From positions 1 to 61,298 of the forward strand of contig CACBBU010000008.1 in assembly GCA_902537615.1 (NCBI GenBank): a DNA stretch of 61,298 nucleotides, read 5' to 3'. Made by a program: the position numbers and the translations under genes. Numbering within the stretch: the stretch's first letter is position 1; the number at the start of each line of letters is the position of its first letter. Under the pieces are notes generated by a model, which was not told the DNA's origin, made no database searches, and was given only the letters and a program-made list of their open reading frames with translations. This document shows, piece after piece, positions 1 to 61,298 of this stretch. Source of the DNA: an uncultured Alphaproteobacteria bacterium (GTDB taxonomy: Bacteria; Pseudomonadota; Alphaproteobacteria; Methylaequorales; Methylaequoraceae).

Positions 1-191
1 GCCCTTATAATCTTTACTCTAGCTGCCAGCAAACCTAGTCTGGTAACTTCATCTGTTTGATCGTTCAGCAGTTTTTTTATTATTGAATTGACCTCCTCTA
101 ATGGCTTACTACCAATTTTACTTATTATTTTATCTCTGACCTTTACCACCTCAGGATCAAGCTCCGTATTCATAGAAAATTTTTCATCCAT
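1..191 (-). CDS. hypothetical protein, N-terminal part only (cut by window edge)
   Basis: An open frame runs leftward from an ATG at 191 to the window edge, giving about 63 residues with no stop. An AAAGGA Shine-Dalgarno-like sequence lies just upstream and decides this start; a second in-frame ATG at 215 has no such site and would overlap the flgB promoter. The visible part is polar and looks helical (KVRDKIISKIG, EEVNSIIKKLL), with no signal peptide or membrane segment. I do not recognise the family. It is divergent from the flagellar operon, so a flagellar role is possible but only by position. Confidence 0.55.
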   Translation of the reverse strand, partial: MDEKFSMNTELDPEVVKVRDKIISKIGSKPLEEVNSIIKKLLNDQTDEVTRLGLLAARVKIIR

Positions 192-208
192 TTTTACTAT
201 CCTTTCTT

Positions 209-225
209 TTGGCATTTAATTTGCA
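209..225 (+). promoter_or_regulatory. sigma-54 (RpoN) type -24/-12 promoter of the flgBCDEF operon
   Basis: The sequence TTGGCATTTAATTTGCA matches the sigma-54 consensus TGGCACG-N4-TTGCA at the invariant GG (211-212) and GC (223-224), with exactly the required spacing. The predicted transcription start is near 236, giving a leader of about 23 bases before flgB at 259. Sigma-54 control of rod and hook genes is well established in Alphaproteobacteria such as Caulobacter. No activator site was identified. Confidence 0.7.
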
Positions 226-258
226 AATTCTAAACCAAATATAGAAAAAAATAAAATT

Positions 259-648
259 ATGACTGATAGTATTAAACAACAATTTGAAGTTTACAGCAAC
301 GCATTAAGAATTAGAAACAATAGAAATGAAATTCTTGCTTCTAATATAGCTAATGCAGCAACCCCTAACTTTAAGGCTAGAGACTTAGATTTTGATGTAG
401 AATTAGCTAACGCTTTAAGTGTTGGTCCTTTAAAAACTTCTTCAGAGGGACACATTGCTCTGGCATCCAAAAATCTTCCTGGAAAAGTTCAGTATAGAAA
501 ACCTCTGCATCCTTCAATGGACGGCAATACTGTTGAATTATCAATTGAACAAACAGAATTTGCTGAAAATACTATGAGATACCAAACAACACTAAATTTT
601 ATTAATTCTAAACTATCAGGTTTAATGAGTGCAATTAGAGGCGAATAA
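259..648 (+). CDS. flgB: flagellar basal-body rod protein FlgB
   Basis: FlgB is a proximal rod subunit that carries torque from the MS ring to the hook; it is exported by the flagellar type III system. At 129 aa it has the usual family length. The N-terminal rod motif LASNIANAATPNFKARDLDF (about residues 26-45) is typical, and the C-terminal helix (EFAENTMRYQTTLNFI) matches the coiled rod-protein end. It is the first gene of the flgBCDEF operon, about 23 bases downstream of the likely sigma-54 start site. Its stop overlaps the flgC start by one base (TAATG), indicating coupled translation. Confidence 0.95.
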   Translation: MTDSIKQQFEVYSNALRIRNNRNEILASNIANAATPNFKARDLDFDVELANALSVGPLKTSSEGHIALASKNLPGKVQYRKPLHPSMDGNTVELSIEQTEFAENTMRYQTTLNFINSKLSGLMSAIRGE

Positions 649-1061
649 TGGATATTAAAAATGTATATAAAATAGCACAAAGGGCAATGGGTGCTCAACT
701 TGTAAGACTTAATGCAATCGCAAGTAATTTAGCTAATGCTGATAATATTGCCCAGAACCCTCAAGATGCCTATAAACCAGTCAAACCGGTTTTTGAAACT
801 AAATATTTTGATTTAATTAGAAAAAAAGGAATTTCCACTGTGGATGCCGTGACTGTTCAAAAAATGGATATTGAACCAATTAAAGTTTACAAGCCTGGTC
901 ACCCTATGGCTGATAATGAAGGTTTTATATATAAAGCCCCGGTTGATGTCGAAGAGGAGTATGTGGATATGCTTGAAGCGTCAAGACAATACCAAAATAA
1001 CGTAGAAGTAATTTCAACAATTAAAGCTTTAATGCTTAAAACTGCAAATATGGGAAAATAA
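648..1061 (+). CDS. flgC: flagellar basal-body rod protein FlgC
   Basis: FlgC is a second proximal rod subunit that assembles next to FlgB. The protein is 137 aa, normal for the family. The N-terminal LNAIASNLANADN motif (about residues 21-33) and the C-terminal YVDMLEASRQYQNNVEVI helix are characteristic of the FlgC/FlgG group. The HPMADNEGFIYKAPVDVEEE stretch is a FlgC hallmark. In many alphaproteobacteria fliE follows flgC; here flgD follows after a 13-base gap, so fliE must lie elsewhere. Confidence 0.95.
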   Translation: MDIKNVYKIAQRAMGAQLVRLNAIASNLANADNIAQNPQDAYKPVKPVFETKYFDLIRKKGISTVDAVTVQKMDIEPIKVYKPGHPMADNEGFIYKAPVDVEEEYVDMLEASRQYQNNVEVISTIKALMLKTANMGK

Positions 1062-1074
1062 TCTGAGGTAAATT

Positions 1075-1779
1075 ATGACTGACATTAATAAATCATCTGA
1101 ACAATCACTTAATGCAATACTTTCAAAACTTGGAGTAAAAACTCAAGAAGAAGTTAAAAAACAAGGAAATAAAAATACTCTAGGACAAGAGGATTTCCTT
1201 AAACTTATGACTGCTCAGCTTCAGAATCAGGATCCTTTTGCCCCTATGGATAATGGAGACTTTATTGCCCAAATGGCACAATTTTCTACTGTGACAGGGA
1301 TTACTGAAATTAACAATAATTTGACAAATTTGGGTTCAAAGCTTGAACCCAATAGAGTGGCAACAGCTGCTCAATTTTTAGGACATTCTGTTTTAGTCCC
1401 TGGCCAGGTTGCTAGTCCTGATGATAATGGAGAAATTCATGGTGTGGTTGATCTACCAGGATATTCAAACGATGTTGGTCTAACTTTTACTAGTCCATCT
1501 GGAGAGATTGTTCATACAATGAATTTAGGTTCCAATGAAAAAGGTTTAGTTGGATTTAGCTGGGTAGATATACCTGAAGACATCAAAAAAGATAAAACAC
1601 GCTTAACCATTCAAGCGTATGCTGGAAATGGTGAAGCAAGCGACGGTTTGACAACAGCCGTTTATAACAAAGTTATTGCTGCATCCGCACCAAAAAATAC
1701 AGAGGATGTAATTTTAGAAACAAAAGATTATGGAGAAATCTCAGCTTCTGATGCAATAAAATTTAAATCCAATGATTAA
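1075..1779 (+). CDS. flgD: flagellar hook assembly (capping) protein FlgD
   Basis: FlgD caps the growing hook and guides FlgE subunits into place. The protein is 234 aa, normal size. The conserved N-terminal region LGQEDFLKLMTAQLQNQDPF (about residues 36-55), followed by QMAQFSTVTGI, is diagnostic. The middle and C-terminal part has the FlgD Tudor/Ig-like layout (a GVVDLPGYSNDVGLTFTSPS segment). A Shine-Dalgarno sequence (TGAGGT) sits before the ATG at 1075. It lies between flgC and the hook gene, as expected for its role. Confidence 0.95.
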   Translation: MTDINKSSEQSLNAILSKLGVKTQEEVKKQGNKNTLGQEDFLKLMTAQLQNQDPFAPMDNGDFIAQMAQFSTVTGITEINNNLTNLGSKLEPNRVATAAQFLGHSVLVPGQVASPDDNGEIHGVVDLPGYSNDVGLTFTSPSGEIVHTMNLGSNEKGLVGFSWVDIPEDIKKDKTRLTIQAYAGNGEASDGLTTAVYNKVIAASAPKNTEDVILETKDYGEISASDAIKFKSND

Positions 1780-1801
1780 TTAACAATAGAGGAGAAAAAA
1801 T

Positions 1802-4800
1802 ATGTCATTTTATACAGCACTTACAGGACTTAACGGAGCACAATCGGATATTTCGGCAACGTCAAACAATATCGCAAACGTTAACACGACCGGTTTTAAA
1901 AGGTCGAGAGCAGAATTTGGTGATATATTTGCAACGTCTCCATTACAGAACGCTTCTTCCTCTATTGGTTCTGGTACAATCTTAAAAAGTGTTAAGCAGC
2001 AGTTTACTCAAGGTAACATTACCTCCTCACTTAACGTGCTTGATATGGCAATTTCTGGTCAAGGTTTCTTCTCCTTAAAACCATCTTTGACCTCTGGACA
2101 AACAGTTTATACACGTAACGGTTCATTTAACGTTAACAACGATAGATATGTAACTGACTCATCAGGACAGTTTCTTCTAACTTTTCCAGTTAACGATGAT
2201 GGATCTGTTACTGCAAAAGATTTAGTTAGTGCCGTTCCCCTTCAATTACCAGTTACATCAGGAACACCAAAAGCAACAACGTCAATTGAATTAGGTGTGA
2301 ACGTTTCTGCAACCAGTGATGTTATTACAGATGACCCACAATTTGCAAGTGGTTATGTTTTTAATCCAAAGGACCCAAGTACTTTTAATAATTCAACATC
2401 AATAACAATCTTTGATGATTTAGGTAATCCAACAATTGCAACAATTTTTTTTATAAGAACTCAGGCTGCTTCAGCATCTGACCCTACAAACAAGTATGAA
2501 ACAAGATTAGTGATTAATGACACTGTTATTGATCCAGATTTAGTAAAAGCAGTTAATGATACTCAACAACCAATCTTTATTGATCGTTTTGGACAACAAA
2601 CAACAAAAGTTCCAGATGATAACTATTTCTTAGAAGGAAAAGGTTCACCACTTTATAAATTAGATGATTTGAAAACTTTAGTAGACTCTACTCCAGCCAA
2701 AGTAACTGGTGAATCAAGTAGCTTTGACTTTGGTGAAGAAGGTGACAAAACAGTGACAGTTGTTACCGATCCAATGAAATTTAATTCAACTAGGGAAAGT
2801 GGTGATACTACATCAAATGTTTATTGGGGTACAAACTTTATGACCATAAATGTTGATAACAGTGACCAACCAGTAAATATTGATATTAGACCTGGTTCTT
2901 ACAACGCTACACAGCTTGCCACAGAAATTCAAAGATCAATAAACGCTGCTTACGGTGACGATAAGAAGATACAGATTGTTCAAAACGTTGATGATACTTT
3001 GACTATTGACTTATTAAAGTTAAATGCTGATGGAACATCAACAGGTTTGACAACTGCTGTGTCAGTTGACCTTTTAGGTGCATCTTATGTATCTACTAGG
3101 GAAGGAATTGTACTTACTGGCGCATCACCTGATTTTACCAGAGAGCAATTTTTAGCTCATACACAAGCTCGTCTAAACGCTTCACTGAATGAATATGCAG
3201 TTAACCCAACCAATGATACCGTTGATAAAGCAGCTGCATTAGGCGTTGATAACAGTTTATTTTACAGAGCTTCAGGTAAAACAATAGGAACAATTCTAGA
3301 CCAAAACCAAGTCTTTAGTTTTAATCATAATCAAGCTAAGTCAGCCTCTAACACAGCTTCTAATACAAACACTGAGTTACAAGCAAATGGTGCAAAAGCA
3401 ACCCAACGCTTTATGACGTATTCTTATTATGGAAAAACCCCACAATTAAATGTTTATGATACGCAAACAGCTATGGCAAACAATCCTGGTGGTGCAACAG
3501 CTAATGCAAACCAATCTATAGTTTATGATCAATCAGAAAATACGGTTAGATTCCATTTTGGAACAACTAACCCCCCTCTTTCAGCTAATTCAAAAATTAG
3601 ACTCATGGGAAATTTTTATAACGCAACAGCTGACACAACAAATGGTGACTTTGTTAATGGACGTGAATTCACGGTTGCCTCAGTTGGTTCTGAAAGTGTT
3701 GGTGGAGCTCTAAATTACTATGTTGAGTGCAGTACTGCGGGTATGAATTTTCCTGACAGTGATTTTTCTATAGCTTTAAATGCTAATAATGTAGCCAAAA
3801 TTTACAGTGCAGAATCAACTGCAGTAGAAGCCTATTTTGAGGGAGCTCAAAATGTTTATAAAGGCGCAACTGAAAATTTCAGTAACAAAAAAATTGTTAT
3901 GAGAGAAATTGGAAATGCTACTAAGCATGATTATACTAATGCACAAATGGTCACAAAAACCACAGCAGCTGGGGCAGCAAAAAATATTATTGATGATTTA
4001 GCTGAGGTATTCACACTAAAAGATGACAAAACTTCTTCAGGAACAACTTTAGATACCTTTGAGCTGACTGGAATAGGTGAAAATACAAATGCTGCAAGTA
4101 GAGACTTGTATCTTAATGGTGACGGAACAACTGCAGATAAAACTAAGCCAGCAACACATTGGGTTGACGAAAAAGATCCTCCGATTGAAGTAACTTATGA
4201 TGTTTTAAATCAAAGACTTCAATTTGAAGTAGACAGAAACTTAATTGGAACTGGTACTAACAGTAACTTTAATAGTTTTAAAATCTTCGGTGCTTCAACA
4301 GCAACAACAACCAATAATTTGGGTATCCCAACTGCTGATGATACAACTGAAACACTAATTCGTGGTGGTGAAAAATTTTCTGCGGCGACATTTGTTGCGG
4401 ATGGTGCTGAGATTCAGCTTAACGATAAAAGATTTGGAGTTAAGGTTGCCTATAACAGTGAGTTAAAAGCTTTTGAATTTAGTAGCGGAACTACGGGAGA
4501 AACAATTGCAGCTAATGGTGCCATTGGAGTAACCACAGCACAAACTGCATCTAATATTGCTGTAGGAAGATATTTATTGTCAACAACAGATGGTTCAGTT
4601 ACAGATGCTACAGATTTCTTTGGTGGAGATAACAACCTTCTTGGAGTTGGTGTGACAAAAACAAATGCCATAACAACAGCAGCAAAAGGTTTAGCAGCTC
4701 AACCGGCACAAGCAATTGGTGCATCAGCTACTGAGGACTTAACTCAAGTGTTTAGATTAACAACACAAGGTAATGAAAATATATTTAACGTATCTGTAAA

Positions 4801-5713
4801 TGGTATTGCGGGTGTCATTGAAATTCCACAAGGTTTTTATGTTGGAACAACATTAGCAGAGGCTCTTCAACAAAGAATTAATCAGATTGAAGACTCTTCA
4901 GGAAACGTTGGTGGAGGTATTACTGTAAAATACGACTCCACTACAAATAATTTCACATTTACTAATGGGACAACAGGTAGAGACTCAACAATTAAAGTCA
5001 GAGGATCTAATAAGTTTGGCCTTGACGATGTTGATTTGGGTGTTGGATCAGTACCTCAAATTTATAATTTACAACAAGCAACTAACGCAGATGGACTAAA
5101 CTTATTTGTTGATGCCAATGGTAACAAAGTAACCACACCTCCTGCCAACCTGGTTAGTGGCTTTTTCCCACTTTACATTGATGAAGGAGAGTTAACATTT
5201 GATAAATCTGGTAGAATCCTTAGTCCAAAACAAGGAGTTCATTACGAGAAACAAGAAGCAGGTTTCAGTATTGATCTTGACATTGACTTTACAAAGTCTA
5301 CCCAGTTAGCTCAACCATTCTTCGTGTCAACAGTTAATCAGGATGGTTTTACATCTGGAAGATTAGATGGTCTTGAAGTTGATGCAAATGGAACAGTTAG
5401 AGCAAACTACACGAATGGTCAGAACAATCCACTAGGAAAACTTGTTCTAGCGAATTTTAACAACCAAAATGGTTTGAAACAGATCGGTAACGCAACTTAC
5501 GTTGAAACTGCTGTATCAGGTACTGCAACGGTTGGTGAAGCAGGTGCAGAGGGTTTTGGAACTGTATTATCAGGTTCATTAGAAAGATCTAATGTGGATA
5601 TTACTGAAGAACTTGTGAACTTAATTACAGCACAAAGAAACTTCCAAGCAAACGCTAAATCAATTGAAACTACTGCTGCTACTACTCAAGCAATCGTTAA
5701 CATAAGAATGTAA
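1802..5713 (+). CDS. flgE: giant flagellar hook protein FlgE
   Basis: FlgE polymerises into the hook, the universal joint of the flagellum. The conserved D0 motif TSNNIANVNTTGFKRSRAEF lies near residues 20-39, and the C-terminal D0 helix (VNLITAQRNFQANAKSIET) ends at residue 1303. Most FlgE proteins are about 400-550 aa, so roughly 800 residues are extra, inserted in the surface-exposed middle. The insert contains at least two segments resembling flagellar hook-IN/beta modules (about residues 338-405 and 990-1080). It is rich in T, N, D and A and nearly cysteine-free. Base use looks less AT-rich than in the rest of the window. A GGAG Shine-Dalgarno precedes the ATG. Confidence 0.95.
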   Translation: MSFYTALTGLNGAQSDISATSNNIANVNTTGFKRSRAEFGDIFATSPLQNASSSIGSGTILKSVKQQFTQGNITSSLNVLDMAISGQGFFSLKPSLTSGQTVYTRNGSFNVNNDRYVTDSSGQFLLTFPVNDDGSVTAKDLVSAVPLQLPVTSGTPKATTSIELGVNVSATSDVITDDPQFASGYVFNPKDPSTFNNSTSITIFDDLGNPTIATIFFIRTQAASASDPTNKYETRLVINDTVIDPDLVKAVNDTQQPIFIDRFGQQTTKVPDDNYFLEGKGSPLYKLDDLKTLVDSTPAKVTGESSSFDFGEEGDKTVTVVTDPMKFNSTRESGDTTSNVYWGTNFMTINVDNSDQPVNIDIRPGSYNATQLATEIQRSINAAYGDDKKIQIVQNVDDTLTIDLLKLNADGTSTGLTTAVSVDLLGASYVSTREGIVLTGASPDFTREQFLAHTQARLNASLNEYAVNPTNDTVDKAAALGVDNSLFYRASGKTIGTILDQNQVFSFNHNQAKSASNTASNTNTELQANGAKATQRFMTYSYYGKTPQLNVYDTQTAMANNPGGATANANQSIVYDQSENTVRFHFGTTNPPLSANSKIRLMGNFYNATADTTNGDFVNGREFTVASVGSESVGGALNYYVECSTAGMNFPDSDFSIALNANNVAKIYSAESTAVEAYFEGAQNVYKGATENFSNKKIVMREIGNATKHDYTNAQMVTKTTAAGAAKNIIDDLAEVFTLKDDKTSSGTTLDTFELTGIGENTNAASRDLYLNGDGTTADKTKPATHWVDEKDPPIEVTYDVLNQRLQFEVDRNLIGTGTNSNFNSFKIFGASTATTTNNLGIPTADDTTETLIRGGEKFSAATFVADGAEIQLNDKRFGVKVAYNSELKAFEFSSGTTGETIAANGAIGVTTAQTASNIAVGRYLLSTTDGSVTDATDFFGGDNNLLGVGVTKTNAITTAAKGLAAQPAQAIGASATEDLTQVFRLTTQGNENIFNVSVNGIAGVIEIPQGFYVGTTLAEALQQRINQIEDSSGNVGGGITVKYDSTTNNFTFTNGTTGRDSTIKVRGSNKFGLDDVDLGVGSVPQIYNLQQATNADGLNLFVDANGNKVTTPPANLVSGFFPLYIDEGELTFDKSGRILSPKQGVHYEKQEAGFSIDLDIDFTKSTQLAQPFFVSTVNQDGFTSGRLDGLEVDANGTVRANYTNGQNNPLGKLVLANFNNQNGLKQIGNATYVETAVSGTATVGEAGAEGFGTVLSGSLERSNVDITEELVNLITAQRNFQANAKSIETTAATTQAIVNIRM

Positions 5714-5748
5714 CAATAAGATTATTTAAATTAATCAGGAGTTTATAA

Positions 5749-6537
5749 ATGGACAGAATGGTACAAACAGCATTAAATAGTATGAAAATGCTAATGGAAA
5801 ATCAGGTCGCGACAGCACACAATCTTTCCAACCTTTCTACCCCAGGTTTTAAACAAGATGTAGTTACAGACTTCAGTTCAATTTATTTAAATAGACAAGA
5901 GGGACTTGAGCCTAGGATTGTCGCAGCGAGAGAAGTTGGAAAGTTTAGTGTTGAACAAGGAATGTTAGATAACACAAAAAATCCTATGGATGTAGCAATT
6001 AGCGGTGATGGCTATTTTGTAGTTCAACCAAATAATGCTGATCCTGCATTTTCTAGACGCGGTGATTTTAGTGTTAATGAAAATGGTGAATTACTTGACG
6101 GAGCGGGTAATCAAGTTCTTGATGCAGGAATGCAACCATTAGTAATTCCAGCTTTCAGAGAAATTAATATAACTTCACAGGGTGAAATTCTAATTCAACC
6201 AATTGCAGCTGCACCAGGTGAACTTCCAGTAAATGCAGGAACAATCGCTACTTATGTTCCACAAGAAGGAGATATCCTAAAAAAATCCCTTGATGGAAGG
6301 ATTAGGTTTGATCCCAATGTGAATGAAGATGGCACAATAGAGCAAATTCCGATTGAGCCTAATCAACAATCAAAGTTAGTATCAGGTTTTTTAGAAAAAA
6401 GTAATGTCAACGCTGTTGAAGAAATGGTTAATACAATTGATCAAATGAGAAAGTTTGAAATGCACGTTAAGTTAATTCAAATGGCAGAAGAATTAGACCA
6501 AGCGGGTACAAGTCTTTTAAGAATTCCTGGCATGTAA
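5749..6537 (+). CDS. flgF: flagellar basal-body rod protein FlgF
   Basis: FlgF is a proximal-rod subunit of the FlgE/FlgF/FlgG superfamily. At 262 aa it fits the family. The start MDRMVQTALNSMKMLMENQ and the motif HNLSNLSTPGFKQD (about residues 24-37) resemble FlgF more than FlgG, which usually begins with a different signature. The central DVAISGDGYFVVQ strand and the C-terminal EEMVNTIDQMRKFEMHVKLI helix are also typical. CAGGAG precedes the start. Its stop codon directly abuts the stop of the convergent metallohydrolase gene, leaving no spacer for a terminator. FlgG, FlgA and the ring proteins are not in the window. Confidence 0.93.
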   Translation: MDRMVQTALNSMKMLMENQVATAHNLSNLSTPGFKQDVVTDFSSIYLNRQEGLEPRIVAAREVGKFSVEQGMLDNTKNPMDVAISGDGYFVVQPNNADPAFSRRGDFSVNENGELLDGAGNQVLDAGMQPLVIPAFREINITSQGEILIQPIAAAPGELPVNAGTIATYVPQEGDILKKSLDGRIRFDPNVNEDGTIEQIPIEPNQQSKLVSGFLEKSNVNAVEEMVNTIDQMRKFEMHVKLIQMAEELDQAGTSLLRIPGM

Positions 6538-7566
6538 TTAATTGAGGTGAATAGTTTCGCCGTGTTTCAAAATTAAAAACTGGCTTTCTTCAATACCTTG
6601 CTTTTTTAAGTTACTTTTTATTTGATTGATTGGTTCATCTACAGCCTCTTGACTAAGGATAAATGTACCCCAATGCATAGCAACAGCCTTTTTTGCCTCT
6701 AAATCAACAAATGTTTTCAGAGCTTCATCAGGATTCAGATGACTATATCTCATAATTTCTCTGGGTTTATAAGCTCCTATAGGAATAGCAACAAGATCAG
6801 GCTTACCGAGTTTTTCTCTTATATCTTTAAAGTCTCTAGTATATCCTGTATCCCCTAGATGCAAGAATTTAAAATTATTTGATTCAACCCACCAGCCCCC
6901 CCACAATGATTTATTTAAATCAAAAAAAGTTCTTTTGGACCAATGTTGAACAGGTGTAAAAATAAATTTCATTCCATTTATATTGTGATCTTCCCACCAA
7001 TCAAATTCTTTTACATTTTGAATATTATTTCTTAAAAGGAGTTTTTTATCACCAAGAGGAACGAGAAATATTGCCTTTGGAAATTTTTTATTAATAATTT
7101 TTAAAGTTTTAATATCCAGATGATCATAATGATTATGACTTATCGCAACGACATCTACTCTAGGCAGATTATTTTTATTAAAAACTGAGGGCATATATCT
7201 CTTTGGTCCCACATAGGATAATGGAGATGCTCTTAATGAAAAATGTGGGTCAATTAAAATATTAGTATTTTTGAACTGGAGTAAAAATGTTGAATGACCT
7301 GCCCATGTAAGTAACGATAAATTATTATTATAAATTTTCTTATCAACATCCATTAATTTAAATTTTTTTTTTTGTGGTGGAAAAAAAATATTTTTAAAAA
7401 AAAAATCAAAAAGTTTTGATTTTTTTATCGCCCTTTTTTCTTCACTTAAATAGTTATTTTCATATTGATTAAAATCATTAATTTTAGCATATTTACTAGC
7501 TTTGATATCAAGTGATGAACATGATACAAGAATTAACAATAAAAAAATTTTAACTAAGAACTTCAT
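6538..7566 (-). CDS. metallo-beta-lactamase-fold hydrolase, NAPE-PLD-like lipoprotein
   Basis: This 342-aa protein has the NAPE-PLD/UlaG-type metallo-beta-lactamase fold. It shows WAGHSTFLLQ, the metal-binding motif AISHNHYDHLD, PVQHWSKRT, a GDTGYTRDF strand and a final MHWGTF. Relatives hydrolyse phosphodiester bonds of N-acyl phosphatidylethanolamines, but bacterial substrates are mostly unknown. The N-terminus is a lipoprotein signal: a charged start, a hydrophobic run and the lipobox LVSC (Cys at residue 16), so it is probably anchored in the inner or outer membrane facing the periplasm. The ATG at 7566 lies only three bases from the start of the divergent transporter gene. Confidence 0.85.
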   Translation of the reverse strand: MKFLVKIFLLLILVSCSSLDIKASKYAKINDFNQYENNYLSEEKRAIKKSKLFDFFFKNIFFPPQKKKFKLMDVDKKIYNNNLSLLTWAGHSTFLLQFKNTNILIDPHFSLRASPLSYVGPKRYMPSVFNKNNLPRVDVVAISHNHYDHLDIKTLKIINKKFPKAIFLVPLGDKKLLLRNNIQNVKEFDWWEDHNINGMKFIFTPVQHWSKRTFFDLNKSLWGGWWVESNNFKFLHLGDTGYTRDFKDIREKLGKPDLVAIPIGAYKPREIMRYSHLNPDEALKTFVDLEAKKAVAMHWGTFILSQEAVDEPINQIKSNLKKQGIEESQFLILKHGETIHLN

Positions 7567-7569
7567 TTT

Positions 7570-8427
7570 GTGTCTATATTAATCTGTATTATATCTGCTT
7601 TTTTTTGGGCTGCATTTGATTTAACAAGAAAACTCTCTCTTCAAAAAATAAATTCCGTTAATTTACTATTGATATTCACTCTTGCGCAAACAGTGATTTT
7701 TGGTGTTTGGATACTTTATGAAAATCCTTTTTTGAATTTAAAGAGCTATTTTTTTCCTGGACTAATCTTAATTCTTATAAGTTTATTCTCTGCCCTCCTG
7801 TTTTTAAAAGCTATAAAACAATCAGATCTAAGTTTAACCATCCCTCTTCTTTCATTATCACCACTATTCAGTTCATTTTTTTCTTTTTTCTTTCTAGATG
7901 AAAAATTGACATATTTTCAACATATTGGAGTTTTTTTAATTATCTTTGGAACTCTTGTACTTTATTCAAAGAAAATAACATTAGGTGAAATTCTTAAAAG
8001 CTTTAAAGTTTTAGCAGTCAATAACAGCGCAAGACTAATGATTGTTGTTTCTCTAGTATGGAGTTTAACACCTGTATTAGATAAGTTATGTCTTGAACAT
8101 AGTTCAATAAATATTCATGGCTTAATTCAATCATTTGGCCTCGTAATTCTTTTAATTTTTCTGTTGAAAAAAGAAAAGTATGAATTCTCTAGTTTAAAAA
8201 AAAATTGGAAATTGATTCTGATTACGATTTTAACTGGGATAATTGCCACGGTTTTACAATTCTACGCCATACTCTTCAATTATGTTCCCATAATGGAAGC
8301 AATTAAAAGATCAATTGGACAATTAAGTTCAGTGTTATTTGGTAAATTATTTTTCAAGGAAAAAATAACCGCACCTAAAATTTTGGGTGTATTGATTTTG
8401 TCATCCGGAGTTTACTATATTTTATAA
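7570..8427 (+). CDS. EamA/DMT-family transporter
   Basis: An integral membrane protein of 285 aa with about ten hydrophobic segments in two repeated halves, as in the drug/metabolite transporter superfamily. The first half ends with a typical EamA segment (FFLDEKLTYFQHIGVFLIIF) and the second with a parallel one (LFFKEKITAPKILGVLILS). The substrate cannot be told; relatives export amino acids, nucleobases or drugs. The start is a GTG at 7570, because an in-frame stop lies at 7555-7557 and no other start codon follows it. No clear Shine-Dalgarno is present. Its promoter would have to lie inside the divergent gene. Confidence 0.85.
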   Translation: MSILICIISAFFWAAFDLTRKLSLQKINSVNLLLIFTLAQTVIFGVWILYENPFLNLKSYFFPGLILILISLFSALLFLKAIKQSDLSLTIPLLSLSPLFSSFFSFFFLDEKLTYFQHIGVFLIIFGTLVLYSKKITLGEILKSFKVLAVNNSARLMIVVSLVWSLTPVLDKLCLEHSSINIHGLIQSFGLVILLIFLLKKEKYEFSSLKKNWKLILITILTGIIATVLQFYAILFNYVPIMEAIKRSIGQLSSVLFGKLFFKEKITAPKILGVLILSSGVYYIL

Positions 8428-8451
8428 GATTAAAATACTATAAAATGTTAC

Positions 8452-9567
8452 TTACTTTTCTTCATCAATGAATATTTTAGGTGTAGAAAAAAATCCATTA
8501 AAGTTGTTTTTCATTGAAAGTGAGTATGCTCCCATCTCTTCTATTTGAAGATAGTCTCCCTCATTTATTGATTCTGGAAGAAGAAAAGGTCCTTTCATAA
8601 AGTCGTTAGAGTCACAAGTTGGTCCGTAAAAACTAAAAGGTCTAAGTTTTGATTTATCTTCTTTATTAAATATTTTTACAGGATAGATAAAATCATGTGC
8701 ACTTGCATCACGAAGAAAGCTGTGTGTACCATCATTGATATATAAAATATTTTTTTTTCTCAAATCAACCCTGACAATTAAAGACATTGACTTAGATACT
8801 AATACTCTTCCTGGCTCTGATAATAATTTAGTATTGGAGTTTTTAAAATTTTTTTCAAACTCAGTATTAATTACTTTGAAATATTTTGTTAAAGGTTGCA
8901 GTTTAAGACCAAAATATTCCGCTGGAAAACCTCCACCAATATTAAAAAAATCAATATCTAAATTAGATGCTTTAATTAATGAAGATGCTTTATTTATTGC
9001 GAGTTTATAAGCATTTGGGTTTGTACATTGGGATCCTAGATGAAAAGAAACTCCTACTTTTTTGGAAATTTCTTTTAATTTTTTTAGAAGAGCTTTTGAT
9101 TTAAATCCATCAGTACCAAATTTTTTTGATAAATTAATTTTGGAAAAATTGTTAGGAACAGAAATTCTTAAGTGAAGATTCAAATCTTTTGCTGAACTAG
9201 TAGATTCAATTATTTTGCGTAATTCAATATCGTTATCTAACGAAAAATCTCTCACCCCGTATTTATAATAAGCTTCATTTATTATATGTCTTGGCTTCAC
9301 AGGGTTCATAAAATAGATTTTCGGGTTATTAAATAAACTTTTTACTAATTTAATTTCGTTGATTGATGCAACGTCAAAAGATCTGATGCCTAACTCGTAG
9401 ATTTTTTTCAATACAAATTCAGATGAGTTCGCTTTAACTGCATACAAAGCTTCACCAGAAAAGTTTTTTATAAAAAAATTTACACTTTTTTTTAGAATTT
9501 TAGGCTTATAGATGAAGAATGGATCTCTTAACTTTTTGAGATTAATTTTGTTAACTGATGGCAGCAT
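8452..9567 (-). CDS. ornithine/lysine-type PLP decarboxylase (alanine-racemase fold)
   Basis: A fold-type III, PLP-dependent decarboxylase of the eukaryotic-like ornithine decarboxylase group, 371 aa. The PLP lysine is K45 in ALYAVKANSS; GSQCTNP, FNIGGGFPAEY and SEPGRVLV form the phosphate-binding side; GPTCDSNDF contains the catalytic Cys supplied to the partner subunit; EEMGAYSLSM closes the domain. The likely product is putrescine or cadaverine, feeding polyamine synthesis. I chose the ATG at 9567 because TAAGGTGG lies five bases upstream; an in-frame GTG at 9576 falls inside that ribosome-binding site. Ornithine against lysine preference cannot be decided from sequence. Confidence 0.88.
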   Translation of the reverse strand: MLPSVNKINLKKLRDPFFIYKPKILKKSVNFFIKNFSGEALYAVKANSSEFVLKKIYELGIRSFDVASINEIKLVKSLFNNPKIYFMNPVKPRHIINEAYYKYGVRDFSLDNDIELRKIIESTSSAKDLNLHLRISVPNNFSKINLSKKFGTDGFKSKALLKKLKEISKKVGVSFHLGSQCTNPNAYKLAINKASSLIKASNLDIDFFNIGGGFPAEYFGLKLQPLTKYFKVINTEFEKNFKNSNTKLLSEPGRVLVSKSMSLIVRVDLRKKNILYINDGTHSFLRDASAHDFIYPVKIFNKEDKSKLRPFSFYGPTCDSNDFMKGPFLLPESINEGDYLQIEEMGAYSLSMKNNFNGFFSTPKIFIDEEK

Positions 9568-9660
9568 ATAAACCACCTTATAAACGATTAATATTTATAT
9601 TGTTATATTTTTTTTACTATCACGAAAATAATATAACTTTATCAAAAAATTTTTTTTTAG

Positions 9661-9666
9661 TATAAT
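9661..9666 (+). promoter_or_regulatory. candidate -10 box of the peroxiredoxin gene (leaderless or near-leaderless)
   Basis: A perfect TATAAT lies seven bases before the ATG at 9674, so initiation at the usual distance would fall at or beside the start codon. There is no Shine-Dalgarno sequence. The -35 region is not a clear match (TTTATC at about 9638). AT-rich sequence gives such boxes by chance, so confidence is moderate. Confidence 0.4.
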
Positions 9667-9673
9667 TAGTTTC

Positions 9674-10327
9674 ATGTTAAAAATAAATGAAATTGCACCG
9701 AATTTTAAAGCAAACACAACCAATGGTGAGATAGAATTCCATGAATGGATGGGTGATTCTTGGGTAATATTATTTTCTCATCCAAAAGACTTTACCCCAG
9801 TTTGTACAACTGAGTTAGGTTACATGGCGAGTATTGAAAAAGATTTTACGAAAAGAAATTGTAAGCTTATAGGATTAAGCATAGATTCCCTAGAGGATCA
9901 TAATTTATGGAAAAAAGACATAGAAGAGGTTCAAGGTACATCAGTAAATTACCCCTTAATTGCAGATGAAAACCTGAAGATTGCCAAACTCTACAATATG
10001 CTCCCAGCCGATGAGGCGCCAGGTGAATCAAGAACAGCAATGACAAATGCAACAGTTAGATCTGTTTTTTTAATTGACCCAGAGAAAAAAATACGGATGA
10101 TGCTCACCTATCCCATGACAACCGGGAGAAATTTTGAAGAAATAATAAGAGTTCTAGATTCAGTTCAGCTGACGAGCAAACATAAAGTCGCTACACCTGC
10201 TAATTGGAAAAAAAAAGATAAAGTAATAATTGTGCCTGCAGTTTCTGATGAAGAAGCAAAAGATACTTTTGGTGATTTTGAAAAAATCAAGCCATATTTA
10301 AGATACACTAAACTAGACGATTCTTAG
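9674..10327 (+). CDS. 1-Cys peroxiredoxin (Prx6 family)
   Basis: A thiol peroxidase that reduces hydrogen peroxide and organic hydroperoxides in the cytosol. The catalytic motif [15 protein letters not shown] places the peroxidatic Cys at residue 44. The Prx6-type middle and C-terminal segments [19 protein letters not shown] and [15 protein letters not shown] are clear, and the length (217 aa) fits 1-Cys Prx6 proteins. A second Cys near residue 64 is not in a resolving position known to me. The gene is monocistronic between a divergent decarboxylase and the convergent photolyase cluster; its last 20 bases overlap the end of the DUF2256 gene. Confidence 0.92.
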
Positions 10328-10436
10328 AACATTTTTTTGAACAATACTTTACATTTTCCCAATTTCTTTCCCATTTCTTTCTCCATTGGAATGGTCTTTC
10401 GCACGTTTGACAAAACTTTATTTCTTTGTTTTTCAT
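10308..10436 (-). CDS. DUF2256 small zinc-ribbon-like protein
   Basis: A 42-codon gene, found by reading the strand behind the photolyase. It encodes [18 protein letters not shown] followed by [11 protein letters not shown]. This matches the DUF2256 pattern (CxxCxRPFxWRKKW, then YCSxxC) along its whole length, so four cysteines probably bind one zinc ion. DUF2256 genes often sit beside photolyase/cryptochrome genes in other bacteria, which supports the call; the biochemical role is unknown. The ATG overlaps the stop of the upstream photolyase-like gene (ATGA, four bases), implying coupled translation. The 3' end overlaps the convergent peroxiredoxin gene by 20 bases. Confidence 0.82.
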
Positions 10437-11923
10437 GGTTTATGTGTATTTTTTTCAATGAATTCATTAGCGAGGTTTATTATTTTCTTTTTTCTATCTT
10501 TATTCATTTTATCCAATACTCTTACCATCATAGACAATCTAGGGTTTTTAACAAAAAAATCCTTATTTTTCTCAATGAATCGCCAATAAAGACCATCAAG
10601 AACGTCGCACCAATCATCTTTTTTAAAATCCATCATTTTTCTAAAATATGATGAACCACAGATATAAGGTTTGGTTGAAAATATTCCACCATCACTGAAT
10701 AAACCCATTCCATAAACATTTGGATACATCACCCATTCTGAAGAATCCATGTAATGTTCCATAAACCATCTGTAAGCATTAGAGGGTTCAATTTCACATA
10801 AATTCATAATATTTGACTGAATCATTAAACGTTCAATGTGATGTGTCCAGGCATATTTAGAAGCATTTTTAATTGAATAATCTAAGGGGAAAATACCTGT
10901 TGTTCCATCATACCAACTTTTTTTCATTAATCGTTTATTATTAAAGAAATTAGACTGTTCAAATTTTTCATCATAGTTTTGATAAACTCCTTTAATAAAC
11001 TCTCTCCATCCAGCTATTTGTCTAAAGTAACCTTCCAATGAATTAATTTTTACTTTGTTAATAATTTGTTTTAGTTTTTCAATTACTTCTCCAGGAGTGA
11101 TAAGACCTAAATTCATTAACGGGCTTAGTGAAGAATGGAAAAGAAAATTATCCCTTTGATCAACTGCATCTTCATAGTCACCAAATAAATTGATTTTTTT
11201 TTCTATAAAATGATTAAACTTTATCCAAGCCTCTTGTCTTGTCGTACATATCCAAAAATCATCGGTAGAGCCAACATGATCTTTAAATTTTACTTCAATA
11301 ATTTTTTTGAGATATTTTGTGTGTTCCGTTTCTTTTGATTTAAATTGTTTAGGAAAATCAAATTCTTTTGGAATTTTCTTTCTATTTTCTTCATCAAAAC
11401 TCCATTTACCACCAGTTGGATTATCATTTTCATCTACCAAAAAATTATTTTTTTTCCTCTGTAATTTATAGAAGTTTGCCATAAATGGTTTTTTTGTACT
11501 TGATAGATAGTTTTTAAATTCAGCTCTTGAGGTTAAAAACATTGGAGAGGACAAGTAATTTAACTCTACATTTTTCAACTCAGATAAAATTTTTTTTTCA
11601 AAAGGCTTGTCTTCAATTTCAAAAATAGAAATAGAATTAATACTCATTTCTTTAATTAGCTTTTTTAATTTGTCCGTGTAGGTCTCTTCAAAGTCGTCAT
11701 CCTCTATTTTTTTGTAAATAACTTCAAAATCGTTTTTTTCAAGTTCATCACGAAATGATCTCATTGCCGACAAAAATAGTAGAATTTTTTGTTTATGATG
11801 TTTCTCATATGTACATAAACCTAAGTCCTCTGAGAGAAAAAAAATATGATCTTTCTTAAACTTTTGAAGAAAAGAAACATTAAATAGTTGATTACCCAAT
11901 ATTACAAAAATTTTTTTTTTCAT
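10433..11923 (-). CDS. cryptochrome/photolyase-family protein of the FeS-BCP (PhrB-like) group
   Basis: A 496-aa flavoprotein of the bacterial (6-4) photolyase/cryptochrome group. The N-terminal Rossmann-like domain (about residues 1-130) is followed by an all-helical FAD domain with [49 protein letters not shown] and LYWRFI. In characterised members four cysteines hold a 4Fe-4S cluster. Here the expected TGxxC and YCxxC positions read TGIFPLD and DFKKDD; only [10 protein letters not shown] keeps a Cys near the last position. The cluster is therefore probably absent. Likely role: light-driven repair of (6-4) photoproducts, or a light sensor. It overlaps the upstream photolyase by one base and the DUF2256 gene by four. 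Confidence 0.85.
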
Positions 11924-13341
11924 TAGTTTTTCTTTCTTAATTGCTCATAGGTTGAAAGTGCTCTTTGTCTAGATTCTTTCAAATCAACAATTGGATGAGG
12001 ATAATCTTTTCCTAATTTAAAATTCAAATTTGTTAAAATTTCATTTGGGCATTCCCACGGACTAAAAAGAAATTTTATAGGTATATTTTTTAACTCGGGT
12101 ACATATTTTCTAATATATTCTCCACTTGGATCAAATTTTTGGCCTTGAGTTACAGGGTTAAAGATTCTAAAGTAGGGAGTTGAATCAGTACCCGTGCCCG
12201 CTACCCACTGCCAACTAGCCGAATTACTTGCTGCATCTGCATCAAAAAGGCAGTCCCAAAACCATTCTTCTCCCCTCCTCCAATGAATAAGTAAGTTTTT
12301 TACCAAAAATGAGCTTACAATCATTCTTGGTCTATTGTGCATGTATCCAGTTTGCCAAAGTTCCCTCATACCAGCGTCAACAATTGGTATTCCGGTAAGA
12401 CCCTTGGACCATTTTTTAAAATTAATTGGATCTTCCAACCATTTAAAATTATCAAAACTACTTTTTAAATTTTTCCTCTGAATATAAGGAAAATGGTACA
12501 ATAAATAGTAGGCAAATTCCCTCCACCCTAATTCACTTTTAAAAACTTCAACATCATTATCCCCTACATTTTTTAAGCTGTTAACTTCATACCAAAGAGA
12601 ATTGGGAGAAATCTGGCCCCAGTGAAGATAAGGGGATAGTCTAGATACATTTTTTTTATTTGGAAAATTTCTGCCCTCTGAATAATTTTGAACTCCATGT
12701 CTGAAAAATGACTTCATAATTTCAATTGAAGTATCTTCACCAACTTTCCATTGAGATAAAATTTGATTCTCCCATTTTTTGTTTTTAAGTAAATCTAAGT
12801 CAGCGACATTTGTAAGTCTAAAATCATGATTAAAAAAGTTAATCTTTTCGGATTTTGGTACCCTTGGGTTTGGTGCTAACAAGCAGCCTCTTTTATAAAA
12901 TGGTGTAAAAATTTTATAAGGGGTACCATCATTTTTTAAAATTTCCCAAGGTTCCCATAACAAAGAACCGTTAAATGAATTGACTTTTATTTTTTCATTT
13001 AAATAAATCTTTAAACTTTTATCTCTCTTAATCATCCATGGTTCATAGCAACGATTCCAAGAAATTTCTTGGACATCAAAAAAATCAATCAATTCATCCA
13101 AACATTCTTTAGGGTTTCCTTTTAAGACAATCAAGTTTCCATTTAACTGCTTTTTTAAATATTCAAGTGAGTAATTTAACCAAACCTTACTTGCAGAGCC
13201 AAGTTTTGGATCAGAGTTGATTTCATCAAAAATATAAATCCCTAGAACATTATCATAGTTTTTGGAAAGATAATTTAAAGATGGGTTATCGGTGGTTCTT
13301 AAATCATTTCTAAACCAATGTATTCCAATGTTTTTTTTCAT
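11923..13341 (-). CDS. phrB: deoxyribodipyrimidine photolyase (class I CPD type)
   Basis: A 472-aa photolyase that uses blue light and FADH- to split cyclobutane pyrimidine dimers. It starts with the antenna-domain motif IHWFRNDLRTTDNPSL. The FAD-binding core has SRLSPYLHWGQISP, ELGWREFAYYLLYHFP, GMRELWQTGYMHNRPRMIVS and the run DADAASNSASWQWVAGTGTD with FRIFNPVTQG, all strongly conserved. It is the first gene of a tightly packed light-repair operon with the PhrB-like protein and DUF2256. Such a cluster fits a cell exposed to sunlight. Class I CPD specificity is inferred from these motifs; a cryptochrome role is less likely. Confidence 0.92.
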   Translation of the reverse strand: MKKNIGIHWFRNDLRTTDNPSLNYLSKNYDNVLGIYIFDEINSDPKLGSASKVWLNYSLEYLKKQLNGNLIVLKGNPKECLDELIDFFDVQEISWNRCYEPWMIKRDKSLKIYLNEKIKVNSFNGSLLWEPWEILKNDGTPYKIFTPFYKRGCLLAPNPRVPKSEKINFFNHDFRLTNVADLDLLKNKKWENQILSQWKVGEDTSIEIMKSFFRHGVQNYSEGRNFPNKKNVSRLSPYLHWGQISPNSLWYEVNSLKNVGDNDVEVFKSELGWREFAYYLLYHFPYIQRKNLKSSFDNFKWLEDPINFKKWSKGLTGIPIVDAGMRELWQTGYMHNRPRMIVSSFLVKNLLIHWRRGEEWFWDCLFDADAASNSASWQWVAGTGTDSTPYFRIFNPVTQGQKFDPSGEYIRKYVPELKNIPIKFLFSPWECPNEILTNLNFKLGKDYPHPIVDLKESRQRALSTYEQLRKKN

Positions 13342-13395
13342 AGCAGATTATAATATCAGTGATACATTAATATTTATTAATTTTATTTTTTTTCA

Positions 13396-13830
13396 ATGTT
13401 TAAAACCTATTTAGAATTAATATATTTTTTATCAATAATCTACTTATCACTTTTTTATATAAAACTGTTTAGGAACGTAGTAAATCAAAGAAGATTAACA
13501 AAAACTCCAATTGGTTTTAAAAGTGAAAAGCTTGAAAGAGCAATTAGGGCGCATGCTAATTTTTGTGAGACAGTTCCAATCAACTTTTTTTTAAGTCTTC
13601 TTTTATATTTTAACAATCTTCTTATATTTGCCGTGCCAGCCATGATTATTTTATGTATTAGCAGAACAATTCATGCAATTTCAGTATCGGCTGAAAATGA
13701 AGACCTAACACAAAGAAGAAAGGGAATGAGGCTAACTATTTTTTCAATATACATACAACTATTGGGAGTTTTGTATTATATTTTTCAACTAATTTATATA
13801 TTCATAAAATCATTAGAACGTTCTATTTAA
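13396..13830 (+). CDS. MAPEG-family membrane protein
   Basis: A 144-aa protein with about four hydrophobic segments. The diagnostic MAPEG motif, ERAIRAHANFCETVPINFFL, sits near residues 47-66, and a second conserved stretch (CISRTIHAISVSAEN) follows. Bacterial MAPEG proteins of this type (YecN-like) are membrane homologues of glutathione transferases; their substrates are unknown. It is divergent from the photolyase operon with a 54-base gap, and its 3' end faces the tRNA-Ser gene. Confidence 0.82.
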   Translation: MFKTYLELIYFLSIIYLSLFYIKLFRNVVNQRRLTKTPIGFKSEKLERAIRAHANFCETVPINFFLSLLLYFNNLLIFAVPAMIILCISRTIHAISVSAENEDLTQRRKGMRLTIFSIYIQLLGVLYYIFQLIYIFIKSLERSI

Positions 13831-13837
13831 TTATTAA

Positions 13838-13929
13838 TGGCGGAGAGGAAGGGATTCGAACCCTCGATAGATGTTACCACCTATAACGGTTTAGCAAACC
13901 GTCGCCTTCAGCCACTCGGCCACCTCTCC
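13838..13929 (-). tRNA. tRNA-Ser (anticodon GCU)
   Basis: The reverse strand gives a 92-base tRNA with a GGAGAGG/CCTCTCC acceptor stem, a class II long variable arm (TTATAGGTGGTAACATCTAT), the T-loop GGTTCGAATCC and an encoded 3' CCA. The anticodon loop TTTGCTAAA gives GCU, which reads AGC/AGU serine codons. It lies between the convergent MAPEG gene and the gatB stop (13931), one base from the latter. Confidence 0.95.
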
Positions 13930-13930
13930 T

Positions 13931-15382
13931 TTATTTTGATAATAAGTCTTTCAATACTTGGTTAACTAACTGAGGATTCGCTTTTCCTTTTGATTCTTTC
14001 ATTACTTGACCAACAAAAAATCCAAAAAGTTTCTCTTTCCCCCTTTTATAATCATCTACCATCTCCACATTTTTTTGTAAAACTGATTTTATTAGAGCCT
14101 CTATTTCTGATTTATCAGAAACCTGTTTTATACCTTTTTTCTTTATAAAATCTGAAGCCTCTAAATCTGTTTCTATATACTCTTCAAAAATTTCTTTTGC
14201 TTGTCTATTAGAAATAGATCCATCAATAATTAAGTCTAATAGATCCCCAATCTTTTTTGATTTAATTTCAGAATCTTGAAGTTGTATATCTTTTTTTTTT
14301 AAATAAGAGAACAGTTCAACTGTAACCCAACTTACTACAATTTTTGAATCTCTTTTTTCTACTAACTCTTCAAAAAAAGATGATACAAACTGGTCTTCAA
14401 CAAGAATTTCAGCGTCATAATCTTTTAATTTATATTCTTCTTTAAATCTTTTCTTTTTTTCATCTGGTAATTCAGGTAACTGATTTTTAATTTTTTCTAT
14501 TCTATCATCATTAATCATCAGTGGGGGAAGATCTGGATCAGGAAAGTATCTATAATCATGAGACTCTTCCTTTCCTCTCATAGATCTTGTTTCACCACTA
14601 TTTGGATCAAAAAGTCTAGTTTCTTGATTTACATTTTCACCGTTCTCAATTAACTCAACTTGCCTTTTAGATTCATATTCAATTGCTTGCTGGATAAACT
14701 TTATTGAATTCACATTTTTAATCTCGCATCTTGTTCCTAATTTTTCTCCAGGTTTTCTTACAGAAACATTGACATCTGCCCTTAAGTTACCTCTTTCCAT
14801 ATTACCGTCACAACTTCCAATACACTTCAGGATAGCTCTTAGTTTTTTAACGTATTGGGCTGCCTCTTCTGGACTATTCAAATCAGGCTCTGAAACTATT
14901 TCCATTAATGCGCATCCAGAGCGATTTAGATCTATAAACGAACTTTTATCATCTTGATCATGTATACTTTTACCAGCATCTTGTTCAAGATGAATTCTTG
15001 TAATACCGATGCTTTTTTGACCATTTTCAGTTTCAATTACTAAAAAACCGCTGCCGACAATTGGATGTTCAAATTGTGAAATTTGATATCCTTGAGGTAG
15101 GTCTGGATAAAAATAATTTTTCCTATCAAAAATTGATTTTTTATTTATTTTTGCGTTAAGACTTAAGCCAGTCTTTATAGCCTGATCAACACAATACTCA
15201 TTTATCACAGGTAGAGCTCCAGGCATTCCTGAATCAACTAATTCAACCTGAGAATTTGGTTTTGCTCCCCAGTATGTTGATGCAGTTGAAAATAGTTTGG
15301 AGTTAGATTTTATTTGAGCATGAACTTCAAGTCCCATAACTAATTCCCACTTCCCAGTTTTTCCATCAATTAAATAACTCAT
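13931..15382 (-). CDS. gatB: Asp-tRNA(Asn)/Glu-tRNA(Gln) amidotransferase subunit B
   Basis: GatB binds misacylated tRNA and carries the kinase site that activates Glu or Asp before amidation. The conserved MGLEVHAQIKSNSKLFSTAS (near residue 16), FDRKNYFYPDLPQGYQISQ, GNMERGNLRADVNVSVR and RGKEESHDYRYFPDPDLPP are all present; the C-terminal tail (YqeY-like helical domain) ends at residue 483. I chose the ATG at 15382: AGAGG lies upstream and the ATG overlaps the gatA stop by one base (TGATG). An in-frame TTG at 15397 is not supported. It is the last gene of gatCAB. Confidence 0.95.
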   Translation of the reverse strand: MSYLIDGKTGKWELVMGLEVHAQIKSNSKLFSTASTYWGAKPNSQVELVDSGMPGALPVINEYCVDQAIKTGLSLNAKINKKSIFDRKNYFYPDLPQGYQISQFEHPIVGSGFLVIETENGQKSIGITRIHLEQDAGKSIHDQDDKSSFIDLNRSGCALMEIVSEPDLNSPEEAAQYVKKLRAILKCIGSCDGNMERGNLRADVNVSVRKPGEKLGTRCEIKNVNSIKFIQQAIEYESKRQVELIENGENVNQETRLFDPNSGETRSMRGKEESHDYRYFPDPDLPPLMINDDRIEKIKNQLPELPDEKKKRFKEEYKLKDYDAEILVEDQFVSSFFEELVEKRDSKIVVSWVTVELFSYLKKKDIQLQDSEIKSKKIGDLLDLIIDGSISNRQAKEIFEEYIETDLEASDFIKKKGIKQVSDKSEIEALIKSVLQKNVEMVDDYKRGKEKLFGFFVGQVMKESKGKANPQLVNQVLKDLLSK

Positions 15383-16833
15383 CAAAAACCTCTGCAATCC
15401 TCTATTAATTTTCCTGCAGCCAGAACTGAAATTTCTTCAAAAGGTCTTCCTATAACTTGCATACCAATAGGAAGGTTATTCTTGTTTTTTCCGCCTGTAA
15501 CAGAGATAGCAGGTAGTCCTGCTAAACTTGCAGGAACAGTTAAAACATCATTTAGGTACATTTCAATTGGATCTTTTTGCTTTTCTCCAATTGGAAAAGC
15601 TACGTTTGGGGTAGTTGGTGTTAAAATTAAATCACATTTTTCAAATGCACTTTTAAAGTCATTTGAAATTAATTGTCTTACTTTAAGAGCTTTTAAATAA
15701 TAGGCGTCATAGTACCCAGCTGATAATACATATGTACCAATCATTAGTCTTCTTTTTACTTCATCCCCAAAACCCTTGGCTCTTGTACATTCATACATAT
15801 CTTGAAGATCATCACTTTTTTCTCTAAAGCCATACTTTACTCCGTCATACCGCGCTAGGTTAGCAGATGCCTCTGCTGGAGCAATAATATAATAAGTAGG
15901 TAAGGCAAAGCTTGTATGTGGAAGTGAAATATTTATTATTTCAGCACCATTTTTTTTAAAGAAATTTATAGTATCTTCCCAAACCTCAACAATTTCTGAA
16001 TTTAGGCCTTCAACTTTATATTCAGTTGGTAAACCTATTTTCTTTCCCTTTAAATTAAAATTTAGAAAGTCAAGATATCGGGGAATTGGTTTTCTTGAAC
16101 TTGTTGAATCTTTTTCATCATAACTACTCATTGACTGAAGCATTATTGCTGCGTCTTTAACTGTTTTCGTAATTGGGCCTGCTTGATCCAGTGAGGATGC
16201 AAAGGCTATCATACCAAATCTTGAACATCTTCCGTAGCTTGGTTTTAACCCAACTAACCCGCAAAAAGATGCTGGCTGGCGAATTGAGCCACCCGTATCT
16301 GAACCAGTTGCCGCCATACACAAATTTGCTGCAACTGAAGAGGCAGATCCACCAGAAGATCCACCTGGAACGAGGTTTTTATTGTTTTCTTGATTGGATT
16401 TTAAAGGGTTTATCACATTACCAAAGAAGCTAGTGGTATTTGCAGAACCCATTGCAAACTCATCCATGTTTGTTTTTCCAAGAATTATGGCACCATCATT
16501 AAGTAAATTTTTAGATACAGTTGATTCATAAAAGGGAATAAAATTCTCTAAAATTTTTGAACCAGCAGTTGTTCTAATTCCTTTCGTACAAAAAAGATCT
16601 TTCATACCTATTGGAATGCCCTCTAAAATTCCAATTTCTTCATTGCTAGAAATTTTTTTATCAGATTCCTTTGCCTTTTCAATTGCGTCATCAAATGTAT
16701 GGGTTATAAAGCAATTAAGTTTAGACTCTTCAATTCTTTCAATAAAAAAATTTGTAAGTTCTAGTGAGCTGACTTCTTTTTTCAAAAGATAATCTTTGGC
16801 AGTAGAAATATCTAAATTTTTAAGATCTTTCAC
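15382..16833 (-). CDS. gatA: Asp-tRNA(Asn)/Glu-tRNA(Gln) amidotransferase subunit A
   Basis: GatA is the amidase-signature subunit that frees ammonia from glutamine or asparagine. The Lys-Ser-Ser catalytic triad is in place: K in PIGMKDLFCTKG, a serine in PGGSSGGSAS, and the acylated serine in SDTGGSIRQPASFCG. The length (483 aa) is standard. The start is a GTG at 16833 that overlaps the gatC stop by four bases (GTGA), as usual in coupled gatCAB operons. Together with GatB and GatC it makes Gln-tRNA or Asn-tRNA by the indirect route. Confidence 0.95.
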   Translation of the reverse strand: MKDLKNLDISTAKDYLLKKEVSSLELTNFFIERIEESKLNCFITHTFDDAIEKAKESDKKISSNEEIGILEGIPIGMKDLFCTKGIRTTAGSKILENFIPFYESTVSKNLLNDGAIILGKTNMDEFAMGSANTTSFFGNVINPLKSNQENNKNLVPGGSSGGSASSVAANLCMAATGSDTGGSIRQPASFCGLVGLKPSYGRCSRFGMIAFASSLDQAGPITKTVKDAAIMLQSMSSYDEKDSTSSRKPIPRYLDFLNFNLKGKKIGLPTEYKVEGLNSEIVEVWEDTINFFKKNGAEIINISLPHTSFALPTYYIIAPAEASANLARYDGVKYGFREKSDDLQDMYECTRAKGFGDEVKRRLMIGTYVLSAGYYDAYYLKALKVRQLISNDFKSAFEKCDLILTPTTPNVAFPIGEKQKDPIEMYLNDVLTVPASLAGLPAISVTGGKNKNNLPIGMQVIGRPFEEISVLAAGKLIEDCRGF

Positions 16834-17117
16834 TCTACTACCTTGGGTACAACAAAAAATCCAGATTTACTCTCCGGTGCGTTTTTTAATACTAAATCAT
16901 CTGAGATTTCAGAGTATACTTCATCCTTTCTCATAACCATAGATTCGTTAAAAACTGATAGCATTGGTTCTATTTTCTCAGTGTCTACTTTTTTGAGTTC
17001 ATCTACCCATCCAAGAATGTTATTCAACTCTTCAATAAGTTTAATTTCTTCTTGTTCATTTATTCTTATTTTTGCAAGTTTAGAAACTTTTCTTACTGTT
17101 TTGTTATCAATTGACAT
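16830..17117 (-). CDS. gatC: Asp-tRNA(Asn)/Glu-tRNA(Gln) amidotransferase subunit C
   Basis: GatC is the small belt subunit that holds GatA and GatB together. At 95 aa it has the family length. The N-terminal helix VRKVSKLAKIRINEQE and the motif ILGWVDELKKVDTEKIEPM are typical, as is the C-terminal KNAPESKSGFFVVPKVVE. It is the first gene of gatCAB and is divergent from ruvX with a 52-base gap, which must hold the promoters of both. Confidence 0.95.
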   Translation of the reverse strand: MSIDNKTVRKVSKLAKIRINEQEEIKLIEELNNILGWVDELKKVDTEKIEPMLSVFNESMVMRKDEVYSEISDDLVLKNAPESKSGFFVVPKVVE

Positions 17118-17169
17118 TGTATAATTCTGATTAAAATTATCCTAAATAATTGTATAAATAACACTAGGT

Positions 17170-17637
17170 ATGTTAATTCGCAATACAAAAGAGTTTTTGA
17201 AACTGACAAATAACAAAAGAATAATATCATTAGATATTGGAAAAAGTAAAGTTGGTTGCGCAATTTCAGATGAAAATCATCAAATTGTAACACCGCTAAA
17301 TGTTTATCCCAAAAAAAATATTTGCACTGAATTATTTAAAACCATCCAAGAGTTTAATGCAGGGGGAATTCTTGTAGGCCTTCCTCTATTAGAATTTGAA
17401 AAAAAGAGTAGATCATGTCAAATGATAGAAGATATTACAAAAAATATAAATAAATTTTTAAACAATAAAAATAATGAATTACCTATTTTTTTTTGGGATG
17501 AAAGTTATACTAGTTTTGAAGCTGAAGAATTAACAAAAAAAATTTTTAAAAATACAAAAGAACAAAAAAAAAAGTTAGATAAATTCGCTGCAAAAATTAT
17601 TTTAGATGATTTTTTTAGAGAAAATATAAATTTATGA
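17170..17637 (+). CDS. ruvX: YqgF/RuvX pre-16S rRNA processing nuclease
   Basis: A small RNase H-fold protein (155 aa) of the YqgF family, which matures the 5' end of 16S rRNA and was earlier proposed as a Holliday-junction resolvase. The fold motifs are visible: SLDIGKSKVGCAISD near residue 20 with the first acidic residue, GGILVGLPL, and WDESYTSFEAEEL with the second acidic pair. Its ATGA overlaps the next gene by four bases. The gatCAB–ruvX neighbourhood is common in Alphaproteobacteria. Confidence 0.88.
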   Translation: MLIRNTKEFLKLTNNKRIISLDIGKSKVGCAISDENHQIVTPLNVYPKKNICTELFKTIQEFNAGGILVGLPLLEFEKKSRSCQMIEDITKNINKFLNNKNNELPIFFWDESYTSFEAEELTKKIFKNTKEQKKKLDKFAAKIILDDFFRENINL

Positions 17638-18857
17638 CTAAAAAAAAAGAATCACTTCAAGGCATTACTGTTTTCGATCTAACAAGAGTTTTAGCTGGAC
17701 CAACAGCCACCCAAATTTTAGGGGATTTGGGAGCAAATATTATCAAGGTTGAAAGACCAAATACAGGTGATGATTCTAGAAACCTTGGTCCCCCATATTT
17801 AGATGCTGATGCTACAGAGCCAAAAGAAAGTGCTTATTACCTAAGTGTTAATCGTAACAAACATTCCGTAACGATTGATCTAACCAAGAAAAAAGGACAG
17901 ATTCTGGCAAAAAAAATTATTAAAAAATGTGATGTTTTAGTAGAAAACTTTAGGGCCGGAAATTTAAAGCAGTACGGATTAGACTACGAAAGTATAAAGA
18001 AAATTAACCCAAAAATAATTTATTGTTCAATAACAGGTTTTGGACAAACAGGACCTTATGCATCAAGAGGTGGATACGACTACCTTGTTCAAGCTATGGG
18101 AGGAATAATGAGTATAACAGGTGAGAAAAAAGGCCTACCCACCAAAATTGGAGTTGGGGTTTCGGATATAATAACTGGCCTTTACGCAACTATTTCAATA
18201 TTATCTGCCTTAAGATTTAGAGATCAAACTTCATTGGGACAACACTTAGACATATCTCTTTTAGATTCTCAAGTTTCATGGTTAAGTTATGTTGCACAAA
18301 GCTATTTAATATCAGGAAAAATTCCAGACAGAATTGGAAACGACCATCCTTCAATTGTTCCATATCAGACTGTTAAGGCAAAAGATGGATTAATGGTCTT
18401 AGCTATTGCAAACGATAGACAGTTTAAAAGTTTTTGTCAATTTTCTGGATTGTCTAACTTATGCAAAAATTCTAAATTTAAAAGTAATTCATCAAGAGTG
18501 AAAAATCGAGAAGAACTTAACAAGATTTTGAGTAGAGCAATTTTAAAAAAAACAATTAATGAATGGGTTCATGGACTAACAAAGATAAATGTTCCATGCG
18601 GACCGATAAATAACATAGAACAAGTTTTTAGTGACCCTCAAGTAAAGTCAAGAAAAATGAAAATAGGAATGAAACACAAAAAATCAAAAAGTGGTAAAAT
18701 AAATATTATCGGAAGTCCAATGAATTTTTCTGTATCAAAAATAAAGTATAAGAAAACTCCTCCAACTTTAGGTGAAGACACAACAAAGTTTTTAAAAAAG
18801 TTTTTAAAAATCTCAATTCCAGAAATTAGAAAATTAAAAGATGATGGTATTATTTAA
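17634..18857 (+). CDS. CaiB/BaiF (family III) CoA-transferase
   Basis: A 407-aa family III acyl-CoA transferase. It has the N-terminal VFDLTRVLAGPTATQILGDL, the KVERPNTGDDSR segment, SVNRNKHSVTIDL and SDIITGLYATISIL, where the Asp is the expected catalytic aspartate that forms the CoA-anhydride intermediate. RIGNDHPSIVPYQ and NVPCGPINNIEQV are also conserved. Relatives move CoA between small carboxylic acids (formyl/oxalate, succinate/mesaconate, carnitine); the substrate here cannot be assigned. It is coupled to ruvX by a four-base overlap. Confidence 0.87.
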   Translation: MTKKKESLQGITVFDLTRVLAGPTATQILGDLGANIIKVERPNTGDDSRNLGPPYLDADATEPKESAYYLSVNRNKHSVTIDLTKKKGQILAKKIIKKCDVLVENFRAGNLKQYGLDYESIKKINPKIIYCSITGFGQTGPYASRGGYDYLVQAMGGIMSITGEKKGLPTKIGVGVSDIITGLYATISILSALRFRDQTSLGQHLDISLLDSQVSWLSYVAQSYLISGKIPDRIGNDHPSIVPYQTVKAKDGLMVLAIANDRQFKSFCQFSGLSNLCKNSKFKSNSSRVKNREELNKILSRAILKKTINEWVHGLTKINVPCGPINNIEQVFSDPQVKSRKMKIGMKHKKSKSGKINIIGSPMNFSVSKIKYKKTPPTLGEDTTKFLKKFLKISIPEIRKLKDDGII

Positions 18858-18865
18858 ATACCCTC

Positions 18866-18893
18866 TTGAAGAAAATTAGAAAAAGTTTAATAT
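18866..18893 (+). promoter_or_regulatory. candidate promoter of pyrB with very short leader
   Basis: TTGAAG (18866-18871) and TAATAT (18888-18893) are separated by 16 bases, and the pyrB ATG follows nine bases after the -10 box. Transcription would begin close to the start codon, and no Shine-Dalgarno is visible. The match is moderate and the region is AT-rich. Confidence 0.4.
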
Positions 18894-18902
18894 GCCAATT
18901 TA

Positions 18903-19865
18903 ATGATAAAAAACAAATCATTAAAAAAATTCCCTCATGATCATCTTCTTGGAATTGAAGGATTATCTCCTCCGGATTTAAATTATTTGCTAGACCTGTC
19001 AGATTATTTTGCAATGCATCTAGATAAAAAAAATACAGAAAAATTTAAATATTTAAAAAATAAAATTTGTATCAATTTATTTTTTGAAAACTCAACCAGA
19101 ACTAGAACTTCCTTTGAACTAGCGGGAAAAAAATTAGGAGCAGATATGCTAAACATATCAGTGGCCTCAAGCGCTATAAAAAAGGGTGAAACTTTAATAG
19201 ATACAGCCATGACACTAAATGCTATGCAACCAGATGTTTTAGTGGTTAGACATCAAGACGCTGGAGCTGTTAAATTACTTTCAGAAAAAGTTAACTGCGG
19301 TGTTATAAATGCAGGAGATGGTCCTCATGAGCATCCCACTCAAGCACTTCTTGATGCACTAACAATAAAAAAAAGAAAAGGAAAGATTTCTGGATTAAAG
19401 ATAGCTATATGCGGAGATATAATGCATAGCAGAGTGGCTCGTTCAAATATTCATCTATTGAATACATTAGGAGCCGAAATTCGTGTAATTGGTCCCGCTA
19501 CCCTAATTCCAAAAAATATTGAATCTTTAGGTGTTAAGGTTTTTTATGAAATGAAAAGTGGGCTGGCAAATGTAGACATCATTATTATGCTCAGACTTCA
19601 ACTTGAGCGAATGTCAGGTTCTTTCGTTCCGTCAATAAGAGAGTATTTTAGATTTTATGGTCTTGACAGAGAAAAATTAAAATTCGCTGATGCTAATGCT
19701 TTAATTTTACATCCAGGGCCAATGAATAGAGGTGTTGAAATAGATTCTGAGTTAGCAGATGATTTAGATAGATCAGCAATTTTTGAACAGGTCCAAATGG
19801 GAGTGGCTGTAAGAATGGCCTGTTTAAAAACAATAGTTGAAAATAAAGCTAAAAATGGAAAATAA
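18903..19865 (+). CDS. pyrB: aspartate carbamoyltransferase catalytic subunit
   Basis: PyrB makes N-carbamoyl-aspartate from carbamoyl phosphate and aspartate, the committed step of pyrimidine synthesis. The carbamoyl-phosphate loop [20 protein letters not shown] (near residue 60) and the [14 protein letters not shown] motif are intact, as are MLRLQLERM and [12 protein letters not shown]. The length (320 aa) is standard. The gene overlaps the downstream dihydroorotase-like gene by 11 bases, so the two are co-translated. In Proteobacteria with this layout the catalytic trimer commonly associates with that homologue. Confidence 0.96.
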
Positions 19866-21177
19866 AAAGAACTTTAATAATAACAAAAAATTATCACAAA
19901 GTTATCTACTCAAAAATTGTTTGATAATAGATAACGGAAAAAATAAAATTTTTAAAAATGACATTTTTATTAAAAATAAAATTATTGAAGATATTGATAA
20001 AAATTTAACCAATAAGATTGATCCTGAAACCTCAATTATAGAATGTGAAGGTATGTATGTGGCTGCAGGTTTAGTTGATATGAGAGTTAACATTACTGAA
20101 CCTGGTTTGGAACATAAAGAAACAATAGAAAGCGCATCAAAGGCTGCTGCTAGCGGAGGTATAACATCAATTATATGTATGCCAAACACCACTCCCCCAA
20201 TTGATCAACCTGCTATTATTCATAGTATCCAAAGAAAAGCTAGGAAGGTTGCACTGAGTAAAATTTTTTGTACGGGGTGTGTAACAAGAAATTTTGAAGG
20301 TAAAGAAATTTGTGAACTTCGTCTCATGAAAGAGTCTGGTGCTGTAGGTTTTACAGACGGTTATAAAACAATTTCTAACACTAGAGTAATGAGAAGAGCA
20401 TTCAATTATGCAAAGTCTTTTGATGGATTAATAATCCAACATGCTGAAGACCCTTTCCTTAAGGGTAATGGTGTAGCAAACGAAGGGGAGATTTCAACAA
20501 GAATGGGTTTATTAGGTATCCCTAGTTACGCTGAGGCAATGATAGTACAAAGAGATTTATGGATGGTAAATGAGACTAATTGTAGATATCACGTTAGCCA
20601 TATCTCTACTAAAGAAACTGTTGAAATAATTAGGAGTGCAAAAAAAAAAGGCTTACCTGTTACTTGTGATACCTCCCCACCATATTTTATTCTTAACGAG
20701 CTTGCTTTAGAAAATTATAGAACCTTTTCAAAGCTTTCTCCTCCTCTAAGAACTGAAGAAGACAGAAAAAGTATAGTTGAAGGAATTTGTGACGGGACAA
20801 TTGATGCAATTTCATCTGATCACACTCCTCAGGATCAGGATGCAAAAAGACTTCCTTTTAACCAAGCAGAATTTGGTGGTGTTGGTTTAGAAACTTTACT
20901 ACCATTGACTTTAAGTCTTGTAAATAACGAAAAGATTGATCTTTTAAAAGCTATAAGTCTTGTAACAATTAACCCTTCAAAGATTTTAAAATTAGATGTT
21001 GGAAGGATTGAAAAAAAAAAAGAGGCTGATCTTTGTATATTTTCAATTTCTAAACCATGGAAAGTAAATCCAGAAAAATTTCACGGAAAATCAAAAAATT
21101 CCCCCTTTGATGGAATACTTGTTGAAGGAAAAAACTTAATGACTTTTGTAAGAGGTAGGCTAGTTTATGAATCATGA
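19855..21177 (+). CDS. dihydroorotase-like protein, probably non-catalytic (PyrC'/PyrX)
   Basis: A 440-aa amidohydrolase-fold protein of the type I dihydroorotase family, with [47 protein letters not shown] and SSDHTPQD. Active enzymes begin the metal site with an HxH motif in PGxxDxHVHxREPG; here it reads [11 protein letters not shown], so both histidines are gone. Such PyrC' proteins are known partners of PyrB in Pseudomonas and alphaproteobacteria, with a structural role. A separate catalytic PyrC would be needed elsewhere. I start it at the ATG at 19855; the in-frame TTG at 19837 is deeper in pyrB. Confidence 0.88.
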
Positions 21178-21757
21178 TATATTAATAATTTTTTTTTCTT
21201 ACATCTGTGGCTCAATTCCATTTGGTCTAATCATATCATATATTTTTAAAAAAGATGACCCTCGCAGTATTGGATCTAAAAATATTGGTGCAACAAATGT
21301 TTTGAGAACTGGAGGTTTTAAACTTGGCCTTACTACATTGATATTAGATATTTTAAAGGGCTTTATAGCTATCAAAATTACTCTAATGTTAAAAAGTGAT
21401 TTAGTTGGTTTATCAATGGTGTTTGTTGTTGTTGGACATATTTTTCCAGTATGGTTAAAGTTTAAGGGTGGTAAAGGTGTAGCAACATTCATTGGTGTCT
21501 TATTAGGTTATAACTTTCAACTTTTTATTTTGTTTACCATTACATGGGTAATAACAGCATTTATTTTCAAATATTCGTCACTATCTGCAATCATTGCTAT
21601 AATTGTTAATCTAATATCATCTATTGCTATTGATTCAAATTATATTTATTTCATTGTTATTAGTTTTTTAATTTTTATCAAACACTTTTCAAATATACAA
21701 AGATTGTTAACAGGTAATGAAACAAAGATAATTTTAAAAAAAAAAATTAAATTTTGA
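21167..21757 (+). CDS. plsY: acyl-phosphate glycerol-3-phosphate acyltransferase PlsY
   Basis: PlsY is the membrane acyltransferase that acylates sn-1 of glycerol-3-phosphate with acyl-phosphate, starting phospholipid synthesis. The 196-aa protein has several membrane segments and all three conserved loops: GSIPFGLIIS near the N-terminus, RSIGSKNIGATNVLRTGG, and GHIFPVWLKFKGGKGVAT. It overlaps the upstream gene by 11 bases and so belongs to the pyrB transcription unit. PlsX is not in the window. Confidence 0.95.
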   Translation: MNHDILIIFFSYICGSIPFGLIISYIFKKDDPRSIGSKNIGATNVLRTGGFKLGLTTLILDILKGFIAIKITLMLKSDLVGLSMVFVVVGHIFPVWLKFKGGKGVATFIGVLLGYNFQLFILFTITWVITAFIFKYSSLSAIIAIIVNLISSIAIDSNYIYFIVISFLIFIKHFSNIQRLLTGNETKIILKKKIKF

Positions 21758-21791
21758 CTTTTGTTCCTTTAACTTATAAGTAATTTTGATT

Positions 21792-24239
21792 ATGAAACTT
21801 TTAGTAGTAGAATCACCTGCAAAGGCTAACACTATAAAAACTTACTTAGACAATGACTTTGAAGTCCTTGCCAGTTTTGGTCATTTTCGGGATTTACCAA
21901 GAAGTGGAATAGGCATTGATGAGGAAAAAGATTTTTTTGTTAGAGAATGGGAGATTGATAAAAAAAAAGTTGATCCTCTTTTAAAGTCCATAAAAAAATC
22001 AGATGAAATTTTTTTAGCCCTAGATCCAGATAGAGAAGGAGAAATGATTGCGTGGCATTTAGTTGAAATTTGCAAAGAAAAAAAAATTTTTGATGGTAAA
22101 CAGTTTAAGCGTATTGAATTTTCGGCAGTTAGAAAAGACGATATTTTGAATGCTATAAAAAACCCGAGAGATTTAAACCAAAATTTAGTGCATGCTGCAA
22201 TAACACGAAGATTTTTAGATAGATTTTTTGGATACAAGATCTCACCTATTACGACAAGAAGAACAAAATTTGGAAAATCAGCAGGAAGAGTTCAATCACC
22301 AACACTCAAAATATTATGTGAAAGAGAACGTGAGATAGATTTATTTCAGCCAAAGGAATTTTGGGATTATAATATAGAACTTGAAGATTTAAAAAAAAAC
22401 AAACTAAAATGTTCAATAGTTTCTGACAATGGAAAAAGGTTTGATAAACTTTCAATTAATAACAAAGAAATAGCTGAGAAATTAAGAATAAAGATATCTA
22501 ATCAAGAATTCTTCATTGAAAATATTAATAAAAGAGAAAAAAAAAGAAATCCCTATTCGCCATTCTCTAATTCACTTTTACTTCAAGACGCATCCTCAAA
22601 ACTTGGTTTTAGTCCTAAGCAAACTAACTCAATTGCTCAGGAGTTAAAAGATGGAATTGGATCTTTGGGGGCATTAATTACTTATCACAGAACAGACTCT
22701 AATAAGATGAAAAGTAGTGAAATAAAAAAACTTAGAGAATTTATTCAAAAAAACTATGGTGAAAAGTATGTATCAAAAAAAGAAATTTTTTATAAAGAAA
22801 GATCAAAGTTTGTTCAACAGGGTCACGAGGCTGTAACACCAACCAATTTAACAAAAAAGCCAGATGATATTAAAAAACACTTAAATGAGACTCAGTATAA
22901 ACTTTACGATTTAATATGGAAAAGAACAGTAGCATCTCAAATGGAAGCAAGCATAAATTTAGAGACTACTTATTACATCAAGGGTGATGAGATATTGTTA
23001 AAGTCTAGCGGTTCTATTGAAAAATTTAAAGGTTTTAAATCAGTTTATAATTATCAGGAGAAAAATGAAGATGAACAAAAGCTTCCTGAGTTAAGTTTAA
23101 AAGAAAAATTACATCAGTCTAAACTTGAAACTAAACAAAATTTCACAAAACCACCCAACAGATACTCTGAAGCTGGCCTTGTTAAAAAATTAGAAGAACT
23201 TGGAATCGGAAGACCTGCAACGTATATAAATATTTTTAAAACACTGGAAGATAGAAAATACGTACAAATTAAGAATAAAGCTCTAATTCCAACCTCAAGC
23301 GGAAAAATCTTGTCAAAATTTCTTGATGGATTCTTTAATCAATTTGTAGATTACGCATTTACCGCTGAACTTGAAGAACAATTAGACCAAATTACTTTAT
23401 CTAAATTAGAGTGGAAGGAAACTCTTAAACAATATCTGAAAATTCTTAACAAAAATATTAAAGAAGTTGAAGATAAAAGTATGACAGAAGTAATTGATAG
23501 AGTTAATGAGTATTCTCCAGAAATTCTAAAAGAAAAAAAATGTCCAAAATGTTCTAAGGGCAAACTGTCAATTAAATTTTCTCTAAACGGTCCATTTATT
23601 GGTTGTACTGAATATAAAAAAGATGCAAATGGTTGTAATTATAGTCATGCCATTGGAGATAGCGAAGATAGTAGAGAATTATCTGGAGAAGGTAAAATAA
23701 TTGGGGCTCATCCATTAACTAATAAAAGTATTTTTTTAAAAGTGGGAAGATACGGAAGATATTTGGAAACAGAAACCAAAGATGGAAAAATTAAACGTTC
23801 AGGTATTCCAAAAAATGTACCAAATGAAGATCTTAGTCTTGAAAAATCAGTTAATTTTTTAACCTTACCAAGAACTGTTGGAACTCATCCTCAAACCAAA
23901 AAAGAAATTATCGCATCAATTGGCCCTTATGGACCATATTTAAAACACGACAATAAATATATATCACTTAAAGAAGATGATGTTACAGAAGTTGGAATAA
24001 ACAGAGCAGTTGATTTAATTGACAAAAAAATTGAAGAAACCAAAGAAGATCTAATTGGAATTCATCCGGAAACAAAATTCAAAATAATAAAAAAGAGAGG
24101 TATTAAAGGTAGATCAGACTACTTGTCACATAATAAAAAAAACTACCCAATTCCAACTGAACTAAATGAAAAAAAACTCACCGTATCCGATGCTGTTAAA
24201 ATAATTAATGAAAAGAAAAATACAAAGAAAAAAAAATAA
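21792..24239 (+). CDS. topA: DNA topoisomerase I
   Basis: TopA relaxes negative supercoils by passing one strand through a transient single-strand break. The toprim domain (LLVVESPAKANTIKTYL, then ALDPDREGEMIAWHL) opens the protein; the catalytic tyrosine lies in ALITYHRTDSNK near residue 298; RPATYINIFKTLEDRKYV is also typical. One C-terminal zinc ribbon (CPKCSKG ... GCTEY) is followed by three Toprim-CRpt-like repeats (GAHP, GTHP and GIHP segments). Length 815 aa. I use the ATG at 21792, giving a start of MKLLVVESPA, rather than the in-frame TTG at 21786. The 3' end overlaps rnr by 32 bases. Confidence 0.95.
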   Translation: MKLLVVESPAKANTIKTYLDNDFEVLASFGHFRDLPRSGIGIDEEKDFFVREWEIDKKKVDPLLKSIKKSDEIFLALDPDREGEMIAWHLVEICKEKKIFDGKQFKRIEFSAVRKDDILNAIKNPRDLNQNLVHAAITRRFLDRFFGYKISPITTRRTKFGKSAGRVQSPTLKILCEREREIDLFQPKEFWDYNIELEDLKKNKLKCSIVSDNGKRFDKLSINNKEIAEKLRIKISNQEFFIENINKREKKRNPYSPFSNSLLLQDASSKLGFSPKQTNSIAQELKDGIGSLGALITYHRTDSNKMKSSEIKKLREFIQKNYGEKYVSKKEIFYKERSKFVQQGHEAVTPTNLTKKPDDIKKHLNETQYKLYDLIWKRTVASQMEASINLETTYYIKGDEILLKSSGSIEKFKGFKSVYNYQEKNEDEQKLPELSLKEKLHQSKLETKQNFTKPPNRYSEAGLVKKLEELGIGRPATYINIFKTLEDRKYVQIKNKALIPTSSGKILSKFLDGFFNQFVDYAFTAELEEQLDQITLSKLEWKETLKQYLKILNKNIKEVEDKSMTEVIDRVNEYSPEILKEKKCPKCSKGKLSIKFSLNGPFIGCTEYKKDANGCNYSHAIGDSEDSRELSGEGKIIGAHPLTNKSIFLKVGRYGRYLETETKDGKIKRSGIPKNVPNEDLSLEKSVNFLTLPRTVGTHPQTKKEIIASIGPYGPYLKHDNKYISLKEDDVTEVGINRAVDLIDKKIEETKEDLIGIHPETKFKIIKKRGIKGRSDYLSHNKKNYPIPTELNEKKLTVSDAVKIINEKKNTKKKK

Positions 24240-25680
24240 AGAAGTCACCCTATCCGATATAGTTGAAAATGAGATTAAATTTAATGGTTTAAGGCAAGGG
24301 TTTTCAAAAGCATTAAATAAATTTTCTAAAAATTTAAAGTATAAAAACTCTATTCAACATTCTGATTTAACTAACATTCCGTTTATTACAATTGATGGTG
24401 AGGATAGCAAAGATTTTGATGACGCAGTTTGGTCAGAATATAATAAAAAACAAACAAAAATAATGATAGCTATTGCTGATGTAAGTTTTTATGTCGAAAA
24501 AGGCGACCTAATTGATATAGAGGCAAAAAAAAGAGGGAACTCTTTTTACTTTCCAAATAAAGTAATACCAATGTTACCTGAAGAACTCTCAAATAATTTA
24601 TGTTCTCTAGTTCCTAAAAAAAAAAGGAAAAGTATAGTTTTAGAGGTTGATCTTGAAAATGGAAAAGTAAAAAAATTTAAATTCTATAGAGCAGTCATTA
24701 AATCTATAGCAAGATTGACCTACCAAGAAGCTGAAAATATTTTTTTAGAAAAAAATAAAAATAATAAGCTTTTTTCAATTATCTTAAATCTCTTTAATAC
24801 CTTCAAGGTTCTTCAAGAGAATTCAAAAAAGAGAAATAAGATATCATTTGATCCTGAAGAATATATTGTTCAAACTGATAATGAAAAAGATATCAATCTA
24901 ATTAAAAAAAAAAAATTAGAATCTTATAAAGTTATTGAAGAATTTATGGTCCTTGCAAACACAATAGTAGGCCATTATTTAAAAAGAAATAACATTAAAT
25001 CTGTTTTTCGTAATCATGAAAAACCTCCAGTTGAAAAAACAAAAATACTTAAAGAAATAATATCAGTATATAATCTAAATCATTCAGGTACCTTCAATTC
25101 TCAAAGTGATTTTAATAAAATTATAGAAATGTTAAAAGAAAATAAGCTAAGTTTTCTAAGCGATATGTTACTAAGGTCACAGTCAAGGGCATTTTATAGT
25201 ACTGAGAATAAGGGACATTTTGGACTTTCTCTTGATTATTATGTTCATTTTACATCACCAATCAGAAGATACTCTGATCTACAAGTACACCGTGACCTCA
25301 TTGACTGTTATTTTTTGAAGAAAAAAAAATCAAGAATTGAGTTTACAGATCATTTAAATATACAGGAAAAAAAAGCAGATTCTATAGAAAGAGTAATATT
25401 TGATATCGCATCAAGTTACCATTTAAAAAAATTTAGAAATTATGAATTTAAAGGATTTATTGATTCTGTAGAGAACTTTGGTGTTTTTATTAAAGCTATA
25501 AATTTTCCATTTTCTGGGTTAGCTAGATACAGGTCTTTTAAATATCAATATGAAAAAGTTAATGAAGAAAATTATAAACTAGGACAAGTGGTAAAATTTA
25601 AAATAAAAAAAATTAATAACCGTAATGGCAAAATTCTTTTATTTAAGGTAAAAAAATTAGAGCATGATTATAAAAAATAA
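24208..25680 (+). CDS. rnr: RNase R/RNase II-family 3'-5' exoribonuclease, N-terminally reduced
   Basis: This RNB-family exonuclease degrades RNA processively from the 3' end. The catalytic acidic motif TIDGEDSKDFDDAVW lies near residue 57, and HFTSPIRRYSDLQVHRDL marks the second half of the RNB domain. A short S1-like tail follows (GFIDSVENFGVFIKA). At 490 aa it is far shorter than typical RNase R (about 700-800 aa): the N-terminal winged-helix and most of the cold-shock domains are missing, and the frame upstream is topA, so this is not an assembly cut. The only ATG near the start is 24208. RNase R followed by DUF983 and rpmG is an alphaproteobacterial arrangement. Confidence 0.85.
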   Translation: MKRKIQRKKNKEVTLSDIVENEIKFNGLRQGFSKALNKFSKNLKYKNSIQHSDLTNIPFITIDGEDSKDFDDAVWSEYNKKQTKIMIAIADVSFYVEKGDLIDIEAKKRGNSFYFPNKVIPMLPEELSNNLCSLVPKKKRKSIVLEVDLENGKVKKFKFYRAVIKSIARLTYQEAENIFLEKNKNNKLFSIILNLFNTFKVLQENSKKRNKISFDPEEYIVQTDNEKDINLIKKKKLESYKVIEEFMVLANTIVGHYLKRNNIKSVFRNHEKPPVEKTKILKEIISVYNLNHSGTFNSQSDFNKIIEMLKENKLSFLSDMLLRSQSRAFYSTENKGHFGLSLDYYVHFTSPIRRYSDLQVHRDLIDCYFLKKKKSRIEFTDHLNIQEKKADSIERVIFDIASSYHLKKFRNYEFKGFIDSVENFGVFIKAINFPFSGLARYRSFKYQYEKVNEENYKLGQVVKFKIKKINNRNGKILLFKVKKLEHDYKK

Positions 25681-26014
25681 AATTAAGTTTTTAAAAAGAG
25701 GTTTTGAAAAAAAATGTCCAAACTGTGGAATGTTTCCGATTTATTTGAAATATGTTAAAACACATGAAAAATGTGCTAAATGTGGTATTAACTTTTCTGA
25801 ATATAAATCTGAAGATGGTCCTGCTTATTTTACAATTTTTATAGTAGGACACATTTTGATTCCCCTCATATTATTAACTGAAAAAAACTTTAGTCCACCC
25901 ACTTCAATCCAAATGATTATTTGGCCATTTGTTACATTAGTTCTTACCCTATGGCTTCTGCCAAAAATCAAAGGAGCATTTTTAGCATTTCAGATTTTTG
26001 TAAAAGATAGATAA
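25664..26014 (+). CDS. DUF983 family membrane protein
   Basis: A 116-aa protein with an N-terminal zinc-ribbon-like pair, CPNCGMFPIYLKY and CAKCGINFSEY, then two hydrophobic segments. The SEDGPAYFTIFIVGH stretch is the DUF983 signature. Its function is unknown. It overlaps the RNase R gene by 17 bases and precedes rpmG, a conserved order in Alphaproteobacteria. Confidence 0.85.
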   Translation: MIIKNKIKFLKRGFEKKCPNCGMFPIYLKYVKTHEKCAKCGINFSEYKSEDGPAYFTIFIVGHILIPLILLTEKNFSPPTSIQMIIWPFVTLVLTLWLLPKIKGAFLAFQIFVKDR

Positions 26015-26022
26015 AGTTAATC

Positions 26023-26050
26023 TTGACAGATTAATGTAAAAATATATAAA
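26023..26050 (+). promoter_or_regulatory. consensus promoter of rpmG placed for a leaderless transcript
   Basis: A perfect -35 box TTGACA (26023-26028) is followed after 16 bases by TATAAA (26045-26050). The rpmG ATG begins at 26057, seven bases past the -10 box, exactly where transcription would be expected to start. No Shine-Dalgarno sequence precedes the ATG. Confidence 0.65.
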
Positions 26051-26056
26051 AGCTTT

Positions 26057-26224
26057 ATGGCCAAATCAAACACAATACAAGTAAAAATGGTTAGCACTGC
26101 TGATACAGGGTATTTTTACGTCAAATTTAAGAACCCAAAATTAAAAACTGAAAAGCTAGAGCTTAAAAAGTACGACCCCAAAATAAGAAAACACGTAATC
26201 TTTAAGGAACAAAAAATAAAATAA
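26057..26224 (+). CDS. rpmG: 50S ribosomal protein bL33
   Basis: A 55-aa protein found by reading the gap between DUF983 and aspS. It runs from [20 protein letters not shown] through [20 protein letters not shown] to a final KEQKIK, which is the proteobacterial bL33 sequence without zinc cysteines. bL33 sits near the E site of the large ribosomal subunit. It has its own near-consensus promoter and appears leaderless. Its stop directly abuts the stop of the convergent aspS gene. Confidence 0.95.
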
Positions 26225-27997
26225 TCATTTCTTTTTTTTTCTAACTTCAAGACCTAAATCTCTAAGTTGGAGTTCATTAACTATATTTGGCGAACCCATC
26301 ATTAAATCTTCGGCTTGCTGGTTCATTGGGAAAGCTACAATTTCTCTAAGATTTTCTTCACCCGATATTAACATAATAATTCTATCTATACCAGGAGCAG
26401 AACCTCCATGTGGTGGTGCACCGAATTTAAAAGCATTAAACAGGGACCCAAACCTTGCATTTAGTTCTTTCTCCGAGTATCCAGCTATTTCAAAAGCTTT
26501 AACCATAATGTCTCTCTTGTGATTTCTAATAGCACCAGATGAAAGTTCAATGCCATTGCAAACTATATCAAATTGCCAGGCCAGTATTTCAAGAGGATTT
26601 TTCTCCAAGAGTGACTGCATTCCACCTTGTGGCATGGAAAAAGGATTATGACTAAAATCTATTTTTTTTGTAATAGAATCAAGTTCATACATTGGATAAT
26701 CAACAATCCAACAAAATTTAAATGTATTTTTTTCTAACATTTCCAACTCATCGCAAATCTTGGTTCTAACCAAAGCTGAAAACTTGGTTGCACTAACCTT
26801 TTCATCACATATAAAAAAAACACTCTCACCGTTTTTAAGTTCAACTTTTTTTTTTAAGGATTCAAGATTTGCTTTATTCATATTGTTTGAAATAGGACCT
26901 TTGTAATCATTATCTTCTAAGATCACGTAACCTAATCCTTTATGACCCTCATCCCTTGCCCACTCATTAAGTTTATCAAACCATGCTCTAGGTCTTGAGC
27001 TTGAATCAGGTGCTTTAATTGCTTTAACAACAAAGCCTTTCTCTATATTAGATTCAAAAATTTTAAAACCTGAATTTATAAAACATTGAGTAACATCCGA
27101 TACTATAAGTGGGTTTCTTAAATCTGGTTTATCGGTTCCATACTTTTCCATTGAATCTAGATACTTAATTCTTTTAAAAGGGGGTTTTGAAACATCAAAG
27201 TTTGAGTTCTCTTTAAAAACTTCAAATAACACTGGCTCAATTTCATTAAATATATCTTCTTGTTCTGCAAAAGACATTTCAAAATCTAATTGATAAAATT
27301 CTCCAGGAGATCTATCTGCCCTTGCATCCTCATCCCTAAAACATGGCGCAATTTGAAAGTATTTATCAAAAGTTGACACCATCAAAAGTTGTTTAAAAAT
27401 TTGTGGTGCTTGAGGTAAAGCATAAAACTTTCCATTATGAATTCTACTAGGAACCAAAAAATCTCTTGCCCCCTCGGGTGAGGAAGATGTAAGAATAGGT
27501 GTTTGAATTTCTAAGAAACCTCTACTTATCATCTTAGATCTTAAGCTATTAATTATTTTGGATCGTAAAATAATATTATTTTTATTTTTTTCTCTTCTTA
27601 AATCAATATATCTATATTTTAATCTAAGTTCTTCTGGTGAATCATCTTCAATTGCGACTTGAAAAGGGATTTGTTCTGACTCATTTAGAATTTCTATTTT
27701 TTCAGATAAAATTTCAACCTCACCCGTTGGAAGATTTTTGTTTATAGTATCAAATGATCTTTTAACGACTTTTCCTGTAATTTTTATAACACTTTCAAGT
27801 TTCAATGTTTCTAATACTGAAAACATTTGGTTATCAGAATTAACAACGCACTGGGTCATTCCAAAGTGATCTCTTAAATCTATGAAAAGGACACCACCGT
27901 GATCTCTTTTTTTATTTATCCACCCTGAAACAGAAACTTTTTTGTCTATTTCCTTAACAGATAACTCACCGCAGTTATGTGATCTAAAATGACTCAT
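26225..27997 (-). CDS. aspS: aspartyl-tRNA synthetase
   Basis: A bacterial-type class IIb synthetase, 590 aa. An N-terminal OB-fold anticodon domain (SGWINKKRDHGGVLFIDLRD) is followed by class II motifs: FLEIQTPILTSSSPEGARDF (motif 1 region), CFRDEDARADRSPGEFYQLD (motif 2) and APPHGGSAPGIDRI with motif 3 arginine. The GAD insertion domain lies between. With GatCAB in the same window, this enzyme might be non-discriminating and also charge tRNA-Asn, but that cannot be settled from here without knowing whether asnS exists. The gene is divergent from rnd by 39 bases. Confidence 0.95.
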   Translation of the reverse strand: MSHFRSHNCGELSVKEIDKKVSVSGWINKKRDHGGVLFIDLRDHFGMTQCVVNSDNQMFSVLETLKLESVIKITGKVVKRSFDTINKNLPTGEVEILSEKIEILNESEQIPFQVAIEDDSPEELRLKYRYIDLRREKNKNNIILRSKIINSLRSKMISRGFLEIQTPILTSSSPEGARDFLVPSRIHNGKFYALPQAPQIFKQLLMVSTFDKYFQIAPCFRDEDARADRSPGEFYQLDFEMSFAEQEDIFNEIEPVLFEVFKENSNFDVSKPPFKRIKYLDSMEKYGTDKPDLRNPLIVSDVTQCFINSGFKIFESNIEKGFVVKAIKAPDSSSRPRAWFDKLNEWARDEGHKGLGYVILEDNDYKGPISNNMNKANLESLKKKVELKNGESVFFICDEKVSATKFSALVRTKICDELEMLEKNTFKFCWIVDYPMYELDSITKKIDFSHNPFSMPQGGMQSLLEKNPLEILAWQFDIVCNGIELSSGAIRNHKRDIMVKAFEIAGYSEKELNARFGSLFNAFKFGAPPHGGSAPGIDRIIMLISGEENLREIVAFPMNQQAEDLMMGSPNIVNELQLRDLGLEVRKKKK

Positions 27998-28036
27998 AGT
28001 ATTGAAGCAATATGTTTTAAATGATAATTTTTATTA

Positions 28037-28876
28037 GTGTTAATACATACTAATGATCAATTAAAAAAATTCTATCTAAAATGTCAAAAACATGAAATCG
28101 TAGCTGTTGATACAGAGTTTTACAGAGTTAACACATACTATCCTAAATTTTGTCTTCTACAAATGGCCACTACCGACGAGACTGTTTTGATAGATCCTAT
28201 TAATAAAAAATTAGATTTAACTCTTGTTAAAAAAATTTTATATTCTTCACAGATTCTAAAAGTATTTCACGCTGCTCAACAAGATTTAGAAATATTTTTT
28301 AACCTCTATAAAAAATTACCAAAAAATATTATAGATACGCAAATCTGTATAAGTATACTAGGGATATCCAACTCGCTCGGATATGCTGATTCATTAGATT
28401 TTTTTCTAAAAAAAAAAATTGATAAAAGTTACCAATTCGTTGATTGGAGGAAAAGACCACTTTCCAAAAAGAAAATTAATTATGCTAGTAATGACGTAAA
28501 ATACCTCATACAGTTATATTTAGAAATTGTAGAAAGACTAAAAAAAAAAAAAATTTTTAAAGATATTTATACACACCATTGTAAGTTACTTGACAGAAAA
28601 ATTTACTTAAAAAAACCGAGTCTTGCATGGAAAAAAATTAAAATTAACAATAAGAACGCTCACAAATTAAACCTTCTTAAAGAAATTTGTAAAAAAAGAG
28701 AAATGACTGCTAAAAAAAAAAATATTCCTGTCAAAAGATTAATACGAGATCAAGACATAAAGTATATATCAAATAAGAAAACTAACTATATTGATGTAGT
28801 CAAGATATTAAACTCTATTAAAAATAAACCATTTAAAAATGAACTAAAAAAAATAGTTTTAGAACATAATAATTAA
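28037..28876 (+). CDS. rnd: ribonuclease D, short form
   Basis: A DEDD-family 3'-5' exoribonuclease involved in tRNA 3'-end trimming. The exonuclease motifs are VAVDTEFYRVNTYYPKFCL (Exo I), FHAAQQDLEIFF (Exo II) and NYASNDVKYLIQLY (Exo III, Y-type). At 279 aa it is about 100 residues shorter than E. coli RNase D; one reduced HRDC-like region remains and a second is missing. The start is a GTG at 28037, nine bases after a GATAAT box, with no Shine-Dalgarno. Its stop overlaps the stop of hdaA on the other strand (TTAA). Confidence 0.88.
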   Translation: MLIHTNDQLKKFYLKCQKHEIVAVDTEFYRVNTYYPKFCLLQMATTDETVLIDPINKKLDLTLVKKILYSSQILKVFHAAQQDLEIFFNLYKKLPKNIIDTQICISILGISNSLGYADSLDFFLKKKIDKSYQFVDWRKRPLSKKKINYASNDVKYLIQLYLEIVERLKKKKIFKDIYTHHCKLLDRKIYLKKPSLAWKKIKINNKNAHKLNLLKEICKKREMTAKKKNIPVKRLIRDQDIKYISNKKTNYIDVVKILNSIKNKPFKNELKKIVLEHNN

Positions 28877-29541
28877 ATTTCTAATATTTTTTTTAGAAAA
28901 TTAAAAGAAATATTTGAATGATTTTCTAATGACTTACTATCAATTTTTTTTGCAACTTTTATAGCAAAACGATAAGATCTCTCAATTCTATTTGTTAAGT
29001 AATTTATTTTTTTTTCATCGATGATTATTTCTCTTTCTTCTAGATATTTTTTAATTATTTTAGCTAGAAGAATATTATCAGGTTCATGGACTTGAACAAC
29101 GAGTGAATTTAAAACCCGTGATAGTAGATCATCTATTTTTGTAGGAAGCTGCCTAGGTGAAACTTTTGACGTCATTAAAAAAAAGGACTTTTTTTTTTCT
29201 TTTATTATGTTGATGAAATTCAATAATTTTTCATCATTTTTTTTTTTCAAAAATATATCTACATTATCTAATATCCAATTTTGATGAATATTTAGGTTTT
29301 TTTTATATGAATTGCTAAAAAATTTTTCTAAATTTTGTTTATTAAGAAATATAGCCTTTGATCTTTTTTGCCAAATTTTACATATTGTTGTTTTTCCACA
29401 TTTTGTTGGTCCATATAAAAAAAAAAACTGGTTATTCCACTTTGGCCATTTTTGAATTAAATCAAAGGCAAGCGAGTTTTTTGAGGTTACATAAAAATCT
29501 TTTTTATTTTCAAATTTAAAATTAAGGACGTCCTGTTTCAT
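28873..29541 (-). CDS. hdaA: DnaA-domain regulatory protein HdaA
   Basis: A 222-aa AAA+ protein without the DnaA DNA-binding domain. It has a Walker A motif (YGPTKCGKTTICKIW), a Walker B-like WILDNVDIF and a sensor region (LPTKIDDLLSRVLNSLV). HdaA/Hda works with the sliding clamp to promote ATP hydrolysis by DnaA and prevent re-initiation of replication. The N-terminal QDVLNFKF resembles a clamp-binding motif. Position next to DUF2066 and purM is the usual alphaproteobacterial context. It overlaps the DUF2066 stop by one base. Confidence 0.85.
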   Translation of the reverse strand: MKQDVLNFKFENKKDFYVTSKNSLAFDLIQKWPKWNNQFFFLYGPTKCGKTTICKIWQKRSKAIFLNKQNLEKFFSNSYKKNLNIHQNWILDNVDIFLKKKNDEKLLNFINIIKEKKKSFFLMTSKVSPRQLPTKIDDLLSRVLNSLVVQVHEPDNILLAKIIKKYLEEREIIIDEKKINYLTNRIERSYRFAIKVAKKIDSKSLENHSNISFNFLKKILEI

Positions 29542-30641
29542 TAATAACTTTCAACCTCATAGAGGTTATTTCCTAATTCAGCTTTAATTAATCTTAAACT
29601 TTTACTTTCTAACCTTAAATTAATGTTTTTAATACTATAATTTGTTGAGATTTCATAAATTGTTTTTTTCTCTCTCAATTCTTTTATTTTAGCATTATTG
29701 GTTCCTATTATTTCAAGAATTGCCTCTTCAATAAAAAAACTTTTTTTAATATCTTCCGAATCAATACTTATAAGAATTAAGCTCTCGCTATTACCAGTCA
29801 GTTCCTCTGAATCAATTCTACTTTTCCACCAGTTTTGAAGTTCATTTATTACAAACTTTGCAACCAAATCAATCTCTGAAGAGTTTTTATTCTCAATTGG
29901 TAGATCATTATCACCAATTTTTATTTTTGTAAAAATATTATTTGAAAAAAGTTTTGCGTCTAACCTTATTTCAAAATTATTTTTATTTATATTAAATTTT
30001 TGTTCTAAAAAAATAATTATAGCTTTTTTTTTATTATAAAAATTTATAAAGTTATTCATCTTATCTGAATTCATATTAATGATTTGTTCTGCTGAAATTT
30101 TTAACCTATTCATATTATTTTTTTTTGGAAAATAAAGCTTAAGTAAACTTTGCTGATCATATTCTTCTAACAAAAAATCGTACCATGAATTTTCTTTATC
30201 CCACAGATACAAAGTATTGAATTTTTTAAGAACTGGAAAAATTAAATAACTTTCTGATATAAAAATATTAAGATTAATATCATTATCACTAAAAAACTTC
30301 TTTACTCTTTCAGGGTTAAAATTAATAGATATTTCAGCATAATACTTAATTTCAGAAATCTTTTCTGATTCTATCTTATAATCACTTACAAGTTCTGACG
30401 GATTAAAATCTGAAATTTGACTAAATTTTATAAAGTCAGATGGTGTCAGAATGTTTTTAGCCAATATATTAAATCCATTCTTGAAGGAAATATTCTTTGC
30501 ATTTTCTCTTACCTCTAAGACATTTCCATAATTTTCTAAATACACTTCATTATTTTTGATATTATAAATTTCCTCATTGGCAAAACAGCTTGCTATATTA
30601 AGAAAAAAAAAGAATATGATAAGACTTAATATTTTTAACAT
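29541..30641 (-). CDS. DUF2066-like exported protein
   Basis: A 366-aa protein with a clear Sec signal peptide (MLKILSLIIFFFFLNIASCF, cleavage probably at FA-NE), so periplasmic. The segment with EIKYYAEISINFNPERVKKF and the hydrophobic strand SYLIFPVLKK resembles the DUF2066 pattern, and the location between purM and hdaA is where DUF2066 genes occur in Alphaproteobacteria. Function is unknown. I start at the ATG at 30641; a TTG two codons upstream is a weaker choice. Family assignment rests partly on context. Confidence 0.65.
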   Translation of the reverse strand: MLKILSLIIFFFFLNIASCFANEEIYNIKNNEVYLENYGNVLEVRENAKNISFKNGFNILAKNILTPSDFIKFSQISDFNPSELVSDYKIESEKISEIKYYAEISINFNPERVKKFFSDNDINLNIFISESYLIFPVLKKFNTLYLWDKENSWYDFLLEEYDQQSLLKLYFPKKNNMNRLKISAEQIINMNSDKMNNFINFYNKKKAIIIFLEQKFNINKNNFEIRLDAKLFSNNIFTKIKIGDNDLPIENKNSSEIDLVAKFVINELQNWWKSRIDSEELTGNSESLILISIDSEDIKKSFFIEEAILEIIGTNNAKIKELREKKTIYEISTNYSIKNINLRLESKSLRLIKAELGNNLYEVESY

Positions 30642-30695
30642 TTTCAAGTATAAGTTATAAACTTATAACATTAATTTTTTAAAAACTAAACATTC

Positions 30696-30710
30696 AAGGA
30701 GTTTAAAATT
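30696..30710 (+). promoter_or_regulatory. ribosome-binding site and ATT start codon of purM
   Basis: AAGGAG (30696-30701) is followed after six bases by ATT (30708-30710), which opens the frame that encodes the conserved PurM N-terminus. There is no ATG, GTG or TTG at this distance. The next candidate, GTG at 30732, is 30 bases from the AAGGAG and lies inside the conserved segment. Confidence 0.65.
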
Positions 30711-31769
30711 TTTACTTATAAATCATCTGGTGTGGATACAAAAAAATCTTCTAAGTTAGTAAAAAAACTTGAAACCATCACAAAAAAGAACTTTAGAAAA
30801 GAAATAATTTTAAACCCTGGTGGATTTTGCTCAATCTTTGATTTAAAAAAGCTAAAATACAAAGACCCGATATTATTAAGTAGTACTGATGGTGTAGGTA
30901 CAAAACTTAAATTAGCCTTAGAGCAAAAAAACCTAAAATATCTTGGTTTTGACTTAGTTGCAATGTCGGTTAATGACATTTTAGCAAATGGTGGGGAACC
31001 ACTTTTTTTTCTTGACTATATATCATCCTCTAAAATAAAAGATAAATTTTTTTTGGATTTGATCACTAGTATTAATAATGCCTGCAGTGAAGCTGGATGT
31101 TCACTGGTAGGAGGTGAAACAGCAGAAATGCCAGGGATTTATAAAGACGACGATTTTGATATAGCTGGTTTCGCTGTTGGTGCAGTTGAAAGAGCAAACA
31201 AGATTGGTAAGGAAAAGATTAGACAGAACTCTCTTATTCTCGGATTAGAATCAAGTGGCTTTCATTCTAATGGGTTCTCACTTATAAGGAAAATTATTGA
31301 TGATAAGCAAATATCTCTAAACCGCAAAGCACCATTTAAATCAAATTTTAAATTGTTAGGTGAGGATTTAATACAACCAACAAAAATTTATGTAAAACCA
31401 GTTTTGCCGCTTATTAAAAAAAAAAAAATATTTGCTATTTCTCATATAACCGGAGGAGGCATTTATGAAAACCTTGAGAGAATTATTCCGAATGGAATGA
31501 ATGCATTAATTGACTTTAAAAACTTTATAATACCTGAGAGATTTGTTTGGTTAAAAGAATTAGGGGGTATCAAGACAAAGGAAATGCTCAAAACTTTTAA
31601 TTGTGGTATTGGGTTAATTATTATTATTAACCAAAGAAACAAAAATACTGTACTTAATTTTTTTAAAAAAAAAAAGATTAATGTACATGTTATGGGAGAA
31701 GTAATAACTAAAAAAAGTTGTAAAGAAAAAGTATCAATTAAGAAATTTGGAAAATGGGATTTAACCTAG
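30708..31769 (+). CDS. purM: phosphoribosylformylglycinamidine cyclo-ligase (AIR synthetase)
   Basis: PurM closes the imidazole ring to make AIR in purine synthesis. Conserved motifs include LSSTDGVGTKLKLALEQ, FDLVAMSVNDILANGGEPLF, GGETAEMPGIY, HSNGFSLIRKI and ISHITGGGIYENLERI. Starting at the ATT at 30708 gives 353 aa beginning FTYKSSGVDTKK, which matches the family's conserved YKxAGVD opening; starting at GTG 30732 would remove it. The perfect AAGGAG six bases before the ATT supports this unusual start. It overlaps purN by 16 bases. Confidence 0.93.
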   Translation: MFTYKSSGVDTKKSSKLVKKLETITKKNFRKEIILNPGGFCSIFDLKKLKYKDPILLSSTDGVGTKLKLALEQKNLKYLGFDLVAMSVNDILANGGEPLFFLDYISSSKIKDKFFLDLITSINNACSEAGCSLVGGETAEMPGIYKDDDFDIAGFAVGAVERANKIGKEKIRQNSLILGLESSGFHSNGFSLIRKIIDDKQISLNRKAPFKSNFKLLGEDLIQPTKIYVKPVLPLIKKKKIFAISHITGGGIYENLERIIPNGMNALIDFKNFIIPERFVWLKELGGIKTKEMLKTFNCGIGLIIIINQRNKNTVLNFFKKKKINVHVMGEVITKKSCKEKVSIKKFGKWDLT

Positions 31770-32335
31770 CAATATTAATTTCTGGAAGAGGATCAAATAT
31801 GCTTAACATTGTTAATGCATGTGACAACAAAACTTTATCATCAAAAGTAAAAATAATTATCTCTAACAATAAAAACTCTTCAGGACTATCTAAAGTAAAA
31901 AAAAAAGGTATCAAAACAAAAATTATAGATGAAAATAAAATTAATAAATTTGAGAAAAAACTCTCAGAGATCCTAATAAAAGAAAAAGTAAATTTTATCT
32001 GTTTGGCCGGGTTTATGAGAATTCTAAGTCAGGAGTTTCTTCACAATTGGAAAAGAAAAATTATCAATATTCATCCTTCTATTCTTCCCTCCTTCAGAGG
32101 TCTTAATGCTGTAAAAAAAGCAATAGAAAAAAAAGTTAAATACACTGGTTGTACGATACATTATGTAGATAAAGGTGTTGATACTGGGGAAATTATAGAT
32201 CAAAGAATTGTGAAAATTTTAAAAACAGATGATGAAGAAAAATTAGCTAAAAAAATATTGAAAGAAGAGCATATTTTATATATAAAAGTTATAGAAACTC
32301 TAGAAAAGGAATATAACAATGGCAAAGATAGATAG
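31754..32335 (+). CDS. purN: phosphoribosylglycinamide formyltransferase
   Basis: PurN transfers a formyl group from 10-formyl-THF to GAR. The 193-aa protein shows the phosphate loop LISGRGSNMLNI, CLAGFMRILSQEFL, the catalytic NIHPSILPSFRG (Asn and His) and GCTIHYVDKGVDTGEIIDQ with the catalytic Asp. It is translationally coupled to purM. The tail overlaps the start of a 40-codon membrane-protein gene by 17 bases. Confidence 0.95.
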   Translation: MGFNLAILISGRGSNMLNIVNACDNKTLSSKVKIIISNNKNSSGLSKVKKKGIKTKIIDENKINKFEKKLSEILIKEKVNFICLAGFMRILSQEFLHNWKRKIINIHPSILPSFRGLNAVKKAIEKKVKYTGCTIHYVDKGVDTGEIIDQRIVKILKTDDEEKLAKKILKEEHILYIKVIETLEKEYNNGKDR

Positions 32336-32441
32336 TAAATTTCAAGAAAGCTTTTATTCTAAATTTATTAAATTTACTATAATCTCTTGCATTGTTGTAA
32401 CAGTTCTTCTTTTTCTATTATGGTTTTTTTTAATATTCTAG
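32319..32441 (+). CDS. small single-span membrane protein, possibly aa3-oxidase subunit IV-like
   Basis: A 40-codon frame beginning MAKIDSKFQESFYSKFIKF, followed by one hydrophobic segment of about 20 residues ending at the C-terminus. AAGGA lies eight bases before the ATG, within purN, which supports translation. The FYSKFIKF-then-membrane-span layout recalls the short alphaproteobacterial aa3-type cytochrome c oxidase subunit IV (FxGFxKF before its span), but the resemblance is short and the identity is uncertain. Its stop TAG shares the palindrome CTAG (32438-32441) with the stop of ndk on the other strand. Confidence 0.5.
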   Translation: MAKIDSKFQESFYSKFIKFTIISCIVVTVLLFLLWFFLIF

Positions 32442-32866
32442 TCACCTAGTTGATTGAATATCTCTCTACTTGAAAAAAAATAACCAATTTCTATGTTCGC
32501 ATTTTCTTTACTATCTGAGCCATGTACAGAATTTTCCTCTACGGATAAACCGTACTTTTTTCTTATGGTACCATCATCTGCATTTGTTGGATTAGTTGCT
32601 CCCATTAATTTCCTGTAATTATTGATAACATTTTTACCCATGAGAACTTGTACAACAATTGGACCTGATGTCATGTATTCACACAAATCATTAAAGAAGG
32701 CTCTTTCTTTATGAACGAAATAAAAACCTTTAGCATCATTTAGTGAGAGGTGTAACATCTTCTGTGCAACAATTCTCATTTTTTTTTTTTCTATTAAAGC
32801 GTTAATTTCACCAGTTAACCCCCTTTTGACGGCGTCTGGTTTGATGATTGATAGTGTTAATTCCAT
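32438..32866 (-). CDS. ndk: nucleoside diphosphate kinase
   Basis: Ndk balances nucleoside triphosphate pools by phosphate transfer through a histidine. The start MELTLSIIKPDAVKRGLTGE and the catalytic NSVHGSDSKENANIEIGYFF are intact, as are GPIVVQVLMGKN and MGATNPTNADDGTIR. The length, 142 aa, is normal. A strong Shine-Dalgarno (TAAGGAG) precedes the ATG. It follows holC by 11 bases in the pepA-holC-ndk unit. Confidence 0.96.
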   Translation of the reverse strand: MELTLSIIKPDAVKRGLTGEINALIEKKKMRIVAQKMLHLSLNDAKGFYFVHKERAFFNDLCEYMTSGPIVVQVLMGKNVINNYRKLMGATNPTNADDGTIRKKYGLSVEENSVHGSDSKENANIEIGYFFSSREIFNQLGD

Positions 32867-32877
32867 TAAGAATCTCC

Positions 32878-33339
32878 TTAGTTACTATAGATTGCTTTCC
32901 ATTTAAATCTATCAAGCTCATAAAAACATTTAATTGTTTTTACTTTATTACTTAATTTAGCTGATATTATTGAAAAAATTTCTTTGTTTACTTCATCATA
33001 TGAAAAAAAGAAGAATTTTTTTAGGTAAGAAATTTTTTTTATTTTCACTTTGGGTGATATAAGAATAACATCAAAATCAAGCAAACCTTTCATTTTAAGG
33101 TAATCTCCATAAAATAAAATTAATTTATCCTTTGGATATAATTTTTCAGCGAAAGTTTTGTGAGGTAAAAATTCATTTTTTTCTTTCGTCCAAAGATATT
33201 TATCTAAGAGATTCATTTCTAATTCATTAGATAAATTAACTACCACTTTTTTATCTCTAAGTTTTTTAACTAAAGAGTTAACAATATAACTAAAATCTGA
33301 CTTAACATAGTAAAGGTTAATTTCGTGAAAGTTATTCAT
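32878..33339 (-). CDS. holC: DNA polymerase III chi subunit
   Basis: HolC links the clamp loader to single-strand binding protein. The 153-aa protein keeps the family core: EINLYYVKSDF at the N-terminus, KKVVVNLSNELEMNLLDKYL and LWTKEKNEFLPHK, followed by a C-terminal strand-rich part. It overlaps pepA by eight bases; pepA-holC is a widely conserved pair in Proteobacteria and supports the assignment of this poorly conserved protein. Confidence 0.85.
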   Translation of the reverse strand: MNNFHEINLYYVKSDFSYIVNSLVKKLRDKKVVVNLSNELEMNLLDKYLWTKEKNEFLPHKTFAEKLYPKDKLILFYGDYLKMKGLLDFDVILISPKVKIKKISYLKKFFFFSYDEVNKEIFSIISAKLSNKVKTIKCFYELDRFKWKAIYSN

Positions 33340-34831
33340 AATTTTTTCTTACAAATTCATCAAGTAAGCGTACACCAAATCCAGTACCCCCAGGCCTTGA
33401 AAACTTTGTACCCTTTTTGGACCAAGTGACTCCCGCAATATCTAAATGAGCCCAACTAGTTTTACCTACAAATCTTTTTAAAAACTGCGCAGCAGTTATA
33501 CTCCCTGCCCCTCTAGTTCCTGTAATGTTTTTCATATCGGCTACAGGACAGTTTAACAATTTGTCAAATTCTTCATCCATCGGCATTTGCCAGACTAATT
33601 CTTTAGTAGTTTTTGAAGCATCAATAAGTTTTTTGGCAAGAAGGTCATCATTTGAGAATAGCCCAGCATATCTTTCGCCTAGAGCTACAATTATTGCACC
33701 AGTTAAAGTCGCTAGATCAATCATAAGTTCTGGTTTGAATTTTTTATTTATATACCATAGCACATCAGCTAATACTAATCGTCCTTCAGCATCTGTATTT
33801 AAAACTTCAATTGTTTGACCAGATAATGATTCAACAATATCACCTGGTCTTTGAGCGTTACCATCAGGCATATTTTCAACCAAACCAACAGCTCCTATAA
33901 CATTTGCTTTTGCTTTTCTTAAGGCTAATGTATACATCAAACCCGCAACTACACCTGCGCCTCCCATATCCCACTTCATATCTTCCATACCAGAGGAAGG
34001 CTTGATTGAAATACCCCCAGTGTCAAAAGTTACCCCCTTACCAATAAACGCTAAAGGTTGAGATTTTTTTCCTCTAAGACCATTCCATTTCATTATCATT
34101 ACTCTTGCAGGGCGAACCGAGCCTTGAGCAACACCCAATAAAGCGTTCATTCCAAGTGCTTTCAGTTTTTTTTCATCAAAAATTTGAATCTCAACTCCGA
34201 CTTTTTTTAAGTCTTTACAAAATTCAACAAATTTTTGAGGATATAGTACATTTGCAGGCTCTGAAACTAAATCTCGTGTAAGAAAAATACCATCAAGATT
34301 TTTAACTTTATGATTTATATTTCTCTCTAATTCTGAACTGTATTTTCCATCATATCCAAGAATACGAACTTCATCTATTTTAAAGTCTTTTTTTGAAACA
34401 TTTTTATATTTTTCAAATCTGTAGTCTTTCAATTTAAAACCAATAAGAAGATTCTCAATAATTTCTTCTTTTTGTTTTTTATCATCAAAATTTTTATTAA
34501 ATAAGATCATCACTTTTTTAGTTTTTTTACTTTCAAGATATGATAGCAATCTGCCAAAAAAGGCATGTTGTATAGAAGTGTCTTTTGAATGCTCAAATCT
34601 GACGTAAGTAAACTGAGAAACAAATTCATTTTTTTTTTGGTAATTCTGAATATTTTTGTATAAAAAGGTTTCAGTAATTTCTTTTTCTTCGGTTTTTCCG
34701 GCCAAATAACTGTTTAGGATTTCTTCAGAACTTTTATCTAGATGATTATTAGAATTTACTTTTTTATTATCAGGTGAGATAATAACAAGATGGTATTTTT
34801 GTTCAGAGAGGTTTTCAAAATTAATTTTCAT
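33332..34831 (-). CDS. pepA: leucyl aminopeptidase (cytosol aminopeptidase, M17)
   Basis: A 499-aa M17 metallo-aminopeptidase that removes N-terminal residues from peptides using two metal ions. The metal and catalytic motifs are GKGVTFDTGGISIKPSSGM, DMKWDMGGAGVV, and EVLNTDAEGRLVLADVLW. The N-terminal macro-like domain covers about residues 1-170. It heads the pepA-holC-ndk unit and is divergent from lptF; the 64-base gap must hold both promoters. Confidence 0.95.
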   Translation of the reverse strand: MKINFENLSEQKYHLVIISPDNKKVNSNNHLDKSSEEILNSYLAGKTEEKEITETFLYKNIQNYQKKNEFVSQFTYVRFEHSKDTSIQHAFFGRLLSYLESKKTKKVMILFNKNFDDKKQKEEIIENLLIGFKLKDYRFEKYKNVSKKDFKIDEVRILGYDGKYSSELERNINHKVKNLDGIFLTRDLVSEPANVLYPQKFVEFCKDLKKVGVEIQIFDEKKLKALGMNALLGVAQGSVRPARVMIMKWNGLRGKKSQPLAFIGKGVTFDTGGISIKPSSGMEDMKWDMGGAGVVAGLMYTLALRKAKANVIGAVGLVENMPDGNAQRPGDIVESLSGQTIEVLNTDAEGRLVLADVLWYINKKFKPELMIDLATLTGAIIVALGERYAGLFSNDDLLAKKLIDASKTTKELVWQMPMDEEFDKLLNCPVADMKNITGTRGAGSITAAQFLKRFVGKTSWAHLDIAGVTWSKKGTKFSRPGGTGFGVRLLDEFVRKNYE

Positions 34832-34895
34832 TTGTCTATATATTATAAGGATTAAGTATTATAAATAATGTATATTGTTTTTTAAAAAAAATTCA

Positions 34896-35996
34896 ATGAA
34901 TTTAGTCGATAGATACATTTTTAAACAACTATTTAATAATTCACTACTAATATTAATATTTATTATTTCAGTATTTTGTCTAGCAAAAAGCGTTCAATTA
35001 ATTGAGTTGATGATTAGTAGAAACCTTCCTTTTCTAATCTTCTTCAAACTCATAATGAATTCTATTCCTCAAATAATTCCAATTTTATTTCCTATAATAA
35101 TATCTTTATCTATTTTTTTTGTTTACTCAAGAATGAATAATGATAAAGAACTTATAGTGCTTCAATCTTCATGTTTTTCAAATATTGATTTAATAAAACC
35201 AACAATTCTTTATAGTCTAATAATAGCAATCGTTTGTTCATTTTTTTCAATTTATCAAACTCCAGAATCAAATAAAAACTTCAAACTACTTTTATATACC
35301 ATCAAAAATGACTACTCCTCAAGTCTTCTGCAAGAGGGGGTTTTTAATACGATAGGTAAAGATTTTACAATTTTTATAAAAGAAAGTAACAATGATGGTT
35401 TAAAAAACATATTCATCCATGATACAAGGGACAACGAAAAACCATCAACACTTATAGCAAAAAAAGGCAAAATAATAAATACTGGCAATTCTACAAAAAT
35501 TTTTTTGGAAGAGGGTTCTCAACAATTTCAATCAAAAGAGAAAAAACTTTCAATCCTTTATTTTGATGAATACTTACTGAGTATCAGTCAGAATAAAACT
35601 GATAACTTCTTTAATAGATGGAAATCTCCTTCAGAAAGATCTATGTTTGAACTCAGAAACCCAAACCCTGATTCTCTTGATGATAAATATAATCTTCAAG
35701 CATTCAAAGCTGAAATAACTGTAAGATATGCTATACCCATAAATGTGGTAGCATTTAGTATGCTAATCGTATGTTTTTTACTCAGTTTTAAATTTGATAG
35801 AGTTGATAACATCTCCAAAATTTTAAAAGTTTTTGGATTAATTATATTTTTACAAGTGATATCAATTACTTCATCAAATTTGTCAATTAAATTTGATGGA
35901 ATGCATTTTATAAATTTTTTACCCTCAATTTTCTGCTTACTTTGCTCATGCTTTATTATTTTAAAATCTAAGAGATTAATTAATGGTCACAAATAA
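34896..35996 (+). CDS. lptF: LPS export ABC transporter permease LptF
   Basis: LptF is one of two permeases of the LptB2FG complex that extracts lipopolysaccharide from the inner membrane. The 366-aa protein has an N-terminal NLVDRYIFKQLFNNSLLIL, several membrane spans at each end and a periplasmic beta-jellyroll middle. NDKELIVLQSSCFSN is the cytoplasmic coupling-helix region. I use the ATG at 34896, which gives the family-typical NLVDRYI start; an in-frame TTG at 34875 adds an unsupported lysine-rich tail. It heads the lptFGD-surA-pdxA-rsmA operon. Confidence 0.92.
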   Translation: MNLVDRYIFKQLFNNSLLILIFIISVFCLAKSVQLIELMISRNLPFLIFFKLIMNSIPQIIPILFPIIISLSIFFVYSRMNNDKELIVLQSSCFSNIDLIKPTILYSLIIAIVCSFFSIYQTPESNKNFKLLLYTIKNDYSSSLLQEGVFNTIGKDFTIFIKESNNDGLKNIFIHDTRDNEKPSTLIAKKGKIINTGNSTKIFLEEGSQQFQSKEKKLSILYFDEYLLSISQNKTDNFFNRWKSPSERSMFELRNPNPDSLDDKYNLQAFKAEITVRYAIPINVVAFSMLIVCFLLSFKFDRVDNISKILKVFGLIIFLQVISITSSNLSIKFDGMHFINFLPSIFCLLCSCFIILKSKRLINGHK

Positions 35997-37077
35997 ATTA
36001 GTACTTAGATATCTATTAAAAGAAAATCTTTTTTCTTTTTTATTGGTTTTTTCATTTTCATGTCTTCTTTTTATCTCCATTGATCTCATTGAATTAATAA
36101 GAAGAAGTTCAACAAAAGAAATTGAATTAAGCATTTTAGTGAAAATGGCGTTTCTTCACATTCCAAGCTTATTTCCAATAATTTTACCTACCGTATTCCT
36201 GCTAAGTTCAATGCATACATACATGAAATTAAATAAAAATAGCGAATTGGTTGTTCTTAGAGCCTCAGGTTTTTCAATATGGTTTTTAATTTTACCAGCA
36301 GTTTTTAATGCTATTTTAATAAGCATTCTTTATGTTTTTGTATTTAACCCAATCTTTGCATATATGAATATCAAGTTTAAAAACTATGAAAGTAATTTTT
36401 TCAAGGGAAGTTATGGGTTATTTTCAATATCGGAAACAGGTTTGTGGCTAAGAGAAAAAACTGACAACTTTGAATATGTTATAAATGCACAACATTATTC
36501 TTTTGAGAATAATACATTAAAAAATGTAAAAATTTTCAAATTTAGTTCAGAAAATAAATTTTTGGAAAGAATTGATGTTCAGGATGTTAAGATGCTTGAT
36601 AAAAAATTGTGGGAACTAAAAAAAGGAATTAAACTTGAAATAAATAAGCCTCCAGAGTTTTTTGACATTGAAAATATTGCAATAAATTTAGATGCTGAAA
36701 AAATTGAAAAAAACTTCAGGCCTCCAGAAACCGTAGGTTTTTGGAGATTAAACGATTACATTAGTAATTTAGAATCCTCTGGCTTCGCAATTAAAAAGCA
36801 TGTGATTTATAAAAATTACCTTTTTTCATTTCCTTTAATTTTGATCTCAATGGTTTTATTAGGTTGCTCGTTATCAATAAAAAGGGAGAGGATAAAAAAA
36901 AATCTAATTAAAATATTGTATGGTCTCATTATTGGATTAATCTTCCACTTTTCTTCTGATTTAATTAAAACCTTTGGACAAAGTTCAGATCTAAATATTT
37001 TTCTCACTGTGTGGGCCGCGCCCTTAATTTTTAATTTTTTATTACTTAGTTCATTAATACATCTTGAAGATGGGTAA
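35983..37077 (+). CDS. lptG: LPS export ABC transporter permease LptG
   Basis: LptG pairs with LptF in the LPS extractor. The 364-aa protein starts VTNKLVLRYLLKENLFSFLL, has the coupling region KLNKNSELVVLRASGFS, a periplasmic domain of about residues 130-250, and C-terminal membrane spans (LIFHFSSDLIKTFGQ). It overlaps lptF by 14 bases and lptD by eight. Order lptF-lptG-lptD-surA-pdxA-rsmA is conserved across Alphaproteobacteria. Confidence 0.93.
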   Translation: MVTNKLVLRYLLKENLFSFLLVFSFSCLLFISIDLIELIRRSSTKEIELSILVKMAFLHIPSLFPIILPTVFLLSSMHTYMKLNKNSELVVLRASGFSIWFLILPAVFNAILISILYVFVFNPIFAYMNIKFKNYESNFFKGSYGLFSISETGLWLREKTDNFEYVINAQHYSFENNTLKNVKIFKFSSENKFLERIDVQDVKMLDKKLWELKKGIKLEINKPPEFFDIENIAINLDAEKIEKNFRPPETVGFWRLNDYISNLESSGFAIKKHVIYKNYLFSFPLILISMVLLGCSLSIKRERIKKNLIKILYGLIIGLIFHFSSDLIKTFGQSSDLNIFLTVWAAPLIFNFLLLSSLIHLEDG

Positions 37078-39235
37078 AATATTATTTATTTTTTTTTTAG
37101 TAATAAGCTTTCACTGCCAATCAAATGAAAAGCTTGAAATCAACGCTGATCAATTTACTTATGACAAGGAAAACACTAGAATTTACGCTACAGGAAATGT
37201 TGAAATTATTGACAAAGAATTTAAGCTTTATGCCAATAAAGTTTTTGTAAATAATGAATCAAAAGTTTTATCAGCTAGAGAAAATATAAAAATTTTTAAC
37301 GCTGACGGAAGTATATTAAAGGCTGATAAAATTGTTGCTGATAACGCGCTTGAAAATGCTTTAATTGAGAATAATCACCTTTATATTCCTAGAATTGATA
37401 ACGGGAAAAAACAATTTTTAAGACTAGCAGCAAAAAAAGTAGAAAGAAGAAATAAAGACTGGGAAAGATTACAATATGGAACTTTCACCGCATGCGAATT
37501 ATGCTATAATGAAAAAACAAAAAAATATGATCCACCTTTAATTCAAATTAAAGCAAAAAAAATTATTCATGATAAGAAAAAACTTGACGTAAAATATTAT
37601 GATGCATTTCTAGATGTTAATGGTAAAAGTGTACTTTATCTTCCATATTTTTCTCACCCATCACCACTGTTAAAAAGAAAAAAAGGATTCTTACCACCAA
37701 GTTTTTTTCAAACTCATTATTTTGGACTTGGAGCTGACTTACCATATTACTATCCCCTCAGTGATTTCAGTGATATAACTGTAACACCAAAATTTTCTCA
37801 AAAAAAAAATCCAGCTTTACTCATACAACACAGAAAAAATTTTAAAAATGGTGAAATGAAAAACGAATTTAGTGGAACGATAGAGAACCAAACAAACAAT
37901 CAAATTAAAGAAGATAGGAAAAGAGGTCATATTAACTCTGAAGGAATTTTTTTTCTTAACTCTAAAAATTATGCTAGCTATAAATTACAAAGAGCAACCG
38001 ATAGAAACTATAAAAATACTTATAAATATAAATATGACCATATTCTTGAATCAAATATTAAATTAGAATCTCTTAGAGGCTATAATTATTACAGTTTGCA
38101 ATCTTATCTTTTTCAAGATAACAGAAGAGAATTTGATAGAAAACAAACACCCAGAATTCTTCCAAGACTCTTATTAAATTGGAGTTCTCCACCTCTTAAT
38201 AATACATTAAACTATGATACCAATATTGAATTTATAAACTTTTATAGAACTGAAGGAGTTGAAAGTAAAAAGTTATTTATAAATCAAAATTTTATTTTTC
38301 CAACGACGCTTAATGATGGAACGTTATTAAAATTTGGTGCACATTTGAATGCAGGACTATATAATGTAAAAAAGTTTGAAAACCCAGTCAGCAGTAAGTT
38401 TGAAAACAATAAATATAAAAATAATATTTTTCCTCAGCTTTCTTTAGAGATTTCAAAGCCATACTTCAAAAACAGTAAGAATATTATAAGTACTTTTACA
38501 CCAAAAGTTTTGTTTGTAAAAAGTACTAAGAATGCATTTAATAGAAAAATACCTGATGAAAGTAATATAAACAATTTTGATCTTGATTTTATTGATTTAT
38601 TTAACATTAATAGAATGCATGGTACCGATAGATTAGAACAATCTTCTAGAATAGATTATGGTATATCTTACACTAGTACTATAAAAGATTCTTTTAACGA
38701 CCTTACTACAATACAAGTTGGGCAAAGCCATCAATTTGATAGAAATAAATATTTAAATAAAAATACGGGAATTAATGAAAAATTTTCAAATATAGTTGGA
38801 AATTTCACCTTAAAACCCGCCAAAGCCATAAACTTAAATTCATACTTTGTTATTGATAAAGATAATTTCTCAATTAAAACAGCATATACAAATCTACTAA
38901 TTAAACAAAAGAACTCTTATTTATCTCTTGGAAATAGTAGGTATTCGGCAGTTATTAGCGAAGACGGTGAACACTTAATTGATGGAAAAAATCAATTTTC
39001 AGTAAAATATGACCAAAAATTTTATGATTTTTGGAACTTTACAGTATATTCAACATTTGATAAGAAAGGCAAATTAAAGTTATATAATTATGGGACGAAA
39101 TTAAAATATGAAGATGAATGTTTTGGAATGTCATTCTCATGGACAAGACAATATACACATAACCCAGAAGACCCTACATCAAATAATTTTGCTTTTTTAT
39201 TTAGCCTTAAAGAAATTATGGAAAGTGATCTTTAA
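37070..39235 (+). CDS. lptD: LPS-assembly protein LptD
   Basis: LptD is the outer-membrane beta-barrel that inserts lipopolysaccharide into the outer leaflet. The signal peptide is MGKILFIFFLVISF, followed by an OstA/LptA-like domain (NADQFTYDKENTRIYATGNV) and a barrel domain beginning around residue 200 (LLKRKKGFLPPSFFQTHYFG). Cysteines occur near residues 141 and 144 (TACELC) and 684 (DECFGM), which could form the structural disulfides. At 721 aa it is similar to other alphaproteobacterial LptD proteins. I start at the ATG at 37070, two codons after an in-frame TTG. Confidence 0.93.
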   Translation: MGKILFIFFLVISFHCQSNEKLEINADQFTYDKENTRIYATGNVEIIDKEFKLYANKVFVNNESKVLSARENIKIFNADGSILKADKIVADNALENALIENNHLYIPRIDNGKKQFLRLAAKKVERRNKDWERLQYGTFTACELCYNEKTKKYDPPLIQIKAKKIIHDKKKLDVKYYDAFLDVNGKSVLYLPYFSHPSPLLKRKKGFLPPSFFQTHYFGLGADLPYYYPLSDFSDITVTPKFSQKKNPALLIQHRKNFKNGEMKNEFSGTIENQTNNQIKEDRKRGHINSEGIFFLNSKNYASYKLQRATDRNYKNTYKYKYDHILESNIKLESLRGYNYYSLQSYLFQDNRREFDRKQTPRILPRLLLNWSSPPLNNTLNYDTNIEFINFYRTEGVESKKLFINQNFIFPTTLNDGTLLKFGAHLNAGLYNVKKFENPVSSKFENNKYKNNIFPQLSLEISKPYFKNSKNIISTFTPKVLFVKSTKNAFNRKIPDESNINNFDLDFIDLFNINRMHGTDRLEQSSRIDYGISYTSTIKDSFNDLTTIQVGQSHQFDRNKYLNKNTGINEKFSNIVGNFTLKPAKAINLNSYFVIDKDNFSIKTAYTNLLIKQKNSYLSLGNSRYSAVISEDGEHLIDGKNQFSVKYDQKFYDFWNFTVYSTFDKKGKLKLYNYGTKLKYEDECFGMSFSWTRQYTHNPEDPTSNNFAFLFSLKEIMESDL

Positions 39236-40433
39236 CATTATTTTTTTTTTTATCCTTAAAATCATTTTTTTTGAGAAAAATCTGTTTGCTCAGGAAAAGT
39301 TTGAAGGAATGATAGTTAGTATTGATAAAGAAATCATTACAACATACGATCTTTCACAAAGAATTAAATTGGCTCTAAAATCTTTAAACCTTGAGGATAG
39401 TATAAGTAATAGGGATTCAGTAAGAGAAAGGATGCTTGAACTTCTTATATTAGAAAAAATTAAAAAAATTGAAGCAAAAAAAAATGATATTAGTCATACA
39501 GATGAGGAGCTTATTAATTTTACATCAAATATTTATAACTTTTCTAAAGATGACTTTAATGGTTTCAAATCTTTTTTAGAGAGTGAGGGTTTTGATATTG
39601 ATATTTTACTAGATCAAATGTCTTCAGAGTTATTATGGAAGAAATTTTTACAAAAAACAATTGCCTCAAAAATCATTATTAGTGAACAAGAGATTCAGGA
39701 CTCTTTTGATGAACGCACAAAAAATAAAGGTAAGTATGAGTTTGACTATAATGAGGTTCTGTTTATGAATGATTCGCCTGGAAACTGGGAAAAATCAGAA
39801 AAAAAAATGAAAGAATTTTTAAAGTTACTAGATAAAGGAATTACCTTTGAAAACCTCTCTAAAAAATTTAATGAGATATATACTATGGAAAGTCAGAATA
39901 GTAGATGGGTAATTGAGGACAATATTGATAATAAAACCAAAGAGTTACTTAAAAAGATGAAAGCAGGTGAAATTTTAAGCTTTCAGGATACTGATGGATA
40001 CAAAATAATGAAACTTAATAAAAAAAGATTCTATGGAAGTAATAACATAATGTTTTCATTCATAAAGTTGTCAGCCCAAGATGAGAGTTCGCTTAAAGAA
40101 ATTAAAAAGAATGAAATTGAGTGTAGTATGATCACTGAAACTTTAAAAAATAATGTAGAATTAATGAAATTTGAAAACATCATGTTTGAGGAAATGAATA
40201 AGATTTTCAAAGAGAATCTTGAAGCATTAGAAGAAGGTGAGATGACAAATGTTTTAAAAAAAGAACCTGAATTTATGAGACTCAAATTATGTAAAAAGCA
40301 AGTTGATAACAAAAGTGCTATCTCTAAAATTGACATAGAAAAAATAATCTACACTCAAAAATTCAACCAAATGGCAAATACTTTAATATCTAACCTTAGA
40401 AAAAATACTAATATAAAGTTTTTTAATAAATAA
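39225..40433 (+). CDS. surA: SurA-like periplasmic chaperone/peptidyl-prolyl isomerase
   Basis: SurA escorts outer-membrane proteins, including LptD, through the periplasm. With the GTG at 39225 as start, overlapping the lptD stop by 11 bases, the product is 402 aa with a hydrophobic signal peptide ending at LFAQEKF. The N-terminal SurA domain has IVSIDKEIITTYDLSQRIKL and RERMLELLILEKIKKIEAKK. One parvulin-like domain (about residues 170-270) is seen, with weak conservation; a second is not apparent. The frame stays open upstream to 39108, but that part lies in lptD and would displace the signal peptide. Confidence 0.82.
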   Translation: MIFNIIFFFILKIIFFEKNLFAQEKFEGMIVSIDKEIITTYDLSQRIKLALKSLNLEDSISNRDSVRERMLELLILEKIKKIEAKKNDISHTDEELINFTSNIYNFSKDDFNGFKSFLESEGFDIDILLDQMSSELLWKKFLQKTIASKIIISEQEIQDSFDERTKNKGKYEFDYNEVLFMNDSPGNWEKSEKKMKEFLKLLDKGITFENLSKKFNEIYTMESQNSRWVIEDNIDNKTKELLKKMKAGEILSFQDTDGYKIMKLNKKRFYGSNNIMFSFIKLSAQDESSLKEIKKNEIECSMITETLKNNVELMKFENIMFEEMNKIFKENLEALEEGEMTNVLKKEPEFMRLKLCKKQVDNKSAISKIDIEKIIYTQKFNQMANTLISNLRKNTNIKFFNK

Positions 40434-40439
40434 AAAATA

Positions 40440-41459
40440 ATGAAAAAAAAGCCGATTGTAATTTCTATGGGAGAACCATCAGGAATTAATTCTGAAATTT
40501 TAGTTAAAACATGGATAAACAGAAAGAAAGAGAAATTGTTACCTTTTTTTGTTGTTGATGACAAAACTAAAATTGAATTTGTTATTAAATTTTTTAAACT
40601 TAATGCAAAAATAAAACTAATTAAAAATCCCAATGAAACATTAGAAATCTTTGATAATTACTTACCTGTTTATGATATAGGAAATAAAATAAATTTTAAG
40701 TTAGGTCATCCTGATAAAAAGAATAGTAAATTTATAATTGACTCTTTAAAAACATCCTTCAATTTTGTAAAAAATAAACAGGCATCAGCTTTGATTACTC
40801 TCCCAATTTGTAAAAAAACAATGAGAGAATATGGTTTTAATTATAATGGCCAAACGGAATACATGGGATATTTAGCTAGAAAATTTATAAATCAATCCTC
40901 AAATGAAATAATGATTTTAACAACAACTAAACCAATTGATTCTGGAAAAAACTTAGTTGTAGGTCTTGCAACAACACACATACCATTAAAAAAAACATTC
41001 AATAAAATAAAGGAGGAATTACTAAGAGAGAAAATAATAATTTTCAATAATTCTCTAAAAACTATATGGAAAATAAAAAGTCCATTAATTGGTGTTTTAG
41101 CACTAAACCCTCATGCAGGAGAGGATGGTGTTATTGGAGAAGAAGAAAAAAAAGTTATATTACCCGTCATTAAAGACTTGAAGAAAAAAAAATTTAATTT
41201 ACACGGTCCCTTGAGTGGTGATACCTGTTTTTTTAAAAATAACAGAAAAAATTATGATGGAATGTTTTGTTTGTACCATGACCAAGGATTATCACCAGTC
41301 AAAACACTTGATTTTTTTAATTCTGTAAATGTAACCGGTGGGCTTCCAATTTTGAGGGTATCTCCAGACCACGGTCCTGCCTTTGATATTGCAGGAAACA
41401 ACCAAGCACATGCTAATAGTTTAATAGCTTGTTTAAAATTTGTCCAAAAATATTCATGA
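40440..41459 (+). CDS. pdxA: 4-hydroxythreonine-4-phosphate dehydrogenase
   Basis: PdxA oxidises 4-phosphohydroxy-L-threonine in the DXP-dependent pyridoxal phosphate pathway. The 339-aa protein opens with ISMGEPSGIN and has the metal-binding histidines in YNGQTEYMGYLA-adjacent and CLYHDQGLSPVKTLDF positions, and in RVSPDHGPAFDIAGNNQA. HGPLSGDTCFF is also typical. It overlaps rsmA by four bases (ATGA) and follows surA by six. Confidence 0.95.
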   Translation: MKKKPIVISMGEPSGINSEILVKTWINRKKEKLLPFFVVDDKTKIEFVIKFFKLNAKIKLIKNPNETLEIFDNYLPVYDIGNKINFKLGHPDKKNSKFIIDSLKTSFNFVKNKQASALITLPICKKTMREYGFNYNGQTEYMGYLARKFINQSSNEIMILTTTKPIDSGKNLVVGLATTHIPLKKTFNKIKEELLREKIIIFNNSLKTIWKIKSPLIGVLALNPHAGEDGVIGEEEKKVILPVIKDLKKKKFNLHGPLSGDTCFFKNNRKNYDGMFCLYHDQGLSPVKTLDFFNSVNVTGGLPILRVSPDHGPAFDIAGNNQAHANSLIACLKFVQKYS

Positions 41460-42232
41460 ATGAAGAATTCAAACATAAAAAAAGTTTAGGGCAAAATTTT
41501 TTAATAAATAAAAAAATTCTAAAAAATATTACTTCATTGAAAGATCTTAAAAATCAAGAAATTGTTGAGGTTGGTCCCGGAAAAGGCTATCTAACAGAAT
41601 TTATAATTAAAAAAAAACCCTCAAAACTTATTCTTATAGAAAAAGATCAAGCGTTGAAAGATGTACTTTCACATTTAGTAAAAAATAAGGATGTAGAAAC
41701 CAAACTAATCATCGGTGACGCTTTAAAAATATCAATTAATAAATTATCAAACAAAAAAGTAATTCTTATTGGTAATCTACCCTACAATATCGCGACTACT
41801 CTTATTCTAAATTGGTTGAAATATATCAATTCCTTTAAGTCTATTATTGTTATGGTTCAAAAAGAGGTTGCATCAAGGCTTTCAGCTGAAGAAAAAACAA
41901 AACATTATGGAAGAACGTCTGTTTTAATTCAGGTGGTAGCTGATGTCAAAGTTATATTTGATGTAGCACCAGAAAATTTTTTTCCAAAACCAAAAGTTCA
42001 TTCATCAGTAATTGAAATTACTCCAAAAGAAGATATTAGATTTGATTATAATAAACTCGACAAGTTTCTAAGAATGTCGTTTATGCATAAAAGGAAAACT
42101 TTAAAAAACAACCTTTCTAAAATTAGTTCTAATATTGAAGAAAAGATATTTAAATGTGGGATAGATCCAACTCTTAGACCTGAAGAAATAAGTCCAAATC
42201 AATTTATTAAACTTTCAGAGAAATTACTTTAA
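41456..42232 (+). CDS. rsmA: 16S rRNA (adenine1518/1519-N6)-dimethyltransferase
   Basis: RsmA (KsgA) dimethylates two adenines at the 3' end of 16S rRNA. The 258-aa protein has KKSLGQNFLINKKILKNI, the SAM loop VEVGPGKGYLTEFI, and the NLPYNIATTLI motif that binds the target adenine. FFPKPKVHSSVIEITP is also conserved. I use the ATG at 41456, which overlaps the pdxA stop by four bases. The 3' end overlaps the convergent gmk gene by nine bases. Confidence 0.95.
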   Translation: MNEEFKHKKSLGQNFLINKKILKNITSLKDLKNQEIVEVGPGKGYLTEFIIKKKPSKLILIEKDQALKDVLSHLVKNKDVETKLIIGDALKISINKLSNKKVILIGNLPYNIATTLILNWLKYINSFKSIIVMVQKEVASRLSAEEKTKHYGRTSVLIQVVADVKVIFDVAPENFFPKPKVHSSVIEITPKEDIRFDYNKLDKFLRMSFMHKRKTLKNNLSKISSNIEEKIFKCGIDPTLRPEEISPNQFIKLSEKLL

Positions 42233-42847
42233 AAGCTTCTCAATAAAACTAAAGATAAATTTTTGTCTATCTCTTTTTTTTCTCTCTGCTTTTAAAATTG
42301 TAACGATTTCATCAGTACATTTTTTTAGATCATCATTTATTAAAACGTAATCATATTCTATCCAATGACTAATTTCTGATTTTGCTTTACTCATTCTTTT
42401 GTTCACAATCTCAAGAGAATCTTCATTTCTTTTTTTTAATCTTTCTTTAAGAATCAATTTACTTGGTGGTAAAATAAAAACTGAAACTATATCTGTTTTA
42501 GAAAAATTAGATAATTTCTGAGCACCTTGCCAATCAATATCAAAAAGCACATCAACTCCTATTAGTAAATTTTCTTCAACAAAATTTTTTGGGGTTCCAT
42601 ACAAATGGTCAAAAACTTTGGCATTCTCAATAAAAAAATCCTCAGATTGAAGTTCCTTAAATTTTTTTTCAGCAATAAAAAAATAATCTTTTCCATCAAT
42701 TTCACTTTTTCTTTTTGGTCTTGTTGTGTACGAAATTGACATTTTAAGATCTTTAATTTTTTTTAAAATCTCTTTACAAATTGTAGTTTTTCCTGCTCCT
42801 GATGGAGACGATAAAACTAACATAATGCCTTTTCTATTTTTTTTCAT
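42224..42847 (-). CDS. gmk: guanylate kinase
   Basis: Gmk phosphorylates GMP to GDP. The 207-aa protein has the P-loop SSPSGAGKTTICKEI, the GMP-binding SYTTRPKRKSEIDGKDYFF, and DIDWQGAQKL. It is the last gene of the fabD-fabG-acpP-fabF-mltG-gmk run and overlaps mltG by 14 bases. An internal ATG (nine codons in) would also leave the P-loop intact, so the exact start is not certain. Confidence 0.94.
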   Translation of the reverse strand: MKKNRKGIMLVLSSPSGAGKTTICKEILKKIKDLKMSISYTTRPKRKSEIDGKDYFFIAEKKFKELQSEDFFIENAKVFDHLYGTPKNFVEENLLIGVDVLFDIDWQGAQKLSNFSKTDIVSVFILPPSKLILKERLKKRNEDSLEIVNKRMSKAKSEISHWIEYDYVLINDDLKKCTDEIVTILKAERKKRDRQKFIFSFIEKLLK

Positions 42848-43778
42848 CTTTTGAGGCCTTTATATTTTTCAAATGTTGCTTATAACTAGAGGAAAAGTAA
42901 TGCTCGCCATCTTGATTTTTTGCTACAAAATATAGCAAGTCGCTTTTTTTTGGAAGTGTAGTGGAAAGAAGAGAATCTTTCCCAGGAAAACCAATAATTG
43001 AGGGTGGTAGCCCTTTATTAACATAGGTATTATGAGTTGATTTTAACTTAAGGTCCTTTCTTGTTAAATTCCTTTTTAACTTATATTTTCCTTGTGTAAT
43101 TGCATATATAACGGTTGGATCTGATTGAAGTTTCATATTTTTATTTAAACGATTGTAAAAAACTCCAGCTATTAAAGGTTTTTCATGTTTTACTGAAGTT
43201 TCCTTTTCTATTATTGATGCTAAGATAAACATTTCGTTAATATTTGAAATAGGTATAAACTTGTCTCTTTCTAACCAAACTTTTTGGGAAAAATCATTTG
43301 ATATTTTCTGTATATCATTAAGAATTCTCTCAGCAGAATCAGTTATTTGATAACTATAAGTATCAGCTATTATTAAATCACTTATGTCATCGTATTCTAT
43401 AGATGATTTAGGATCAATTTCTTTGAGAATGTTCAATAATTGGTATTTATAGGAACCCTCAATAATTGTGAGTTTTCTAAAAATCACATCGCCATTAATT
43501 AATTTTTTTGTGACGTCATAAATTGAGTAATTTTTTTTAAAAATAAATTCGCCGTACCTTAATTTTTTTTCTGAAAAGCTTAATTTGACCCAGATCTTAA
43601 AAATATAAGTATTTTTGATTATTTTTTTTTTTAAAAGTTCTCTTGAAATTTGTTCCAAACTCATCCCAGGCTTTATGATTACGTTTGGTGTATTCAAAAT
43701 ATTATGTTTCTCAAAAATAAGTAGTGAAAAAGAATTTAGCAGTATGATGATTAGAAAAAAAAATGTAGCTTTAGACAC
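42834..43778 (-). CDS. mltG: endolytic murein transglycosylase MltG
   Basis: MltG cuts nascent glycan strands and so terminates peptidoglycan polymerisation. The 314-aa protein has one N-terminal membrane anchor (ATFFFLIIILLNSFSLLIF), a LysM-like segment and the YceG catalytic domain: ASIIEKETSVKHEKPLIAGV with the catalytic Glu, LQSDPTVIYAI, STHNTYVNKGLPPSII, and FVAKNQDGEHYFS. It starts with GTG at 43778, two bases after the fabF stop. The fabF-mltG neighbourhood is widely conserved. Confidence 0.93.
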   Translation of the reverse strand: MSKATFFFLIIILLNSFSLLIFEKHNILNTPNVIIKPGMSLEQISRELLKKKIIKNTYIFKIWVKLSFSEKKLRYGEFIFKKNYSIYDVTKKLINGDVIFRKLTIIEGSYKYQLLNILKEIDPKSSIEYDDISDLIIADTYSYQITDSAERILNDIQKISNDFSQKVWLERDKFIPISNINEMFILASIIEKETSVKHEKPLIAGVFYNRLNKNMKLQSDPTVIYAITQGKYKLKRNLTRKDLKLKSTHNTYVNKGLPPSIIGFPGKDSLLSTTLPKKSDLLYFVAKNQDGEHYFSSSYKQHLKNIKASKDEKK

Positions 43779-43780
43779 AA

Positions 43781-45034
43781 TTAATTTTTTTTAAATATCA
43801 ACGAAACGTTAGTACCACCAAACCCAAATGAATTAGATAAACAAAAATTATTTGTATTATTAATACTCTCATTAGGTACAAGATTTATCCCTTTGCAATC
43901 TGAAGATGGGTTAGCTAAATTTAAAGTTGGCGGGATAACCTTATTTGTTAATGACAAAATCGAAAAAATTGATTCAATTGCTCCAGAAGCTCCAAGTAAA
44001 TGCCCCGTTGACGACTTAGTAGATGACATATATAAGTTTTTTTTATTGTTTTCAAAAATTTTCTTTACTGCATTAAACTCTATCTCATCACCTAAAGGAG
44101 TTGAGGTACCATGAGCATTGATATAATCTATTTGATCAGAAGAAATCTTTGCATCATTTATAGCCATCTCCATAGCTCTAAAACCTCCACTACCGTCACT
44201 TGCAGGCGCTGTTGGGTGATAAGCATCACCAGTTAATCCATAACCAATAATTTCTGCATAAATCTTAGCTGACCTTTTTTTCGCATGTTCTAATTCTTCA
44301 AGAACTAGCATTCCTGATCCCTCAGATAATACAAAGCCATCTCTGTCTTTATCCCAAGGTCTTGAGGCAACTTCAGGATTATCATTAAATTTGGTTGATA
44401 GTGCTCTCATTGCACAAAAACCAGAAATACCAAACCGAGTACAAGCCGCTTCTGTGCCGCCAGCTATCATTACATCGGCATCTCCATAAGAAATTATTCT
44501 AAATGAGTCTCCTATTGCATGAGCACCAGATGCGCAAGCAGTGACGACTGAATGATTTGGACCTTTTAGATTATATTTTATAGAAATATGACCAGACGCT
44601 AGATTAATAAGACAGGAGGGAATAAAAAATGGTGATATTTTTCTTGGACTTCTTCTTAAATTATCTGAACTCATTCTAATCCCGTCCAACCCCCCTATAC
44701 CTGAACCAACCATAACCCCTGCTCTTTGTGAATCTCTTTCTGAGTTTGGTATCCATCCTGAATCCTCAATTGCTTCTTTTGCAGAAATCATCGCAAATTC
44801 AATAAAAGGCTCTATTTTTCTTCTATCTTTGGAATTTAAAACATTTTCAGGGAATAGATTAGAATTTCCTTCTAACGGAACTTGCCCACCAATTTTTGAA
44901 GTTAAATCATCAATTTCAAATCCCTCAAGTTTTCTAATCCCTGATTGAGAGTTAATCAGTTTTTCCCAATTTAGATCAACACCATATCCAAGTGGCGTGC
45001 ACATTCCAATTCCTGTTACGACCACTCGTCTCAT
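43781..45034 (-). CDS. fabF: beta-ketoacyl-ACP synthase II
   Basis: FabF elongates acyl-ACP chains by condensation with malonyl-ACP. The Cys-His-His active site is complete: VTACASGAHAIGDSF, NAHGTSTPLGDEIEF and SSTKSSTGHLLGASGAIES. The start RRVVVTGIGMCTPLGYG and the C-terminal NSFGFGGTNVSLIF are typical. Length 417 aa. It follows acpP by three bases. Confidence 0.96.
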   Translation of the reverse strand: MRRVVVTGIGMCTPLGYGVDLNWEKLINSQSGIRKLEGFEIDDLTSKIGGQVPLEGNSNLFPENVLNSKDRRKIEPFIEFAMISAKEAIEDSGWIPNSERDSQRAGVMVGSGIGGLDGIRMSSDNLRRSPRKISPFFIPSCLINLASGHISIKYNLKGPNHSVVTACASGAHAIGDSFRIISYGDADVMIAGGTEAACTRFGISGFCAMRALSTKFNDNPEVASRPWDKDRDGFVLSEGSGMLVLEELEHAKKRSAKIYAEIIGYGLTGDAYHPTAPASDGSGGFRAMEMAINDAKISSDQIDYINAHGTSTPLGDEIEFNAVKKIFENNKKNLYMSSTKSSTGHLLGASGAIESIFSILSLTNKVIPPTLNLANPSSDCKGINLVPNESINNTNNFCLSNSFGFGGTNVSLIFKKN

Positions 45035-45037
45035 ATT

Positions 45038-45274
45038 CTAATTTTGTGATTTTTCTATATGTTCAATTGCGTCTTTTATTGTTGTTATTTTCTCTGCAAT
45101 CTCATCTGGAATTTCTATATTAAATTCCTCTTCAAAAGCCATAACCAATTCAACTGTATCTAAGCTATCAGCCCCTAGATCATCAACAAAACTTGCTGAA
45201 TCAACAACCTTGTCTGCCTCTGCACCCAAGTGCTCAACAACAATTTTTTTTACTCTATCTGAAATATCACTCAT
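45038..45274 (-). CDS. acpP: acyl carrier protein
   Basis: AcpP carries growing acyl chains on a phosphopantetheine arm. The 78-aa acidic protein has the attachment serine in [20 protein letters not shown]. An AAGGGA ribosome-binding site lies six bases before the ATG. A 65-base AT-rich gap separates it from fabG; a TTGATT sequence there may be part of an extra promoter, which would suit the high ACP demand, but the -10 box is not clear. Confidence 0.97.
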
Positions 45275-45339
45275 ATTTATCCCTTGCTATTAAGTTAAAG
45301 TTATATTAATAAATATTTTTTTTTTTAAATCAAACATAA

Positions 45340-46062
45340 TTATAACATTGCCATACCACCATTAACATGAATTGTTTCACCTGTAATGTATCTTGATTCA
45401 TCTGAAGCTAAGAATTCAACACAATTTGCAACATCATCTGGCGATCCGATCATTCCCAAAGGAATTTTATTTAGAATTATTTTTTTTTGCTCCTCATTTA
45501 GGTTTTCAGTCATTTTAGTTTTTATAAAACCAGGAGATACACAATTAACTGTTATATTCCATTTAGCTAACTCCATAGCTATAGATTTTGTCATACCATT
45601 TATACCAGATTTAGATGCAACGTAGTTAGCCTGACCTAAATTACCGGTATGTCCTACAATGGAGGTGATATTAATAATTCTTCCCCATTTTTTTTTTATC
45701 ATTAGCTTTGAAATAGAATTACTTAATAAGAAATTTGAATCCAAATTCATTCTGATAACATGTTTCCATTTTTTGTAATTCATTCTTATAAATAAGCTGT
45801 CATCGGTGACTCCTGCGTTGTTGACTAAAATATCAATATTTAAATTCTCTGAAATAATTTCTTCAATCATTTTTGTAATTTGGTTTTCTTCTTTCAAGTC
45901 GCAAGTTATTCGTTTAATAATTGATTCGTTATCTTTCATAAAGTTTTTTAATTTTTCCTCACTTCTGGATACAATTACCAAATTGTAGTTTTTTATTAAT
46001 TTTCTGCAGATCGCCTCACCTATTCCACCAGTCGCGCCAGTTAATAATACATTTTTTTTCAT
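45340..46062 (-). CDS. fabG: 3-oxoacyl-ACP reductase
   Basis: FabG is the NADPH-dependent reductase of the fatty-acid elongation cycle. The 240-aa SDR has the cofactor loop LLTGATGGIGEAICR, NNAG, the catalytic serine in NITSIVGHTG, and the YVASKSG Tyr-Lys pair. The C-terminal SRYITGETIHVNGGMAM is family-typical. It overlaps fabD by four bases. Confidence 0.96.
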   Translation of the reverse strand: MKKNVLLTGATGGIGEAICRKLIKNYNLVIVSRSEEKLKNFMKDNESIIKRITCDLKEENQITKMIEEIISENLNIDILVNNAGVTDDSLFIRMNYKKWKHVIRMNLDSNFLLSNSISKLMIKKKWGRIINITSIVGHTGNLGQANYVASKSGINGMTKSIAMELAKWNITVNCVSPGFIKTKMTENLNEEQKKIILNKIPLGMIGSPDDVANCVEFLASDESRYITGETIHVNGGMAML

Positions 46063-47021
46063 AGATTTTCTCCATGTAACTTAATAAAGTTTTCAATATC
46101 ATTTATTGTTGTTAAGTTTAGCAAGTCTTGATCAATCTTCATTCTCCTATTCAACCCTGTAAGTACTTTACCTGAACCTATTTCTATTATTTTGTCAATT
46201 TTTGATTTTGATACTTTTATTATACTTTCTCTCCATCTAACTCTCTTGTAAACTTGTTCAATTAATTTTTTTTTTATTTCAGAGGGTTTATCAATAAATT
46301 CAGCAGAAACATTATTTATAAATTTTATTATTGGTTTTTTAATATTCACATCTTGTAATGCTTTTAACATGACATCGGCTGCTGGTTTCATTAGTGAACA
46401 ATGAAAAGGAGCACTCACTTGTAAATCAATAATTGACCTTGCTCCAGATGAACTCAGTATTTTAGAAAATTTATCAATACTAGTCTTGAATCCAGATAAT
46501 ATAATCTGACCCGGACAGTTATCATTCGCTATTTCACATAAAAAATCTTTTTCTTCTTCTAATTTATCAAGTAATTCTTCAATTATCTCAAGTTCAAGCC
46601 CAATAACGGCAACCATTCTTGTTTCAATATTTTTTACAGAATTTTGCATTGAATTTCCCCTAATTCTTAACAATTTTGCTGTAGAGGATATATCTAGTGA
46701 ACCTATGCTGCAAAGACTTGTGTATTCTCCTAAAGAATGACCTAAAACAATTTCTGTAAAATCAGTTAATTTTTTACCTACTTCATTTTCAAGAACCCTT
46801 ACCAACGCCAAACTAACTGCCATTAAAGCTGGTTGTGCGTTAGATGTTAATTTTAATTGTTCTTCATCACCATGAAAAATTATTTTTGAAAGTTTTTCAT
46901 TTAGTGCTTCATCAACAGCATCAAAAACTTCTTTAGCTTTCTGATGGTTTTTATAAAGTTCCGAGCCCATTCCGACTATTTGGGAACCCTGACCAGGAAA
47001 AATAAAGGCTATTTTTTTCAT
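46059..47021 (-). CDS. fabD: malonyl-CoA:ACP transacylase
   Basis: FabD loads malonyl groups from CoA onto ACP. The 320-aa protein begins MKKIAFIFPGQGSQIVGMG, has the catalytic serine in VLGHSLGEYTSLCS, and the active-site histidine in VSAPFHCSLM. I use the ATG at 47021; an in-frame TTG at 47057 would add a tail with no family counterpart. It is the first gene of the leftward fab operon, divergent from rpsF. Confidence 0.95.
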   Translation of the reverse strand: MKKIAFIFPGQGSQIVGMGSELYKNHQKAKEVFDAVDEALNEKLSKIIFHGDEEQLKLTSNAQPALMAVSLALVRVLENEVGKKLTDFTEIVLGHSLGEYTSLCSIGSLDISSTAKLLRIRGNSMQNSVKNIETRMVAVIGLELEIIEELLDKLEEEKDFLCEIANDNCPGQIILSGFKTSIDKFSKILSSSGARSIIDLQVSAPFHCSLMKPAADVMLKALQDVNIKKPIIKFINNVSAEFIDKPSEIKKKLIEQVYKRVRWRESIIKVSKSKIDKIIEIGSGKVLTGLNRRMKIDQDLLNLTTINDIENFIKLHGENL

Positions 47022-47110
47022 AATAACTTTGTAAAAAAAAAATTGGTTACTTTGCAAACAAATTTATTAATGTTATAAGCTTGTTTAATAACCTTGCTAA
47101 TAATATTAGC

Positions 47111-47132
47111 TAAACTTGTTTTTTCAAGTTTA
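47111..47132 (+). other. hairpin in the leader of the rpsF operon
   Basis: An eight-base perfect inverted repeat (TAAACTTG and CAAGTTTA) flanks a six-T loop, ending 16 bases before the rpsF ATG and just upstream of its AAGGA site (47138-47142). It is the strongest hairpin noticed in an intergenic space here. It could be an autoregulatory element for S6/S18 or a leader structure. The CCG element of the known S6:S18 leader is not visible. Confidence 0.45.
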
Positions 47133-47148
47133 ACCTTAAGGATTATAT

Positions 47149-47481
47149 ATGTTGTATGAAAGTGTTTTTATATTAAGCGGTCAATTATCACCAAAATCGG
47201 CTGAAACCAAATTTAACTCATTTACAGAAAAAATAAATAAATCTGGTGGTAAAATTCTTAAAACTGAATCTTGGGGTCTACGATCCCTTGCTTATAAAAT
47301 TAAAAAGAATTCTAAAGGATATTATTATCTTATAAATAGTGAATGTGATGCAAAGGTATTAAATGAGCTTAATAATTTAGTTAAACAAGATGACGATTTT
47401 TTAAGGTTTTTTAATCTAAAAATCAAATCCGTAGATAAAAACCCATCTCAACTTGATGAGAGCAAAGCAGAGGACAAATAA
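47149..47481 (+). CDS. rpsF: 30S ribosomal protein bS6
   Basis: bS6 binds bS18 on the platform of the small subunit. The 110-aa protein opens [14 protein letters not shown] and has [20 protein letters not shown] and the [20 protein letters not shown] strand-helix. An AAGGA site lies six bases before the ATG. It heads rpsF-rpsR-DUF2232-rplI, downstream of an inverted repeat. Confidence 0.96.
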
Positions 47482-47483
47482 TT

Positions 47484-47729
47484 ATGAAAAGTAAAGCATT
47501 TGACAACACTTCATCTAAATTATTATATAAGAAATCATGTCCATTATCTGGAAAAGACGCCCCTATTGTTGACTATAAGAATATTTATGTTTTAAAAAAA
47601 TACATTACAGAAAAAGGAAAAATTCTTCCTAGCAGAGTAACTCAGGTATCCACAAAAAAGCAAAAAGAACTTACACTGGCTATAAAAAGAGCAAGATTTT
47701 TAGCTTTACTTCCATATGTCTCTAATTGA
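47484..47729 (+). CDS. rpsR: 30S ribosomal protein bS18
   Basis: bS18 pairs with bS6. The 81-aa protein has [20 protein letters not shown], then [20 protein letters not shown] and the C-terminal [16 protein letters not shown], an excellent family match. It lies two bases after rpsF and overlaps the next gene by one base. Confidence 0.96.
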
Positions 47730-48673
47730 TGTTTTTAAAAAAGAATAAAGATTACATAGTTCTTTTTTATTCAGTAATTCTAATTTTATCATCTGAAACT
47801 CTAATTTTACGTTTATCTCCAAACCTTTTTCCAATTTTGTGTTCTATTCCGTTGATTTTCGCTGGTCAAATTATTTCTGATAAAAATTTTTTTTTTTCAA
47901 TTATTATTACTAATTTTGGATTTTTTTTTTTATATATAAGTGGTGCCCATTTTTTTGAACTAGAATTTTCGCTAAGATTTTTTCTTAATTACTTTATCAC
48001 ATCAACTATAATTTTTTTTCTTTTAAGACTTTTAAATTCTTATAAAAGAAATTTAATAAGCAGTGAAAAAGTAATTATTTTTTTTAATCTTTTTATTTTA
48101 TCACTTTTACTAATTTTTAATTTCTTCTATTACTATCAAATTGATCATCAAGAACTTAAAGAATTTATTTCTCAATTTTTTTCTAATATCGCACAAAGCT
48201 CTGATATTAAAGAAAATATAATTAGTGATGAAGGAGTTGATTTTTTAATAAAAATAATACCTTCTCTAAATGCTTTTGTCTTAATGACCTTCATAATAAT
48301 TAATTTTTTTTTTACAAATATAATTTTAAAAAAAATAAATTTTCCAAGAAATTACACAATTGAATTCAAAAAGTTTTTTTTACCAGCAAAAATTTTCTTT
48401 ATTTTTAACATTTTAGTTTTTTTAACAATTTTATTAAAAGGTGACTTAAAGTTTTATTTTTTTAGCGCAGTGATAGTTTTAAGTTTTTTGATTTTTTATC
48501 AAGGTTTAGTTTATTCATACCAATTTTTAAATTCATTTGATGTAAATAATTTTCTAAAAATTTTAATTATCTTTTTACTTTTTATTTTTTTAGGTTATGT
48601 TCTATTTTTATTAATATTTTTAAGCGGATATTATATAAGCCTTAAGAGAATAGTAACGAAAGTGTCAGAATAA
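47729..48673 (+). CDS. DUF2232-like multi-span membrane protein
   Basis: A 314-aa protein with about seven or eight hydrophobic segments, very rich in Phe, Leu and Ile. In Alphaproteobacteria a DUF2232 membrane protein commonly lies between rpsR and rplI, and that position is the main basis for the call; sequence motifs are weak. Function is unknown. The ATG at 47729 overlaps the rpsR stop (TGATG); the in-frame TTG at 47726 is less likely. Strong composition bias makes detailed comparison hard by eye. Confidence 0.7.
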   Translation: MFLKKNKDYIVLFYSVILILSSETLILRLSPNLFPILCSIPLIFAGQIISDKNFFFSIIITNFGFFFLYISGAHFFELEFSLRFFLNYFITSTIIFFLLRLLNSYKRNLISSEKVIIFFNLFILSLLLIFNFFYYYQIDHQELKEFISQFFSNIAQSSDIKENIISDEGVDFLIKIIPSLNAFVLMTFIIINFFFTNIILKKINFPRNYTIEFKKFFLPAKIFFIFNILVFLTILLKGDLKFYFFSAVIVLSFLIFYQGLVYSYQFLNSFDVNNFLKILIIFLLFIFLGYVLFLLIFLSGYYISLKRIVTKVSE

Positions 48674-48678
48674 ACGAA

Positions 48679-49437
48679 ATGGAAGTTATCTTACTAGAAA
48701 GTTTAAATAAACTAGGTGGTGTTGGTGATCTAGTTACTGTGAAAGATGGATATGCAAGAAACTATCTGATTCCTCAGAAAAAGGCATTACGTGCAAATGA
48801 TGAAAATAAAGAATACTTCTCAAAAATAAAACAAGATTTAGTTGAAAAAAATAAAAAGATAATTGAGGAAGCAAAATTAACAGTACAAAAAATTTCTAAG
48901 TTAGATGTTACTTTTATCAGAAATGCAAGCGACAATGGGCAACTATATGGTTCGGTTTCACCTAAAGATATTTCTAACTATTTCGTTGAAAAAAAGGTAA
49001 ATATAAAGCCATCAAATGTTAATTTTCATGATGCGATAAAAAAAATTGGTATATATGAAATTAATATTAGATTACACCCAGAGGTTGGCTGTAACTTGAA
49101 AATAAATATTGCAACCTCAGAAGAAAATGCAAAAATTCAAAAAGATGAGCTTCAAAAACCAAGAAAAAAAGAAGATGACGCTAATTTAGAAAAAGTATCC
49201 GCTGAAAAGAATGTATCATTAAATTCCTCAGAAAATAACGAAGAAAAAAATATTACACAAAAGACTAAAGAAAGAATAAAAAAAGATACGCCTAAGAATG
49301 AGGAAAAAAAACTTGATGAAACAACTGTTAAAACAAAAACTAATGAAAATAAAATTGAAAGCGAAGCTGAGTCAACAGAAAATAAATTAAATAAATCAGA
49401 AAAGGAAAGGTTAACAAAAAAAAAAGATAAAGAATAA
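48679..49437 (+). CDS. rplI: 50S ribosomal protein bL9 with long charged C-terminal extension
   Basis: bL9 stabilises the L1 stalk base. The first half is standard: MEVILLESLNKLGGVGDLVT, VKDGYARNYLIPQKKALRAN and the C-domain (GQLYGSVSPKDISNYF, LHPEVGCNLKINIA). The family ends near residue 148, but this protein continues to 252 with a Lys/Glu-rich, low-complexity tail that is probably disordered. The tail is in frame and uninterrupted, so it is not a sequencing error at the stop. It closes the rpsF operon and is followed by a 13-base T run. Confidence 0.95.
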   Translation: MEVILLESLNKLGGVGDLVTVKDGYARNYLIPQKKALRANDENKEYFSKIKQDLVEKNKKIIEEAKLTVQKISKLDVTFIRNASDNGQLYGSVSPKDISNYFVEKKVNIKPSNVNFHDAIKKIGIYEINIRLHPEVGCNLKINIATSEENAKIQKDELQKPRKKEDDANLEKVSAEKNVSLNSSENNEEKNITQKTKERIKKDTPKNEEKKLDETTVKTKTNENKIESEAESTENKLNKSEKERLTKKKDKE

Positions 49438-49480
49438 TTTTTTTTTTTTTCACAATTTTAAAAACTTTCAACTTTCTCTC

Positions 49481-50437
49481 ATGTTAATAATAAACTTTCT
49501 TATATTATTAATAGGACTACTTCTTGTTGTTAAAGGTGCGGATTTTCTTATATCAAGTGCAGTAGCAATTGGAAAAAGGTATGGAGTTTCTGATTTTTTT
49601 ATTGGCTTAATTGTAATTGGATTTGGAACATCTCTTCCGGAACTTTTAGTCTCAATTGATGCCATAATTAAAAAGTCACCTGAAATTTCCATAGGGAATG
49701 TTATTGGCTCTAATATATCCAATATTCTTTTAGTTCTAGGAGCGGGACTTTTAATATCAAAAATTGACTTAAAAAAAATATCTAAATTTGACAATTTTTT
49801 TCATTTAATAGTTCATATTTTTTTTCTTCTTATAATTTGGTTATTAATATTTGACTACAAGATCGGCATAATTTTTTTAATACTTTTCTCTTTTTACATA
49901 TACAAATCTTTTAATAATTCGATATCAAAAAACGAAAATGAATTAGAAACCAATGATTTTTTAACAAAAATGGTTTTTAAAAAGCCATTAATCATTGGAT
50001 TACCGACCATAATGTTTTCAATCATTTTAACTTTTTTTGGAGCAGAGTTCACAGTAGACTCGGTAATTGAAATCTCAAGTTTCTTTGGAATTTCAGATTC
50101 TTTTCTTGCTTTAAGCTTAGTAGCTTTAGGTACCTCTTTACCAGAAATTATAACATCAATTAGGGCAGCACAAAAAAAGATGTCAGAATTAATAATTGGA
50201 AATATTATTGGTTCCAACATATATAATCTCTTGCTTATTCTTGGCTTTGTTTCTTTATTTGAGGCCTTCAGTTTTCCAAAAGATGTTTTATTTATAGAGG
50301 TCATTTTTCTTTTTGTTTGTTCAGTTGGTTTTTTTCTTCTTCTTTACTTAAAAAATGAATTAAGTAAAAAATTTTCATGGATTTTTATCAGTTTTTACTT
50401 TTTTTACTTATTGAAACTTCTTTTAACAAACTTCTAA
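49481..50437 (+). CDS. calcium/sodium antiporter (CaCA family, YrbG-like)
   Basis: A 318-aa inner-membrane protein of the cation/calcium exchanger superfamily. The two inverted alpha repeats are clear: GLIVIGFGTSLPELLVSI with GNVIGSNISNILLVLG in the first half, and ALSLVALGTSLPEIITSI with GNIIGSNIYNLLLILG in the second. About ten membrane spans are present. The likely role is Ca2+ export driven by Na+ (or H+) entry. The start has no clear Shine-Dalgarno. It appears to be a single gene between rplI and dnaB. Confidence 0.9.
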   Translation: MLIINFLILLIGLLLVVKGADFLISSAVAIGKRYGVSDFFIGLIVIGFGTSLPELLVSIDAIIKKSPEISIGNVIGSNISNILLVLGAGLLISKIDLKKISKFDNFFHLIVHIFFLLIIWLLIFDYKIGIIFLILFSFYIYKSFNNSISKNENELETNDFLTKMVFKKPLIIGLPTIMFSIILTFFGAEFTVDSVIEISSFFGISDSFLALSLVALGTSLPEIITSIRAAQKKMSELIIGNIIGSNIYNLLLILGFVSLFEAFSFPKDVLFIEVIFLFVCSVGFFLLLYLKNELSKKFSWIFISFYFFYLLKLLLTNF

Positions 50438-50513
50438 TAGTTTTACACGTTTTCCACCTAATTCACAGACAGAAAATTAATGCTTATAAAAATTTTTTTG
50501 TTAATATGTCTCA

Positions 50514-51977
50514 ATGGTTAGTGATCAAAACACAAAATTAAAAAATGTTCTTACTAAGTCAAACACCAATATTTCCAGAGATATTCCACTTAATGTTGGA
50601 GCAGAACAATCACTATTGGGTGCTATTCTTTCAAATAATTTAGCTCTTGAAAAGGTTGAAGATTTTTTAGAGTCAAAGCATTTTTCAAGTAAAATTAATT
50701 CTATTATTTTTGATTCTCTAAAGAGACTTATAACAAATAACCAGGTTGCTGACTTAACTACAATTAAAGTTTTTCTAGAAAATAACGAAGACTTCACAGC
50801 TAACGGAGGTATGAGATATCTCCTTGAGATTGCTGAAAATTCTGTGAGTATAATTAATGCCAAGCAGTATGGTGAACTGATTTATGATCTGTATTTAAGA
50901 AGAGAATTAATTGATGTAGGAACTGATCTTGTCAATAAATCTTACTCAGACTTTCAAGAAGAAAACTCTAATTCAATTATAGAAAAAGTTGAATTAGATC
51001 TCTTTAATTTAACTAATGACGGAGATAAACAAAGAGGACCAAAAATTTTTACCGATGTTTTATCAGATACTTTAGACTATGCTGAGAAAGCTTTTAAAAA
51101 GAGCTCAGATGTTGCTGTTCTTAAAACAGCTCTTAGTGACTTAGATAAAAAAATTGGAGGTCTTCATAAATCTGATCTCATAATAATTGCTGGTAGACCA
51201 TCCATGGGAAAAACAGCATTCGCTACAAATATTGCATCAAATATTTGTATGGATAAATTAAATCTTAAGAAGAAAAATAATGTTTTATTTTTTTCACTAG
51301 AAATGTCTTCGGAACAGCTTGCTACAAGACTTTTATCTGAAATGTCAAAAATTCCTTCAGAAAAAATACGCACTGGCAATATTTCAAAGATGGATTTTGA
51401 AAACCTTCTCAAAAATAGCGAAAAAATTAAGAATCTTTCTTTATTTATTGACGATTCTCCAGCTCTTACATTATCAGCAATCAGATCAAGATCTAGAAGG
51501 CTCAAAAGAAAAGATGGGCTTGATCTAATTATAATAGATTATTTGCAACTTATTAATAGTGAGAGCAGAAGCATGAACGACAATCGAGTGAAAGAAATTT
51601 CTGAAATTACAAGAGGATTAAAAGCAATTGCAAAGGAATTTAATATCCCTGTTATAGCTCTTTCACAGTTGTCAAGAAAAGTAGAAGATAGAGAAGAGAA
51701 ACGACCACAACTTGCAGATTTGAGAGAATCTGGTTCCATTGAACAAGATGCAGATTTAGTTGTATTTTTATATCGAGAAGAATATTATTTAGCAAGAACT
51801 GAGCCGCCAGAAGGTACCGAAAAACACATTGCATGGACTGATAAAATGGAGAAAATTCACAATATTGCCGAAGTAATTGTTGCTAAAAATAGACATGGCC
51901 CAATTTCAAGAGTTAAGTTACATTTCAATGCCTCAAACACTAAATTTTCCGATCTGGCCGAATCATCAATTGACTAA
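50514..51977 (+). CDS. dnaB: replicative DNA helicase DnaB
   Basis: DnaB is the ring helicase of the replication fork. The 487-aa protein has the N-terminal primase-interacting domain (NVGAEQSLLGAILSNNLAL), the P-loop IIAGRPSMGKTAFATNIA, LFFSLEMSSEQLATRLL, the Walker B LIIIDYLQLI and the arginine-finger region SRKVEDREEKRPQLADLRES. No intein is present. TAATAT lies six bases before the ATG at 50514 and there is no Shine-Dalgarno, suggesting a leaderless message. alr follows after eight bases. Confidence 0.95.
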   Translation: MVSDQNTKLKNVLTKSNTNISRDIPLNVGAEQSLLGAILSNNLALEKVEDFLESKHFSSKINSIIFDSLKRLITNNQVADLTTIKVFLENNEDFTANGGMRYLLEIAENSVSIINAKQYGELIYDLYLRRELIDVGTDLVNKSYSDFQEENSNSIIEKVELDLFNLTNDGDKQRGPKIFTDVLSDTLDYAEKAFKKSSDVAVLKTALSDLDKKIGGLHKSDLIIIAGRPSMGKTAFATNIASNICMDKLNLKKKNNVLFFSLEMSSEQLATRLLSEMSKIPSEKIRTGNISKMDFENLLKNSEKIKNLSLFIDDSPALTLSAIRSRSRRLKRKDGLDLIIIDYLQLINSESRSMNDNRVKEISEITRGLKAIAKEFNIPVIALSQLSRKVEDREEKRPQLADLRESGSIEQDADLVVFLYREEYYLARTEPPEGTEKHIAWTDKMEKIHNIAEVIVAKNRHGPISRVKLHFNASNTKFSDLAESSID

Positions 51978-51985
51978 AATTAATA

Positions 51986-53086
51986 ATGAACAATACTATT
52001 ATTAATGAAAATGGATTATTGAAAATCAACCTTGACTTTTTAGGTGACAATTATAAAAAACTTAAAAAAAACCTTAAGAAATCAAGAATTGGATGTGTTC
52101 TTAAATCCGATGCCTACGGTCTAGGGTTAGTTGAAGTAACTAAAAAACTTGTAAAAATTGGATGTCAAGATTTTTTCTTGACTAACTTAGGAGAATCTCT
52201 CAAAGTTAGAAAAGAATGTAACAAATCAAACATCATTTTATTAAATGGTTTAATTAATCTCACAGAAAATGAAATTAAAAAAATCTTTCACAACAAAATT
52301 ATTCCTACAATAAATTCATTGGATGAATTAAAAAAGTTTTATGAATTATCAAAAAACCAAATTCCTATCCCAAAAGTTACTCTTCATTTTGATACTGGAA
52401 TTAATAGACTAGGCATTGATCAAGTAGAAACAAATCAAGTAATTGAATATTGTAAAAAATTTCAAATACAAGTATTTTGCGTAATGTCGCATCTTGCATC
52501 AGCCGATGAAAAACAAAATCAGTTTAATAATGAGCAAAACCTTAAATTTAAAAAAATTATAAAAGACTTTCCTGATGCAATTCATAGTATTGCTAACTCA
52601 CATGCTATTATTAACTTGAATAAAATTGAGTATAATTTGGTTCGAACTGGCGGATGCGTTTTTGGAACAATTGAGACCAAACCATTCAAAAATGTAGTTG
52701 AGCTTTATGCTAAAATCCTACAAATAAAATTTATTGAAAACTCTAAGCAGAGTTATGGATATAATCAAACGTTTCAATCTAAGACAAAAAAAAAAATTGC
52801 AATAGTTGCTTTTGGATATGCTGATGGCTACCCAAGAATTCTTAGTAATGTTTCATATGTATATTTTAAAAAAAAGCTCCCTATCATTGGTTCAATTTCT
52901 ATGGACTACATGATAGTAGATATTTCTGAATTAGGCGAAAATGAAATTCAAGTTGGTGATTTCGTTGAATTGATTGGAAATAATATTTTATTGAGTTTTG
53001 TTGCAAAGAAATCAAAAACTATACCCTACGAAATTTTAAATAATATTGGTAATAGAGTAAAAAAAATTTATATTGAGAATGAATGA
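51986..53086 (+). CDS. alr: alanine racemase
   Basis: Alr makes D-alanine for peptidoglycan. The 366-aa fold-type III PLP enzyme has the PLP lysine in GCVLKSDAYGLGLVEV, HFDTGINRLGI, VMSHLASADE, the catalytic tyrosine region QSYGYNQTF, and IGSISMDYMIVDIS. dnaB-alr adjacency is common in Alphaproteobacteria and supports a shared transcript. Confidence 0.94.
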   Translation: MNNTIINENGLLKINLDFLGDNYKKLKKNLKKSRIGCVLKSDAYGLGLVEVTKKLVKIGCQDFFLTNLGESLKVRKECNKSNIILLNGLINLTENEIKKIFHNKIIPTINSLDELKKFYELSKNQIPIPKVTLHFDTGINRLGIDQVETNQVIEYCKKFQIQVFCVMSHLASADEKQNQFNNEQNLKFKKIIKDFPDAIHSIANSHAIINLNKIEYNLVRTGGCVFGTIETKPFKNVVELYAKILQIKFIENSKQSYGYNQTFQSKTKKKIAIVAFGYADGYPRILSNVSYVYFKKKLPIIGSISMDYMIVDISELGENEIQVGDFVELIGNNILLSFVAKKSKTIPYEILNNIGNRVKKIYIENE

Positions 53087-53106
53087 ATTAGTACTTTCTC
53101 AGTTTT

Positions 53107-53880
53107 ATGAATATTATTTTAAAAGCAGGCAGAATTTTTTTTGGGATTTTTTCATCAGTTGGCGAAATAGTATTGTTTTTTTTTGATTGCTTAAAATATT
53201 CAATTCTTGATAAATTTTACCCAAAAATATTTTTACAACATTTAATTAAGATAGGCTATAACTCCTTACCAGTTGTTGGATTAACTTCTATTTTTACTGG
53301 GATGGTTTTAGCTCTTCAATCTTATACAGGGTTTTCAAGATTCTCAGCAGAAAGTGCTATCCCTAATGTTGTTGTACTGTCTATTACAAGAGAACTTGCT
53401 CCCGTCCTTGCTGGACTAATGGTTGCTGGTAGATCCGGCGCAGCCATAGCCGCTGAAATAGGAACCATGAAAGTAACCGAGCAAATTGATGCTTTAAAAA
53501 CCCTGTCTACAAACCCGTATAATTATCTTTTTATCCCTAGGATATTAGCTGGAATAGTTTCATTACCTTTTTTAGTTTTTGTTGGAGACATTATTGGAGT
53601 GTTTGGTGGATATTTGATTTGTACAAAGGTTTTGAACTTTAACCCAGTTGTTTATTTACAAAACACTTATAATTTCGTTCAGTTTCTAGATGTATTTTCT
53701 GGTTTAGTTAAGGCATGTGTGTTTGGTTTTATTATTTCTTTAATGGGATGTTATCATGGATATAATGCAAAAGGGGGAGCTCAAGGTGTTGGTTTATCAA
53801 CTACATATTCAGTGGTTTCTTCATCAATTCTAATCCTGCTAACCAACTATATTTTAACTTCATTCTTTTTTGATTTATGA
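53107..53880 (+). CDS. mlaE: ABC transporter permease MlaE
   Basis: MlaE is the membrane subunit of the Mla phospholipid-transport complex that keeps the outer membrane asymmetric. The 257-aa protein has about five spans and the family signatures FTGMVLALQSYTGFSRFSAE, ITRELAPVLAGLMVAGRSG, AAIAAEIGTMKVTEQIDAL and MGCYHGYNAKGGAQGVG. It overlaps the mlaF ATPase gene by four bases (ATGA). MlaD and MlaB are not in the window. Confidence 0.93.
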   Translation: MNIILKAGRIFFGIFSSVGEIVLFFFDCLKYSILDKFYPKIFLQHLIKIGYNSLPVVGLTSIFTGMVLALQSYTGFSRFSAESAIPNVVVLSITRELAPVLAGLMVAGRSGAAIAAEIGTMKVTEQIDALKTLSTNPYNYLFIPRILAGIVSLPFLVFVGDIIGVFGGYLICTKVLNFNPVVYLQNTYNFVQFLDVFSGLVKACVFGFIISLMGCYHGYNAKGGAQGVGLSTTYSVVSSSILILLTNYILTSFFFDL

Positions 53881-54590
53881 GAAAGTTAAAAATTAATATT
53901 AATAACATTTCCAAAAAATTTGGCGATAAAATTGTATTGAATAGGTTAGATCTGAAAGTTTTTGAATCTGAATCATTGGCTATAATAGGTGAATCTGGTT
54001 CAGGTAAATCAGTACTAACCAAATGTATTGATGGACTACTGAGCTTTGATACTGGAACAATATCTTTTGACCAAATTAAGAATATTAAAAACTTATCATT
54101 CCTTCAAATGAATAAGTACATGTCAAAGTTTGGAATTTTATTTCAGAATGCTGCTCTTTTTGATAGCCTAACTATTAAAGAAAACTTAATGTTTGCTAAC
54201 AAAAATGATAATTTTTCAGAGATTTTAAATGAAGTATCACTTCCAAAATCAATCCTTAAAGAGTTTCCATCCAACCTTTCAATTGGAGTTCAGAAAAGGA
54301 TAGGGTTAGCAAGGGCAATTCTCCAAGACCCTGAAATACTTATTCTTGATGAACCTACTACTGGTCTTGATCCTATAATTGGAAAACAAATTAACATACT
54401 TATAAAAACACTTGTTAAAAAAAAAAAAATTACAACTATTACAGTCACTCATGATATGGAAAGTGTTTATGAATTTTCCGATTATACAGCATTTATTAAA
54501 AAAGGAAAAATTTCTTGGTATGGTAGATCAAAAGATATAAATAAGAATGGAAATTTATCTTTAAAAAATTTTATTAAAGGGATTTATTAA
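53877..54590 (+). CDS. mlaF: ABC transporter ATP-binding protein MlaF
   Basis: MlaF is the ATPase of the Mla lipid transporter. The 237-aa protein has Walker A (GESGSGKSVLTKCIDGL), a Q-loop (GILFQNAALFDSLTIKEN), Walker B (EILILDEPTTGLDPIIG) and the switch histidine (TVTHDMESVYEF). The signature motif, usually LSGGMxKR, reads NLSIGVQKRIGLARA, so one conserved glycine is replaced by isoleucine. Position directly after mlaE fixes the assignment. Confidence 0.92.
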   Translation: MRKLKININNISKKFGDKIVLNRLDLKVFESESLAIIGESGSGKSVLTKCIDGLLSFDTGTISFDQIKNIKNLSFLQMNKYMSKFGILFQNAALFDSLTIKENLMFANKNDNFSEILNEVSLPKSILKEFPSNLSIGVQKRIGLARAILQDPEILILDEPTTGLDPIIGKQINILIKTLVKKKKITTITVTHDMESVYEFSDYTAFIKKGKISWYGRSKDINKNGNLSLKNFIKGIY

Positions 54591-54605
54591 TATTGGAGTA
54601 TTTAT

Positions 54606-55253
54606 TTGGAAAATTACCTAATCTTTGATCTTTTCATACTGTTTTTTATTTTAGTCTCAGCTTTTTTCTCATTTTTAAGAGGCTTTTCTCATGAATCCCT
54701 ATCATTAATAAATTGGATCTTGGCATTACTGGCATCCTATAACTTTGGTGGAAAGTTTACTAACCTTATAAATAAATTTGTAAATAATTTATTTTTCTCT
54801 AATGGAATTTCATATCTATTAACTTTTTTAATAATATTTATTTTTTTTTCGATTTTAACAAAAAAAATTTCAAGTTTAATAAAGAAAAGCCAGGTTGGTT
54901 TTGTAGATAGAACGGGAGGATTTTTTTTTGGTATATTAAGAGGATACTTAATTATTTGTTTATGTTTTTTTTCATTTCACTTTTTTTACAAAGGAGATAA
55001 GTTTGAATGGATTGAAAAATCAAAATTTAATTTTGTTACACTTGTAACAAACGAAAAAATCATAAACTTTCTTGAGGAAGAAAGCGAATTTGCAGAAACG
55101 TTAAGAAGTGAAATTGATAAAAAATCGGAAGTTTTATTTGAAAAAAGCATTGACTCACAAATCAAACTGAAGAAGTTGATTGATAAAGATAAAAAAATTT
55201 ATAATGACGCAGATAAGAAGAGTCTGGAATATTTAATTGAGAATTCAGAATAA
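54606..55253 (+). CDS. cvpA: CvpA family membrane protein
   Basis: CvpA proteins are inner-membrane proteins, linked genetically to colicin V production and envelope stress; their molecular role is unclear. The 215-aa protein has four spans and the family motifs AFFSFLRGFSHESLSLINWI and GFVDRTGGFFFGILRGYLII, then a polar C-terminal tail. It starts with TTG at 54606, seven bases after GGAG (54595-54598). cvpA-purF is a conserved pair. In many alphaproteobacteria radA lies just before cvpA; here it is absent. Confidence 0.88.
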   Translation: MENYLIFDLFILFFILVSAFFSFLRGFSHESLSLINWILALLASYNFGGKFTNLINKFVNNLFFSNGISYLLTFLIIFIFFSILTKKISSLIKKSQVGFVDRTGGFFFGILRGYLIICLCFFSFHFFYKGDKFEWIEKSKFNFVTLVTNEKIINFLEEESEFAETLRSEIDKKSEVLFEKSIDSQIKLKKLIDKDKKIYNDADKKSLEYLIENSE

Positions 55254-55254
55254 C

Positions 55255-56712
55255 ATGAAGTTTTTTTTTCATAATAAAAAGCCTAAAGATGAGTGTGCAG
55301 TATTTGGTATTTATAATCATAAAGACGCTGCTAGTTTAACTGTTTTAGGTTTACATGCTCTGCAACATAGAGGACAGGATTCTACAGGAATTGTAACCTC
55401 TGATATTAAAAATTTTTATGCTCATAGAGGAATGGGTCAGGTCTCTGATGTTTTCTCTGAATCAAATGTAATAAAAAAACTAATTGGAGAAATTTCTATA
55501 GGTCATAATAGGTATGGAACAACAGGTGAGTCTGCGCTTAAGAATGTACAACCACTATTCTCAGAGCTTAACTTTGGTGGTGTAGCTATTGCTCATAACG
55601 GAAACCTTACTAATACACAAAAATTAAAGAAGCAACTGATAGATTCAGGGGCAATCTTTCAATCAACATCAGACACAGAGGTTGTTCTTCATTTGCTTTC
55701 AACAGCAAAAGGTGATTTTTTAGAAAGATTAATCTATTCACTTCAATCAATTAATGGTGCGTATTCTTTTCTTTTGATGACCAAAAACTCTTTAATTGGT
55801 GTAAGAGACCCATATGGTATTAGACCGCTAGTTTTAGGGAAGTTGGGTGATGCATATGTCCTAAGTTCTGAAAGTTGTGGTCTTGATATAATTGGTGCAC
55901 AATTAATCAGAGATGTTGAACCTGGTGAAATATTAATAATTAAAAACAATAAAATAAAATCAATAAAACCCTTTAAAAATACTCAACTAAGGCCTTGTTT
56001 ATTTGAATATATATATTTTTCTCGCCCGGATAGTATTTTTGAAGGAAAAAATGTTTATGATGTAAGAAAAAAAATTGGTTATCAACTAGCAAACGAAAAC
56101 TTATCGGATAAGAAAATTGTTGATGTTGTTATCCCCATTCCTGACTCAGGTAACGCATCAGCTCTTGGATTTGCCGAGAAAATAAAAAAAAAATTTGAGT
56201 TTGGAATTATTAGAAATCACTATACTGGAAGAACTTTTATACAAGATTCAAATTCAATTAGACACTTAGCTGTTAAGCTAAAGCATAATCCGAACCTTGC
56301 ATCACTTAAAGGTAAAAACATTGCACTTATTGATGACTCAATTGTAAGAGGAACAACTTCAATTAAAATAGTTGAAATGCTTAGAAATTCTGGAGTAAAA
56401 AAAATTCACATGCGAATTGCCAGTCCACCAGTTAAATATCCTTGTTACTATGGGATTGATACTCCAACTAAAAAAGAATTATTAGCATCAAGGTATACAA
56501 TTAAACAGATAAAGGATTATATTGGAGTTGATTCTCTCAAATTTATTTCACTTGACGGGATATACAAAGCTCTTGGATTTAAAAAAGGTAGAGATAAAAA
56601 TAAGCCAGAATTTACTGATCATTATTTCAGTGGAGATTATCCTGTAGAACTAATTGATCAAAAATCAGGTACCCAGCCCTCTCAACTTTCGCTACTTATA
56701 GAAGCCAAGTAA
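55255..56712 (+). CDS. purF: amidophosphoribosyltransferase
   Basis: PurF makes 5-phosphoribosylamine from PRPP and glutamine, the first step of purine synthesis. The nucleophilic cysteine follows a short N-terminal peptide (KPKDECAVFGIY); HALQHRGQDSTGIVT, GHNRYGTTGES and AHNGNLTNTQKLK are glutaminase motifs; the PRPP loop IALIDDSIVRGTTSIKIVE is in the C-terminal half. I use the ATG at 55255 (485 aa); an in-frame TTG at 55237 overlaps cvpA. The N-terminal peptide is probably removed to expose the Cys. Confidence 0.95.
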   Translation: MKFFFHNKKPKDECAVFGIYNHKDAASLTVLGLHALQHRGQDSTGIVTSDIKNFYAHRGMGQVSDVFSESNVIKKLIGEISIGHNRYGTTGESALKNVQPLFSELNFGGVAIAHNGNLTNTQKLKKQLIDSGAIFQSTSDTEVVLHLLSTAKGDFLERLIYSLQSINGAYSFLLMTKNSLIGVRDPYGIRPLVLGKLGDAYVLSSESCGLDIIGAQLIRDVEPGEILIIKNNKIKSIKPFKNTQLRPCLFEYIYFSRPDSIFEGKNVYDVRKKIGYQLANENLSDKKIVDVVIPIPDSGNASALGFAEKIKKKFEFGIIRNHYTGRTFIQDSNSIRHLAVKLKHNPNLASLKGKNIALIDDSIVRGTTSIKIVEMLRNSGVKKIHMRIASPPVKYPCYYGIDTPTKKELLASRYTIKQIKDYIGVDSLKFISLDGIYKALGFKKGRDKNKPEFTDHYFSGDYPVELIDQKSGTQPSQLSLLIEAK

Positions 56713-56721
56713 GTTTAAAAA

Positions 56722-57378
56722 ATGCCTAATTTAAAAAATAAAAGAGGGATTATTTTTGGTGCCACAGGATTTATAGGACAAAAACTTTCTTATGAATTAT
56801 CAAAATTAGGTTGTAAGTTAATCTTGCACGGAAAGTCAATTGAAAAATTAAATGAATTAGATAACAAAATTAAAAAAATAAAGATAAATCAAATTTTGGT
56901 TCAAGGAGACCTAAATAATGAAAATTTTTATAAAAATCTAGCTTATTCTATTTCTTCAAGATTCCGACAGATTGATTTTTTGTTTATTTTAATCGGATTA
57001 TTTCAAAGATTAAGTCCTTTAACACATTTTTCACACCAAGAATGGAGCAAACTAATTGAAATTAACATTAATTGCTACTGGAGAATACTTAAAGAATTAG
57101 AACCGATAATTAAAGGCTCCACGAGTCCTAAAGTAATTTTTATTAATAACTCAGAAATTTCTATTGGTAAACCTTATCATAATATTTTAAGTATTTCACA
57201 AGCAGCACTAAAAACAGTTGCTAATATTTATAAGTCTGAAAATAAAAAACTTGGAATAGACACAAGAATTATTGAAGTTCCAAATTTAGCAAATGGTATA
57301 ACTTCTATGACTGTTGGCGAAAAAAAAGAAGTTGAGAAGAATTTTACAAAAAAAATTATTGAAGAGTCATTTATTTAG
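56722..57378 (+). CDS. SDR-family protein lacking the catalytic Tyr-Lys pair
   Basis: A 218-aa Rossmann protein of the short-chain dehydrogenase/reductase family. The cofactor loop GIIFGATGFIGQKLSYEL is intact, QGDLNN follows, and LIEININCYWRILKEL corresponds to the usual interface helix. Where SDRs have YxxxK before an AAL motif, this protein reads PYHNILSISQAALKTVAN, so neither Tyr nor Lys is in register. It may bind a dinucleotide without classical catalysis. An SDR after purF is a frequent arrangement in Alphaproteobacteria, though the role is unknown. Confidence 0.75.
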   Translation: MPNLKNKRGIIFGATGFIGQKLSYELSKLGCKLILHGKSIEKLNELDNKIKKIKINQILVQGDLNNENFYKNLAYSISSRFRQIDFLFILIGLFQRLSPLTHFSHQEWSKLIEININCYWRILKELEPIIKGSTSPKVIFINNSEISIGKPYHNILSISQAALKTVANIYKSENKKLGIDTRIIEVPNLANGITSMTVGEKKEVEKNFTKKIIEESFI

Positions 57379-57400
57379 AATTCTTTAAAAATTATGAAAT

Positions 57401-58672
57401 TTATCCATACAAAGTTTTAGTTATACTTTCATACCATCCAAACGCCTCTTTTGATTCTCGTATTCTTTCGTTGTTTAATCCATCTTCGGAGCTTTGAGAA
57501 CTACCAAGAGAAACAATTTTATCTTTTGTAGTATTTAATTTATACCATGAGGTTATAGAAAAGGCTCTATCATTTGATGAAAAGCTATAACAGGTATTTA
57601 GAAAAACTGGGTTTAAATAACCTTTTTGTAAAATTCTATTTATTAAATTTAATGACAATATTTTTGCTTGGCTTTCAGCGGAAAATGCTGATTTTGGCAT
57701 ATCACCAGCATCAACAGAATCACCAACAGCATATATATCTTTAAAATTTGATAACTGAAATGTTTGTGGGTTTATTTTGCACCAATTACTACTGCATAGT
57801 TTAGAATCAAAAATAATTTTTCCTGCTTTTTGTTCAGGTATTATATGAATAAAATCACCTTCTATTTTCTCTCCATTACTATTAAAAACTTTTTTTTTTT
57901 CAAATCTTGAAATTTGACCTCCTTTTTTTTTACTAACCCACTCTATAGAGTTGCCATATATTTCTTTCCATTCTTTTAAAAAAATATTTTTTTTTGTAAA
58001 TGAATTTTTAGAATCAAAAATTAGGATCTTAAATTTAATATTTTTTCCTGTTAGAAAGTTTGCTATCATTGAGGCTCTTTCATAAGGTGCAGGAGGACAG
58101 CGATATGGATAATCGGGTGCGGATATAATTACCTTGCAATTATTTTCAAGAGAATCTAACCTCTTTTTAAAATTAGTTATTTTATTTTCTCCGTCCCAAC
58201 AATGGGGGATATTTTTGTCATCGTCTACCGAATAACCTTCAATTTGTTTTTTTTTGTATCCTATTCCAGGAGACATTATTAAAAAATCATAATCTAGTGA
58301 TGACTTACCATCAAACAGAATCTTTTTTCTTTCGGCATCTATAAATTTAAATTCACTAACAACAAATTTTATATTTTTATTAAATTTTGGTTTAAAGGTT
58401 ATGTTTGATTCATCAATTAGGTTACCAATTACTAAATTTGAAAAAGGACAAGTCTTTATCCATTTGTTTTTATCAACCACCACTAAATCAATTAAATCAG
58501 TGAAATTTGAAAGATAGCTGATACATGAGGCTCCTCCAAAGCCTGCACCCAGAACTACAACCTTTGGTTTGGTTTTAGCGTAAAGCTTTTTTGCCGTGCT
58601 TATCTGATTGAATAATAAAAATAAAGACAACTTGAAAACAGAATTTATAAAAAATCTTTTTTTTTTAATCAT
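57401..58672 (-). CDS. fccB: flavocytochrome c sulfide dehydrogenase, flavin subunit
   Basis: FccB oxidises sulfide to sulfur on the periplasmic side, passing electrons through FAD to cytochrome FccA. The 423-aa protein has a signal region with basic residues (KKKRFFINSVFKLSLFLL; not a canonical twin-arginine motif), the FAD loop VVLGAGFGGASC, CPFSNLVIGN near residue 75, RCPPAPYERASMIANFL with Cys192, and YAVGDSVDAGDMPKSAFSAE. Cys192 and Cys358 (NTCYSF) are candidates for the redox disulfide. It overlaps fccA by eight bases. Confidence 0.87.
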   Translation of the reverse strand: MIKKKRFFINSVFKLSLFLLFNQISTAKKLYAKTKPKVVVLGAGFGGASCISYLSNFTDLIDLVVVDKNKWIKTCPFSNLVIGNLIDESNITFKPKFNKNIKFVVSEFKFIDAERKKILFDGKSSLDYDFLIMSPGIGYKKKQIEGYSVDDDKNIPHCWDGENKITNFKKRLDSLENNCKVIISAPDYPYRCPPAPYERASMIANFLTGKNIKFKILIFDSKNSFTKKNIFLKEWKEIYGNSIEWVSKKKGGQISRFEKKKVFNSNGEKIEGDFIHIIPEQKAGKIIFDSKLCSSNWCKINPQTFQLSNFKDIYAVGDSVDAGDMPKSAFSAESQAKILSLNLINRILQKGYLNPVFLNTCYSFSSNDRAFSITSWYKLNTTKDKIVSLGSSQSSEDGLNNERIRESKEAFGWYESITKTLYG

Positions 58673-58943
58673 AAATAATCTTCGCTATTTCTTTGATGTC
58701 ATTTACTGAGAGTACTTTTACTATTCTAGACATAATTGAATTATCATTATTTTTTTTATAGTCTTCCATTTTTTTAATAAATGTTTCTTTGTCTAAATCT
58801 TTAATGGATTTTATATAAGTATTACCCGAATAATCTTTTCCATGACAGGATTTACAATTTTGTTCAATGACTATTGGTTCAACTTCATTTGAAATTGAAT
58901 TTTTAAAGCTAAATAAAAGTATTATAAAGAGAAAATTTATCAT
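58665..58943 (-). CDS. fccA: flavocytochrome c sulfide dehydrogenase, small cytochrome subunit
   Basis: A 92-aa periplasmic monohaem c-type cytochrome. A short signal peptide (MINFLFIILLFSF) precedes the haem site CKSCHGKD at Cys30, Cys33 and His34. The C-terminal SIMSRIVKVLSVNDIKEIAK supplies a likely methionine ligand near residue 70 and matches the FccA/cytochrome c553 pattern. Direct coupling to fccB makes it the electron acceptor of that flavoprotein. Only one haem is present, unlike dihaem FccA proteins of purple sulfur bacteria. Confidence 0.87.
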   Translation of the reverse strand: MINFLFIILLFSFKNSISNEVEPIVIEQNCKSCHGKDYSGNTYIKSIKDLDKETFIKKMEDYKKNNDNSIMSRIVKVLSVNDIKEIAKIIYD

Positions 58944-60271
58944 TTTTGATTAAAAGGGTTTTTAGATTTCTTATAAATTATTTTAATAGGCAAACCTTTT
59001 AGATTAAAACTCTTACGGATATTATTTTCTAAAAATCTTTTATAATCAGGTTTAATAGCCTTAATGTAGTTCACAAATATATTAAACTTAGGAGGAGCTG
59101 TATTAACTTGAGTTACATATTTAAATTTTACAGAGCGACCTTTATGCAAAGGGGGTGGAGTTTTTTTTACAAGATCACTAACCCAACTATTAAGTTTTCC
59201 TGTAGAAATTCTTTTTTTCCATATAAAGTTTTGATTCACAACAGTTTTGAATAATGAAGAAATTCCCATCTTTTTTTTTGCTGAGATAAAGCAAATAGGT
59301 AGACCACTAATTTGTGGGTTTAAATCATAAATTTTTTTTTTTACGGATTCTTCGTATATTTTTTTATATTTATCAATTTTATTTATTACAATTAACATAC
59401 ATCTATTTTCATCGTAGACTAACTTAATGACTCTTGAATGCAACCTTTCAAAATAATCATCAATATCCATAACTATCAAAATAATTTGAGATAACCTTAT
59501 TTTTTTTTTTGTTTGATCTATAAAATCTTTATTCAGTTTTTTTGACCCACTTAAATCTTTACTAAAACCCGCAGTATCAATGATTTTAAAGTCTAATTTT
59601 TTTTTCTCAATTGTAATCTCAACAGCATCTCTTGTTAGATATGGTGTTTCACCAGTTATTGAAACATCTTGACCACTTATAGTGTTCATTAAAGTTGACT
59701 TTCCAGAATTTGTTTTTCCAACAATAGCAATACTTAATCTTTCGGAGATGTCAGAAGAAAATTCTTTTACTTCTTTTTTAAATTTTAGATTTTGAAAAAT
59801 CTTTTCTTCTAGAAGATCAATAGATATCATATGAGCTGATGAAACCAAGATTGGTAAACCAAAACCAAATTTTTCAATATCGTTAACTATATCAGAGTTA
59901 AAGTTTCCCTCAGTTTTATTAAGAACAATTAATTTTTTTTTTCCACATTTTCTAATTAAAGATACTAGTCTGTGGTCATCGTCACTTAATTGCTCTTTTG
60001 CATTAAAAACTAATAAAATCAAGTCACTTTTAGAGATTTGGTCTTTGGTATATTGAATTATTTTTTCTTCAATCTTATCTTTTGGTTCAAAAAGTCCTGG
60101 AGAGTCAATTAATGTGACTTCGTGATCAAAAAAAACAAAATTCTTTTTTTTTATATCTCTTGTATATCTTGGCCTATTATCAACTAAAGCTAATTTTTTT
60201 TTAACTAATGCGTTGAAAAGAGAAGATTTGCCTACGTTAGGCTTACCTACGATTATAATATTATTAGTCAT
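58940..60271 (-). CDS. der: ribosome biogenesis GTPase Der (EngA)
   Basis: Der has two GTPase domains and acts in 50S maturation. The 443-aa protein shows P-loops GKPNVGKSSLFNAL (residue 8 onward) and GKTNSGKSTLMNTI (about residue 185), with DSPG and DTAG switch II motifs, NKTE and NKID specificity motifs, and a C-terminal KH-like domain (APPKFNIFVNYIKAIKPDYK). It overlaps the downstream fccA by four bases, so a housekeeping gene and a sulfide-oxidation pair share a transcript. bamB lies one base upstream. Confidence 0.95.
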   Translation of the reverse strand: MTNNIIIVGKPNVGKSSLFNALVKKKLALVDNRPRYTRDIKKKNFVFFDHEVTLIDSPGLFEPKDKIEEKIIQYTKDQISKSDLILLVFNAKEQLSDDDHRLVSLIRKCGKKKLIVLNKTEGNFNSDIVNDIEKFGFGLPILVSSAHMISIDLLEEKIFQNLKFKKEVKEFSSDISERLSIAIVGKTNSGKSTLMNTISGQDVSITGETPYLTRDAVEITIEKKKLDFKIIDTAGFSKDLSGSKKLNKDFIDQTKKKIRLSQIILIVMDIDDYFERLHSRVIKLVYDENRCMLIVINKIDKYKKIYEESVKKKIYDLNPQISGLPICFISAKKKMGISSLFKTVVNQNFIWKKRISTGKLNSWVSDLVKKTPPPLHKGRSVKFKYVTQVNTAPPKFNIFVNYIKAIKPDYKRFLENNIRKSFNLKGLPIKIIYKKSKNPFNQK

Positions 60272-60272
60272 T

Positions 60273-61298
60273 TTAACTCAAAATATATAATGAACCTTCT
60301 TTTGAAATTAAATAAATTTTTTTATTAACTTGAATTGGCTCAGAAATAAAACTTCCTTTAAGTTTAATATTACTTAGTGTCTTTCCAGTAAAGGGAGATA
60401 GTGAAAGAACGTTCCCCTCTGAGGAAACTACTAATAACTTATATGAACTCAATAAAGGACCTGACCAATTTATTTCAGTTTCACCCTTTTTTGATTTTAG
60501 TTGAACTGCCCAAAGAAGTTTTCCTGAAGCCTTATCTATACTCATTAATTTACTATTAATATCAATAACATAAATCGTTTCTCCAGAAATTACCATAGGA
60601 CTTATTGATGACAATTTAACATCCCAAGATTTTTTTCCTGTTTTTAAATCATATGTTAATAATTTATTTGAGAAGGTAGGTACAAATAGTTTTCCCTTTT
60701 CAATACAAATTGGTGACTGAATATCATTAATGTTTGTTTTTGAAAAAAAATTAGTGGTGCTTATGTTATCAAACCAAACAATAGAACCATTACTTTCATC
60801 AAGAGCAAATATTTCACCTGAGGAATAAGAAACTACTATTATTCCTTCATCTAAAGCTGGTTTTGAACCACCTATTATTGATAATTCTTCAATATTTCCA
60901 AGATGACTCCAAACTACATCTCCGTTTGTTTTGTTTATTGCGTAAAGTTGATTGTCATCGGAAACTAAAAATAGTTTATCTTCACTAATTACAGGAGGAC
61001 GCGAAAATTGAATTCCAAACTTTTTAAACCATTTTAATTTTCCATTAGCTGCATCAACTGAGTAAATATTTCCTAAACCAGTAGAAAAAAATAATGTATT
61101 ATTATCTAAAAAAAAACCAGAAACCAAAGAAAAATTCTCATCCTTTTCAAATTCAAGTTTAATATTCCAGTTTAGTTTTCCAGTTTCTAAATTTTTTGAT
61201 ACGATATTGAAATCGTTATCAGAATAAAAGATTATATTTTTAGATATTATAGGAGGGGTTATATACTGAATTTTGTCTAAATTAATATCTCCTAGTTT
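60273..61298 (-). CDS. bamB: outer-membrane assembly protein BamB, C-terminal part (cut by window edge)
   Basis: BamB is the beta-propeller lipoprotein of the outer-membrane protein insertion complex. The visible 341 residues contain repeated propeller blades of PQQ type: GKLNWNIKL, GKLKWFKKFG, GDVVWSHLG, GSIVWFDN, GKKSWDVKL and GKLLWAVQL. The frame stays open to the window edge (reverse strand), so the N-terminus and lipobox are missing; the TTG at 61127 sits inside the blade series and is not the true start. bamB-der adjacency is a known alphaproteobacterial arrangement. Confidence 0.88.
   Translation of the reverse strand, partial: KLGDINLDKIQYITPPIISKNIIFYSDNDFNIVSKNLETGKLNWNIKLEFEKDENFSLVSGFFLDNNTLFFSTGLGNIYSVDAANGKLKWFKKFGIQFSRPPVISEDKLFLVSDDNQLYAINKTNGDVVWSHLGNIEELSIIGGSKPALDEGIIVVSYSSGEIFALDESNGSIVWFDNISTTNFFSKTNINDIQSPICIEKGKLFVPTFSNKLLTYDLKTGKKSWDVKLSSISPMVISGETIYVIDINSKLMSIDKASGKLLWAVQLKSKKGETEINWSGPLLSSYKLLVVSSEGNVLSLSPFTGKTLSNIKLKGSFISEPIQVNKKIYLISKEGSLYILS

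Follow-up and report, generated by a model that had tools for sequence, protein, structure and literature searches.

The stretch of DNA analyzed here (the window, 61,298 nucleotides of contig CACBBU010000008.1, from an uncultured alphaproteobacterium of the family Methylaequoraceae) contains a flgE gene whose product is about three times larger than the usual flagellar hook protein. This raises the question of whether the protein is a true FlgE, where its additional residues are accommodated and what kind of hook it could form.

The flgE Gene and Its Core Domains

The open reading frame of flgE starts with ATG and encodes 1303 residues with no internal stops. The gene order flgB-flgC-flgD-flgE-flgF is intact, flgE being located between flgD and flgF (Table 1). 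FlgE chains in the PDB list comprise 402–403 aa, which bears out the roughly threefold size given in the preliminary description of this locus. Its statement that both D0 ends are normal also holds, since Pfam places Flg_bb_rod at residues 3–33 and Flg_bbr_C at residues 1257–1300; the FlgE/F/G D1 domain is found at residues 83–127.

D0 is recognized by PF00460 (rod-type N-terminus, 33.3 bits) and PF06429 (FlgE/F/G C-terminus, 54.6 bits), both above the cut-off, D1 by PF22692 (41.9 bits) and FlgE_D2 by PF07559 (51.4 bits, split over two stretches). Since FlgE_D2 is matched both before and after the extra region, this region is nested inside D2. The NCBIfam subfamily model TIGR03506 is reached (276.1 bits, cut-off 70.25). 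With 370.8 (cut-off 472) and 370.1 bits (cut-off 400), the protein falls short of the FlgE equivalogs, which are length-tuned models and no biological definition; the split of the match is the probable reason. Judged by its domain profiles, the 1303-aa protein is a true FlgE with a standard D0-D1-D2 core, and D0-D1 is the best-conserved part in an alignment of 64 FlgE sequences.

Table 1. Positions of the flagellar genes and of the parts of FlgE in the window.
Feature	Position	Strand	Basis
flgB, rod protein	259..648	+	PF00460, 20.9 bits (cut-off 20.7)
flgC, rod protein	648..1061	+	Name from sequence and place
flgD, hook cap	1075..1779	+	PF03963, 83.8 bits
flgE, giant hook protein, 1303 aa	1802..5713	+	ORF, Pfam, NCBIfam, PDB-list comparison
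FlgE residues 1-264, N-terminal half of D0, D1, D2	1802..2593	+	Pfam, split FlgE_D2
FlgE residues 265-387, first half of putative extra layer D3, boundaries approximate	2594..2962	+	Colinear with 794-aa FlgE of G617
FlgE residues 388-873, putative extra layer D4, boundaries approximate	2963..4420	+	Missing in 794-aa form; structure models
Hypervariable site 1, FlgE residues 500-540	3299..3421	+	Relatives' insertions after residues 519-525
Putative small beta-barrel module, residues 553-671	3458..3814	+	Predicted fold, borderline
Hypervariable site 2, FlgE residues 720-780	3959..4141	+	63-267 further residues in longer relatives
FlgE residues 874-1100, second half of putative extra layer D3	4421..5101	+	40% identity to G617 FlgE over 874-1302
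Putative FliD/flagellin D2-like (hook-IN-like) module, residues 965-1085	4694..5056	+	Predicted fold; FliD-like profile matches
FlgE residues 1101-1303, C-terminal half of D2, D1, D0	5102..5710	+	PF06429, second FlgE_D2 piece
flgF, rod protein	5749..6537	+	PF06429, 60.3 bits; PF22692, 47.9 bits

Extra Layers within D2

About 840 extra residues are nested in D2, where D3, then D4 and sometimes more appear to have been added as nested domain layers. The non-alphaproteobacterial genome G617 (locus L126), which has no FlgT match, encodes a FlgE of 794 aa colinear with residues 1–387 and 874–1302 of the window protein at 40% identity in each part. Since exactly residues 388–873 (layer D4) are absent from this protein, they look like a second, inner insertion. 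The forms of about 1547 aa look like carriers of a third one, and the size classes of about 430, 794, 1303 and 1547 aa suggest that FlgE has grown stepwise.

Most of the insert is conserved rather than hypervariable in the 64-sequence alignment. Insertions of at least 15 residues relative to the window FlgE occur in 15 of the 64 proteins, all after residues 519–525 or 722–773. The alignment left out L029 and L030 (ordinary FlgE), L084 (733 aa, its frame being probably broken), L002–L028, partial frames and identical sequences; a further reduced set also omits L057, whose sequence contains X, together with near-identical rows. At the DNA level, only matches of 15–32 nt in two or three copies are found, and a recent duplication was rejected.

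The AlphaFold2 model of residues 130–1215 has a mean pLDDT of 72.2; most of residues 300–1070 is predicted with confidence and the truncated D1/D2 parts poorly. Residues 425–790 modeled alone reach a mean pLDDT of 81.4 and a pTM of 0.83. A Foldseek comparison of both models with the PDB gave no convincing whole-domain match, and the single match below E 0.001 in a viral structure library superposes poorly. Pfam matches to Med14, flocculin and similar families are scattered over the insert, and their meaning is doubtful.

The insert is modular; one of its modules resembles FliD/flagellin D2 (hook-IN-like) and another a small beta-barrel. In structural alignment, residues 965–1085 come close to phage sheath domains, D2-D3 of FliD and D2 of flagellin, with borderline Z values of 6–8.8 over 93–116 residues. 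A Z under 8 may reflect a common arrangement only, and the values for this module and for the barrel have no bearing on function. The insert profile also matches, at residues 965–1070 approximately, two proteins from outside the class (G686 and G666; E 1.1e-6 and 1.3e-5), which were recognized as FliD-like by eye from their sequences. In profile comparison, short stretches of residues 860–945 and 345–425 resemble the hook-IN-like module as well (95.8% over 21 columns and 70.9% over 23). On the other hand, PF07196 (flagellin hook IN motif) has no match in 45 members at E<=1. The hook-IN-like modules proposed earlier, at least two in number, thus gain plausibility from the fold and the remote profiles but not from Pfam. 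The barrel (residues 553–671) has a borderline Z of about 8 to an endosialidase barrel and of 7–7.7 to E1 FCCH domains in structural alignment.

Distribution of Giant FlgE

Giant FlgE is widespread in the family, occurs also in SAR116, PS1 and further marine Alphaproteobacteria and is not unique to the window's genome. Full-length frames are present in 24 of the 32 family genomes, the window's own counted; 20 of these frames comprise 1262–1309 aa and four 1539–1551 aa. Four further genomes contain FlgE pieces only, so that 28 of 32 have the giant form, either complete or as pieces, and the four genomes with no FlgE of the giant type are 65–80% complete. A scan of species genomes yielded 215 stretches encoding FlgE relatives, from which 71 loci were kept. 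Giant relatives are labelled as single-cell genomes, SAR116, Ca. Puniceispirillum, PS1 clade, IMCC14465, LSUCC0031 and HIMB59. The 64 distinct full-length relatives measure 1239–1547 aa, and the longest frame seen elsewhere comprises 1576 aa (G242). The preliminary description had named relatives of the same size lacking modular structure as an outcome that would speak against it; relatives are indeed of this size, but a modular structure is present.

Of 385 genomes sampled from the class, 10 contain the insert; they belong to four families. A sample of the phylum gave insert-profile matches in 5 of 398 genomes, running throughout the insert in the window's own genome and over parts of it in the other four. 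Among 133 class genomes, FlgE_D2 frames outside the giant group reach 1071 aa, and hence large FlgE arises elsewhere too.

Base Use, Selection and Descent of the Insert

The insert had earlier been described as T/N/D-rich and less AT-rich than the window, and transfer of the insert or selection on expression had been suggested as possible reasons for this base use. The T/N/D enrichment is slight (T 12.6, N 9.1 and D 7.1% in the middle versus 10.9, 8.6 and 6.4% in the ends). The GC content of flgE is indeed higher than that of the window (36.8 versus 29.2%), but the conserved flgE ends (36.4 and 38.1%), flgD (35.6%) and flgF (36.8%) are equally rich in GC. GC3 of the insert (0.18–0.20) is like that of the window's other genes, and the codon likelihood is even along the gene. 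The rise in GC is an effect of codon positions 1 and 2 and is not specific to the insert. An even codon-use profile along flgE, set beforehand as an outcome at odds with the earlier account, tells decisively against transfer of the insert.

A recent horizontal acquisition of the insert, or a base use driven by expression, could be invoked for the GC difference between gene and window. Besides the even codon use, recent transfer is opposed by the presence of the giant form, complete or as pieces, in 28 of the 32 family genomes and by the trees, where the family is a clade for FlgE (1.0) as well as for flgB/C/D/F (0.92). This explanation is extremely improbable, and recent transfer was rejected on these three grounds. 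Older events are a separate matter. Well-supported splits in conflict between the FlgE and neighbor trees amount to 10 of 38 and 11 of 42. Across orders, the first 150 residues of FlgE are 83–89% identical to the window's, versus 32–61% for flgB, flgC, flgD and flgF; this may reflect either an unusually strong constraint on the FlgE core or an exchange of flgE among lineages. An old exchange of flgE or of the whole cluster between orders may have occurred, 10 of the 38 FlgE splits being in conflict with the neighbor tree.

The median dN/dS is 0–0.044 in all five FlgE regions, as calculated from 26–28 close pairs per region, many of which belong to one genus; layer D4 has the value of 0.044. 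The insert shares the codon use of its genome and is under purifying selection. This bears on the possibility of neutral growth, according to which the domains derive from a single capture, are tolerated because they face outwards and persist with no role of their own. Such growth would be consistent with the free acceptance of insertions by the outer sites in 15 of 64 proteins and with the Salmonella chimera bearing C. jejuni D3/D4, which is described as still swimming (PMC5069557). It is at odds with the low dN/dS of D4 and with the retention of a 3.9-kb gene by nearly all family members in genomes of about 1.2–1.4 Mb, and is considered quite unlikely.

FlgK and Other Flagellar Components

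The flgK gene of the window's genome (G000) is located on another contig and encodes 1790 aa (TIGR02492, 254.1 bits, cut-off 170.75). The FlgK model is matched in all 64 genomes examined, in 57 of them above the cut-off. FlgK comprises 1407–1795 aa in 17 of the 17 giant-FlgE genomes with a full-length FlgK and 450–988 aa in 44 other entries; G070 has one further copy of 1186 aa. The lengths of FlgE and FlgK are correlated (Spearman 0.78 for 61 entries, 0.44 for the 44 ordinary ones), kinship being ignored and the giant group representing four families. G008, G010 and G017 (FlgK fragments, running off contigs as judged from coordinates or length), G086 (no FlgK above the cut-off) and the second FlgK frame of G070 were excluded; G067, which has two systems, contributes two entries, and in each genome with several FlgE frames one was picked by hand, usually the larger. 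A few other alphaproteobacteria combine FlgE of 988–1071 aa with FlgK of 648–792 aa, so a large FlgE is not always paired with a giant FlgK.

In the window's genome, the flagellins (264–524 aa), FlgL (427 aa) and FliD (552 aa) are of ordinary size. Flagellins over 1000 aa are absent from the family, whose longest flagellin frame comprises 577 aa, and in view of the flagellins of 264–524 aa the idea that a giant filament accounts for the giant hook was rejected. FliK frames are mostly of 420–462 aa; a long hook is thus unsupported, and the hook length would be ordinary. A weakly glycosyltransferase-like gene is located between flgL and flgK.

FlgT is a marker of a reinforced basal body. Within the class it is present in 18 of 20 giant-FlgE genomes versus 0 of 44 others, the two genomes without it, one of them the window's own, being 79% complete. 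In G009, flgB is closely preceded by the genes for FlgT and an LPP20 lipoprotein. Outside the class, 13 of 66 genomes encode FlgT together with FlgE of ordinary size; a high-torque basal body was therefore not accepted as the reason for the giant hook, and FlgT is regarded as a marker of the lineage. FlhA of a relative is 52 and 47% identical to that of a few alphaproteobacteria, about 40–46% to non-alphaproteobacterial proteins and about 33–38% to most of its own class, a pattern that fits an unusual and possibly imported type of flagellum.

The FlgK proteins of G000 and G009, the two that were scanned, have three stretches with matches to families of phage tail fibres and baseplates (for the FlgK repeats, phrog_38233, 2.4e-21; phrog_2885, 3.8e-23). 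These matches favor the main rival of a hook-strength reading, namely that the outer layers of FlgE, and the FlgK repeats even more, chiefly decorate the surface, to attach the cell to particles or algae or to shield it against flagellum-binding phages, mechanics being secondary. The likeness of the FlgE barrel module to a phage endosialidase barrel, the concentration of variation at two sites of layer D4 and the glycosyltransferase-like gene could be added in its support. Against it, a PHROG scan of the FlgE insert gave no match, the structural Z of about 8 is borderline, and the insert is mostly conserved and under purifying selection. Decoration as the chief role is considered rather unlikely. 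Comparison of the FlgE insert with that of FlgK gave weak profile pairs only (75.5% over 49 columns, and 25%), and a shared origin of the two is not claimed.

Proposed Hook

In published hooks the core forms a tube of 11 protofilaments and inserted domains form outer layers; the diameters are given as 18 nm for Salmonella, 24.5 nm for Caulobacter and 28 nm for C. jejuni (PMC5069557, PMC5097172). By analogy, the core of the window FlgE would polymerize into a normal hook of 11 protofilaments with no unusual length, and the added layers would face outwards, producing a hook about 32–36 nm wide versus 18 nm. These widths assume that the cross-section increases in proportion to the length of the chain, which for 1547 aa would give 35–40 nm. 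The extra layers would add contacts between neighboring subunits, as in Campylobacter, and the joint would probably be stiffer and stronger. FlgK, which is seated on the hook end and is enlarged in the same lineages, presumably matches the wide hook. The unusually thick or decorated hook expected in the preliminary description is consistent, as far as thickness is concerned, with the place of the insert in D2 and the precedents of Campylobacter and Caulobacter.

The reading in which a true FlgE carries D3/D4 inside D2 and forms a stiffened hook of normal length and about 32–36 nm in width, with FlgK enlarged to match, is held with slightly more confidence than doubt; the poorly predicted D1/D2 part of the AlphaFold2 model, the occurrence of FlgT with ordinary FlgE outside the class, the restriction of the FlgE-FlgK link to four families and the large FlgE proteins with smaller FlgK were counted against it. 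A more speculative picture, itself unlikely, is that abundant ocean Alphaproteobacteria possess a distinct type of flagellum with a hook about twice the usual width and a ring of phage-tail-fibre-like FlgK arms at the filament end, where the junction could bind surfaces or block phages as well as act mechanically.

The joint enlargement of FlgE and FlgK with flagellin, FliD, FlgL and FliK remaining ordinary represents a natural experiment on the effect of hook width and on the need for a matching junction.

Comparison with Known Hooks and Giant Flagellins

Extra FlgE domains inside D2 are already known. A description of giant FlgE or FlgK in these bacteria was not recognized in the open-access literature searched, and the size of FlgE, its clade-wide distribution and its joint enlargement with FlgK, not found in the open-access papers searched, appear as new.

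The closest parallel is FlgE of Campylobacter jejuni (851–865 aa, D0-D4), which likewise has a D0-D1-D2 core with extra domains nested in D2 and directed outwards; these domains have been tied to a stronger hook (PMC5069557, PMC5097172). According to published work, in C. jejuni lacking D3/D4 more than 90% of cells carry short stubs, and flagella are broken. In 2016 the 865-aa protein was counted among the longest (PMC5069557). FlgE of the present clade, which includes the named strains IMCC14465 (PS1) and LSUCC0031 (Rhodobacterales), is half as large again. The window protein is about 440 residues longer than that of C. jejuni; with regard to kinship of its insert with D3/D4, the sequences match at the ends only, and the structural comparison covered 997 chains. 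Caulobacter crescentus FlgE, also alphaproteobacterial, has an extra D3 in D2 and a wider hook of 24.5 nm (PMC5069557). However, only one domain is added there, and the window FlgE scores 120.8 of 750 bits on the NCBIfam model flgE_Caulobact.

Giant flagellins of marine Gammaproteobacteria are likewise described as products of stepwise internal growth of an axial protein, resulting in a thicker structure (PMC6248924). There the filament protein is enlarged, whereas here the flagellins are ordinary and the hook and junction proteins are enlarged. The nested size classes of FlgE suggest a parallel to the stepwise growth proposed for the giant flagellins.

Hook, junction and adjoining flagellar genes

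The product of the gene separating flgL and flgK in the window's own genome gives a weak match to SP_1767-family glycosyltransferases (22.1 bits; cut-off 290.75). Hook or junction proteins could be substrates for modification by this glycosyltransferase-like product. Matches to phage tail-fibre and baseplate-wedge families are observed along three stretches of the giant FlgK, the hook-filament junction protein.

Across orders, residues 1–150 of FlgE (window 1802-2251) retain 83–89% identity, whereas 32–61% is found for flgB, flgC, flgD and flgF.

Location of the features (L133, locus carrying flgL and flgK in the window's own genome; L131, locus in G009, a relative's genome with a giant FlgE)
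Feature	Position	Strand	Remarks
flgK, giant	L133:8639-14008, contig C17	−	1790 aa
Gene flanked by flgL and flgK	L133:7707-8624	−	306 aa
LPP20-type lipoprotein, FlgT, FlgA and FlgM genes	L131:12635-15830 (G009)		upstream of flgB
Ribosomal protein L9-like gene	window 48679-49437	+	252 aa, including long Lys/Glu-rich tail; recognised by eye
Photolyase/cryptochrome family-like genes	window 10433-13341	−	two, side by side; recognised by eye

Near the LPP20, FlgT, FlgA and FlgM genes of G009 are located FlhA and genes resembling FlhF, FlhG and FliA. A set of this kind is typical of polar gammaproteobacterial flagella.
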